DNA from: Gemmatimonadota bacterium
GTDB lineage: Bacteria > Gemmatimonadota > Gemmatimonadetes > Gemmatimonadales > Gemmatimonadaceae
NCBI GenBank assembly: GCA_003223455.1
Contig: QHVE01000015.1
Span: 6,279-52,961 of the forward strand
DNA: 46,683 nucleotides
Direction of reading: 5' to 3'
A program made the position numbers and the translations under genes. Below, piece by piece: positions 1 to 46,683 of this stretch. The stretch's first letter is position 1; each line of letters starts with the position of its first letter. The notes beneath the pieces were generated by a model that was not told the DNA's origin, made no database searches, and saw nothing but the letters and a program-made list of their open reading frames with translations.

Positions 1-1659
1 CTTCGGGTAGCTGATGCCGAAGTCACCCTCGTCGGTCTGGCCGACGACCAGGTCCGCCGAGGGCGCCTTGCCGACGATCACCTCGGGCACGCCGAGGTGG
101 CGCGCCAGCGCCCACACCTGGGTCTTGAACAGATCGCCGAGCGGATTGATCGGCGGTGAATCGTCGGCGTGCCAGGTGAAGTAGCCGAACAGTCGCTCGG
201 TCTTGTTCCCGGTGCCCAAGGGAATGGCGCGGTACTTGGCCGAGAGATCGAACAGCGTGATCATGCGCATGCGAGCCATCACGTTGCCGCGTCGCGCCGG
301 ATCGGCGTCGGATTCGTGCTGGAGGTAGCCGTCGACGGCCGCACTGATGTCAACCGTGCATCCCTGGATGCCGAGCGCGTCGATCACGAGCTGGCCGTGC
401 TCGAGGCTCTCCGGGCTCGACGTCCGGTACGGCATGCGCACCCCGACGACGTTTTCGGCACCGAAGGCACGCGCGGCGAGGAACGTCGTCACCGCCGAGT
501 CGACGCCGCCCGAGACACCCACGACTGCCTTGGTGAAGCCACGCCGGTGCATCTCGTCACGCAGGAAATGCACGAGCCATCCCTCGACCATCGCGGCGTC
601 GAGCTCGAGGGGCGGTGGGCCGGACGGCGGGCCGGCGCGCACGACGCAGACGCGCCCCTTCGACGTCGGCCCCGACACGGAGCCCGCGCGACGAGCGGGC
701 TTGCGTTCCGGCGATGTGGCATCCATGGACTCCGTCAGCGCGTCCATGCCGTCATAGCTGAGGAGATGCGGTGTTCCCGCGTCGACTCGGGCGAGCGAGT
801 CGCGCAGGTGGGGCATCATCGTTTCGAGGTCGGCGATGAGCGGCATGTCGGCCCGCGCACGCGTGACGTCGGCGAGATCGATCGTTGCCGAGACGATCGC
901 CTCGTCCCAGAGCGGCCCCCGCGCACGCACCTCCCCCTTCGGGCCAGCGATCAACGCGCATCCGGGGAACTGCTTTCCCGCTTCGCTGCCGACGAGGTTC
1001 GCGAGCGCGACGTAGAGCCCATGCTCGTCGGCCATGTCGCGCGTCAGCCGCTCCCAGCGTGACACGCTCGCGGGTCCCGGCACCTCGTCGGTCTTGGGCC
1101 AGGCACCGCGCGCCGGCGGCGCGGAGGGCACGATGATGAGCTGCGCGCCGTCGAGCGCGGCGATCGTACCGCTCAGCGAATGCCATGCGTCCTCACAGAC
1201 GAGGATCGCCGCGCGTCCCCACGCTGTGTCGAACGCCCGAAAGTCGCGGCCCCGTTCGACGAAGCGCTCTTCGTCGAACAGCCCGTACGTGGGCAGGAAC
1301 ACCTTGCGGTGGACGTGCCGCACGAGCGGCATCGTCTCTCCGAGCGAGACATAGAGCGCGCTGTTGTACAGCTTGTTCCGCCACACCTCGTAGAAGCCGA
1401 CACACACGTCGACCGGCGGCCCGTCGCCGTGGGTGCGATGCAGGTCGGCGGCGAGGCGGCCCGCAGTCACGGCGAGCTCGCGCACTCCGCCTTCGAGGAA
1501 GTACCCGCTCAGCGCCGCCTCGGGAAAGCACACGAGCTGCGGTCGAGGCTCGAGCGAGACCGCCTGTGCCAGCAGCTCGCCGATGCGCGCGAGGTTGGCC
1601 GCGTAGTCTCCCTTCCGCGGCTGGAACTGAGCGAGGGCGAGCGTGACGAAGGGCGCCAT
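1..1659 (-). CDS. nadE: Glutamine-dependent NAD(+) synthetase, C-terminus cut by window edge
   Basis: Catalyses the last step of NAD synthesis, amidating deamido-NAD with ammonia released from glutamine; cytoplasmic. The 553 visible codons hold two domains. Residues 1 to about 270 are a nitrilase-type glutaminase with the Glu-Lys-Cys triad: E47 in FPEAALSG, K119 in HRKVFLPTY and C155 in LVCEDAWH. The synthetase domain starts near residue 360 and carries the PP-loop SGGVDSA at about 383. The segment FGYFTWHADDSPPINPLGD near the cut is the usual NadE region just before the C-terminus, so little is missing. The ATG at 1659 starts MAPFVTLALAQFQP, a normal nitrilase N-terminus. It is divergent from the downstream penicillin-binding protein, with 188 bases between them. 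Identity is very secure; the true C-terminus is not visible. Confidence 0.95.
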   Translation of the reverse strand, partial: MAPFVTLALAQFQPRKGDYAANLARIGELLAQAVSLEPRPQLVCFPEAALSGYFLEGGVRELAVTAGRLAADLHRTHGDGPPVDVCVGFYEVWRNKLYNSALYVSLGETMPLVRHVHRKVFLPTYGLFDEERFVERGRDFRAFDTAWGRAAILVCEDAWHSLSGTIAALDGAQLIIVPSAPPARGAWPKTDEVPGPASVSRWERLTRDMADEHGLYVALANLVGSEAGKQFPGCALIAGPKGEVRARGPLWDEAIVSATIDLADVTRARADMPLIADLETMMPHLRDSLARVDAGTPHLLSYDGMDALTESMDATSPERKPARRAGSVSGPTSKGRVCVVRAGPPSGPPPLELDAAMVEGWLVHFLRDEMHRRGFTKAVVGVSGGVDSAVTTFLAARAFGAENVVGVRMPYRTSSPESLEHGQLVIDALGIQGCTVDISAAVDGYLQHESDADPARRGNVMARMRMITLFDLSAKYRAIPLGTGNKTERLFGYFTWHADDSPPINPLGDLFKTQVWALARHLGVPEVIVGKAPSADLVVGQTDEGDFGISYPK

Positions 1660-1847
1660 AGGATAGAAGGTCACCGGCGAGCGGGTTCGGGGCAACAGGT
1701 CACCGATAGGAGCAAGTCATCGGCGGGGAGTGGGTAGCGGGGGTGACGGCGTCGTGCGTGAGCAGTCACTCCCCACGCCCAGTCCCCACCGCGCCTCTGT
1801 GACCCACGTCGCTCGATTCCCTCAGCGTCTCGGATAGACTTCGCCGC

Positions 1848-3881
1848 ATGTTTGCTCGCACCTGCATCGTGCTCTCGATCGTGCTCGGCGCGCCGCTCGG
1901 CGCGCAGACGTCCGCCGCGGCGCAAAAGTCCACGGGATCCGCGTGGCAGATCGTCCCCCAGCCACAGTCATCGCTCGTCTACGCGCGCGACGGGTCGCTC
2001 CTCGGCGAAATCGGTCGCGAGTCCCGCACGACCGTCTCGATCCGCACGCTGCCGAAGTACGTCGGCCAGGCGTTCGTCGCCGTGGAGGACCAGCGCTTCT
2101 ACCAGCACGACGGCGTCGACCTGATCGGCGTCGCCGGCGCGATCAAGGGCAAGATCCTCGAGGGGATCACCGGCGATCACCGCGGCGGCGCGAGCACGAT
2201 CACGCAGCAACTCGTCGGGAACATGCATCCCGATCAGATCGATCGGCGCGACCTGAGCCTCGCGCGGAAGATTCGCGAGCAGCAGGCGGCGCGCGAGATG
2301 GAGCGTCATTACACGAAGGAGCAGATTCTCGAAGCGTACATCAATCAGATCAACTATGGCCACGGGTGGTACGGCATCGAATCCGCCGCGCGCCACTATT
2401 TCGGGAAGTCCGCGTCGCGGCTCTCCCTCGCCGAGGCGGCGACGCTGGCGGCCCTCCCCAAGACGCCGGTCGGCTATGACCCGACGCGCTTTCCCGACAG
2501 GGCGAAGGCGCGACGCGATCTGATCCTCGGTCTGATGGCCCAGCAGGGATTCATCTCGTCGCAGCTCGCCGAGCGCACGAAGCGGGAGCCCGTGTCGACG
2601 GTGAAGGACGGCGGGACGTCGGCGCCTGCGCAGTACTTCGTGGATGCGGCGCGGCAGACGGCGGAACGCCTCGGGCTCGACGTGGCGACAGGAGGGTTCC
2701 GTGTGTACACGACGCTCGATCCGGTGCTGCAGCGCGCCGCCGTCGACGCGCTCGTGGACGGGACGGCAGAGGTCGAGCAGCGCAAAGGCTACAGGCATCC
2801 GACCTTCGCGGCGGCGAAGGACAAGCGGGATGCGCTGGAAGGCGCGATCGTGGCGATCGATCCGCAGACGGGAGACGTCCGCGCGCTCGTCGGGGGACGC
2901 AACTACGCCCTGGCGCCGTTCAATCGCGCCACGCTCTCGATGCGGCAGCCTGGCTCGTCGTTCAAACCGTTCGTCTACGCGAAGGCGCTGGAGGACAGCC
3001 TGAGCGCGGCGACGATCGTGCCCGATACCGCGCTGGCGATCCGGCTCGACCGCGGCCGTGTGTACAGCCCCGACAACTCCGACGGCAGATTCCTCGGTCC
3101 GATCACGATGCGCGAGGCGCTGATCCATTCGCGCAATCCGGTCGCAGTGCAGCTCGCCCTGCGCGTCGGACTGGATTCCGTTGCGGCGATCGCTCACCGG
3201 AGCGGTATCGAGTCGCCGATCGCGGAAGTGCCGGCGAGCGCGCTCGGCGCGTCCGTCGTGCGGCCGATCGATTACGTCGCCGCCTATACGGTGTGGGCGA
3301 ACCTCGGCAGCACCGTCGAGCCGCGACTCGTCACGCGCATCGAGGACGCGGCGGGGAAGGTGGTGCTGCAGCGGGCGCCATCGGTACCGCAGTCGGTGAT
3401 CGATCCCCGCATCGCGTTCATCGTGCGCGACATGATGCGAGACGCCGCCGAGCGCGGCACGGGCGCGCCGGCGCGCCGTGCGGTGCCGGCGAACGTCCCG
3501 ATCGCCGGCAAGACGGGCACGACGAACGACAACGTCGACGTGTGGTTCATGGGGATGACGCCGGATCTGGTCGCGGGCGTGTGGCTCGGCTTCGACCGCC
3601 CGACGACGATCGCACCCGGCGTGGCGGGCGGATCGCTCGCGGCACCCATCTGGGGCGCGATGATGGCGAAGTACTACACGAACCGGCCGGTACCGTCGGC
3701 GGCGTGGACGCCGCCGCTCGGCCTCGTGACGGCGGAGCTCGATCGGGCGACCGGCCTTCTGGCCGACGCGGCGACGTCCGCGGACCGACGCTACACCGAG
3801 TATTTCCTCCCTGGCACCGAGCCAGAGCCACTGCGCAGCGTGCCGTGGAAGCTCGCCGTTTTCGGGGCGATGACGCCCTGA
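1848..3881 (+). CDS. Class A penicillin-binding protein (bifunctional transglycosylase/transpeptidase)
   Basis: Polymerises lipid II into glycan strands and cross-links the peptides on the outer face of the inner membrane. The 677-residue protein has a short hydrophobic N-terminus (residues 1-20) that ends in GAQ and could be a signal anchor or a cleaved signal. The GT51 domain follows, with E80 in VEDQRFYQH, then GGASTITQQLVGN and an AYINQINYGHGWYGIESAA block. The transpeptidase has S370-x-x-K373 (SSFK), an SRN motif (SxN) in IHSRNPVAVQ, and K555-T-G (KTGTTND). At 677 residues it is slightly short for PBP1a and lacks a long cytoplasmic head. The ATG at 1848 fits the signal sequence. It stands alone between divergent nadE and a convergent small gene. 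Assignment to PBP1A rather than PBP1B or PBP1C is only likely. Confidence 0.93.
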   Translation: MFARTCIVLSIVLGAPLGAQTSAAAQKSTGSAWQIVPQPQSSLVYARDGSLLGEIGRESRTTVSIRTLPKYVGQAFVAVEDQRFYQHDGVDLIGVAGAIKGKILEGITGDHRGGASTITQQLVGNMHPDQIDRRDLSLARKIREQQAAREMERHYTKEQILEAYINQINYGHGWYGIESAARHYFGKSASRLSLAEAATLAALPKTPVGYDPTRFPDRAKARRDLILGLMAQQGFISSQLAERTKREPVSTVKDGGTSAPAQYFVDAARQTAERLGLDVATGGFRVYTTLDPVLQRAAVDALVDGTAEVEQRKGYRHPTFAAAKDKRDALEGAIVAIDPQTGDVRALVGGRNYALAPFNRATLSMRQPGSSFKPFVYAKALEDSLSAATIVPDTALAIRLDRGRVYSPDNSDGRFLGPITMREALIHSRNPVAVQLALRVGLDSVAAIAHRSGIESPIAEVPASALGASVVRPIDYVAAYTVWANLGSTVEPRLVTRIEDAAGKVVLQRAPSVPQSVIDPRIAFIVRDMMRDAAERGTGAPARRAVPANVPIAGKTGTTNDNVDVWFMGMTPDLVAGVWLGFDRPTTIAPGVAGGSLAAPIWGAMMAKYYTNRPVPSAAWTPPLGLVTAELDRATGLLADAATSADRRYTEYFLPGTEPEPLRSVPWKLAVFGAMTP

Positions 3882-3889
3882 GAACAGTA

Positions 3890-4054
3890 AGTTGGTGAGT
3901 TAGTTGGTTGGTGAGTTGGTCGGTTGATTGGTGAGTTGACGGCCCTGACCACGAACCAGCGTGGAGACCTCTCAGTGGGGCTTCCATGCAGGTTGCAGCC
4001 AGGGCCGTTCGTTAGCTGGTTCACCCACTAGCTCACCAACCGACCAACTCACTG
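3890..4054. repeat. GTTGGTGAG-type low-complexity inverted repeat between convergent genes
   Basis: The left arm (about 3890-3939) is built of degenerate 8-base units around GTTGGTGA and GTTGATTG. The right arm (about 4011-4054) holds the same units in reverse complement. A perfect 16-base inverted match links 3911-3926 with 4037-4052, leaving about 110 bases between. It lies between the 3' end of the penicillin-binding protein and the end of the convergent small membrane gene, overlapping the last codons of the latter. It could work as a bidirectional transcription barrier or be an interspersed repeat; a related tract occurs at 34951-34995. Confidence 0.7.
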
Positions 4055-4402
4055 CTTCCTCTCCCAGTCCGTCAGCGCGGCCACGACGATCGTCAGCGCG
4101 GTGAGCCCGAAGCACAGGTTGCGCGCTGCGCGATGCTCGGCGAAGCCCAGTGCCCAGGGAAGCGCGGGGAGCACCGCCGCGATGGCCAGCTCCGCGGCGC
4201 CATGCGCCTTGAACGGGGCGATGCGCTTCACGCTGAGCGGATAATCCGTCACCGCGGAGAGGCTGGTGTAGCCCATGGCGAGCGAGTCGAACAGCACGCG
4301 CGCCCGCTTGGGGAAGCGCATCGCGCGCGGCGTGATGGCGACAGCGGTCGACGTGGCGTAGTCGAGCACGCCGTGAATACGCGGGGAAATCGGTCTGTGC
4401 AT
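4049..4402 (-). CDS. Small integral membrane protein of unknown function
   Basis: A 117-residue protein that I do not recognise beyond a general resemblance to small SPW/DoxX-like four-helix membrane proteins. It begins MHRPISPRIHGVLDYATST. Hydrophobic stretches lie near residues 14-28, 37-52, 66-84 and 95-112, so four short membrane segments are plausible. The motifs HGVLDY near the N-terminus and VTDYPLS in the middle look like conserved loop motifs. The reading frame stays open upstream to 4519, but that extension runs through the hairpin at 4501-4537 and looks non-coding, so the ATG at 4402 was chosen. It is downstream of, and in the same direction as, the cold-shock gene, with a strong hairpin between them, so it is probably transcribed separately. 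Confidence 0.65.
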   Translation of the reverse strand: MHRPISPRIHGVLDYATSTAVAITPRAMRFPKRARVLFDSLAMGYTSLSAVTDYPLSVKRIAPFKAHGAAELAIAAVLPALPWALGFAEHRAARNLCFGLTALTIVVAALTDWERKQ

Positions 4403-4500
4403 GGAAGGCTCCACGAGAGGCATCGGACCGTGCACTTCGAAAAAGCCGTTCCCGTGCAACGCCGGTGGGTGGTGGGTTCTCACAACCGCCCATTCCCAAC

Positions 4501-4537
4501 GCAAACGCCCCGATCGCAATGCGATCGGGGCGTTTGC
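4501..4537 (-). terminator. Perfect 18-bp hairpin downstream of cold-shock gene
   Basis: Positions 4501-4518 and 4520-4537 are exact reverse complements with a single unpaired base between. In practice this gives a stem of about 16 bp with a tight loop. It lies 57 bases past the cold-shock stop codon on that gene's strand. No strong U-run follows on the minus strand, so this is either a weak intrinsic terminator or a stabilising 3' hairpin. Confidence 0.65.
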
Positions 4538-4594
4538 CTTGCCGTGTTGGACGAGTTCAGAGCGTCATCGCGTCCGGACCGTCCGACTCGCCGT

Positions 4595-4807
4595 TTAGCG
4601 GCCGAGCTTGACGACGTTCTCCGCAGCCGGGCCCTTCGCGCCCTGAACCACGTCGAACTCCACGGACTCACCCTCGGCGAGGGTCTTGAATCCGTGGCCC
4701 TGAATGGCGGAATGATGCACGAAGCAATCCTTTTCGCCGTTCGCGGGGGTGATGAAGCCGAAGCCCTTGGTGTCGTTGAACCACTTCACGGTGCCGGTCG
4801 TACGCAT
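4595..4807 (-). CDS. Cold-shock protein (CspA family)
   Basis: A 70-residue single cold-shock domain that binds single-stranded RNA or DNA and melts RNA structure. It begins [19 protein letters not shown]: the RNP1-type motif KGFGFI is intact and RNP2 reads CFVHHSAI, with Cys in the first place. Length and layout are standard for the family. An upstream in-frame ATG at 4822 exists, but GAGGAG lies about 8 bases before the ATG at 4807, which makes 4807 the better start. The gene has its own leader of roughly 140 bases after the lon terminator and is followed by a perfect hairpin. The leader may hold temperature-responsive structure, as in other csp genes, but none is demonstrated. Confidence 0.93.
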
Positions 4808-4948
4808 AGCTGAACTCCTCATGATGTTCGTGGGCGGCCAGGCTCTCGCGCTGGTCGCTCACATGTCGGCATGAATGGCGCCCTCACGCGGGGGCTGCCC
4901 TGCGTGAACGGCACTGTGCCGCGTACGCAGCGACGCGGGGCAAAAACG

Positions 4949-4973
4949 AAAAAAGGCCCGCGCAATGCAGGCC
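4949..4973 (-). terminator. Intrinsic terminator of lon
   Basis: On the minus strand a 7-bp stem (4967-4973 pairing with 4955-4961, loop 4962-4966) is followed directly by six T residues (4954-4949), then a mixed T-rich stretch. It lies 100 bases after the lon stop codon and upstream of the cold-shock gene, so it separates the two transcription units. Confidence 0.85.
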
Positions 4974-5074
4974 CCTATCCGTCGGAACTACCCCGAGCAG
5001 AAGCACGGGGTGCGTCGCTGAGACGAACAGTAATGCCATCGTCCCACTTGCGATAGCCCCCGTGCCTGGGGTCC

Positions 5075-7669
<2,595 letters not shown>

Positions 7670-7874
7670 GACGAAACCTGACGGTAAGAGGGCGGTCCAC
7701 CTTCGACGGCCGAAGCTGCCATCGACGGGGGACCGGGACAGCCTCAGGTCGCACACTCCATTCCATCCTACTCGCGACAGCACGGCAGGCTCTGACACCA
7801 TTTGCGGTCATCGTGACGTAGGGTCCCTGCCGCCGTGGCGGTCGTCCTTTCCCACGTCGTTGTGCGGTGCTACT

Positions 7875-9995
7875 ATGTCCGCTTCGTGCCTCACTTTGCC
7901 CCCTCATCGAGTGCCTGACCCGCTCGCCTCTGCCGCGGATGATGAACTGCGCGCCCATGTCGAACGCGCGCTGGCGGCCCACTACGAACTCGACTGCGAG
8001 ATCGGGCGGGGCGGCATGGGGATCGTCTATCGCGCGAAGGATCGGAGGCTGAAGCGGCAGGTCGCGATCAAGCTGCTCCCGCCTGAGCTGGCGTTCCGGA
8101 GTGAGATCAAGTCGCGCTTTCTGCGCGAGGCGGAGACGGCCGCGCAGCTCTCGCACCCCAATATCGTCCCGATCTACACGGTCGACGAGCAGGAAGGGCT
8201 GGTCTTCTTCGTCATGGCGTACATCAGCGGCGACAACCTCGCCAAGCGCCTGCACGAGCGGGGAGTGCTCACGGTCGACGAGACGCGCCGGGTGCTGCGC
8301 GAGGTCGCGGACGCCCTCGCCTACGCCCACGACCGTGGAGTGGTGCACCGCGACATCAAGCCCGACAACATCCTGCTCGAGCAGGCGTCCGGGCGGCCGC
8401 TCGTCACGGACTTCGGTATCGCGCGCGCGATGGACAGCGAGGGGGACAGCCGGCTCACCGCCACGGGGATGGCGATCGGAACGCCGGCGTACATGTCGCC
8501 CGAGCAGGCGGCCGGCGAGCGCGAGATCGACGGGCGCAGCGACCTGTACTCACTCGGCATCCTCGGCTATCAGATGCTCACCGGCGAGCCGCCCTTCGTC
8601 GCGTCGAGCACGCCGGCGATGCTCGTGAAGCACATCTCCGAGCGCCCGATACCGGTGGAGCAGCGTCGCACCGACGTGCCGCAGGATCTCGCGCGCTCGG
8701 TGATGATGCTGCTCGAGAAGGAGCCCGCGAACCGTTTCCCCACGGCGTCGGCGCTCGTGGCCGCGCTCGACTCGCGCGAGGCGCCGGCGAGCCGCGCGTC
8801 GAGCTCCGCCACGGCGCGGTCCGGCACGGGAGCGACGCAACGAGGCGACGACCGCGGGGCGGAGTACGGTCGCCGGCAGGAGCAGGACAGCGCCGGCCGC
8901 CCCTCCGGATTCGTCTCGCGTCCGTCGGGGCAGGGCGCATCGTACGATTCCGGCTACCCCAGCCCGAACGCTCTCTATGCGCCCACGGGGCGTCAGCCGA
9001 GCGACATGCTGCGGGGGCTCGAGGGCGGTCCAACCGTCGACGAGATGCGCCGGTGGGAGAATCCGCACGTCGTCGCATTCCGCCGGAAGGTCGCACCGTA
9101 TCTGTTCGTCAACGGCGTGGTCCTGCTCTTCTCGGTTTTCGGGCACAGTGGATTTTTCCCGATCACCGTGCTCTGGAGCATCATCATCGCGTTCCAGTAC
9201 GCGAAGCTCTGGAGCGAGGGCTACGACTGGCGTGACGTGTTCCGTCAGCCGCGCGATCGCGAGCTGATGGAGGTGTTCGAGGAGTGCTTCGAGTACGTGC
9301 GCGCGATGTTCAACCCGGTGTCGCGCGCGCGCCTGCGCGAGCAACGCGCCGAGCGCCGAGCGCTCGCCCGCTCGGGGAGGCCTGCGCTGCCCTCGGGGAT
9401 GGACGCGTCTCCGCCGGCGAGCTACGCGGCTGCCGCGCTCGGCGGCCCGAGCGGAGACCGCGCGCGCCAGGCGATCGCCGATCGCGACGAGGTGATCCGC
9501 CGGCTGAACGCGCTTCCGAAGGCGGAGCGTGAGCGGTTCGGCGACGTGGCGCGGTCGGCGTCCGCGCTGGCCGATCGAGTGGGCGCCTTCGCGCTCTCGC
9601 TCGAGGAGCTCTCGCGGCACGACGTCGCGGGCTCGCGCGAGGTGCTGGAGCGCGAGATCGAGACGCTCGAGAACGCCGCCAATCCGCTCGAGCGAGGAAG
9701 TGAGGACCGGGTGCGCCGGCTGGCGTACCTCAAGCGGCAACGGCGCGCGCTGGTGGACGCAGAGAAGAAGCGCAAGGCCGTGGCCGAGAAGCTGGAGACG
9801 TGCGCCGTCGCGCTGCAGAACATGCGCTACGACATGATGCGGCTGAGCGCGAGCCCGCAGATGCACCAGCACATCACGTCGCTGGCGAACAAGGCGCTGA
9901 GTCTCGCGGAAAACGTCGACGAGGCGGTGTACGTCGCCGACGAGATGGGACGGGTGGGCGGTGCGCGTACCTCGGGCGCGCGTCGCGCCACGTAG
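7875..9995 (+). CDS. Hanks-type Ser/Thr protein kinase with 2TM and coiled-coil C-terminus (copy 1)
   Basis: A 706-residue kinase. The catalytic domain spans about 38-300: glycine loop GRGGMGIVY at 44-52, VAIK with K66, HRDIKPDN with H158 and D160, DFG at 179, and MSPEQ as the APE equivalent. A low-complexity linker rich in Ser, Arg and Gly follows. Next comes a pair of hydrophobic segments (about 406-445, FVNGVVLLFSVFG and ITVLWSIIIAF) and a charged helical region (about 540-660) that looks like a coiled coil. The topology would place the kinase inside the cell and leave almost no periplasmic loop. The start ATG at 7875 has no clear ribosome site; a GTG at 7911 is an alternative. The next kinase begins 3 bases after the stop, so both are co-transcribed. 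Confidence 0.9.
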   Translation: MSASCLTLPPHRVPDPLASAADDELRAHVERALAAHYELDCEIGRGGMGIVYRAKDRRLKRQVAIKLLPPELAFRSEIKSRFLREAETAAQLSHPNIVPIYTVDEQEGLVFFVMAYISGDNLAKRLHERGVLTVDETRRVLREVADALAYAHDRGVVHRDIKPDNILLEQASGRPLVTDFGIARAMDSEGDSRLTATGMAIGTPAYMSPEQAAGEREIDGRSDLYSLGILGYQMLTGEPPFVASSTPAMLVKHISERPIPVEQRRTDVPQDLARSVMMLLEKEPANRFPTASALVAALDSREAPASRASSSATARSGTGATQRGDDRGAEYGRRQEQDSAGRPSGFVSRPSGQGASYDSGYPSPNALYAPTGRQPSDMLRGLEGGPTVDEMRRWENPHVVAFRRKVAPYLFVNGVVLLFSVFGHSGFFPITVLWSIIIAFQYAKLWSEGYDWRDVFRQPRDRELMEVFEECFEYVRAMFNPVSRARLREQRAERRALARSGRPALPSGMDASPPASYAAAALGGPSGDRARQAIADRDEVIRRLNALPKAERERFGDVARSASALADRVGAFALSLEELSRHDVAGSREVLEREIETLENAANPLERGSEDRVRRLAYLKRQRRALVDAEKKRKAVAEKLETCAVALQNMRYDMMRLSASPQMHQHITSLANKALSLAENVDEAVYVADEMGRVGGARTSGARRAT

Positions 9996-9998
9996 CGG

Positions 9999-12020
9999 GT
10001 GACAGACATCCTGCTCGACCGGCTGGTCGCCGCGGTCGGGGCCCAATACCTGGTGGACGCGGAGATTGGCCGAGGCGGAATGGCCGTCGTCTACCGCGCG
10101 ACCGACGTGCGTCTCAACCGCCGCGTCGCGATCAAGCTGCTCCCGCCGGAGCTCGCGTTCAATGCAGACGTTCGCGAGCGCTTCCTCCGCGAGGCGCAGA
10201 CGTCGGCGCAGCTCGCGCATCCGCACATCGTCCCGATCTACACGGTCGACGAGCGCGCGGGGATGGTGTACTTCGTCATGGCGCTCGTCGACGGCGAGAG
10301 TCTCGCGCAGCGATTGTCGCGCGAGCCGCAGCTGCCGATTGCCGATGCGAGGCGCATCCTCGCCGACGTAGCCGATGCGCTGGCGTATGCGCACGAGCGC
10401 GGCGTCGTGCACCGCGACGTGAAGCCGGACAACATCATGATCGACCGCGTCACTGGTCGCGCGGTCGTGACGGACTTCGGGATCGCCCGCGCGGCCGCCG
10501 GTGACTCGCGGCTCACCGTGACCGGCGTCGCGGTGGGGACGCCGGCCTACATGTCTCCCGAGCAGGCGATCGGCGAGCGCGAGCTCGACGGGCGCAGCGA
10601 CATCTATTCGCTCGGCGTGGTCGGCTACCAGATGCTCGCCGGCGCGACGCCGTTCCGCGCCGCGAACACGCCGGCAATGCTGGTGAAGCATCTCTCGGAG
10701 ACGCCGCGGCCGCTCCACGTGCTGCGCCCCGACGCGCCATCCGCGCTCGTGCACGCGATCATGCGCGCGCTGGCGAAGAAGCCGGAGCACCGCTGGAACG
10801 ACGCAGCGGCATTCCGCGCCGCGATCCTGGATCAGCGCGACGCCGGCGCGTATGCCGAGCCCACGGCGGAACCGGCGCCCACGGCGCCACCACGCAGCGA
10901 CGAACGGCAGCGGACAGAGCCCGCGCCGTTCTACCAGTCGCCGTTCACCGGACCGGCACACGCACCACCACGTCTGTCGCGGCAACAGGAGCCCGCCTAC
11001 GCGCAGTCGGGGTTCCCACAGCTACCGGGTGTGCCACCGATGCCGCCGATGCCCGCGCTTCCGGCGTATGGAACCAAAGCCGATTGGCGCGAGTGGCGGC
11101 GACTGCAGCGACGCTGGGACGAGGAGCGTCGTCGCCGCGAGAAGATGTCGTTCAAGCAGCGCCGCAAGGACGAGGAGCTCGACGTCACGCGCCCGGTCGA
11201 GGAGCGCGTGGGACAGTGGCGACATCGCGCGTTTGGCGGACTCACCGCGATCGGCGGGCTGGCGACGATCAACGTGGTCACGTCGCCCCACTTCATGTGG
11301 TTCGCCTTTCCCGGGGCGTTCATCTTCCTCGGCATCCTGTCTCATGCGGGCCGGCTGTGGTTCGATGGCATTCCGCTCTCGCGGCTGTTCCAGCGCGGCA
11401 CGCTGCCGCCGGAGAGCACCGCCGGATCGCTCCCTCCGGCCGTACCGTCGGGTCAGCGCGTCGACGCCGTCGCGCTGCGCCTCGCGTCGTCGCACGTGCT
11501 CGCGGGGCCCCACGGTGGCGTGGTGCGCCGCGCCGCCGAAGACCGCATCGCGGTCGAGGACACCGTCGGCCGGCTCGCGCCCGCCGAGCGGGAGATGATC
11601 CCGGACGTGCTCCCCACCGTCACCGCGCTCGCGGAGCGAGTCGGATCGCTCGCGACCACGCTGCATGGTCTCGACGCCGATGTGAACACGGCGTCGGTCA
11701 CCTCGCTTCAGCAGCGCCTCGCCGCGCTGCGTGCCGAAGCCGGCGATGCGCCGACACCCGAGCACGAGCGTCGCATCGCGCTGCTCGAGCGTCAGCATGC
11801 GACCATCACCGAGCTCAGCGAACGGCGAGGCATCCTCGCGTCGCAGCTCGAGAGCGCGAGCCTCGCACTGCGCAACCTGCGACTCGATCTCTCGAAGCTG
11901 CGCTCATCGGGACTCGGCAGCGCGATGTCCGATCTGAACAGCGCGACACAGGAAGCTCGCGCGATCAGCCGGGAGATCGGGCATGCCCTGGACGCCGTAG
12001 CGGAAGTGAAGCGGCTCTAG
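9999..12020 (+). CDS. Hanks-type Ser/Thr protein kinase with 2TM and coiled-coil C-terminus (copy 2)
   Basis: A 673-residue paralogue of the preceding gene with the same layout. The glycine loop GRGGMAVVY is at 24-32, K46 is in VAIK, HRDVKPDN has H138 and D140, DFG is at 159, and MSPEQ follows. The linker is Pro/Ala-rich and disordered. A two-helix membrane segment (about 408-452, including FMWFAFPGAFIFLGIL) comes before a long charged helix (about 510-670). The RLAPAEREMIPDVLPT block matches the LPKAERERFGDVARSA block of copy 1, so the C-terminal modules are homologous too. Translation starts at GTG 9999, three bases after the stop of copy 1, which implies coupling. The two kinases may form heteromers or phosphorylate each other; this is inference. 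Confidence 0.9.
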   Translation: MTDILLDRLVAAVGAQYLVDAEIGRGGMAVVYRATDVRLNRRVAIKLLPPELAFNADVRERFLREAQTSAQLAHPHIVPIYTVDERAGMVYFVMALVDGESLAQRLSREPQLPIADARRILADVADALAYAHERGVVHRDVKPDNIMIDRVTGRAVVTDFGIARAAAGDSRLTVTGVAVGTPAYMSPEQAIGERELDGRSDIYSLGVVGYQMLAGATPFRAANTPAMLVKHLSETPRPLHVLRPDAPSALVHAIMRALAKKPEHRWNDAAAFRAAILDQRDAGAYAEPTAEPAPTAPPRSDERQRTEPAPFYQSPFTGPAHAPPRLSRQQEPAYAQSGFPQLPGVPPMPPMPALPAYGTKADWREWRRLQRRWDEERRRREKMSFKQRRKDEELDVTRPVEERVGQWRHRAFGGLTAIGGLATINVVTSPHFMWFAFPGAFIFLGILSHAGRLWFDGIPLSRLFQRGTLPPESTAGSLPPAVPSGQRVDAVALRLASSHVLAGPHGGVVRRAAEDRIAVEDTVGRLAPAEREMIPDVLPTVTALAERVGSLATTLHGLDADVNTASVTSLQQRLAALRAEAGDAPTPEHERRIALLERQHATITELSERRGILASQLESASLALRNLRLDLSKLRSSGLGSAMSDLNSATQEARAISREIGHALDAVAEVKRL

Positions 12021-12082
12021 CGACGCAGCTGCCAGCCACTGCGTTCGGAGATCTCGGCTTCGAGGCGCTGAACCGTCGGGTG

Positions 12083-12904
12083 TCAGCGGACGAGCAGCGC
12101 CGCGATCGCATCGGCGATGGGACGCGGCGCATCTTCGGGTGTGAAGTGCTTCACGCCGGGCACGACCTCGAGTGTCGCACCGGGAATGGCCCCCGCCAGA
12201 CGTCTGCCCAGCCTGAGAGAGAGGAAGGGATCGTGCGCCCCCCAGATGACGGCGGTCGGCGCGGCGATCTCCCCAAGGCGCTGCGCGAGGGCGCGCGTCT
12301 CCCCCGCGTCGAGCGCGCGGAGATGCTGCATGAACACCGCGCGCCCGTCGTCCGATGTGAAGGGACGAAGGAAGCGGTCGATCGAGTGCATGGCGCGCGA
12401 GGCGTCGACATAACCCCGCTCGAGGTCGGCGCGCAGGATGGCGAGCACCCACTTCGGTGGCACCTTGCCGGTGAGCCTGAGCAGCGTGCGGGCGAGTCGA
12501 ACATCTCGCGTCGGCCATCCGGTGAACGCGACACTGTCGATCAGCGCGAGTCGGGTCACGCGCGCCGGAGCATGGATCACCAACGCCTGGGCTACGCCTC
12601 CGCCGAGGTCGTGGCCGACGATGCATGCGCGATGGATCCCGAGCGCGTCCATCAACGCCACCACCCGCTCGCCGTGGGCGCGAAGCGTGAGCGATCGCGC
12701 CTGGGGCGGGTCGCTGCGTCCATAGCCGAGCAGATCGACGACCACGAGCCGATGCCCCGCGGGCATCAGCGGAATGACGTCGGTCCAGAGGTGGCCGGAG
12801 GTCGGAAACCCGTGCAGGAAGACGACGGGCTCGCCGGCGCCCCGCGTGCCGGCCGCGTAGTAGTACAGTCGAGCGCCGTCGAGATCGATGAACTCACCCC
12901 GCAC
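12083..12904 (-). CDS. Alpha/beta hydrolase with Asp nucleophile (epoxide hydrolase/haloalkane dehalogenase-like)
   Basis: A 273-residue cytoplasmic alpha/beta-hydrolase. The oxyanion region is HGFPTSGHLW at 31-40, and the nucleophile elbow reads GHDLGGG with D99 in place of the usual Ser. The acid is probably the Asp in WGAHDPF and the base the His in VKHFTPEDAP. An Asp nucleophile is typical of epoxide hydrolases and haloalkane or fluoroacetate dehalogenases. The Trp that usually follows Asp in the first two groups is Leu here, so the substrate cannot be named. The start is a GTG at 12904, just before FIDLDGARLYYYAAG. The gene is convergent with kinase copy 2, 62 bases apart, and lies in the same direction as the LTXXQ-like gene, separated by a terminator. 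Confidence 0.85.
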   Translation of the reverse strand: MRGEFIDLDGARLYYYAAGTRGAGEPVVFLHGFPTSGHLWTDVIPLMPAGHRLVVVDLLGYGRSDPPQARSLTLRAHGERVVALMDALGIHRACIVGHDLGGGVAQALVIHAPARVTRLALIDSVAFTGWPTRDVRLARTLLRLTGKVPPKWVLAILRADLERGYVDASRAMHSIDRFLRPFTSDDGRAVFMQHLRALDAGETRALAQRLGEIAAPTAVIWGAHDPFLSLRLGRRLAGAIPGATLEVVPGVKHFTPEDAPRPIADAIAALLVR

Positions 12905-12994
12905 GACGTCGGCGGCGCGAGCGGAGCGACTCAGGATGCGCGGGTGGGCTCATGCGCCAAGATGCCGAGCACGCGCATTCGCGACAAGCGCGGA

Positions 12995-13036
12995 CAAAAG
13001 CAGCGCGGGCTGACGACATCTCGTCGTCAGCCCGCG
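12995..13036 (-). terminator. Intrinsic terminator after the LTXXQ-like gene
   Basis: Positions 13004-13017 and 13023-13036 form a perfect 14-bp GC-rich stem with a five-base loop. On the minus strand it is followed by a short TTTT run (12999-12996). It lies 27 bases past the stop of the 13063-13476 gene. Confidence 0.8.
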
Positions 13037-13062
13037 GAGAATCTCACTGCAAGCGAAGCCGG

Positions 13063-13476
13063 TTAGCGGTTGCCCGGCCCGCCGCCTTGACGCATCTGCT
13101 CCATGCGCGCCTTCTGCTCGGCGAGGTTCTTGTCGAAGATCGCCTGCTGCTCCGGCGTCAGAATCGCGCGGATCTCGGGGTTTCTCTTGTCGTTCAGCGC
13201 CTGCATCTTCTTGAACGCCTCGGCGCGATCACCGCCACCCTGCATGGACTCGCGAATTGCCTGCGTCTCGGGCTGATACTTCGCCTGGATCTCGGCGACC
13301 TTGGCCTTCTGAGCTTCGGTGAGCTCGATGCCGTTCAGCGTGCGGTTGAAGCCCCCACGCCCGCCGCCAGGTCCACCCTGCTGCGTCGGAGCCTGAGTAC
13401 CGGCCTGGGCACCAGCGACCGCGGCGCTACCGGCGAGGAGGGCGACGCCGAGCGCCGCGATGCGGATTGCCTTCAT
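13063..13476 (-). CDS. Exported Spy/CpxP-like (LTXXQ motif) protein
   Basis: A 137-residue protein with a clear Sec signal (MKAIRIAALGVALLAGSAA, cleavage likely after AGAQ). The mature part is mostly helical and charged. Two LTXXQ-type motifs are visible: LTEAQKAKVAEIQ and LTPEQQAIFDKN. Proteins of this type are periplasmic chaperones or stress sensors related to Spy and CpxP. The N- and C-terminal ends of the mature protein are Gln/Gly-rich and probably flexible. The reading frame extends to 13524, but the ATG at 13476 directly precedes the signal sequence. No two-component partner lies next to it, so a Cpx-like role is not supported by context. A strong terminator follows. Confidence 0.8.
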   Translation of the reverse strand: MKAIRIAALGVALLAGSAAVAGAQAGTQAPTQQGGPGGGRGGFNRTLNGIELTEAQKAKVAEIQAKYQPETQAIRESMQGGGDRAEAFKKMQALNDKRNPEIRAILTPEQQAIFDKNLAEQKARMEQMRQGGGPGNR

Positions 13477-13655
13477 GAAGAGATACCTCGTGTGATGGAT
13501 GGACGTGCTAATGACTAACGTCATGAGTAGACGTCACTTACGCGCGGCCCTCTAGCGAACCGGGGTACATTCGCCATACTTACCCGGCTACCATCCGGGC
13601 GTTCCGTCCGGCGTCGTCGTGTCGTCTGGTGTTTCCGCTAGCTCCGTGAGCAATT

Positions 13656-14834
13656 GTGACTCTACCGTCGACCCCGAACTCCCCCGCCGCTCCCGCCCCC
13701 GCCCCCGCGACCCCGGCTACAGCGCCTCCGGCTCCGTTCTCGCCGCCGGCGACGCCGGTGAAGTTCCCGCTGGATTGGCTGTTGCGACATGCTGCCGCGC
13801 CCATCCGGTACAGAGCCCTCACCGACGTCGCTCGGCTGTCGCCGACCGAGACCGCTCAGGTCTCCAATCTTCCCTTTACGCACGCCCCAGCGCTGCTGTT
13901 GGCGGTGCAGCAGGGAATCGATGGGACGTGGGAAGGGGGTATGCTCGCGCTCCCTTCGGCCAAGGCGCATCGGTTCGAGGGGATCGGTACAATCCCAGCC
14001 GTTCGGCGTCTGATGGAGCTCGGGTGGAACAAGGACACCCCGCCGCTGATGCACGCGCGCCGGGCGCTGTTCCGCCTGCTCGCCGAAGACGACGATCCTA
14101 CCTACCTGTACGAGCTGGCCGGAAAGCACCGACTCGACGAGGATGAGGTGAAGCGCGGACGGCTCGCGTTGCGTGAGGCGGCCGCATCGGCGCTGGCCCA
14201 GGCCGGCTACGAAGGAGATCCCCGCCTGCGCGGCGCGGCGCGGCGCATCGTCACGCGCATGGCCGACTACCTGCGGTCGCCGCTCGCGCAGAAGCCGTTC
14301 ATCCGCCAGGGCAACCAGCACATGCTCGCCGCGGAGGCCACACCGCCGTCGTTTCACGTCGTGATGATGCTGGCGCACATGCCGCTGTTCCGCGCCGAGC
14401 ATCACCGCGAGATGGACGCATTGTACACCCATCTGACGCAGCCGCTGCCTCGTCAGGAAGCGATCCAGCTCGTGCACGGCAAGCCGGTGCCGGTACCGAA
14501 TCTCGTGCTCGGCGACCTGCTGCCGCATCGCAACGCGGTCGATGCCGACGTCGCCTTCGCGCTGTACTGGCTCGAGCTGATGGGGCGGCTGGGGTTCCTG
14601 CGGCGCAACGAGAACTGGTCGAAACTGCTCGAGCGGTTCCTCGAGGATCGCGACCGTGACGGAGTGTGGCATCCGCACAAGGGAATGGACGTCGTGCCGC
14701 GAAGCGCCAGCCCGCACGCGTGGCCGATCTATCCGCTCGAGCCCGTGCTCGAAGGGGAGGCGCGCTGGACCGACTTCACGTTCCGCCTCGGGCTCATCGC
14801 GCGTCTCGCCGGCCGTCCGATCGAGATCGTCTGA
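13656..14834 (+). CDS. Conserved-looking hypothetical protein, helical repeat-like
   Basis: A 392-residue protein starting at GTG 13656 that I do not recognise with certainty. After a Pro/Ala-rich N-terminal tail (about 1-33) it begins KFPLDWLLRHAAAPIRYRAL and then shows paired helices with motifs such as GIDGTWEGG, GIGTIPAVRRLMELGW, RQGNQHMLAAEAT and DRDRDGVWHPHKGMD. The W-x-G and D-G-x-W-H motifs spaced along helices recall the alpha/alpha-barrel of prenyltransferase/squalene-cyclase-like proteins, but this is only an impression. There is no signal peptide or membrane segment. Its last codons overlap the presumed start of the frameshifted hydrolase, and rhlE follows on the same strand. Confidence 0.65.
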   Translation: MTLPSTPNSPAAPAPAPATPATAPPAPFSPPATPVKFPLDWLLRHAAAPIRYRALTDVARLSPTETAQVSNLPFTHAPALLLAVQQGIDGTWEGGMLALPSAKAHRFEGIGTIPAVRRLMELGWNKDTPPLMHARRALFRLLAEDDDPTYLYELAGKHRLDEDEVKRGRLALREAAASALAQAGYEGDPRLRGAARRIVTRMADYLRSPLAQKPFIRQGNQHMLAAEATPPSFHVVMMLAHMPLFRAEHHREMDALYTHLTQPLPRQEAIQLVHGKPVPVPNLVLGDLLPHRNAVDADVAFALYWLELMGRLGFLRRNENWSKLLERFLEDRDRDGVWHPHKGMDVVPRSASPHAWPIYPLEPVLEGEARWTDFTFRLGLIARLAGRPIEIV

Positions 14835-15701
14835 CGCCGCCGCAGCACCAGCGCAGGCCGCGACGCGGCCGGCTGCCGATCGAACGGATCTTTCCCGCCG
14901 GCGCGGAGGGCGTACGCGCGCACCACGTCACGCTATCCGATGGCCTGGCGGTTCGCGTGGCCGAATCCGGCACGGCTGACGCACCGCCCGTGCTCCTCGT
15001 ACACGGGTGGGGGGCGTCGATCTACATGTGGCGCGACTGGTTCGCGCCCCTCGCCGCGAGTGGCCACCACGTGGTGGCGATGGACCTTCCCGGCCACGGT
15101 CTCTCGGACAAGCCGGGGGAGGAAGGACGTTACCGCCTGGAGTCGTTGGTAGCGGCCGTGCGCGAGGTGATCGCGAGAGTCGGACTACAACGTCCGCACG
15201 TCGTCGCCCAGTCGATGGGCGGAACGATCGGGCTCGAGCTGGCGGTGAGTGGGCGTCCACCGCTGGGACGACTCGTGCTGGTGAACCCGGCGTGTTTCGC
15301 GGCTCGTGCCGCGCTGGATCGTGGATCGGGCGCATCGTCGGGTCTATGGAGATCCGACGCGCATCACGACGGAAGACATCGACCAGTACTGGGCACCGTC
15401 GCAGTTCCCGGGGTACGCGCCGGCGATGCGGCGTCTGCTCCACGAGTTCACGTGGACGCGACCTTCCGTGTCGGTGATGGTGCAGCGCCTCCGTACGCTC
15501 CCCCCGCCGACCTCGCCGCCGCTCGTGGTGCTCGGCACGCGCGACCGGCTCGTGCGCGATGCGCGCTCGTATGCGGCGGCGCTCCGGAAGGCGGGGGCGC
15601 CGCTCGAGATCTACGCGTCCGTCGGCGGAGGCCACGCGGTGAACGAGGAACGGCCGCAGGAGATGCTCGCACTGGTGACCGCATTCCTCGACCGGACGTG
15701 A
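14831..15701 (+). pseudogene. Alpha/beta hydrolase, frameshifted near 15298
   Basis: The N-terminal part reads as a normal Ser alpha/beta hydrolase: HGWGASIYMWRDWF for the oxyanion loop, MDLPGHGLSDKPGE, and the nucleophile elbow VVAQSMGGTIGLE. After LVNPACF (ending at 15298) this frame turns into Arg/Ala-rich nonsense. The expected continuation appears in the +1 frame from about 15300: RLVPRWIVDRAHRRVYG, then VVLGTRDRLV with the acid Asp and GGGHAVNEE with the catalytic His, ending at 15701. One extra base, or loss of a short block with a frame change, explains this. The break coincides with a perfect hairpin at 15298-15313 (6-bp stem, 4-base loop). The start is unclear: CTG at 14831 overlaps the previous stop, and no ATG is available. 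It may be a real pseudogene or a sequence error. Confidence 0.8.
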
Positions 15702-15796
15702 CGAGCCGTCGAAAATAGAGAGGATGCTGCAGGAGCGACGACAGCAGACCGTCAGGTAGACGACAGCGCCGTCTCCGGGTAGCTTTCGCACCACGC

Positions 15797-16996
15797 ATGC
15801 CCAAGTCGAAGCAGCACGACGCGCCGGCCCCGATCGCCGACGCCACCGACGAGACCGTCGGTTTCGAGGCCCTCGGCCTACACGAAACGATCCTCGCGGC
15901 GATCCGCGACGCCGGATACACGACGCCGACGCCGATCCAGCGTGACGCGATCCCACTGGCGCGGCGCGGACGCGACCTCATCGGCCTGGCGCAGACGGGC
16001 ACCGGAAAGACCGCCGCGTTCACGCTTCCGATCATCGACCGGCTGATCGACGGGCCGCGCCGAACGCGCGCGCTCATCCTCACGCCGACGCGCGAGCTGT
16101 GCGTGCAGGTGGAGGAGAGCTTTCGCAAGTACGCGAAGCACGCCCCGATCGCGGTCGTGCCGGTGTTCGGCGGCGTTCCGCTCGACCCACAGGAGAAGAA
16201 GCTGCGCGACGGTGTGGACGTCGTGGTCGCCACGCCGGGCCGGCTGATCGATCATCTCGAGCGGCAGAACGTGGTGTTCGACGACCTCGAGGTGCTCGTG
16301 CTCGACGAGGCGGACCGGATGCTCGACATGGGTTTCGCGCCGCAGATCAACCGCATCGTGAGCGAGCTGCCGCCGTATCGCCAAACGCTGCTCTTCAGCG
16401 CGACGATGCCGCCGGAGGTGGAGGCGCTCGCGCGCAAATACCTTCGCAAGCCGGTCGTGGTCCAGGTCGGCGTGCGATCGGCCGCGGCCAGCACGGTGAC
16501 GCACGCGGTCTATCCCGTACCGCGCGAGAAGAAGAACGCGTTGCTCGTGGAGTTGCTCACCGGAGACAAGGAGCACGAGTCGGTGCTCATCTTCACGCGC
16601 ACGAAGCACGGTGCGGACCGTGTCGTGCGCGATCTCGAGAAAGCCGGCGTCCGCGCGACCGCGATGCACGCCGACAAGACGCAGGCGCAGCGCATGCGCG
16701 CCCTGCAGGACTTCAAGGACGGCAAGATCAGCGTGCTGGTGGCGACGGACATCGCGCAGCGCGGCCTGGACATCTCCGGCATCACGCACGTCATCAACTA
16801 CGACGTGCCGCAGCAAGCCGAAGACTACGTGCACCGCATCGGACGGACGGGACGTGCGGCGAAGGAAGGAGACGCCTACACGTTCATGGCACCTGACGAG
16901 ATCGCGATGGTACGCACGATCGAGCGGGTGATCGGCCAGCCGATCCCGCGCATCTCCGTCCCGGGCTACGACTTCGGGACGGTCGCCGCGGACTGA
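15797..16996 (+). CDS. rhlE: DEAD-box ATP-dependent RNA helicase (RhlE-like)
   Basis: A 399-residue helicase core that remodels structured RNA in ribosome assembly, cold adaptation or mRNA decay. Motifs in order: Q motif PTPIQRDAIP, Walker A AQTGTGKT at 65-72, PTRELCVQ, TPGRLIDH, DEAD at 170-173, SAT (LLFSATMPP), TDIAQRGLDI, and HRIGRTGR. The N-terminal tail of about 20 residues is charged. The C-terminus ends soon after motif VI (VPGYDFGTVAAD) without the basic tail often seen in RhlE or DbpA, so target specificity is not evident. The ATG at 15797 is the natural start. It is convergent with the pseudopilin gene, with only one base between the stop codons. Confidence 0.93.
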   Translation: MPKSKQHDAPAPIADATDETVGFEALGLHETILAAIRDAGYTTPTPIQRDAIPLARRGRDLIGLAQTGTGKTAAFTLPIIDRLIDGPRRTRALILTPTRELCVQVEESFRKYAKHAPIAVVPVFGGVPLDPQEKKLRDGVDVVVATPGRLIDHLERQNVVFDDLEVLVLDEADRMLDMGFAPQINRIVSELPPYRQTLLFSATMPPEVEALARKYLRKPVVVQVGVRSAAASTVTHAVYPVPREKKNALLVELLTGDKEHESVLIFTRTKHGADRVVRDLEKAGVRATAMHADKTQAQRMRALQDFKDGKISVLVATDIAQRGLDISGITHVINYDVPQQAEDYVHRIGRTGRAAKEGDAYTFMAPDEIAMVRTIERVIGQPIPRISVPGYDFGTVAAD

Positions 16997-16997
16997 G

Positions 16998-17435
16998 TCA
17001 CCAGCGCAGCCGGCCGAGTCGCGACACGACGAGCGAGTCGGCGGCGCGTCCGCGGCGGACCACCAGCGTGAGATTCGCGGCGCCATACCCGAGGCCGCGC
17101 AGATCGTAGGCGAGTGACTCGCGGTTCACCGCGAGAGAGACCCCGTGCGCGTGCCCGAGCGCGGCGCGCGAGACCAGGGAGCCTGCCTTCCTGAGCTCGA
17201 GCACATCGGCAACGGTGTCGAAGCGCACGCTCATCGACGCGCGCTGGGCAACGGCCTCGTCGCGAGCGCGGGCGACGATCGCCGCCGCCTCGACGACCGC
17301 AGCGCGTGCGGCGGCGCGATCGAGGTAGAGGCCGAGCTGGCGCACGGCGATGCTCGTGACGAGGCCGATGATCGTGAGCACGAGACACAGCTCGACGAGC
17401 GTGAGTCCGGGGCGGTGCGGGGCAGTGAGTCGCAT
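16998..17435 (-). CDS. Pseudopilin with type IV prepilin leader (GspH/FimT-like)
   Basis: A 145-residue protein with a prepilin peptidase site. The short leader MRLTAPHRPG ends in Gly, followed by LTLVELCLVLTIIGL with Glu at +5 of the mature protein, which is the hallmark of type IV pilins and type II pseudopilins. The rest is a small globular domain, DEAVAQRASMSVRFDT onward, typical of GspH/FimT minor pseudopilins. An earlier in-frame ATG at 17462 would lengthen the leader to 19 residues; 17435 gives the usual short leader. No other secretion or pilus gene lies nearby, so it is an orphan here. Its partner machinery must be encoded elsewhere if it is functional. Confidence 0.82.
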   Translation of the reverse strand: MRLTAPHRPGLTLVELCLVLTIIGLVTSIAVRQLGLYLDRAAARAAVVEAAAIVARARDEAVAQRASMSVRFDTVADVLELRKAGSLVSRAALGHAHGVSLAVNRESLAYDLRGLGYGAANLTLVVRRGRAADSLVVSRLGRLRW

Positions 17436-17540
17436 GCACGGAGGCTGCGGTCGATGGCCCATCGCCGCGTCATCGCCGCTGCGCCGGTCGGCACGAAGCC
17501 ACGCAGTTGATCGTGCTCCAACGCGGCGGCATCTTGGCGC

Positions 17541-17798
17541 ATGCCAATCCCCCTTCGCCGGAGTGCGCTCCTGCGCGCCGGAGGCCTCGCGCTGGCGCTC
17601 GCGCTGCCGACGGCCTGCCGGAGTCCGCAGCAGGATGCCTATCTCGTCGAGCAGCTCCGTCAGATGGCCGAGGAGCTGAACGCGTCACGCCAGCAGACGT
17701 CGGATCTCCAGACCCAGCTCGACTCGCTGCGCGGCGTCGTCGCGCGTCAGGACACGCTGCTCACGAGGTTGGCGGCGATGGCCGGAGTGCCCCGGTAG
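17541..17798 (+). CDS. Small exported coiled-coil protein, possible lipoprotein
   Basis: An 85-residue protein. The N-terminus has basic residues, a hydrophobic stretch (ALLRAGGLALALALPTAC) and a Cys at about position 26. The box P-T-A-C is lipobox-like but has Pro where Leu is usual, so lipidation is possible but not certain. The rest (LVEQLRQMAEELNASRQQ onward) has heptad spacing typical of a short coiled coil, much like Lpp or the N-terminal part of YbgF. It may form a trimeric envelope spacer. It starts with ATG at 17541, divergent from the pseudopilin and convergent with the glycosyltransferase. No homologue is named with confidence. Confidence 0.65.
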   Translation: MPIPLRRSALLRAGGLALALALPTACRSPQQDAYLVEQLRQMAEELNASRQQTSDLQTQLDSLRGVVARQDTLLTRLAAMAGVPR

Positions 17799-17809
17799 CG
17801 CGTCGACGA

Positions 17810-19355
17810 TCAGGGCGCGGCCGGCGGGATGTAATACAGGCGCATCGAAGGTCCGATACGCGCGACCGGGGCTCGCCGCGCCAGCCATCGGAGGGAGGTG
17901 TCGGACCAGACGCCGGCGAGGAACGTCTCGCTCGCGGCGACCCAGCCCGTGGTGCGCTCGTCGCGGCCAAGGCGCCGTGCGTTGGTGAGCCCGACCGAGG
18001 AGAGCTGCGAGGAGCCGAAGTAGTGGACGCGGATGGAGTCGATGCGGCGCGCACGCACCGTGTCGGCGAGACGATAGAGGTCCTGCCCCCAATCGAGATT
18101 GCTGTCGACGAGCACACGCTCCGGATGCGCGCCGGCGACCGGGTTGAAGTACGCGAGGTAGTCAGGCCATGCGCGCACGGGTGAGAGCAGCATGCCGACG
18201 ACGAGCGCCGTCACTGCCGCGCGCCGTGCGATCACCTGCGAACGAGATCGCGTCGCGCGCCACGCCGTCGTCACGCCGCGCGCGGCGAGCAGTGCGAGAA
18301 GTGGATAGATTGCGAGAACGATCCGCACACCCAGGTCGACGCGCGACGACAGCGCAGGCACGAGCACCGCGACCACGCCGAGGATCGGCACGACGGCGGT
18401 CCATCCCTCCGTGCGTCGCGCGCGCACCGCAAAAGCGCCTCCCGCGACGGCCAGCGCGAGCAGTGGCAGCGGCGTCTTCACCGCGAGCACGACGAGATAG
18501 TAGTACCACCAGCCGCGGAGCCGCACCTCGCCGAGCAGGAAGGCGGGATGGCCGCCGCTGCCGTGCGTGAAGAACGCGGCGAGACCGCTGAAAAACTCTG
18601 GCGCGGGCACTGGCAGGCCACCCGGCGTCGTCGGTCCGATGTGGAATCGATAGACGGCCCACGCTGCCAGCGCGGCGGCGGCGAGGGCGACCAGCACCGA
18701 TCGCCAGCTTCCGGGGTGTGAGCCGGCATCCTCCGCGCGCCGGACAGCCCTCCATCGCACGGCCTCACCGAGTGCGATCGTCAAGCCAAGGAAGGCGAGC
18801 GCGGAAAATTTCGTCGTCGCGGCGAGTCCCGTCGCGACGCCGAGCAGCACGGCGCGACTGGTCGTGGGTTGCTCGCGCCAGCGCAGCCAGGCGTAGGCAC
18901 CCGCGACGACGAACGCGGCTGGCGCGAGATCGGTGCCGGCGATCCCCGCGTGCGCCAGGAGGTTCGGGTTGGCCGCGGCGAAGAACGTCGCCAACGTGGC
19001 GCCCGCGCCCCCGGCGACCCGTGCGCCCCACCACGCGCACACGACGAGCAGCAGCCAGAAGAACGGCAGCATGCCGAGACGCGCCAGGAACAGCGTGCGC
19101 CGATAGTGCGCGCCCTCACCAAGCAGGGCGCGTCCTTCGTCATACATCGAGCGATTTCCGAGACCGCGCGCGCCGCGCAGGTACGGCAGGAGCGCCCTCG
19201 TAGTGGTACTGGCCCGTGCTCAACCACTCCATGCCCGCGGCCAGCGTCGCCGGCTCGTCCCACGTCTGGCTGAAGACCGGATACGTGCCGACCACCGCGA
19301 GCGTGGCGAGACACGCGACGAGGGCGGTGGCGAACCGCCACCGCCCTCGTGTCAT
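17810..19355 (-). pseudogene. GT-C family (ArnT/PMT-like) membrane glycosyltransferase, frame-broken near 19195
   Basis: Multi-pass enzymes of this type move a sugar from a polyprenyl-phosphate donor on the outer face of the membrane. The N-terminal piece (19355 to about 19197) reads TYPVFSQTWDEPATLAAG and MEWLSTGQYHYE, containing the DEP catalytic-loop motif. The frame then fails and ends soon after. The rest lies in another frame, LLPYLRGARGLGNRSMYDE onward, and runs with about ten hydrophobic segments to 17810. Homologues of this type usually have a HPPLAR-like block between these two pieces, which is missing. Thus a deletion of roughly ten codons plus a frame change separates them. If real, the gene is dead; a protein from ATG 19147 alone would lack the DEP motif. 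Confidence 0.75.
19318..19350. repeat. Perfect 15-bp palindrome over the start of the glycosyltransferase gene
   Basis: Positions 19318-19332 and 19336-19350 are exact reverse complements around a three-base loop. The hairpin begins 3 bases after the ATG (19355-19353) on the minus strand and covers codons 3-13. In mRNA it would sit over the initiation region and could strongly reduce translation. It has no T-run. Confidence 0.75.
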
Positions 19356-19394
19356 CACGAACGAACGCGACGCAGCGCTCGGCGTGAGATCCTC

Positions 19395-19988
19395 CTATCG
19401 CGCCGACGCGACGGCTGCCGCGAGCGACGCGTAGGCCTCTTCGTTGAGCGCGTTGAACTTCATCTCGCGCCACACGACCTTGCCGTCCTTGCCGACGACG
19501 TAGACGGTGCGGCTCGCGACGGGACGACCGGCGGCGTGCGACCCATAGCTGTCGGCAACCTTGAGCTCAGGGTCGGATACGAGCGCGAAGGGGAACTTCA
19601 TCTCCGACGCCCACGAGACGTGGCTGGCGACGCTGTCCGCAGAGACGGGGAGCACCACGACGTTCTCACCGAACAGCTTCGCGTGCTCGTCGCGGAACTT
19701 CGTCAATTCGGCGGTGCAGCCGGAGGTACGGTCTTTCGGGTAGAAGGCGATGACGACGACCTTGCCGCGGAGTGAAGCCAGGGTCACCGGCGTGCTTCGC
19801 GTGCCCGAGCCATCGGCCCACTGCGCGGTGAAGTCGGGAGCGGTCTGTCCGACGTCGGGACCCGCAGGCGCCGGTGCGGTCGCGCCCGCCTGTGTGGCCG
19901 TCTGAGCTCGCGCTCCGAGGGACAGGGTGACGAGTGCCAGGGCGGCGAGCAGCGATGACCGGGAAATGCGCATCGAGTAGTTCATCAT
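19395..19988 (-). CDS. Exported 1-Cys peroxiredoxin (AhpC/TSA, Bcp-like)
   Basis: Reduces peroxides, here in the periplasm. The 197-residue protein has a signal peptide (MRISRSSLLAALALVTLSL, cleavage after ARAQ) and a thioredoxin-fold peroxiredoxin domain. The active site reads YPKDRTSGCTAELTKFRDE with peroxidatic C91. The Thr expected three residues before it is present as T88. Bcp proteins often have a resolving Cys five residues later, but here that place is Thr, so this is a 1-Cys enzyme needing an outside thiol. Several start codons cluster (19988, 19985, 19973); all give the same signal sequence. It is divergent from the selenoprotein candidate, with 279 bases between them that hold no other gene I can support. 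Confidence 0.88.
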   Translation of the reverse strand: MMNYSMRISRSSLLAALALVTLSLGARAQTATQAGATAPAPAGPDVGQTAPDFTAQWADGSGTRSTPVTLASLRGKVVVIAFYPKDRTSGCTAELTKFRDEHAKLFGENVVVLPVSADSVASHVSWASEMKFPFALVSDPELKVADSYGSHAAGRPVASRTVYVVGKDGKVVWREMKFNALNEEAYASLAAAVASAR

Positions 19989-20222
19989 CACGGGGAGTGC
20001 GGTTGTCAGGGTGTGTCGGAGCAGCCGGGCTCCGCGCAGCGATCAACGATGGCGACTGCACCGCGCCAGGACCAGACATGGGTCGAGCACGTGGAACGCG
20101 GATGGCTCCCATCTCAGGTGCGCCGCCAAGGCGTGTATCGCGGGCGAGACGGACGGCGAAGCGGCCGGATTCGCCACTCGAACGTCCAATAGGACGCCGG
20201 GGCGGCGCGCACCCGGCCGCCA

Positions 20223-20249
20223 TTCGCAGTATATTGTCAGTGCTATACC
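20223..20249 (+). promoter_or_regulatory. Possible promoter for the selW-like gene
   Basis: A local AT-rich patch in a very GC-rich gap: TTCGCA (20223-20228) and TATACC (20244-20249) with 15 bases between, about 20 bases before the ATG. The spacing is shorter than ideal and both boxes are imperfect, so this is only a suggestion. Confidence 0.25.
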
Positions 20250-20267
20250 GGACCAGACTCGCCTGCC

Positions 20268-20495
20268 ATGCACATCACGATCGAATACTGCACTGTTTGA
20301 AGCTACGAGCCCCGGGCCGCCAGGTTGGCGGCCGAGCTCGAGCAGCAATTTCCCGACGCGACGGTGGAGCTCATCCCCGGGTCGGGTGGACGATTCGAAG
20401 TGTCGAAGGACGGCTCACCGATCTTCCAGAAGTCGAAGCTCGGTCGACATGCGGAGCCCGGAGAGATCGTTGGCTTGTTGCGCGCGACAGTCTGA
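20268..20495 (+). CDS. SelW-like (Rdx family) selenoprotein with in-frame TGA
   Basis: A 75-codon gene, MHITIEYCTV, then TGA at 20298-20300, then SYEPRAARLAAELEQQF and onward to the stop at 20493-20495. The protein matches the Rdx/SelW/SelT thioredoxin-like fold: a first beta strand, a C-x-x-U redox motif (Cys8, U11) at the strand-helix turn, a helix with PRAARLAAELE, then VELIPGSGGRFEV and GEIVGLLR at the C-terminus, which is the standard order for this short family. Bacterial relatives carry CxxC or CxxU at this place. Reading frame, length and similarity continue unbroken across the TGA, and a stem-loop of bacterial SECIS type follows it. Its likely role is a thiol redox protein; substrates are unknown. 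The alternative is a Cys-to-stop nonsense mutation. The required selA, selB, selC and selD genes are not in this window. Confidence 0.82.
20306..20340 (+). promoter_or_regulatory. Putative bacterial SECIS element after the UGA codon
   Basis: The upper stem is 8 bp (20315-20322 pairing with 20326-20333) with a G-G-T apex at 20323-20325. A lower stem of 5 bp (20306-20310 with 20336-20340) is joined through an asymmetric internal loop. The first apex G is 23 bases past the TGA, inside the range known for bacterial SECIS elements, and a G-G-U apex is what SelB recognises in the E. coli fdhF element. The bulged U of the E. coli stem is not evident. Confidence 0.65.
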
Positions 20496-20595
20496 CCACC
20501 GTTCCAGCAGAATCTGATCCGGGCCGATGCGTCGTCTGGACGCGTTGGCCCGTGGCACGTCCCACCCCACGTTACCCGAGCATCATCCCACACAG

Positions 20596-21675
20596 ATGCG
20601 CATCGCAATCTCCACCGGTGGCGGCGACGCCCCGGGTCTGAACGCCGTCATCCGCGCCGCTGCGCTCTCCGCGATCAACCGAGGCTGGGACGTCCTCGGC
20701 ATCAAGCGCGGCTTCGCGGGCCTCATGGGCGAGGACGAAGTCATCACGCTGACGAAGGACTCGGTGCGCGGCATCGCGCACATGGGCGGCACGATCCTCC
20801 GCTCGACGAACCGCGGGAACCCGTTCTTCTATCCGCGGAAGCAGGCCGACGGGAGCTACAAGGAGGAGGATCGCTCGGACGAGCTGATGGAGAACGCACG
20901 TCGCCTCGGCATCGACGCGCTGATCTCGATCGGCGGCGATGGCTCGCTGGAGATCGCTCGGCGGCTGTGCGCGAAGGGAATGCGCATCGTGTGCGTGCCG
21001 AAGACGATCGACAACGACGTGAGCGGCACGGTGACCACCTTCGGCTTCGATACGGCGGTGAACACCGCGCTCGAGGCGATCGACAAGCTGCACACGACCG
21101 CCGAGAGCCACGATCGTGTGATGGTCATGGAGGTGATGGGACGCGACGCGGGGTTCATCGCGCTGCACGCGGGCGTCGCGGGCACGGCGGACGTGATTCT
21201 GATCCCGGAAATTCCGTACGACATCGAGAAGGTCTGCGAGAAGATTCGGGCGCGCGATGCGGCGGGTCGGCTGTTCTCGATCGTGATCGTCGCCGAGGGA
21301 GCGTTCCCGCGGGGCGGGCACTCGCACACGCTCGGCGAGTCGCTGCCGGGCCAGGCGCGCCGGATCGGCGGCGTCGCCGAAGCGCTCGCGCGCGAGATCC
21401 AGCACCTCACGGGCAAGGAGACGCGGTCGCTCGTGCTGGGACATCTCCAGCGCGGTGGGATGCCGACCGGCTACGACCGATTGCTGGCGACGCGCTTCGG
21501 CGGCGCGGCGGTGCGGGCGATCGCCGATGAGAAGTGGGGGCAAATGGTGGCGCTGCAGTCCCCCCACATCGTGACCATTCCGATCGAAGAGGTGCTCGGC
21601 GAGACCAAGCGAGTCGACCCCAGCCACGACGTCGTCCAGACGGCGCGTGCGACAGGGATCAGCTTCGGCGACTGA
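20596..21675 (+). CDS. pfkA: 6-phosphofructokinase
   Basis: Phosphorylates fructose 6-phosphate in glycolysis. The 359-residue protein shows the PFK signatures in order: GGGDAPGLNAVIRAA at the N-terminus, GGDGS at 113-117, PKTIDNDVSGT at 135-145 with catalytic D139, EVMGRDAGFIAL, and GHLQRGGMPTGYDR. Known PFK work uses two positions to guess the phosphoryl donor: Gly at GGDG-S favours ATP, and Lys in PKTIDND is common in PPi-type and in group III ATP enzymes. This pairing suggests an ATP-dependent group III-like enzyme. The ATG at 20596 precedes MRIAISTGGGDAP; the frame stays open upstream to 20527 but that part is not PFK-like. It lies 100 bases after the selenoprotein candidate. Confidence 0.94.
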   Translation: MRIAISTGGGDAPGLNAVIRAAALSAINRGWDVLGIKRGFAGLMGEDEVITLTKDSVRGIAHMGGTILRSTNRGNPFFYPRKQADGSYKEEDRSDELMENARRLGIDALISIGGDGSLEIARRLCAKGMRIVCVPKTIDNDVSGTVTTFGFDTAVNTALEAIDKLHTTAESHDRVMVMEVMGRDAGFIALHAGVAGTADVILIPEIPYDIEKVCEKIRARDAAGRLFSIVIVAEGAFPRGGHSHTLGESLPGQARRIGGVAEALAREIQHLTGKETRSLVLGHLQRGGMPTGYDRLLATRFGGAAVRAIADEKWGQMVALQSPHIVTIPIEEVLGETKRVDPSHDVVQTARATGISFGD

Positions 21676-21900
21676 GGGTAGAGAGGGCGCACGACGGGCA
21701 CGCCGGCGTGGGAGAGGACGGGGTTGTCCGCAGGGTAGGACACCGCCGGCCTCGTGGACGACACCGCGCTGGCGAGCCCGACAGTTATAACAGTTACGCC
21801 GATAAGGGGTTGGCAGTCGACCGGTATTCCCGAGCTACCTGGCACCCCCCCTGCCTTGTCACTCGGTGCCGCGCGACGTCCGCCGGTCCTGGAGATTCCG

Positions 21901-22218
21901 ATGAACTTTCGCACCGCGCTCTTCACCCTCGTCTGCTCGGCCGGATTGGCCGGGGTGGCGCACGCCCAGCAGAAGGATGGAGACGTTCCGAAAGAGTATC
22001 GTCCGCCGAAGGGAATGTGCCGGATCTGGGTGGACAACGTGCCGGCCAAGCAGCAGCCCGCGCCGACGGACTGTCCGACGGCGGTCCGCAACCGCCCGTC
22101 GAACGGCAAGGTGCTCTTCGGTGACGACTACAAGGATGGGAAGGACGGAGGAGACAAGGGCGCGAAGCACGAGCCGCCGTTCATCCGAAAGTTCGGCGAG
22201 GACCGGAAGAAGCCATAG
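21901..22218 (+). CDS. Small secreted protein with CRIW motif, unknown function
   Basis: A 105-residue protein with a good signal peptide (MNFRTALFTLVCSAGLAG, cleavage after VAHAQ). The mature core reads YRPPKGMCRIWVDNVP, then QPAPTDCPTAVRNRP and GKVLFGDD; two Cys residues about 20 apart could form a disulfide. The tail is Lys/Asp/Gly-rich and probably disordered. I have the impression of a small family common in Gemmatimonadota exported proteins, but its function is unknown. GGAG at 21889-21892 precedes the ATG at 21901 by eight bases and supports this start. The 225 bases upstream, after phosphofructokinase, hold no recognisable gene. Confidence 0.75.
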   Translation: MNFRTALFTLVCSAGLAGVAHAQQKDGDVPKEYRPPKGMCRIWVDNVPAKQQPAPTDCPTAVRNRPSNGKVLFGDDYKDGKDGGDKGAKHEPPFIRKFGEDRKKP

Positions 22219-22260
22219 CCGGTCCGCGGGCCGCGCACGTTTCTCGCCTCGCCGGCCCGC

Positions 22261-25035
22261 ATGCGCGACGTAAAAGACCGCTACCTCCCTCCCGACCACG
22301 ACGCGTTCGTCGGGGCGGAGCCGCCCACGGGGCGCGTGATCGTGATCGCACCGACACGCGCCGCCTGCGAGACGATCGAGCTCGCGGTTGGGCTCCACAT
22401 CGAGACGTACCTCGAGAAGCACTTCGGCGCGCGCGTCCGCGAGCTCGCGCGCGCGCGGCGTGGATTCGGCATCGTCGCGGGCACCGGCTCGGGAAAGACG
22501 CTCGCGATTCGCCCGATCGCGGAGGAGCTGCTCGCCACGACGGACCTCCGCGTGGGCGTGGTCAACCGCGAGCGCGAGGCGACGCCCGAGACCCCGAGCT
22601 GGAACATCGTCATCGTGACGACCGGCATCGCGCGGCGCTGGTTCCAGGACGGCGACATCCTGCCGCAAGACACGCTCATCGTCGACGAGATCCACCAGAC
22701 GTCGGCGGAGCTGGAGCTGTGCCTCGCGCTCGGCAAGCGCGTCGGCTGTCGGTTCATCTGGCTGTCGGCGACCGTGGATCCGACGTTCTACCGGTCGTAT
22801 CTCAACAGCGCCGACGTGCTCGAGGTCTACGCGTTCGATCCACAGAAGGCGGCGAAGGTCGAGGTGGTGGACAAGGAGCCCACCGAGTTCCTCGACGATC
22901 GATTCCTGCAGGGCGTCTACAAGCAGAAGCGAGGCGTCGCACTCTTCGTCCCGACGCGCAAGGGAGTGGAGCAGGCCGCGGAGTACGTGCAGGAGCGCGC
23001 ACCGCGCATCACCACCGCGTTCTATCATGGCGGCGAGCCGATTCGTGTGCTTCGGCCGTTCCTCGAAGGAGGAGAGCGGAAGCCGTACTTCCTGGCGATG
23101 ACCGCGGCGGGGCAGAGCGCGCTCAACGTGCAGGGGCTCGACACGGTGGTGATCGACGACGTGCGGTTCACGTCGATCGTGGAGCGCGGGAAGAACGTCC
23201 TCACCAAGCTGCACCTCGGTGCGAACGAGATCCTGCAGATGGCGGGGCGCGTGCACGGGCGCGTCGCGGGCGGGCGCGTGTTCATCCTCAGCGACCGCGA
23301 CATCGACTTCTTCTCCTTGAAGCCCACCGAGCCGGAGTTCCAGCTCGCCGGCGACTCGGAGCGCGTCGCGATCACGTGCGCCGACCTCGGCGTGGACGCG
23401 GCGGCGCTGGAGCTGCCCGTTCCCCTCGACCGGACGGCGTACCGTCGCGCGATGCAGTTCCTCGAGTCGCGCGGCATCATCGAGAAGGGACGTCTCACGC
23501 GCTACGGCCGCGCCGTGGAAGCGATGCCGGTCGAGCGCGAATGGGCCGAGCTGCTCGTCAACGCCAACGATCCACTGGTGCCGTACCTCGCCGTGATGAG
23601 TGGCGTGGAGTCGCTGCACCGCATGACGCGCGACGAGCGCGATCTCGAGGGGCTCATCGTGCCCGGCAGCGATCACCTGACGGCGTATAACGTCTACGCC
23701 GACGCGTACAGAGTCGCGGGATACATCGGGGAGGTGTACGGTCTGCCGCGCCATCTCTTCCACGAGGAGGAGATCACCGAGTGGGCGGAGCGGCGAGGCG
23801 TGCTCGTGAAGTCGATCGAGGATGCGGCACTCGGGATGGCGAGCGTGTATCGCGGTCTGAACATGACGCTGCCGTCGCGCATGCCGATGGCGAACGAAGG
23901 CACGCGCCGCGAGTTCGCCCTGCTCCTCGCCGAGTACATGCCGTTCGACCTCGTGATCGACGAGCAGACGTCGTGGGGCGAGGAAGCGCGCGTCTCCAAG
24001 ACGAGCGTGTGCGGCAGCTGGGGCGCCATCGCCGGCGAGCTGCGCTACTTCGCCGACAAGTTCGGCCGCCCGCGCGCGTCGATCGAGGGGACGCAGCTGC
24101 CGATGGATCTCGTGCGGCGGTTCGCGACCAGCGACGACGCGACGATCGAGTACGACGCCGAGCGTCGAAAGGCGCCACTCGTGCTCAAGCGGCGCGTCGA
24201 GTACTTCGGGTTCGAGCTGGAGCGGGAGATTGAGGCGGTGGACGAGTTTCCGCCCGGGCGAGAGGACGAGGCGCGCAAGGTGCTCGCCGATGCCCTCGCG
24301 CGCGGGGAGGCGCGCCACTTCTCCGTGCGCGGCAATCAAACGCACATCGATGCGGTGCGCGAAGCCTATCGCCGATCGGGCGGCGCACTGCCGCGACTGA
24401 GCCAGGCCGATCTCTCGGCGCTGTACGCAGAGCGGCTGCGCGGCGTGCGCTCGCTCAGCGAGTTCAAGGCGGCGGACCTCGACCTCGCGCCGACGCTCGA
24501 GGCGTTGTCTCCGCGCGCCGAGCGTGCGCGGTTCGACGACCTGCCGACGCACACGACGCTGCGCGATCGCGACGTGGAGATCGACTACGACGTCGAGGAG
24601 ACGGACGGCAGGCCGGTGGGGGTGGCGCGCCTACGGCTGCCCGAGAAGATCGCGCGCACGCTCACGGAGGGTGAGATCCCGACGCTCGACCGTCCGGTAC
24701 GGTTCGTCGTGCTGCGCGGCCAGCGCGGCTCGGTGCGGGCGCACACGCTCGACGAGCTCCAGACGCAGCTCGATCAGCCGTGGACGGACGAGGAGGTGGC
24801 GCGGTTCAACCGGAAGCGCGACGAGCAGCGCGAAGCGTCACGCGAGCGCCGACGCGGGCGCGCCGGCGCGGAGCCGAAGCGGGGGCTCCGCGATCGTGGG
24901 CGTGGCAGCCGGCCGGGACGGAACGAACGTGAAGCGCGGCGTGACGGCAGCGGCGGCGACGCGCGCGGCGGATCGGGGCGGCCGAAAGGGCGCGGAGGGA
25001 GGACAGGTGGCGGAAGGGGTCGGGGGAGGCGGTAG
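22261..25035 (+). CDS. DEAH-box helicase (HrpA/HrpB-like) with RG-rich tail
   Basis: A 924-residue superfamily 2 helicase. Motif I is AGTGSGKT at 73-80, motif II DEIH at 142-145, motif III SAT at 169-171, and motif VI QMAGRVHGR at 326-334. A winged-helix or HA2-like section follows (LESRGIIEKGRLTRYGRAV). The middle and C-terminal parts differ from E. coli HrpA and HrpB and I cannot assign them, although YFGFELEREIEAVDEFP recalls the end of the HrpA-type C-terminal domain. From about 840 the protein becomes Arg/Gly/Glu-rich with many R-G pairs, a likely disordered RNA-binding tail. It probably acts on RNA. It starts with ATG at 22261, 42 bases after the secreted-protein gene. Confidence 0.85.
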   Translation: MRDVKDRYLPPDHDAFVGAEPPTGRVIVIAPTRAACETIELAVGLHIETYLEKHFGARVRELARARRGFGIVAGTGSGKTLAIRPIAEELLATTDLRVGVVNREREATPETPSWNIVIVTTGIARRWFQDGDILPQDTLIVDEIHQTSAELELCLALGKRVGCRFIWLSATVDPTFYRSYLNSADVLEVYAFDPQKAAKVEVVDKEPTEFLDDRFLQGVYKQKRGVALFVPTRKGVEQAAEYVQERAPRITTAFYHGGEPIRVLRPFLEGGERKPYFLAMTAAGQSALNVQGLDTVVIDDVRFTSIVERGKNVLTKLHLGANEILQMAGRVHGRVAGGRVFILSDRDIDFFSLKPTEPEFQLAGDSERVAITCADLGVDAAALELPVPLDRTAYRRAMQFLESRGIIEKGRLTRYGRAVEAMPVEREWAELLVNANDPLVPYLAVMSGVESLHRMTRDERDLEGLIVPGSDHLTAYNVYADAYRVAGYIGEVYGLPRHLFHEEEITEWAERRGVLVKSIEDAALGMASVYRGLNMTLPSRMPMANEGTRREFALLLAEYMPFDLVIDEQTSWGEEARVSKTSVCGSWGAIAGELRYFADKFGRPRASIEGTQLPMDLVRRFATSDDATIEYDAERRKAPLVLKRRVEYFGFELEREIEAVDEFPPGREDEARKVLADALARGEARHFSVRGNQTHIDAVREAYRRSGGALPRLSQADLSALYAERLRGVRSLSEFKAADLDLAPTLEALSPRAERARFDDLPTHTTLRDRDVEIDYDVEETDGRPVGVARLRLPEKIARTLTEGEIPTLDRPVRFVVLRGQRGSVRAHTLDELQTQLDQPWTDEEVARFNRKRDEQREASRERRRGRAGAEPKRGLRDRGRGSRPGRNEREARRDGSGGDARGGSGRPKGRGGRTGGGRGRGRR

Positions 25036-25083
25036 GGGTCCAGAGGTGGTCCGTATGAACTCGCGTGGCAGGAGCGGTCGCTC

Positions 25084-25665
25084 TCAGCTTCGGCTCAACA
25101 CCTTCGGCACGACGCTCGGCAGTCCAGGGCCGCCCCTTTCGGGCACGTCGAGCAGGTACTGGTCCTCGCTCACGATCGTGAACCCGCGCGCGAGATAGTT
25201 CGGCAGGGCCTGGGGAGCGTCGAGGGTGCAGGTGTTGAGTGCGATGCGCGTCGCGCCCAGTGCAAAGGCCTCGTGCGCCGCGCGAGTCAGCAGCCATCCG
25301 CCCAGGCCGCGCCCGATGAACGATGGGGCGAGGCCGAAGTACATCACCTCGACCCACTGGTCCGAGTGCTGGCGGAGCTCGAAATAGCCCGCCGTGTCGC
25401 CACCCGCGTGCGCGCTCCAGACGTACACGTCGGGGGACGACAGGTAGCGCTCCAACTCTTCGTGCGTCCAGACGAGCCGGTCGCGCCAGAGCCAGAGCTC
25501 CCCGACCAGCGAGTACAGCTTCAGGTACTCGACGGGTGAGATGGGGCGCCGCAGTACCGTCTCGATGGGCTCCGACGGAGGCCGTCCAGGGCGCAGGTCC
25601 TGAGGACGCCGGAGCTCGAGATGGGTGCGACGCACGCTGACACGTGTCCAGCCTTCCTTCTGCAT
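25084..25665 (-). CDS. GNAT-family N-acetyltransferase
   Basis: A 193-residue protein with one GNAT fold. The acetyl-CoA loop is in FGLAPSFIGRGLGGWLLTRA (Q/R-x-x-G-x-G/A type, around 113-130), preceded by a beta strand VEVMYFGL and followed by GATRIALNTCTLD and an ALPNYLARGFTIV block. The N-terminal 40 residues (HLELRRPQDLRPGRPP) are Arg/Pro-rich and not part of the usual fold. The substrate is unknown. The ATG at 25665 gives MQKEGWTRVSV. It is convergent with the helicase, 48 bases apart, and follows the CGNR gene on the same strand with 47 bases between, so the two may be co-transcribed. Confidence 0.85.
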   Translation of the reverse strand: MQKEGWTRVSVRRTHLELRRPQDLRPGRPPSEPIETVLRRPISPVEYLKLYSLVGELWLWRDRLVWTHEELERYLSSPDVYVWSAHAGGDTAGYFELRQHSDQWVEVMYFGLAPSFIGRGLGGWLLTRAAHEAFALGATRIALNTCTLDAPQALPNYLARGFTIVSEDQYLLDVPERGGPGLPSVVPKVLSRS

Positions 25666-25712
25666 GTGGGAAAGCTAATCCGATCGCGGTCGCGCCCCAG
25701 GGACGCAGCTGC

Positions 25713-26363
25713 TCAGGTGTGCAGCTTCATGCGGTGCCGCGCCGCCTTCGCGCGATTCCCGCAGGTCGCCATGTCGCACCAGCGTCGGCGGCCATTCTTC
25801 GTCTCGTCCTGAAAGACACGCCCACAGCGCGGATCGGCGCAGCGGCGCACGCGCCCGAGCTGATCGAGGATCAACGCATCGGCGGCGCTCTCCACCACGG
25901 GGATGAGCAGTCCGGCGAACGCGTCACCCACCGGCACGAACGCACGCGCGAAGGTGTCGTCCGGGCGCAGCTCGACGCGCCGCGTCCCCGCACTGCGACC
26001 GAGCACACGATTGATCTCGCTCAGAGCGGCGAGCCGCACGTCGGACGCGAACACGCCGCGCTCGGCGAGCGCACGCAGGACGGTCCGCACGCGCCGCGCA
26101 TCGCCGAGCACCGCGAGCGCCCCCGCCGGCTGCTGCTCGGCGCGCCGTCGCATCGTGCTGCTCCGCTCGGCGTCGAGCACGTGCGCGGCCTCGAGCCAGA
26201 GCACGAAGCGCTCGAAATCGTGCAGCGCATCCCCGCCACGCACGCCGGTGTCGGTGTTCACGAAGTCGAGCCACAAACGCTCAGCGACGAACGCGAACGT
26301 GGGACGTTCGCGGCGATCGGTGCGATCGAGTGCAGAGGAGGAGAGCTCCAGCGAGGGCGGCAT
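25713..26363 (-). CDS. CGNR zinc-finger protein (ABATE domain), putative regulator
   Basis: A 216-residue protein with two parts. Residues about 22-165 match the ABATE-type region (WLDFVNTDTGVRGGDALHD). The C-terminus is the CGNR zinc finger: C175 and C180 in RRCADPRCGRVF, then C196 and C201 in WCDMATCGNRAKAARHR. Such proteins are thought to be DNA-binding regulators; no target is known. The ATG at 26363 begins MPPSLELSSSALDR; the frame remains open to 26528 but that extension lacks family similarity. It is divergent from a small hydrophilic gene at 26541. Confidence 0.87.
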   Translation of the reverse strand: MPPSLELSSSALDRTDRRERPTFAFVAERLWLDFVNTDTGVRGGDALHDFERFVLWLEAAHVLDAERSSTMRRRAEQQPAGALAVLGDARRVRTVLRALAERGVFASDVRLAALSEINRVLGRSAGTRRVELRPDDTFARAFVPVGDAFAGLLIPVVESAADALILDQLGRVRRCADPRCGRVFQDETKNGRRRWCDMATCGNRAKAARHRMKLHT

Positions 26364-26540
26364 CGGACCTACGATATCCCGCCGTGCAGACGCCAGCAAC
26401 CAGTTGCGCGCGGCTGTCGCAACACTGGAATCCGGCTGAGGCTGGCGCACGGCGAGGCACCACGCTGGACGAGGCCGTCCGCGGTGCTCGTCGGCACGAC
26501 CGATGCGAGTCACGCGTCGCCCCAGCACAGGAGCACGAGC

Positions 26541-26735
26541 ATGGCGCGCAAACGAGAGATGATCGAACCGAACGACGGTGACAAGCGCTACGCGCGGCGA
26601 GACGCGGAGGGACGCTTCACCGAGGAGCAGTCCAACGTGGGCCGGTCGCTCTCGGCGGATCGCCGTACGAAGTCGAAGACGGAGGTGCCGAAGGGAATGG
26701 GCGATCGCGGAGAGCAGAAGAAGCGGAAGCGCTGA
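26541..26735 (+). CDS. Small basic hydrophilic protein, unknown function
   Basis: A 64-residue, highly charged protein: MARKREMIEPNDGDKRYARR, then DAEGRFTEEQSNVGRSL and a Lys/Arg-rich end. There is no signal, membrane segment or obvious fold. Similar short proteins with the G-R-F-x-E and V-G-R-S-L motifs are widespread as uncharacterised bacterial proteins, but I cannot name a function. AGGAG at 26529-26533 lies about 7 bases before the ATG at 26541 and fixes the start. It is convergent with sthA, only 6 bases apart, and a short hairpin covers both stop codons. Confidence 0.75.
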   Translation: MARKREMIEPNDGDKRYARRDAEGRFTEEQSNVGRSLSADRRTKSKTEVPKGMGDRGEQKKRKR

Positions 26736-26746
26736 CGCGAGTCAGC
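26731..26746. terminator. Short bidirectional hairpin spanning two convergent stop codons
   Basis: A 6-bp stem (26731-26736 with 26741-26746) closed by the stable tetraloop GCGA. It contains the stop codons of both the small basic protein (26733-26735) and sthA (26742-26744). No T-run is present on either strand, so terminator function is uncertain. Confidence 0.45.
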
Positions 26747-28214
26747 TGATGCCGTCGGGCGCGGTCTCGCGCCGCGCCATCGGCAGGTCCCGCAGGCTCG
26801 TGCGTCGGCGCTGTCGCTGCTGCAGCCCATCGTACGCGGCGTACTTGTACACCTCGCCGAGCGAGGGAAAGCCGAACGCCGCCTGGATGAAGAAGTCGAG
26901 GGTGCCTTCGAGCGCGATCACCGTCATGCCGACGTGGATCAGCTCGCACGCACCCTCACCGACGATGGTGACGCCGAGCACGCGCTGCGTCTGGGGCTCG
27001 AACAACAGCTTCACGAAGCCGTCGACGTCGCCGATCATCTGCCCGCGTGCGTTCGTCCGGAAGCTCGCGCGCCCGACCTCGAAGCGCACGTCGCGCGCGA
27101 GCAGCGACTCCTCGCTCTCACCGACCGTCGCGATCTCGGGGATGGTCCAGACGGTATAGGGCAGGATGCTCGACACGGCGCGCTTGTATCGCAGCTCGAA
27201 CGCGTGGCACACCGCGACGCGCGCCTGTTCCATGGACGAGGAGGCGAGCGCGGGGAAGCCGATCACGTCGCCCGCGGCGTAGACGTGCGGCAGCGCGCTG
27301 CGATAGTTCGTGTCGACCTGCACGAACGATCGCGCATCCGTACGCACGCCGATTGCCTCGAGCCCCAGACCAGCGACGTTGCCGACGCGTCCGGTGGCGA
27401 CGAGCAGGAGATCGGCAGCGATGACCGTGCCGTCGCCCAGCGTGACCGCGACCCGCCGTCCCTCGATCTCGACGGCGCCGATCTCGGCGTGACCGTAGAC
27501 CGTGACGCCGAGCCGTGCCGTCATCGACCGGCGAAGCGCGTCGCTGACGTCGGGATCCAGATGCGACACGAGCCGGCCGCGCTCGTTGATCACCGTGACG
27601 CGCACGCCGAGCGCGGCGAACATGCAGGCGTACTCGCAGCCGACCACGCCGCCACCCACCACGATCATCGAGCTCGGGATGCGCTGGATGGTGAGCAGCG
27701 ACTCGCTGTCCACGATGACCTCGCCGTCGAGCGCGAAGCCGTGCGGTGGCGCGGGGCGCGCGCCGGTGGCGACGAGGAAGACGTCGGCGGTGAGACGTCG
27801 CGGAGCGACGCCGTAGCGCACGACCTCGAGCGTGCGCGCATCGACGAACCGTGCCGTGCCCTGGACGGTCGCGATGCGGTGGCGTTCGATGTTCTCGGCG
27901 ATCAGCTCCCACTCGGTCTCGATCACGCTGCGCTCGCGCTGCATGAAGTCGGCGAGCGTGATGCCCGACTTCACGCGCAGGTCGAAGCCGTACAGTCCGC
28001 GCTGGCGAAAGCCCGAGCAGTAGAGCGCCGTCTCGCGCAGCGTCTTGGAGGGAATGGTGCCGGTGTTGACCATTGCGCCGCCGGGCCTGGGCGCGCGCTC
28101 GACGATGCAGACGCGCTTGCCGAAGTACGCTGCCTGGGCGGCGCCCTTCTCGCCGGCGGGGCCGGCGCCAATCACGACGAGATCGAAGTGGTCGTGCGCC
28201 GGCGTGACGGTCAC
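26742..28214 (-). CDS. sthA: Soluble (Si-specific) pyridine nucleotide transhydrogenase
   Basis: A 490-residue FAD enzyme that moves hydride between NADPH and NAD+ in the cytoplasm. The FAD-binding loop is GAGPAGEKGA near residue 16. The region where disulfide reductases carry C-x4-C reads GGAMVNTGTIPSKTLRE and lacks both cysteines, as in SthA, which excludes lipoamide dehydrogenase or glutathione reductase. The NAD(P) loop is VVGGGVVGCEYA near 190, a second FAD motif is VYAAGDVIGFP, and the C-terminal dimerisation domain ends EGTLDFFIQAAFGFPSLGE. The GTG start at 28214 overlaps the stop of the LD-carboxypeptidase gene by four bases, so they are translationally coupled. Confidence 0.92.
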   Translation of the reverse strand: MTVTPAHDHFDLVVIGAGPAGEKGAAQAAYFGKRVCIVERAPRPGGAMVNTGTIPSKTLRETALYCSGFRQRGLYGFDLRVKSGITLADFMQRERSVIETEWELIAENIERHRIATVQGTARFVDARTLEVVRYGVAPRRLTADVFLVATGARPAPPHGFALDGEVIVDSESLLTIQRIPSSMIVVGGGVVGCEYACMFAALGVRVTVINERGRLVSHLDPDVSDALRRSMTARLGVTVYGHAEIGAVEIEGRRVAVTLGDGTVIAADLLLVATGRVGNVAGLGLEAIGVRTDARSFVQVDTNYRSALPHVYAAGDVIGFPALASSSMEQARVAVCHAFELRYKRAVSSILPYTVWTIPEIATVGESEESLLARDVRFEVGRASFRTNARGQMIGDVDGFVKLLFEPQTQRVLGVTIVGEGACELIHVGMTVIALEGTLDFFIQAAFGFPSLGEVYKYAAYDGLQQRQRRRTSLRDLPMARRETAPDGIS

Positions 28215-29167
28215 GTCGTGGGGGCTGGACTCGGCGCCTCGGCCAGCGCGTCCTCGCGATAGACGATCCAGCCGGTGGTCTCCTCCGCCACCAGCTCGAC
28301 CTCGGTGCCGAGCGGCAGGGTCAAGTTAGGACTGTCGTGTCCGGCAGGAAAGTCCATCAGGACCGGCACGCCGAGATCGGCGACGAGGTCGAGCACGAAA
28401 TCCTCGAACTCGTCCTCCTCGGAGCGGTCGAGGGAGAGGGAGCCGAACACGATGCCGCGCACCTTGCTCAGCAGACCAGTCGCGCGGAGCTGCACGAGGC
28501 GCTCGTCGACGAACGACATGGGATCGCGCACCTCCTCGAGGAAGAGGATGGCGTCGGTGGTGTCGATCTCGTAGGGGGTGCCGATCGTCTGCTGTACGAG
28601 CGCGAGGTTGCCGCCGATGAGCCGCCCCGTCGCGCGGCCGGGCCGCACCGCACGCGCGAGGTCGCGCCCCATGCGCGCGCTGGGGCGCGGCGTGGTGAGC
28701 GCGGTGAGGAGCGAGGCGGTGGTCACGTCCCGCGCGCTGGGGATGAGATCGTCCACCGTCGGCCCGTGGAAGGCGCGCAGGCCAGCGAGCCGCTCGAGCC
28801 AGATGTGCAGCACGGTGATGTCCGAGTAGCCGACGAACGCCTTCGGATGCGCCGCGAAGTCCTTCGGATCGAGATAGGGGAGCATGCGTACCGCCCCGTA
28901 GCCTCCCGTGCCGCCGATCAGCGCCGTGACGCGCGGGTCGATCCACATCTCGGTGAAGCGTCTGGCGCGCCGCTCGTCCTCGGCTCGCGTGTACTTCCGA
29001 ACGGTGCTCAGGTCGGGGTCGACGATGACGCCGTAGCCGGCGCGCTCGAGGGCGCGGATGCCCCGGGCGAGCCAGCCGCTGCGCGGCGCGTACGACGATG
29101 CAACGACGCCGATCGTGTCGCCGCGCTGGAGCGGTTTGGGTCGGAGGAGGGGTGGTCGCTCCTCCAC
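28211..29167 (-). CDS. LD-carboxypeptidase family protein (S66, LdcA/MccF-like)
   Basis: A 318-residue serine peptidase. The catalytic Ser is S115 in FVGYSDITVLH, the Glu is E211 in LFLEEVRDP, and the His is H277 in FPAGHDSPN, the Ser-Glu-His triad of family S66. LdcA members trim the terminal D-Ala from recycled murein tetrapeptides, while MccF members cleave microcin C-like compounds; the sequence does not separate these. There is no signal peptide, so it acts in the cytoplasm. The GTG start at 29167 lies 3 bases after the stop of a small membrane protein gene, and its own stop overlaps the sthA start, making a three-gene operon. Confidence 0.9.
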   Translation of the reverse strand: MEERPPLLRPKPLQRGDTIGVVASSYAPRSGWLARGIRALERAGYGVIVDPDLSTVRKYTRAEDERRARRFTEMWIDPRVTALIGGTGGYGAVRMLPYLDPKDFAAHPKAFVGYSDITVLHIWLERLAGLRAFHGPTVDDLIPSARDVTTASLLTALTTPRPSARMGRDLARAVRPGRATGRLIGGNLALVQQTIGTPYEIDTTDAILFLEEVRDPMSFVDERLVQLRATGLLSKVRGIVFGSLSLDRSEEDEFEDFVLDLVADLGVPVLMDFPAGHDSPNLTLPLGTEVELVAEETTGWIVYREDALAEAPSPAPTT

Positions 29168-29170
29168 GCG

Positions 29171-29449
29171 TCAGCTTTGCAGGGGGAGAGCCTGTCGAGC
29201 GTCGCGCTCGGACTCGAGTCGCGCCATGAAGCGCTGTGCTTCGGCGATGCGCTCGACCTCGATGGCGATCGAGTCCACGGACTGCTGCAACTGCGCGATC
29301 TGCGCCTGCAGATCCTCGGACGGCGCCGTCCGCGGGTTGTCGATGCGTCTGACGGAACGGTACGTGGCGACGCCGATGCCGCAGGCCGCGGCGATCACTC
29401 CGATGGAGATGGCGACGACTTGCGCGAAGACGAGGACCGCGGGATTCAT
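29171..29449 (-). CDS. Small single-pass membrane coiled-coil protein
   Basis: A 92-residue protein: MNPAVLVFAQVVAISIGVI gives one membrane helix (about 4-28), followed by a short linker (YRSVRRIDNPRTAPSE) and a C-terminal coiled coil (LQAQIAQLQQSVDSIAIEV onward). The layout resembles small envelope or division-associated proteins but no family is recognised. It is the first gene of the operon with LD-carboxypeptidase (3-base gap) and sthA. The frame is open far upstream to 30937 as an antisense shadow of ispH; the ATG at 29449 is the first one that gives a sensible N-terminus. It is divergent from ispH, 117 bases apart. Confidence 0.7.
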   Translation of the reverse strand: MNPAVLVFAQVVAISIGVIAAACGIGVATYRSVRRIDNPRTAPSEDLQAQIAQLQQSVDSIAIEVERIAEAQRFMARLESERDARQALPLQS

Positions 29450-29566
29450 GGCACGAGTGGGTGAAGGTCGTGGGGAAGTATGCACTGAATCGTACGTCCC
29501 GCCTACCATGCGGTTTCTCGGACCGCCGGCGCTGCCTGCCGCGACCCCACCCGCTAGATTGAACGC

Positions 29567-30787
29567 ATGGCGGCCACCGACGAGCAGAGCACCTATTTCC
29601 GCAAGGGCTTTGGCCTCAAGGCGGACGTGCAGGGCGATCTCTCCGCCGACTACAACGGCCGGATCGTCGACGCGTTGCGCGAGCGCGACTACACGCTCAC
29701 GCTCGAGGACGTCACGATCCGTCTCGCGCGCGAGTTCGGCTTCTGCTACGGCGTCGAGCGCGCCGTGGAGTATGCCTATCAGACGCGGCGGAAGTTCCCC
29801 GACCGCCGATTGCTGCTCGTCGGAGAGATCATCCACAACCCGCACGTCAACGCGAAGCTGCGGAGCATGGGGATCGAGATTCTCGTGCCCGACGCGGACG
29901 GCACCTTCGACTTCTCGGCCGTGCGGGCGGAAGACGTCGTCATCCTGCCGGCGTTCGGCGTCACGATGGCCGCGTTCGAGGCGCTGCGCGCCACCGGGTG
30001 CGTGCTCGTCGACACGACGTGTGGCTCGGTGCTCAACGTCTGGAAGCGCGTGGAGTCGTACGCGCGCGACGGCTTCACGGCGCTGATCCACGGCAAGTAC
30101 TACCACGAGGAGACGCGCGCGACCGCGTCGCAGGTGCTCAAGTACCCGGGCGGCAGCTATCTCGTGGTGCGCGACATGACCGAGGCGCACGAGGTCTGCG
30201 CCTACATCGAGGGACACGGCGACCGCGAGGCATTTCTCGCCAGGTACCGCAAGGCCGCCTCGCCCGGGTTCGACCCCGACGTGCATCTTCGCCGCGTCGG
30301 TGTGGCGAACCAGACGACGATGCTCGCCAAGGAGTCGCTGGCGATCGGCGAGGAAGTCGGGAACGCGATCCAGCGCGCGCGCGGCGACGAGGCGCGTGCA
30401 CGAGACTTCCGCACCTTCGACACGATCTGCAGCGCGACGCAGGAGCGGCAGGATGCGGTGATCGCGCTGCTCGAGGAGCCGCTGACGGCGATGATCGTCA
30501 TCGGCGGATTCAACTCCAGCAACACGATCTCGCTCGCCGCACTCTGCGCCGAGCGCGTGCCGACGTACCACATCGAGGATGCGGCCGGCATCGATCCCGA
30601 CGCGGGCACGGTGCACTTCCGTCGCGCCGGCGTGAAGCACGTCGAGGAGACGGCGTCGGGGTGGCTTCCGACCGAGGGACCCGTGCGCGTCGGCGTGACG
30701 GCCGGCGCGAGCACACCCAACAACAAGATCGGCGAAACGGTGGCGCGCATCCTCGCGACTCGCGGCCTGGTGCTGCAGACGGCGTGA
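29567..30787 (+). CDS. ispH: 4-hydroxy-3-methylbut-2-enyl diphosphate reductase (IspH), long plant/cyanobacterial type
   Basis: Catalyses the last step of the MEP pathway, making isopentenyl and dimethylallyl diphosphate with a [4Fe-4S] cluster. The three cluster cysteines are C60 (FGFCYGVERAV), C152 (DTTCGSVLNV) and C288 (TICSATQERQ). Conserved HNPHVN and SNTISLA motifs are present. With 406 residues it is about 90 longer than E. coli IspH, with an N-terminal extension of about 45 residues and the HGKYYHEET block typical of the cyanobacterial/plant type. The ATG at 29567 is the start. The next gene starts inside its stop codon (GTGA overlap). Confidence 0.95.
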   Translation: MAATDEQSTYFRKGFGLKADVQGDLSADYNGRIVDALRERDYTLTLEDVTIRLAREFGFCYGVERAVEYAYQTRRKFPDRRLLLVGEIIHNPHVNAKLRSMGIEILVPDADGTFDFSAVRAEDVVILPAFGVTMAAFEALRATGCVLVDTTCGSVLNVWKRVESYARDGFTALIHGKYYHEETRATASQVLKYPGGSYLVVRDMTEAHEVCAYIEGHGDREAFLARYRKAASPGFDPDVHLRRVGVANQTTMLAKESLAIGEEVGNAIQRARGDEARARDFRTFDTICSATQERQDAVIALLEEPLTAMIVIGGFNSSNTISLAALCAERVPTYHIEDAAGIDPDAGTVHFRRAGVKHVEETASGWLPTEGPVRVGVTAGASTPNNKIGETVARILATRGLVLQTA

Positions 30788-31551
30788 CCGACGGACGGCC
30801 GTTCGTTTCGTACGTCGCGCTCGGCGATTCCATGTCGATCGACCTGTATCCCGCGCTCGACGCGGGAGAGACCGATGTGGCGGTCGCGCTGGAGCGGATC
30901 GCGGACGTCGGCGTCGTCGCACCGCTCGGCGCGGCATCGCTGTTCCATCGCAACGACGATGCGCGCTGGCCGGCGGAGCAGGGCGCCGACCTCGTCTCTC
31001 AATTCCCCGGCATCACGCTGCACAATCTCGCCGCCGATGGAGCGACGATCGGCGACGTGTTCGGCGAGCAGATGCCACAGCTCGACGAAAGCGATGAGCG
31101 CACGCTCGTCACGATCACGGCGGGAGGCAACGATCTCCTGAGCGCGTTCGCGAATCGGCCGCGGCGCTCGCTGCTCGAGTCGATCGCACGCGACGTGGGG
31201 GAGGCGTTCGAGTTCCTGCTCGACTCGGTGCGCCGTGCACGGCCGAACGCGCTGATCCTGCTGACGACGGTCTACGATCCGTCGGACCGTCTCGGCCGGA
31301 TTCCCGGGGTGCTCGAGGACGCCGGCCCGCTGCCGCTCCCGGTGCTCGACGGCCTGAACGAGCGGATCCGCACGCTGGCGCGCGGCACACCGGGCGTGCG
31401 CCTGGCCGACGTGTACGCACACTTCCTCGGACACGGGGCGAGCGTGGCGCAGGCGGATCGCTGGTACTGGCGCCGCTCGCTCGTGGAGCCGAACGCGGAG
31501 GGCGCGCACCAGATCCGGCGCGTCTGGCGCGACGCGCTCGACGGCGACTGA
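30784..31551 (+). CDS. SGNH/GDSL-type hydrolase
   Basis: A 255-residue esterase-like protein. Block I is ALGDSMSID with S16, block II NLAADGAT with the oxyanion Gly, block III GGNDLL with N116, and block V EPNAEGAHQ with H242. The usual Asp three residues before the His is replaced in spacing by Glu/Asn, so the acid is not obvious. There is no signal peptide; the substrate is unknown, perhaps an acyl ester. It starts at GTG 30784, overlapping the ispH stop by four bases, and the MocA-like gene starts 4 bases after its end, so it lies inside a rightward operon. Confidence 0.87.
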   Translation: MTDGRPFVSYVALGDSMSIDLYPALDAGETDVAVALERIADVGVVAPLGAASLFHRNDDARWPAEQGADLVSQFPGITLHNLAADGATIGDVFGEQMPQLDESDERTLVTITAGGNDLLSAFANRPRRSLLESIARDVGEAFEFLLDSVRRARPNALILLTTVYDPSDRLGRIPGVLEDAGPLPLPVLDGLNERIRTLARGTPGVRLADVYAHFLGHGASVAQADRWYWRRSLVEPNAEGAHQIRRVWRDALDGD

Positions 31552-31554
31552 TCG

Positions 31555-32151
31555 ATGATCGCCGGCCTGCTGCTGGCGAGCGGCGCGAGCCGGAGGTTCG
31601 GGTCGAATAAACTCGTCGCGCCACTGGGCGATCGGCCGGTCGTGCGCTGGTCTGCCGAGGCGCTCGCGAGCGCGGTGGACGAGACGTGGATCGTCGTGTC
31701 GGCGCAATCGACCGACGTCCGGGCCGCGCTCGACGGGCTGGCGGTGCGCTGGGTAGAGAATCCGGCGGCGCACGAGGGGATGGCGAGCTCGATCCGCGCC
31801 GGCGTCGCGGCTCTGTCGAGCGATGCGGAAGCGGTCGTCATCACGCTCGGCGATCAGCCGACGATCGACCGCGAAGTGATCCATCGCGTCGTGTCGGCGT
31901 GGCGACGCGCTCGTGCGGGACGCCACGCGGTCGTGAGCGCCTACGCCGACGGCCGCGGACATCCCGTTCTTTTCGGCGCCGAGCTCTTCCCCGCGCTACA
32001 GCGGTTGGAGGGCGATCGGGGTGCACGGGAGCTGCTCGTCTCGCTCGGCGAGGCGGTGGCCGTGCTCGATGTGGCCGGAGACCGGCCAGCCGACGTGGAC
32101 ACCCCGGAGGCGCTGGCGGCGCTGGCTCGTATCGTCGCGCGGATCCGCTGA
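31555..32151 (+). CDS. MobA-like NTP transferase (MocA-type molybdenum cofactor cytidylyl/guanylyltransferase)
   Basis: A 198-residue Rossmann-like nucleotidyltransferase. It begins MIAGLLLASGASRRFGSNKL, the nucleotide-binding signature L-x-A-G-x-S-x-R-x-G-x-x-K, and has LGDQPTID, GRGHPVLFG and DVDTPEAL, all seen in MocA/MobA. MocA adds CMP to molybdopterin for xanthine dehydrogenase-type enzymes. No molybdoenzyme gene lies nearby, so the acceptor is uncertain, and a role with another nucleotidyl acceptor remains possible. The ATG at 31555 lies 3 bases after the SGNH hydrolase stop. Confidence 0.85.
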   Translation: MIAGLLLASGASRRFGSNKLVAPLGDRPVVRWSAEALASAVDETWIVVSAQSTDVRAALDGLAVRWVENPAAHEGMASSIRAGVAALSSDAEAVVITLGDQPTIDREVIHRVVSAWRRARAGRHAVVSAYADGRGHPVLFGAELFPALQRLEGDRGARELLVSLGEAVAVLDVAGDRPADVDTPEALAALARIVARIR

Positions 32152-32211
32152 GCACCAGCTTGCGGGGCGCAGCGCGCACCGTCAGCTTCGACTGGTCTCT
32201 TCCCTCGAACG

Positions 32212-32760
32212 ATGCATTCGCGACTCGCCGAGCTGTCCGCGCATCTCGCGCACCAGCGCCGAATCCTGCTCGACGTCGCCTCCTCCGTTCCAGCCGACAG
32301 CTGGCAGACGCGGCCCGGCGACGGCGATGGCTGGTCGGTGTCCGAGATCCTCGAGCACCTCTACCGCGTGGAGCGTGGCGCGGCAGCGGTCCTGACGAAG
32401 CGCATCGCCAAGGCGCGCGAGGCCGGTCACCCCGAGGAGACAGAGTCCGGCTCGGTGCTCGGGACCCTCGAGCAGTTTCGGGTGTCTGAGCTCGACCGGA
32501 AGCTGGTGGCGCCCGAGCTCGTCAGGCCGACGGAGAACGCCGACCGCGAGACGGTCGAGCGCTGGCTCGCGGAATCGCGCGCGGCGCTCGATGCAGCGAT
32601 CGCGACCGGCGACGGTCTGGCGCTGGGCACGATCCGGCACACGCACCTGCGGTTCGGCGAGCTCGATCTGTATCAGTGGCTTCTGTTCGTCGCCGAGCAC
32701 GAGAAGCGACACACGGCCCAACTGCGCGACGTCGCGCGCCAGCTCGTCCCGGCATCCTGA
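32212..32760 (+). CDS. DinB-fold metal-dependent protein
   Basis: A 182-residue four-helix bundle of the DinB/YfiT superfamily. The typical signature is visible: GWSVSEILEHLYRVERG in the second helix, with a metal-ligand His, and LFVAEHEKRHTAQLRDV in the last helix, with two further His ligands. Members include thiol-S-transferases (bacillithiol or mycothiol) and uncharacterised hydrolases; the substrate is not evident. The ATG at 32212 gives MHSRLAELSAHLAHQRR. It follows the MocA-like gene by 60 bases on the same strand. A second DinB-like gene lies at 41761. Confidence 0.83.
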   Translation: MHSRLAELSAHLAHQRRILLDVASSVPADSWQTRPGDGDGWSVSEILEHLYRVERGAAAVLTKRIAKAREAGHPEETESGSVLGTLEQFRVSELDRKLVAPELVRPTENADRETVERWLAESRAALDAAIATGDGLALGTIRHTHLRFGELDLYQWLLFVAEHEKRHTAQLRDVARQLVPAS

Positions 32761-32804
32761 CCGTCCCTCGGCTCCATTCCCTCACACTTCGGAGATCCGC
32801 CATC

Positions 32805-33464
32805 ATGATTCGCCGTTCGCTGACCACACTCTCGCTCCTGGCGCTCGCCGCGGCGCCGCTCGCCGCGCAGGGCGCCGACGATCCCACGCACAAGGTGACC
32901 GGGGGTGCGCTGCCCGCCGGCTGGATGGGCCGCACCGACCGCGAAACCGACAAGCTCAGCGACGCCAAGTTCGTCGCGATGGGCTCGGGCTACCATGTGA
33001 CGTCGGGGCCGGCCGCCATCTACTGGAACCCGAAGACCGCGACGAGCGGCCCGTTCGTCGCCACGACGACCGTGACGCAGACGAAGGCACCGATGCACCC
33101 CGAGGCGTACGGCATCTTCTTCATGGGCAAGGACCTCGGCGCCCCGACGCAGAACTACGCGTATTTCCTCGTGCGCGGCGACGGGAAGTATCTCGTCAAC
33201 CACCGCGCCGGCGCGGACGTCCACAAGATCATCCCGTGGACGGACAGTCCCGCGGTCGTGAAGGCCGACGCCAATGGCAAGGCGACGAACAAGCTCACCG
33301 TCGACGCGTCGAAGCCTGACTCGGTACGACTGCTCGTGAATGGCACGCAGGTCGCCGCGCTTCCGGCGAGCCATCTCGGGAAGACCGATGGCATCGTCGG
33401 CGTGCGTGTGAACCACAATCTCGACGTGCACATCGGCGAGCTGACCGTCACGCCGAAGAAGTAG
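32805..33464 (+). CDS. Exported beta-sandwich-like protein, unknown function
   Basis: A 219-residue protein with a signal peptide (MIRRSLTTLSLLALAAAPL, cleavage after AAQ). The mature part is beta-rich: GYHVTSGPAAIYWNPKTA, YGIFFMGKDL, NYAYFLVRGDGKYLV and VGVRVNHNLDVHIGEL. This order resembles concanavalin-like 3-keto-disaccharide hydrolase/DUF1080 domains, where FLVRGDG-like strands are common, but catalytic residues cannot be picked out. GGAG at 32791-32794 is a possible but distant ribosome site for the ATG at 32805. The APC permease gene begins 3 bases after the stop, suggesting co-expression and perhaps a link between an extracellular product and uptake. Confidence 0.72.
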   Translation: MIRRSLTTLSLLALAAAPLAAQGADDPTHKVTGGALPAGWMGRTDRETDKLSDAKFVAMGSGYHVTSGPAAIYWNPKTATSGPFVATTTVTQTKAPMHPEAYGIFFMGKDLGAPTQNYAYFLVRGDGKYLVNHRAGADVHKIIPWTDSPAVVKADANGKATNKLTVDASKPDSVRLLVNGTQVAALPASHLGKTDGIVGVRVNHNLDVHIGELTVTPKK

Positions 33465-33467
33465 TCG

Positions 33468-34946
33468 GTGAGCTCACCCGGCGTCCCGGAGCATCGCGCC
33501 AGCGAAGGCTCCGCGGGCGCCGTCTCACTCGAGCGTGCCCTCGGGCTCCGCGACCTGGTGTTGTTCAACCTCGTCGCGGTGCTCGGGCTGCGATGGCTCG
33601 CGACGGCGGCGAAGGCGGGGCCGAGCGCCATCGCGCTTTGGCTCCTCGCCGCTCTCTTCTTCTTCGTGCCGCAGGGACTCGTCGTCGCCGAGCTCTCGTC
33701 GCGCTTTCCCGAAGAGGGCGGCATCTACCAATGGACGAAGCGTGCGCTCGGCGAGACGCACGGCTACGTCAGCGGGTGGTGCTACTGGATCAACAACGTC
33801 CTGTACTATCCGAGCCTGCTGATGTCGGCGGCGGTCATCGCGACCTACGCCATCGGCAAGGGTGAGAGCGCGCTCGCGAGCAGCTGGACCTACGTGCTGC
33901 CGGCGACGCTCATCTGCCTGTGGTTCGCGGCGGGGCTCAACATCGTCGGCGTCGGGACCGGCAAGTGGCTCCAGAACGCGGGCGGGATCGGCACGTACGT
34001 GCCGGGCGTGATCATGGTCGTGGTGGCGATCGCGCTCGTGGCGATGGGACGGCCGTCGGCCAATCCGATCACACCGCGCAACGTGATGCCGAACCTCGGC
34101 AGCCTGCAGGGGCTCAATCTCTGGGCCTCGATCGCCTTCGCGTTCGCCGGGCTCGAGCTCGCGAGCTCGATGGGCGGCGAGGTGTGGGATCCGCGGCGAA
34201 CGCTCCCGCGGTCCGTGCTGGTATCCGCGCCGTTGATCGCGGCGGCGTACGTGCTGGGCACATGGGCGCTCCTGCGCATCGTCCCGGCGAGCGACGTGAA
34301 CATCGTCTCGGGGCTGCTGCAGGGCATCTCGAGCGGCGCCCGTTCGCTGAGCCCTGCGCTGTGGTGGCTCGCTCCGCTCGCGGCGGTCGCGTACACGCTG
34401 GGCAACATCGGCGGCGTCGGCGCATGGCTGACCGCTCCGGCGCGCGTCGCATTCGCGATCGGGCTCGATCGGTACTTTCCACCCGCGTTCGGACGCGTAC
34501 ACCCGACGTGGAAGACGCCGCACGTGGCGATCCTCGTGCAGGCCGGGCTCGCGACTGCGTTCCTCCTCGTGTCCGTGCTCGGCAAGGGAACGACGGTCGA
34601 GCGGGCATACCTGATCATTCTCGACACGCAGCTGCTCATCTACTTCATCCCGTACGTCTACCTGTTCATCTCCTTCCTGCGACTACGGCGCGACGACGCA
34701 TCGACCGATGCCGTGCGAGTACCGGGTGGCCCGCTCGGCGCACGCGTGGTCGGTGTGAGCGGACTGCTCGTGACGCTGCTCGCGATGGCGATCGCCATGG
34801 TGCCGCCGGACGGAGAGACGAATCGCCTCCTGTTCGAGCTCAAGGTGGTCGGCGGGGCGCTGGCGTACGTGGCGCTCGGCGGCGCGGTGTACTGGAGAGG
34901 CACACGGCGGTCCGAGGGTGCAGGGTTCCGGGGGGCCGGCGCTTAA
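33468..34946 (+). CDS. APC-superfamily amino acid/polyamine permease
   Basis: A 492-residue inner-membrane transporter with about 12 hydrophobic segments. The N-terminal region has the APC helix-1 pattern (GLRDLVLFNLVAVLGLRWL), followed by PEEGGIYQWTKRALGE, the family motif at the start of the second/third helices, and later FAFAGLELASSMGGEVWDP. The substrate cannot be told from sequence; amino acids or polyamines are likely. The GTG start at 33468 follows the previous stop by 3 bases. The cytoplasmic N-tail is short (about 24 residues). The downstream gap holds a Ctc-rich repeat. Confidence 0.9.
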   Translation: MSSPGVPEHRASEGSAGAVSLERALGLRDLVLFNLVAVLGLRWLATAAKAGPSAIALWLLAALFFFVPQGLVVAELSSRFPEEGGIYQWTKRALGETHGYVSGWCYWINNVLYYPSLLMSAAVIATYAIGKGESALASSWTYVLPATLICLWFAAGLNIVGVGTGKWLQNAGGIGTYVPGVIMVVVAIALVAMGRPSANPITPRNVMPNLGSLQGLNLWASIAFAFAGLELASSMGGEVWDPRRTLPRSVLVSAPLIAAAYVLGTWALLRIVPASDVNIVSGLLQGISSGARSLSPALWWLAPLAAVAYTLGNIGGVGAWLTAPARVAFAIGLDRYFPPAFGRVHPTWKTPHVAILVQAGLATAFLLVSVLGKGTTVERAYLIILDTQLLIYFIPYVYLFISFLRLRRDDASTDAVRVPGGPLGARVVGVSGLLVTLLAMAIAMVPPDGETNRLLFELKVVGGALAYVALGGAVYWRGTRRSEGAGFRGAGA

Positions 34947-34950
34947 CTGA

Positions 34951-34995
34951 TTCACCACGTCTCAACTCACCGCTTCACCACCTCACCGCTTCACC
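34951..34995. repeat. CTCACCGCTTCACC direct repeat (GGTGAG-type low-complexity tract)
   Basis: A 14-base unit occurs at 34966-34979 and again at 34982-34995, and more degenerate copies precede it. Read on the minus strand it is the same GGTGAGTTG/GGTGAAG type of sequence as the inverted repeat at 3890-4054. It ends 13 bases before the start of the Big2/LVIVD gene, in its 5' leader. Confidence 0.65.
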
Positions 34996-35008
34996 TCCCA
35001 TCCATCCG

Positions 35009-37018
35009 ATGCTCCTCCTTCTCGCCGCTCTCCTGCAGCAGGCCGTGGTACCCGTGCAGGCGCTACCAGCGTCCCCGGTGACTCGGATCGCGATCTCGCC
35101 GGCGAAGCTGGTCGTCGCGGCGAGCGATTCGCTCCAACTCGCCGCGGTGGCGTACGACGCGGCCGGCAAGCCGGTCGAGCACGCCGGCCTGCACTTCTCC
35201 GGCGGGGCGGCCAATGCGGGCGTGGTGGATTCCACGGGATGGGTGATCGCGCGCGGCACGGGGAAGATCACGGGTGCGGTGGTGTCGGTCATTCCCGGAT
35301 ACAAGCCGTTCGTGCACCGGTTCGAGGTCGTCGTCGTTCCCGACGCGCCGGCGCGAATTGCCATCGGTGGTGTGCCGGCGACGCTCGTCGTGGGCCAGCG
35401 TGCGCGGGCCGAGGCGACGGTCAGCACACGAGCCGACGACCGACGCGAGGGCGACGTCGTGAACTGGCGATCGAGCGCGCCCTCGATCGCGCGCATCGAT
35501 GGCGACGGCGTCCTCGAGGCCATCGCGCCAGGCCGCGCGGTGATCTCCGCCGTTGACGCCGGTGCCTCCGCGACCGTCGCCGTCACCGTGATGGCGAACA
35601 CGATCGCGACCATCGAGCTCACACCGGCCAGACACACGGCGCGCACGGGAGATGTCGTGCGCCTCGCCGCGAGGGTGCGCGATGCGCGCGGGCGTGAGAT
35701 CGCCGGATTGACGCCCACGTGGAGCTTCTCCCCTGGCCACGGACAGATCGACGCCGATGGTGCGCTCGTCGCGTACGAGCCGGGAACGTACATCGTGACC
35801 GCGTCGTATGGACGGCGGTCAGCGGATGCGATCCTGACGGTCGAGTCGCGCGACGTTCGGCGTCCCGTGCGCGTGGTCGGCCGACTTCCGCGCACCGCGT
35901 ATCCGACGAGCGAGGTGTGGATCCACCCGAACGGCAAGGTCGCGTACCTGGGCACGCACGGCGGCGGCGACCGCGTGTACGCGATCGACATCTCCGACCC
36001 GTCGCATCCCATCGTCGTCGACTCGATCCAGGCGAACACGCGACTCGTCAACGACATGATGACGACGCCGGACGGCAGCTACATGGTGTTCACGCGCGAA
36101 GGCGCCTCCGACCGCAAGAACGGCATCGTGATCGCCGATACGCGCGACCCGCTTCACCCCAAGGCGATCAGCGAGTTCACCGCCGGCGTCACCGCCGGCG
36201 TGCACTCGGCGTTCGTGTACGCGCAGCCGAAGTACGGCACGCACGTCTACCTCACGAACGACGGCACGGGCGCGATCCACGTGATCGACATCGGCGATCC
36301 CGCGCACCCGAGGGAAGTGGCGCAGTGGAAGACGCCGGGCTCCGACAAGAGCGGCCGCTACCTGCACGACATCGACGTGCAGAACGGGCTGCTGTACGGC
36401 TCGTGGTGGAACGATGGACTGGTGATCCTCGACGTCGGCAACGGCATCAAGGGCGGCACGCCGTCGAACCCGCAGCTCGTCTCGCAGTACAAATACGATC
36501 TCGACAAGCTGTACCGCGACGTCGAGGCGGTGACGGGGCCGGGCTTCACGCGAGGCACACACACGGCCTGGAGGCACCGGAACTACGTGTTCATCGCCGA
36601 CGAGGTGTACCGCAACGCGACCGTCGCCGGCGCGAAGGACGCTGCCGCCAACCGGATGTACGGCACCCTCCAGGTGCTCGACGTGAGTGACATCGCGCAT
36701 CCGAAGTCGGTGGCGTGGTACACCCCGGAATACGGTGGCGTGCACAACGTCTGGGTGGCCGGCGACAGCCTCTATCTCGGCGCCTACGACGGCGGCTTCC
36801 ACGTGTTCGACGTCTCGGGTGAGCTCCGGGGCGACCTCCGCGCTCAGGGCCGCGAGATCGCCCATCTCAACACCGCCGACATGGACGGCGCGACGAAGAA
36901 CGCCGCGTTCACGTGGGGCGTCGTCGTCAATCCGAAGGATGGGCTGGCGTACGTGAACGACTTCAACAACGGCCTGTGGATCGTGAGAATCGAGCCGAAG
37001 CCGAACGTGGTGCCGTGA
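35009..37018 (+). CDS. Exported Big2/LVIVD-repeat protein
   Basis: A 669-residue surface or periplasmic protein. After a short hydrophobic signal (MLLLLAALLQQAVVPVQA) come three bacterial Ig-like (Big2) domains (about 24-112, 113-198 and 199-285), each with the V-x-x-G-x-x-x-x-x-A pattern and ending in a VTV or LTV strand. From about 290 there is a beta-propeller-like region of LVIVD-type repeats: VYAIDISDPSHPIVVDS, IVIADTRDPLHPKAIS, IHVIDIGDPAHPREVA and LQVLDVSDIAHPKSVA. The D-I-S-D-P-x-H-P core is typical. Function is probably adhesion or carbohydrate binding rather than catalysis; no active site is seen. The ATG at 35009 has no strong ribosome site. Confidence 0.85.
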   Translation: MLLLLAALLQQAVVPVQALPASPVTRIAISPAKLVVAASDSLQLAAVAYDAAGKPVEHAGLHFSGGAANAGVVDSTGWVIARGTGKITGAVVSVIPGYKPFVHRFEVVVVPDAPARIAIGGVPATLVVGQRARAEATVSTRADDRREGDVVNWRSSAPSIARIDGDGVLEAIAPGRAVISAVDAGASATVAVTVMANTIATIELTPARHTARTGDVVRLAARVRDARGREIAGLTPTWSFSPGHGQIDADGALVAYEPGTYIVTASYGRRSADAILTVESRDVRRPVRVVGRLPRTAYPTSEVWIHPNGKVAYLGTHGGGDRVYAIDISDPSHPIVVDSIQANTRLVNDMMTTPDGSYMVFTREGASDRKNGIVIADTRDPLHPKAISEFTAGVTAGVHSAFVYAQPKYGTHVYLTNDGTGAIHVIDIGDPAHPREVAQWKTPGSDKSGRYLHDIDVQNGLLYGSWWNDGLVILDVGNGIKGGTPSNPQLVSQYKYDLDKLYRDVEAVTGPGFTRGTHTAWRHRNYVFIADEVYRNATVAGAKDAAANRMYGTLQVLDVSDIAHPKSVAWYTPEYGGVHNVWVAGDSLYLGAYDGGFHVFDVSGELRGDLRAQGREIAHLNTADMDGATKNAAFTWGVVVNPKDGLAYVNDFNNGLWIVRIEPKPNVVP

Positions 37019-37073
37019 GGATGGGACGAGCGAGCGTTTGACGCGAGCGCGTCCGCCACTACCTTCTGCCTCG

Positions 37074-38165
37074 ATGACGGATCCCGACGTTCGCGACACC
37101 GAAGCGCCCGCCGTTCGACGCCCCAGTACCGCCCAGCCGCTCGAGGAGCCGAAGGACCTCGGGTTCGGCTCGATCGTCGGCGGAGCGCACGAGCGCCGGC
37201 TGCTCAACCGCGACGGCAGCTTCACGTCCAAGCGGCTCGGCTTCTCGCCGCTCAGCTACCTCAACTTCTATCACGCGCTGCTCACCGTCACGTGGCCGCG
37301 CTTCCTCGGGCTGGCCACTGCGACATACGTCGCACTGAACACGCTGTTCGCGTCGGCCTATCTGCTCTGCGGTGTGACGGCGCTCGGTGGGCAGGGCGCC
37401 GAGCGCATGGGCGGGCAGTGGCTTCGCGCCTTCTTCTTCAGCGTCGAGACGTTCGCCACGATCGGATACGGGCACGTATTTCCGCTCGGCTCCGCCGCGA
37501 ACTGGGTGGTGACGGTCGAGTCGGTCGTCAGCTTGCTCGCCGTCGCCCTCATGACGGGGATCGTGTTCGCGCGCTTCTCGCGGCCCACGGCCGCCGTCAT
37601 GTTCAGCGACGTCGCCGTGGTCGCGCCGTATCAGGGCACGACGGGCTTCATGTTCCGCATCACGAACGCGCGCGACAATCAGCTCATGGAGCTCGAGGCC
37701 AAGGTCCTGTTCAGCCGGCTCGACGGGACCGGGCGGCGGTACGATCAGCTCAAGCTCGAACGCACCCGCGTGGTGTTCTTCCCACTGAGTTGGACGATCG
37801 TGCATCCGATCACGGAGGAGAGCCCGCTCTGGGGGTGCACGCACGACGATCTCGTGGAGAAGGACGCTGAGTTCCTCATCCTGATGAGCGGCATCGACGA
37901 GACGTTCGCGCAGGTGGTGCACGCGCGGTCGAGCTACAAGCCGGACGAAATCGTCTTCGGCGCGCGGTTCGCCAACATCTACAATCCGGTCGACGCCGAT
38001 GGGACGATCAGCATCGACGTCTCGCGGTTGAGCGAGATCGAGGACGCGCCGCTCGGTGAGGACGACCTGATGTACACACAGACCTTCCGGCACACCGGCC
38101 ACTTCACCGGCTTCGCGCCCCCGCGGCTTCCGCCCAAGAAGCCGGACGGAAAGGGAAGACGATGA
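37074..38165 (+). CDS. Inward-rectifier potassium channel (KirBac type)
   Basis: A 363-residue tetrameric channel subunit. The slide helix region (about 55-75) is followed by TM1 (about 76-99, FLGLATATYVALNTLFASA), the pore helix and the selectivity filter TIGYG at 129-133, then TM2 (about 144-167). The C-terminal half (about 175-330) is the cytoplasmic Ig-like Kir domain, with FRITNARDNQLMELEA and LTWT-like FFPLSWTIVHPI. Length and order match KirBac1.1 and KirBac3.1. The ATG at 37074 begins MTDPDVRDTEAPAV. The next membrane-protein gene starts 10 bases after the stop, so the two are probably in one transcript. Confidence 0.93.
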   Translation: MTDPDVRDTEAPAVRRPSTAQPLEEPKDLGFGSIVGGAHERRLLNRDGSFTSKRLGFSPLSYLNFYHALLTVTWPRFLGLATATYVALNTLFASAYLLCGVTALGGQGAERMGGQWLRAFFFSVETFATIGYGHVFPLGSAANWVVTVESVVSLLAVALMTGIVFARFSRPTAAVMFSDVAVVAPYQGTTGFMFRITNARDNQLMELEAKVLFSRLDGTGRRYDQLKLERTRVVFFPLSWTIVHPITEESPLWGCTHDDLVEKDAEFLILMSGIDETFAQVVHARSSYKPDEIVFGARFANIYNPVDADGTISIDVSRLSEIEDAPLGEDDLMYTQTFRHTGHFTGFAPPRLPPKKPDGKGRR

Positions 38166-38175
38166 TGGCGCGGCC

Positions 38176-38961
38176 ATGAGCGACCCGAGCCAGCTCCCGG
38201 GCCGCCGGTTCAACGAAAAGGAGGTCGCCGACATCATCAAGCGCGCCTCCGAGCTCCAGCAACTCGAGTCGACGACCGAATCCACGACGGGGATGTCGCT
38301 CGCGGAGCTGGAGCAGGTAGCGCGCGAGGCCGGTCTCGATCCGGCGCTCGTGCGTCGTGCCGCGACCGACCTCGACACGCGAGTGAGCGACCGGAAGCCG
38401 TCTGCGTTCATCGGGTCCCCGACGAACCTCGTGCTCGAGCGCACGATCGACGGCGAGGTGCCGGTGGACGAGTACGAGACGATCGTGCTCGAGATCCAGC
38501 GAGAGCTCGGCGGCGTCGGCCAGGCGTCGGCGCTCGGGAGAAGCCTCGTGTGGACGATGCAAGGCGTGGATCGACGGCGCGTGTCGACGCGGACCGTCCA
38601 GGTGACCGTGACGCCGCGGAACGGCCGTACGACGATCCGGATGGAGGAGCCGCTCGGTCAGCTCGCCGGAGGCCTGTTCGGTGGGCTGATGGGCGGGCTC
38701 GGCGGGGGCACGTCCGGGATCGCGATGGGAATCGGCATGGGGGTCTTCCACTCCGTGCCGATCGCGGTGGGGTTGATCGGCGGATTCGTCGGAGGGAGCT
38801 ATCTGCTGGCGCGCACGATCTTCGGGCGCATGGTGCGCGGACGCGGCGAGCGGATGCAGCGGCTGATGTCGCGCCTCGCCGAGCACGTCACGGCGACCGC
38901 GGTTCGCCCGCCCGAGCTCAGCCGCCCGGCGGAGCGTCCCGCGCTCGACCGGGGTGGCTGA
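38176..38961 (+). CDS. Membrane protein with SHOCT-like N-terminus, unknown function
   Basis: A 261-residue protein. The N-terminus RRFNEKEVADIIKRASEL and the following MSLAELEQVAREAGLDPALV resemble a short helical dimerisation segment seen in many uncharacterised proteins of this group. A beta-rich middle (RTVQVTVTPRNGRTTIRM) precedes two glycine-rich hydrophobic segments (about 163-185 and 194-215) that would form a hairpin in the membrane. A basic C-tail ends the protein. It follows the KirBac gene by 10 bases and may be an accessory of the channel, but nothing in the sequence proves this. It is convergent with a small gene 8 bases away. Confidence 0.65.
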   Translation: MSDPSQLPGRRFNEKEVADIIKRASELQQLESTTESTTGMSLAELEQVAREAGLDPALVRRAATDLDTRVSDRKPSAFIGSPTNLVLERTIDGEVPVDEYETIVLEIQRELGGVGQASALGRSLVWTMQGVDRRRVSTRTVQVTVTPRNGRTTIRMEEPLGQLAGGLFGGLMGGLGGGTSGIAMGIGMGVFHSVPIAVGLIGGFVGGSYLLARTIFGRMVRGRGERMQRLMSRLAEHVTATAVRPPELSRPAERPALDRGG

Positions 38962-38969
38962 ACCGATCG

Positions 38970-39200
38970 CTACGGCTCTCGCGACTCGGGGTTGGGATCG
39001 TTGTTCGGCTCGTTGTCGATCGAGTAGCTGTCCTTCTTCTCGGATGCTTTGCGAGCCTCCGCGTGGCGCTCCGCCTGCTCGATGGCGAACCGCTCCTTGT
39101 CCCGGTCGGGAAGCCCCGACTGCGCCCGCTGATTGTCCTTGTCCGCGCCACCGGATTCGGGGCGATCGCTCTGGAAGTTGTTGCTGGACTTGGCACCCAT
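38970..39200 (-). CDS. Small hydrophilic, probably disordered protein
   Basis: A 76-residue protein beginning MGAKSSNNFQSDRPESGG and continuing with DKDNQRAQSGLPDRDKE, FAIEQAERHAEARKASEKK and an Asn/Pro/Glu-rich end. Nearly all residues are polar, with no hydrophobic core, so it is likely to be disordered or a stress-related hydrophilin-like protein. GGAG lies about 7 bases before the ATG at 39200, which favours that start over the ATG at 39212. No homologue is recognised. It is divergent from the plug-domain gene at 39355, with 154 bases between. Confidence 0.55.
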   Translation of the reverse strand: MGAKSSNNFQSDRPESGGADKDNQRAQSGLPDRDKERFAIEQAERHAEARKASEKKDSYSIDNEPNNDPNPESREP

Positions 39201-39354
39201 GCCGTGCTCCATTGATGAGGGTCCCGTGAAAGGGGTCACGAAGCGTGCCGCTCCAAACCGCCCGTCGATCCCGCCTCGCGCGGCGGCCGAACCGTTCCGC
39301 GGTCCGTGGGGTAGAGCGCGGTTCAGAGACCGCTTCCCGCCGTATATTCCAGCC

Positions 39355-40896
39355 ATGCGTCCCCCCTCAGTCTCCGCCGCGGTCGGAGCGCTCCTGCTCG
39401 CCAGTTCCGCGCTGGCGCAGGCGCCGACCTCGCGCCCCAAGGTCACGCCCTCCGCGCCGACTCCGGCGAAGCCGGCGCCGACCACGATCGCTCCCGCTCC
39501 CGGCTCGGCGGGCCCGCTCGCCGGCTCGTCGACGATGGGATACCTCCAGGGCGTCGCGATCGACAGCATCCACGGCACGCCGCTCGTCAACGCAGTGATT
39601 CAGATCTCGGGAACCGATCGCGTCGGCATGACCGACTCGCTCGGCCGGTTCCTCGTCGACAGCATCAAGCCGGGGAGCTACAAGGTCGACGTCGATCACC
39701 CGATCATCGACACGCTCGGCATCCTGCTGAGCACTGCGCCGATGCCGTTCAGCGCGAACGAGGTGACGCGCGTGGTGATCGCCGTGCCCAGCCAGGAGTT
39801 CCTCGCCAACCGCTTCTGTACGCCGGCGCGGCGCGCGCTCGGCCCGGGAGTCCTCGCCGGTCGCGTGCGTGAGCCGGACAGCGAGGTCCCCGCAGTGGGC
39901 GCACGCGTCTCGCTCGTCTGGTACGACCCCGATCCGCCGCTGATATCCGGCGTGCCGGTGAAGATCAAGAAGGCGCCGCGGGTCCGCGAGGCGACCGTCG
40001 GGGAGGATGGCACCTACCGGCTCTGCGGCCTGCCCGAGAAATACGAGGGGAAGCTCCAGGCGCAGCGGAAGGACGGTGGCGCGACGGCCGAGGTGACGAT
40101 CACGCAGGAGGGCGGGCTTCTCGCGCTCCGCAGCATGAGCGTCGCGCCGCTCACCGTCGCCGCGGGCAAGGACAGCGCGGGCAAGCCGACGTCCGTGGCG
40201 AAAGGTGCGGCGCGAGTGATCGGGCGCGTCGTCAACAACCGCGGTGCACCCGTCGAGAATGCACGCGTGACATTGAACGGCACGGGCGCGGCAGCGCTCA
40301 CGCGCGCCAACGGCGAGTTCGTGCTCGACTCGCTCCCCGCCGGCACCCAGGCGATCACCGTACGGCATCTCGGCTACGCGCCGACGGAGAAAACGGTCGA
40401 GCTCTCGTCGCGCGCGCCGGCGCGTGTCGACGTGCAGATGGGGCCGTACGTCCCCGTGCTCGAGACGCGCGAAGTCGTGTCGCGGCAGGAGGCGGGGCTC
40501 GAGCGCGTCGGTTGGACGGGGCGCAAGCGCGGCGCGGCGACGGGGCACTTCATCGGCCCCGATCAGATCGAGGCACGCAAGGCGACGCAGTTCACCGATC
40601 TGCTGACGACGACTCCGGGGATTCGCGTGGAAGGGTCGATGGGGCGCATGTCGATCACCCCGACGCGCAGCGTGGGAGGCCGTGGCTGCGTGAACGTGTT
40701 CATAGACGGCTCGCGGTGGCAGCAGCTGGAGGCGGGCGATCTCGACGCGTTCGTGCGGCCGAACGAAGTCGCGGCGATCGAGGTGTATCCCGGCGGCGGG
40801 TCGATGCCCGTGGAGTTCCAATCGGCGGGCGGCGACTGCGCGGCGGTGGTCGTGTGGACGAAGCTCAACGTCAACCGGAAAGCCAGGTCCGAATGA
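39355..40896 (+). CDS. Exported carboxypeptidase-regulatory-like protein with TonB plug-like domain and no barrel
   Basis: A 513-residue exported protein. After a signal peptide (VGALLLASSALAQ) and a Pro/Ala-rich linker come three carboxypeptidase-regulatory-like beta-sandwich domains (about 62-150, 165-255 and 286-362), the last with GRVVNNRGAPVENARVTLNG and GEFVLDSLPAGTQAITVRH. Residues about 395-505 look like a TonB-dependent receptor plug: QFTDLLTTTPGIRVEGS, CVNVFIDGSRW, EVAAIEVYPGG, PVEFQSAGGDCAAVVVWTK. The chain stops where a 22-strand barrel would begin. It may be a soluble plug-like adaptor or substrate-binding protein. The ATG at 39355 fits the signal. Its stop overlaps the Lgt-like start (ATGA), indicating translational coupling. 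Confidence 0.82.
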   Translation: MRPPSVSAAVGALLLASSALAQAPTSRPKVTPSAPTPAKPAPTTIAPAPGSAGPLAGSSTMGYLQGVAIDSIHGTPLVNAVIQISGTDRVGMTDSLGRFLVDSIKPGSYKVDVDHPIIDTLGILLSTAPMPFSANEVTRVVIAVPSQEFLANRFCTPARRALGPGVLAGRVREPDSEVPAVGARVSLVWYDPDPPLISGVPVKIKKAPRVREATVGEDGTYRLCGLPEKYEGKLQAQRKDGGATAEVTITQEGGLLALRSMSVAPLTVAAGKDSAGKPTSVAKGAARVIGRVVNNRGAPVENARVTLNGTGAAALTRANGEFVLDSLPAGTQAITVRHLGYAPTEKTVELSSRAPARVDVQMGPYVPVLETREVVSRQEAGLERVGWTGRKRGAATGHFIGPDQIEARKATQFTDLLTTTPGIRVEGSMGRMSITPTRSVGGRGCVNVFIDGSRWQQLEAGDLDAFVRPNEVAAIEVYPGGGSMPVEFQSAGGDCAAVVVWTKLNVNRKARSE

Positions 40897-41738
40897 TCGC
40901 CACTCCGATCGTGCACGACCCGTTCGTCTTCTCGATCGGGCGGTTCGGCCCACTCACCGGTTTCGGTCTGGCGATGATGGCGGCGTTCGGCGTCGCGCAT
41001 TTCGTCGCGCAGACGGTGCTGCGGCAGCGTGGCGACGACGATGAGATCATGAACGACGTGACGTTCGCCGCCCTGGTCGGCACGATCGTCGGCGGCAAGG
41101 TCTACTTCGCGATCAACGAGGCGCTCGGCAGTGGTCGCCCATTCGTGTCGTCGTTGTTCAGCCGCGCAGGGTTCGTCTATTGGGGCGGGTTCATCGGATC
41201 GGTCCTGCTGTCGTGGCTCGTGATCCGCTGGCGCAAGCAGAGCTTTCTCCGCGTGGCCGACGGTGCGGCGGTCGGGATCGCGGCGGGCTATGCGATCGGT
41301 CGCACGGGGTGCTGGGCCGTCGGAGACGACTACGGCCGAGTGTGGAACGGCCCGCTGGCCGTGGCGTTCCCGAGGGGGGCGCCTCCGTCGACCGTCGCGA
41401 ACATGAATGCGGATTTCCACGCGAACCTGCCCCCGTCGATGTCGCCTGACACCGTCGTCGGCGTGTATCCGACGCAGCTGCTCGAGGTGGCGCTCGGCCT
41501 CGTGATGTTCTGGCTTCTCTGGCGGCTGCGGAAGCACGAGCACGGCGCGGGGTGGCTGTTCGGGATGTACTGCCTGCTGGCGGGGACCGAGCGGTTCATC
41601 GTCGAGTTCTTCCGCGCGAAGGGCGACATCGTCGGTCCGCTCACGTCGGCGCAGTGGGTCGCGCTGGCGATCGGCACCATCGGCGTACTCCTCCTCACCA
41701 CGCGCCGCACCGCGGCGACGCTCGCCGTCGCGCGCTGA
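40893..41738 (+). CDS. Prolipoprotein diacylglyceryl transferase family protein (Lgt-like)
   Basis: A 281-residue protein with about seven membrane helices. Lgt transfers a diacylglyceryl group from phosphatidylglycerol to the lipobox Cys of prelipoproteins. The Lgt signature is present as YAIGRTGCWAVGDDYGR at about 133-149, and TERFIVEFFR near the C-terminus carries the conserved Arg and Glu. The loop before the second helix reads FVYWGGFIGSVLL, replacing the HGG of E. coli Lgt, so the active-site His is not obvious. It may be a divergent paralogue rather than the housekeeping enzyme. It starts at ATG 40893, overlapping the preceding stop by four bases. Confidence 0.82.
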   Translation: MIATPIVHDPFVFSIGRFGPLTGFGLAMMAAFGVAHFVAQTVLRQRGDDDEIMNDVTFAALVGTIVGGKVYFAINEALGSGRPFVSSLFSRAGFVYWGGFIGSVLLSWLVIRWRKQSFLRVADGAAVGIAAGYAIGRTGCWAVGDDYGRVWNGPLAVAFPRGAPPSTVANMNADFHANLPPSMSPDTVVGVYPTQLLEVALGLVMFWLLWRLRKHEHGAGWLFGMYCLLAGTERFIVEFFRAKGDIVGPLTSAQWVALAIGTIGVLLLTTRRTAATLAVAR

Positions 41739-41760
41739 GCGCGTTCCGCACCACTCGATC

Positions 41761-42288
41761 ATGACGACTTCCCTCCGCGCGCGCCCCGACGCCTCCGAGT
41801 ACGCACCGTTCTATCACGGCTACGTGACGTCCGTCCCCGAGGGGGATGTCGTCGAGATCCTTCGTGAGAGCGGCCGCGAGCTGCTCGACGCGATCGGCAG
41901 GATTCCGGAGGAGCGCGGCGGCTTCCGCTACGGGCCGGAGAAGTGGTCGATCCGTCAGGTCCTCGGCCATCTCATCGATGCCGAGCGGATCTTCAGCTAT
42001 CGCGCGCTGCGCGTCGGGCGCGGCGACCACACGCCGCTCGCCGCGTTCGACGAGAACGCGTACGTGCAAACGGCGGGCTCCGACGCACGGACGATCGCCG
42101 ACCTCGCGCGAGAGCTCGGTGTCGTGCGCGAGGCGACGGTGATGCTGTTCGAGTCGCTCCCGGACGACGCGTGGGGGTGGAGCGGCGTGGCGAGCGGCAA
42201 GGACATCAGCCTGCGTGCGCTGGCGTACATCACGGCGGGGCACGCGAGACATCATCTGCGGATCCTTCGCGAGCGGTACGGGATCTAG
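41761..42288 (+). CDS. DinB-fold metal-dependent protein (second copy)
   Basis: A 175-residue DinB/YfiT-superfamily four-helix bundle. Motifs: EKWSIRQVLGHLIDAERIF with the first metal-ligand His, SGKDISLRALAYITAGHAR and a final HARHHLRILRERYG with two more His residues. It is clearly different in sequence from the copy at 32212. A thiol-transferase or hydrolase activity is typical of the family, but the substrate is unknown. The ATG at 41761 lies 22 bases after the Lgt-like stop, so it may be the last gene of that operon. It is convergent with the broken kinase gene, with 69 bases between. Confidence 0.85.
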   Translation: MTTSLRARPDASEYAPFYHGYVTSVPEGDVVEILRESGRELLDAIGRIPEERGGFRYGPEKWSIRQVLGHLIDAERIFSYRALRVGRGDHTPLAAFDENAYVQTAGSDARTIADLARELGVVREATVMLFESLPDDAWGWSGVASGKDISLRALAYITAGHARHHLRILRERYGI

Positions 42289-42357
42289 CGACTGCCGTGC
42301 GACGCCGGCGCTCGAATCGCGACGCGGGTCGCCCCGGCCGCCGCGGCCAGACGAGCG

Positions 42358-45300
42358 CTATGTGAGCGACTTGCGCGCGGCCAGGCGGCGCATGCGCACC
42401 AGCGTGGTGTTCAGGCTCGGATCGGCGTGTCCCCAGACGGTGAGGACGCGACTCGCCCACAGTGCCGCCGCCGACGGATCGTGCAGGCGCGCGGCCAGCT
42501 CGGCGCGATACGCCATCGCGCGTGCGACGGAGGCCGCCATGACGGTCTCAGTCACGATGAACGACGAGAGCGTGGGCAGCGCGGTGAGGGCGACGTCGAG
42601 TCGCACCGCGGCCCCGCGGGGGTCGCCGGCGAGCTCGGCGAGCCACGCTTCCTGAATGATGTAGTCGAGCGAGATGCCGCCCGGGCGCATGCCGCGTCTC
42701 GATTGCGTCAGTGAGTCGAGGAGGCGTCGCACGCCGGCGAGATCACCGCGCGCCGCCACCTGCTGGATGGGCAGCAGCGTGCCCGAGGGATGGCTCACCA
42801 TCAGCGCGGCCTTCGGGCCGGTGCACTGCACGGCAAGGGAGAGGGGACGCTCCAGCAGAGCGTCGGCGACGCGCTGCCGATCCTCGGCTGGGACGTAGCT
42901 CGCGAGCGTTTGCACGATGCTCGCCGGCAGCGCGCGAACGGAGTCGTCGCAGACGCCGAGCGCCGCGCGCACGAGCAGCGCCGCCACCGCGTCGTCCGTC
43001 GCCGGCACTACCTCGACGCCCTGACGCAAGGTGCCGGGCCCGCTGAGGCGCAGGTACCGCGTGGCGAGACTCGTACGTCCGGCGAACGCCGCCAACGCGG
43101 CGAGCGCCGAGGCGTGCCCCGCGCCACTGTCGCGCTGGGCACGCAGGACGGAGTCCGTCGTCGTGGCCGCACGAGCGAAGTCGCCGAGCTTGAGGTGCAG
43201 TCGAACGTCTGCCGTGGCCAGTCGGAGACGCTGTTCGGGATCGGTGCTCAGCGCGCGCGCCCGCTCCAGTGCGGAGAGCGCCGAGTAGCGTCCGTTGGGC
43301 GTGCCGATGATCTCGTCGCGCGCCTCGAGGAGGTTCGTCATCGCCTCGAAGACGTCGGCGTTGTCCGGCATACGCTGCGTGAGGGATTCGAGCAGCGCGA
43401 GCATCCGGTCCCTGTTGAAGCGCAGCGCAGCATCGTATGTCGCTGGCGACCGCGCGACCCGGAACTCGGCGATCGGATAGGGCACGTACGCGATCGTGTC
43501 GCCGCGCAGCTCCACCATGGCGCCGAACGCCGCCGTACCCGTCGCTCCGAGACGGAGGCGGTTGTACTCGACGTGTGCGATCTGCCGGAGAAAGTCGCTC
43601 GGCAGCGCGCTGAACGCTTCGGGCGCGAGCTCCAGCACTCGTGTCATCGAGCGCCACGCTCCTTCGTGACTGCTGCGGAATACCCAACCGGAAGGCGACG
43701 CCGCGGCCGGCACCACCACCCGATCGTACGCCTGGCACGAGGCAAGGCCGAGCCAGCCGATCGCGTCGAGCGAATCACGATCGCGCAGCGCGGTGTAGCT
43801 CTGACAGGCGGAGGGGTAGTCCTCTCGCGAGAGCGCGCCGAGCGCGTCGACGAGCAGGCGCTCACGCGCCGTCAGCACGGCGCGGCCCCTGTCGGCGGCG
43901 ATGTATGCGGTGGTCCACTGTCTGCTCGGCAGGCGGCGCCACGCCTTCGCCTGGGCGAGCCAGAGGTTCGCCTGTGGATACGAGGGATCCGCCGTGACGG
44001 CGCTGTCGAGAAGCGTGATCGCTCCGTCGACGTTCCACCGTGCAAGCGAGCGTGCGGCGCGCTCGAACCGCTGCCACGCCGCATATGACGAGGTTCCCAG
44101 GTCGGCGCGCACCGAGATCGTGGCGGAGCTCGTGCCACGCAACAGTGCGGCGACGAGCGTGCGGAAATCCACGGCGCGCAGCGCGTCGGCGCCGCGGCCG
44201 GGCGCGTTTTGGGTCACCTCATGCAGGCTCTCGCCGGTGAGCGCGTCGTACAGTCCCACGCGCACGACCGAGGAATCATGGTCGGTCAGCACGCGTCCCC
44301 ACACGACGCGCCCGGCATGCACCGCGCGCGCGGCGCGCATCGCGCCGGCGAGTGGCAGCACGCCCACCTCGATCCGGCGATGCAGCGCGTCCTGCACGGC
44401 GACGTCGCTCGCGAGCTTGAGCCCGTCCCACCGCTTCAACGACTCGTATACGCCTCCGGCCGCGGGATCGGCCGCCGGATCGGGTGCCGCGCTCCCGATG
44501 TACTGGAAGGGGACGACGGCGAGCTCCGTCGAGTCGACCCGAACCGTCAGCGCCTCGATTCGCTCGCGCACGGGTGGCGAGATCGCACCCACGACGATGA
44601 CGAGCGCCACGCCAGCCGCCGCGACCCAGGTCCACGGGCGAACGCTCCACGAGCGTCGTGCGGCATGAGGCGCGATCGTCTCCCCCGAGTCGCCGCCGGC
44701 GGCCGCAAGTGCGGCGCTGAAGGCGCGCGCGTCGGGATAGCGGTCGTCGGGAGACGTCGCGAGCGCCTTGGCGATGACCGCCTCGATCCGCGCGGGTACA
44801 TCGTGCCGGAATTCGCGCAGCAGCGGTGGCGGCTTCTTGAGCCGCGCCGAGAGCTGCTGTTGTGGTGTCTCGCCGGCGAACGGCGGCGCGCCGACGATTG
44901 CCTCGTACAGCACGCATGCCAGGGAATAGACGTCGCTCCGGCCGTCGAACGCTCGGTCGCGCGCCTGTTCGGGACTCATGTACGCCGGCGTACCGGTGAT
45001 CGTCCATGCCGAAGTCGGCCACCACCGCGTGACCGCCGGAGAACAGGATGTTCTCCGGCTTGATGTCGCGGTGCACGATCCCACGCTCGTGCGCGTACGC
45101 CAGCGCGCCGCTCACCTCGCGTCCGATGCGCACCACGTCGGCGATCGGGAGCCGATTGTCCGCCGTCAACCGCTGCCGCATCGATTCGCCCTCGATGAAC
45201 GGCATCACGTAGTACAACCGATCTTCGTGCTCGCCGGAATCGTGGATCGGCAGGATGTGCGGATGCTGCAGGCTCGCCGTGAGCTTGATCTCGCGCAGGA

Positions 45301-45565
45301 AGCGCTGCGTGCCGATCGCGTGCGACGGCTCCGCGTGGAGGACCTTGATGGCGACGAGTCGATCGTGCCGCTTGTCGTGTGCCAGGTAGACCGTGGCGGC
45401 GCCACCCCGACCGATCTCCTGTCGCAGCGTGTATTGCCCGCCGCCAAAGTCTCGCTTCAGAATGATTTTCCCGGCGAGAACGTCATTCTGGGACGGCGGC
45501 GTGTCTTCCACGGCTGGTTTCGACTCGGCGGGATGCGCTAAACTACCGGTTTCCGGGCAGTGCAT
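42358..45565 (-). pseudogene. Ser/Thr kinase with large C-terminal region, broken in the activation segment near 45000
   Basis: A Hanks-type kinase of about 1,070 codons in two frames. The N-terminal piece starts at ATG 45565: glycine loop GRGGAATVY at 52-60, K74 in VAIK, HRDIKPEN at 165-172 and DFG at 184-186. Right after ADFGM the frame fails. The other frame resumes as ITGTPAYMSPEQARDRAFD, kinase subdomain VIII onward, followed by a membrane helix (WVAAAGVALVIVVGAISP) and a long periplasmic region starting ELAVVPFQYIGS, with TPR-like helices, ending at 42358. Between the pieces most of the activation segment (about 15 residues) is absent, so the loss is not just one base. It is either a dead kinase or a local assembly error. 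Confidence 0.8.
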
Positions 45566-45598
45566 CCAGTACGAATCGTTCGTCTCGCCCCTTCCGTC

Positions 45599-46105
45599 GT
45601 GACTTCTGTCATTCCCTCCGAGGCCGCGGGCTTCACGCTGCGGCCGGCCACTCCCGGCGACGTCCCGGCGATCCTCGAGTGCATTCGGCGGCTCGCCGAG
45701 TACGAGCGGCTCGCGCACGAATGCGTCGCGACCGAGGCGCAGCTGCGCGAGACGTTGTTCGGCGCGACCCCCGCCGCCGAGGTCGTGCTCGCCTTCGCGG
45801 GCGACGAGCCGGCGGGGTTCGCACTCTGGTTCCAGAGCTACTCCACCTTCCTCGCGAAGCCGGGGTTGTACCTCGAGGACCTGTTCGTCTATCCGTCGTT
45901 CCGCGGTCGAGGGCTCGGCCGCCAGCTGCTCCGGCACCTTGCGCGTGTTGCCGTCGAGCGTGACTACGGACGCGTCGAGTGGTCCGTGCTGGATTGGAAC
46001 GTCGACGCCATCGGGTTCTACCGCTCGATCGGGGCCGAGTTGCTCGACGACTGGCGGCGCTGCCGACTCGTCGGCGACGCGATTCCGGCGCTCGCGAGCG
46101 CGTGA
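45599..46105 (+). CDS. SSAT-like GNAT acetyltransferase
   Basis: A 168-residue GNAT enzyme resembling eukaryotic-type spermidine/spermine N-acetyltransferase. The order is FTLRPATPGDVPAILECI, then WFQSYSTFLAKPGLYLEDLF, VYPSFRGRGLGRQLLRHLA with the acetyl-CoA loop R-G-R-G-L-G, and WSVLDWNVDAIGFYRSIGAE with the FY motif. The LYLEDLFV and W-N-x-x-A-I-x-F-Y blocks match SSAT rather than RimI. Likely substrates are polyamines or other small amines. No ATG is available near the N-terminus; GTG at 45599 is chosen, with GTG 45560 as the alternative. It is divergent from the broken kinase. Its stop overlaps the next start (GTGA). Confidence 0.82.
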   Translation: MTSVIPSEAAGFTLRPATPGDVPAILECIRRLAEYERLAHECVATEAQLRETLFGATPAAEVVLAFAGDEPAGFALWFQSYSTFLAKPGLYLEDLFVYPSFRGRGLGRQLLRHLARVAVERDYGRVEWSVLDWNVDAIGFYRSIGAELLDDWRRCRLVGDAIPALASA

Positions 46106-46683
46106 GCGACAGCGAGTTCCGCGGCTTCCGTCCCGCCGCGATCGGCTTCCTTCGCTCCCTCGCGCGAAACAACACGCGCGAGTGGTTCGCGGCGCATCGC
46201 GACGACTACGAGCGCGAGGTGCGCGCACCGCTCGGCGCGCTCGTCGAGGAGATCGACGTCCGGCTTGCCGAGATCGCGCCCGAGATCGTCGGCGATCCGA
46301 AGCGATCGCTCTTCCGCATCCATCGGGACGTACGCTTCTCCAGCGACAAGTCGCCGTACAAGACGAACGCCGCCTGCTGGTTCTATCACGGTGCTGCCGG
46401 TCGCGGCGTGGGCTCGACGACGCCACACGGTGGGGCGGGCTTCTACTTCCACATGGAGCCGGGGGGCTCGATGCTCGGCGCGGGCATCTGGATGCCGCCG
46501 CGCCCCACGCTCACGCGCATTCGCGAGCACATCGACGAGGAGCACGCGTCACTCCGCCGACTGCTGCGCGATCCTGCGCTCCGGAAGCGATTCGGTACGC
46601 TCGACACGTCGGCGAGGCTGACGCGCATGCCACGCGGCTATACCGAGAATCATCCCGCGGCGGACCTGCTGCGACACCAGTCG
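46102..46683 (+). CDS. DUF2461 family protein, C-terminus cut by window edge
   Basis: The visible 194 codons begin at GTG 46102 with FRGFRPAAIGFLRSLARNN, then TREWFAAHRDDYEREVRAP, SLFRIHRDVRFSSDKSPYKT and GAGFYFHMEPGGSMLGAGI, which match the DUF2461 (TIGR02453) family of about 220-230 residues. The family has no known function; the FRIHRDVRFS-D-K-S-P-Y block is its strongest motif. It shares four bases with the stop of the acetyltransferase, so both are co-translated. The window ends about 30 residues before the expected end. Confidence 0.9.
   Translation, partial: MSDSEFRGFRPAAIGFLRSLARNNTREWFAAHRDDYEREVRAPLGALVEEIDVRLAEIAPEIVGDPKRSLFRIHRDVRFSSDKSPYKTNAACWFYHGAAGRGVGSTTPHGGAGFYFHMEPGGSMLGAGIWMPPRPTLTRIREHIDEEHASLRRLLRDPALRKRFGTLDTSARLTRMPRGYTENHPAADLLRHQS

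Follow-up and report, generated by a model that had tools for sequence, protein, structure and literature searches.

A SelW-like selenoprotein gene with an in-frame TGA in Gemmatimonadota, usually found upstream of pfkA

Analysis of the window, the whole stretch of 46,683 nucleotides under study, identified positions 20268–20495 (+ strand) as what is almost certainly the gene of a SelW-like selenoprotein with a predicted thioredoxin fold, in which UGA would be read as selenocysteine (Sec) by means of a bacterial SECIS (bSECIS) hairpin to give a CxxU redox motif. The evidence comes from the family of the encoded protein, conservation of the TGA and its exchange for a Cys codon, the Sec machinery of the host genome and a hairpin that follows the TGA.

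Reading frame and protein family

Translation gives one 75-residue Rdx-family product, MHITIEYCTVUSYEPRAARLAAELEQQFPDATVELIPGSGGRFEVSKDGSPIFQKSKLGRHAEPGEIVGLLRATV-stop, with Cys as codon 8 and a TGA as codon 11 (20298–20300), the sole internal TGA of the frame; the resulting motif, C8-T-V-U11, lies near the N-terminus, and the frame stays open to a normal stop, likewise TGA, at 20493–20495. This bears out the single frame and the C-x-x-U spacing proposed in a preliminary description of the DNA, and the family motifs quoted there on the two sides of the TGA (EYCTV before; PRAARLAAE, PGSGGRFEV and GEIVGLLR after) are all present. The homologues begin at the same Met. Scored with Cys standing in for Sec, the protein passes the full-model curated cut-offs of Pfam Rdx (PF10262; 76.7 bits, E=1.7e-21, cut-off 22.6), TIGR02174 CXXU_selWTH (60.8 bits, cut-off 34.2) and NCBIfam NF041051 SelTWH (99.1 bits, E=1.2e-28, cut-off 88, whole model covered), which confirms the Rdx/SelW identity suggested earlier. 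The full name of the last model, SelTWH_Campy (SelT/SelW/SelH family (seleno)protein), points to Campylobacterota, whereas the protein described here is from Gemmatimonadota. Named relatives from the protein search are mostly from the latter phylum, the closest being Gemmatimonadetes/Gemmatimonadaceae MAGs, and the sequence relatives with known structures include a number of Rdx proteins and, as a weak match, Selenoprotein W.

Some Rdx homologues in related genomes have other arrangements. One on a 5.1 kb contig (G158 C55; L082, 638–853) contains two TGA codons, IEYUAEUEY, and is thus UxxU as against the CxxU listed for the family; beyond the second TGA, the RNA can form a hairpin (−14.5 kcal/mol). 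A search through 395 genomes of the phylum gave no close relative of this homologue, whose contig may be contamination. On G045 C29 (L083, 889–1041), there is a weak Rdx-like match, 40% identical over 52 residues, that has a single in-frame TGA (RRCTYU) and could represent a second Sec-type Rdx paralogue.

Conservation of the TGA and the selenocysteine machinery

Of 198 related genomes searched, 138 have the protein, and the match contains a TGA in 136 of them; together with the Rdx and NF041051 matches, this places the frame far beyond chance. At 50 loci read codon by codon, which take in contigs from Chloroflexi, Actinomycetota, Planctomycetota, Holophagae and Myxococcales, the Sec-site codon is TGA in 49 and TGC (Cys) in one. 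Homologues with a residue other than Cys or Sec at this site, which the preliminary description had named as grounds for giving up the selenoprotein reading, are therefore not seen among these loci. Since a single base separates TGA from TGC or TGT, and the host genome is a draft assembly (4.96 Mb, 127 contigs), the TGA might be taken for a nonsense mutation or a misread codon in a Cys-type Rdx gene. Its presence at the same codon in 49 loci of separately assembled genomes already refutes this. In addition, the part of the protein downstream of the TGA is under purifying selection (pN/pS 0.26–0.45 in eight intact relatives, about 0.3), and the RNA-level selection on loop and stem described below also speaks against a pseudogene or a sequencing error. 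We reject both, and consider the chance that either applies to be negligible. In a congener (G004, C3:91353–91573; L076 and L062), selW is split over two frames after about residue 51, which reflects either a frameshift or a sequencing error.

The preliminary description had proposed a search of the same genome for selA, selB, selD and the tRNA-Sec gene, and all four were found: selA (539 bits) and selB (367 bits), both above cut-off, tRNA-Sec (selC; 72.8 bits, anticodon TCA) and selD (370 bits). The host is thus not a genome without selB and selC, the second circumstance in which the reading would have been abandoned. The selD frame (L014, 1598–2641, − strand), which adjoins the tRNA-Sec gene, has one in-frame TGA itself and reads SFARCAGU..., with the Sec codon in CAGU, a known Sec position of SelD. 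Sec use in the host is supported by selD as a second, independent selenoprotein gene. The selA gene (L012/L013, G000 C112:23981–26216) is followed by a partial, near-identical selA copy (571–645 bp, 99–100%) that interrupts a HAD-like frame and is either a recent duplication or an assembly artefact. The host genome also carries a Cys-type (CPRC) Rdx paralogue (L080, G000 C57:143834–144055), which is 35% identical and common to other congeners.

A frame that is open under TGA=X cannot on its own tell which residue is inserted, and the TGA could in principle be reassigned to another amino acid (for example Trp, codes 4/25) or be passed by leaky read-through. However, selW and selD themselves both end in TGA, tRNA-Sec(TCA), SelA and SelB are present in the host, and a relative that lacks Sec machinery carries Cys at this position, not Trp. 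We reject reassignment and read-through on this evidence and regard them as exceedingly improbable.

That relative, G113, is a 100% complete, one-contig genome with the TGC form, the sole full-length Cys form. No match to selA or tRNA-Sec was obtained in it, and none to selB above cut-off. Its Rdx protein (L075; family f1, genus g23) is a 54% identical orthologue whose gene likewise lies upstream of pfkA, but it differs from the gene in the window in the TGC at the Sec position, in a GCG loop codon and in the Sec machinery, none of which was found. Three genus-mates (G031, G056 and G103) have the TGA together with selA, selB and tRNA-Sec. A single genus with the Sec form and its machinery, and with a Cys form without that machinery, is a clean case of coupled loss.

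Over the 198 genomes, selA or tRNA-Sec was detected in 133 of the 136 with Sec-SelW vs 24 of the 62 others (Fisher p 8e-21, which is not a clean probability because the genomes are related). Weak tRNA-Sec matches of about 49–54 bits, treated as probable false positives (such as the one on C77 of the host genome and the best of G055, G075, G076 and G112), are counted as machinery in this table, which makes the co-occurrence test conservative. The Sec-SelW genomes with neither selA above cut-off nor a detected tRNA-Sec are G046, G058 and G119 (72%, 86% and 95% complete); each has a weak selA match below the cut-off, and we count them against the selenoprotein reading. As in the preliminary description, we infer that Sec is incorporated at position 11, which is supported by the machinery, the conserved TGA and the Cys form in a relative without machinery.

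A bSECIS-like hairpin after the TGA

A bSECIS-like hairpin spans 20298–20347 (+ strand), with an upper stem of 8 bp (20315–20322 / 20326–20333) and a 3-nt apical loop, GGU (20323–20325), at a distance of 22 nt from the TGA. It folds with −29.5 kcal/mol, corresponding to z −4.2 against dinucleotide shuffles and z −3.6 against synonymous shuffles. Rfam at its gathering threshold returned nothing in the window, and the hairpin was judged instead by the published constraints on bacterial SECIS elements (PMC13188914), with all of which it agrees in loop, stem, spacing and fold energy.

Over 50 sequences, the z-score against synonymous shuffles has a mean of −0.99 and is negative in 44; on average, the fold is thus only modestly more stable than the coding constraint explains, a weaker signal than expected. 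Loop codon bias and in-register pairing are more informative than this measure. With the 49 sequences aligned in register, 93% of the cells for the eight upper-stem pairs contain a standard pair, as opposed to 17–57% when one arm is slid by 1–6 bases; in some sequences, both bases of a third-position pair have changed (CG, TA and GC at columns 21/33). At the loop codon (codon 19), 19 of the 20 Arg are encoded by AGG, all 19 Ser by AGT and all 10 Gly by GGT, vs shares of 7%, 7.5% and 15% of their own codon families at other codons of the same regions. Judged from this pairing and codon bias, both loop and stem are selected at the RNA level. A sigma-70-like promoter was looked for and none was found, which we count against the selenoprotein gene as the best explanation.

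A mechanism is proposed where the hairpin, whose loop lies inside the coding sequence, would recruit SelB with GTP and Sec-tRNA(Sec) at the UGA, leading to insertion of Sec at position 11. The product would be a small SelW-like redox protein with a predicted thioredoxin fold, in which the Cys8/Sec11 pair may cycle between a selenenylsulfide and the reduced form, as in an oxidoreductase of the thiol-disulfide type.

Association with pfkA and relation to known selenoproteins

The 6-phosphofructokinase gene pfkA (20596–21675, + strand; Pfam PFK, PF00365, 5.7e-104) follows selW after a gap of 100 nt. In 25 of 30 related whole-genome loci (L024–L053), it likewise comes directly after selW on the same strand, and it is also downstream in other Gemmatimonadota contigs (L057, L058, L061, L064 and L067); in L037, the selW and pfkA frames apparently overlap at the stop codon. 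On the other side, a divergent AhpC/TSA peroxiredoxin-like gene with an N-terminal signal-like stretch (19395–19991, − strand; Pfam AhpC-TSA 1.1e-31) was found beside selW only in the window and in one congener, the closest relative, with a weak match on a distant contig.

The short frame, its position near pfkA in most relatives and the strong hairpin might together indicate a chance ORF in a regulatory leader of pfkA, where the hairpin matters rather than the protein. The strength of the Rdx and NF041051 matches argues against this, as does the low pN/pS downstream of the TGA, and selW is not beside pfkA in several relatives and in other phyla. A leader is therefore rejected as having next to no likelihood, and the selenoprotein gene is retained. 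selW and pfkA (20268–21675 in the window) form a possible operon and may be co-transcribed. No paper linking bacterial SelW to phosphofructokinase was found in the literature searched. The conserved neighbour does no more than suggest a role of SelW in redox protection or control tied to glycolysis, and such a functional link would be speculative; we think it unlikely that the Sec-SelW of Gemmatimonadota is both an operon partner and a redox regulator or protector of 6-phosphofructokinase.

Bacterial SelW-like CxxU selenoproteins have been described since 2005–2006 (PMC1088965, PMC1794560), and recent reviews (PMC9312934, PMC13188914) include them. The gene described here shares with them the family (PF10262), a CxxU motif with Sec in second place and an in-frame UGA with a bacterial SECIS hairpin after it, but differs in that it occurs throughout Gemmatimonadota and usually lies directly upstream of pfkA. 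The family is already known and the gene is a further, real member of it; the less ordinary observation is only the conserved placement upstream of 6-phosphofructokinase, which is kept even by the Cys form. The string "Gemmatim-" does not occur in the main text of any of PMC1794560, PMC9312934 and PMC13188914, and the non-subscription literature searched yielded no paper on Gemmatimonadota and selenoproteins or selenocysteine by title.

The comparative evidence establishes a selenoprotein in Gemmatimonadota, a phylum absent from the selenoprotein papers searched, and Sec-SelW is widespread among the related genomes of this phylum. The interest of the gene rests on this breadth, on the Sec/Cys exchange pair and on the pairing with pfkA. 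If true, a partnership between Sec-SelW and pfkA would tie the selenium-dependent redox state to glycolysis, and the conserved pairing of the two genes provides a testable lead on the role of SelW-like proteins in bacteria.
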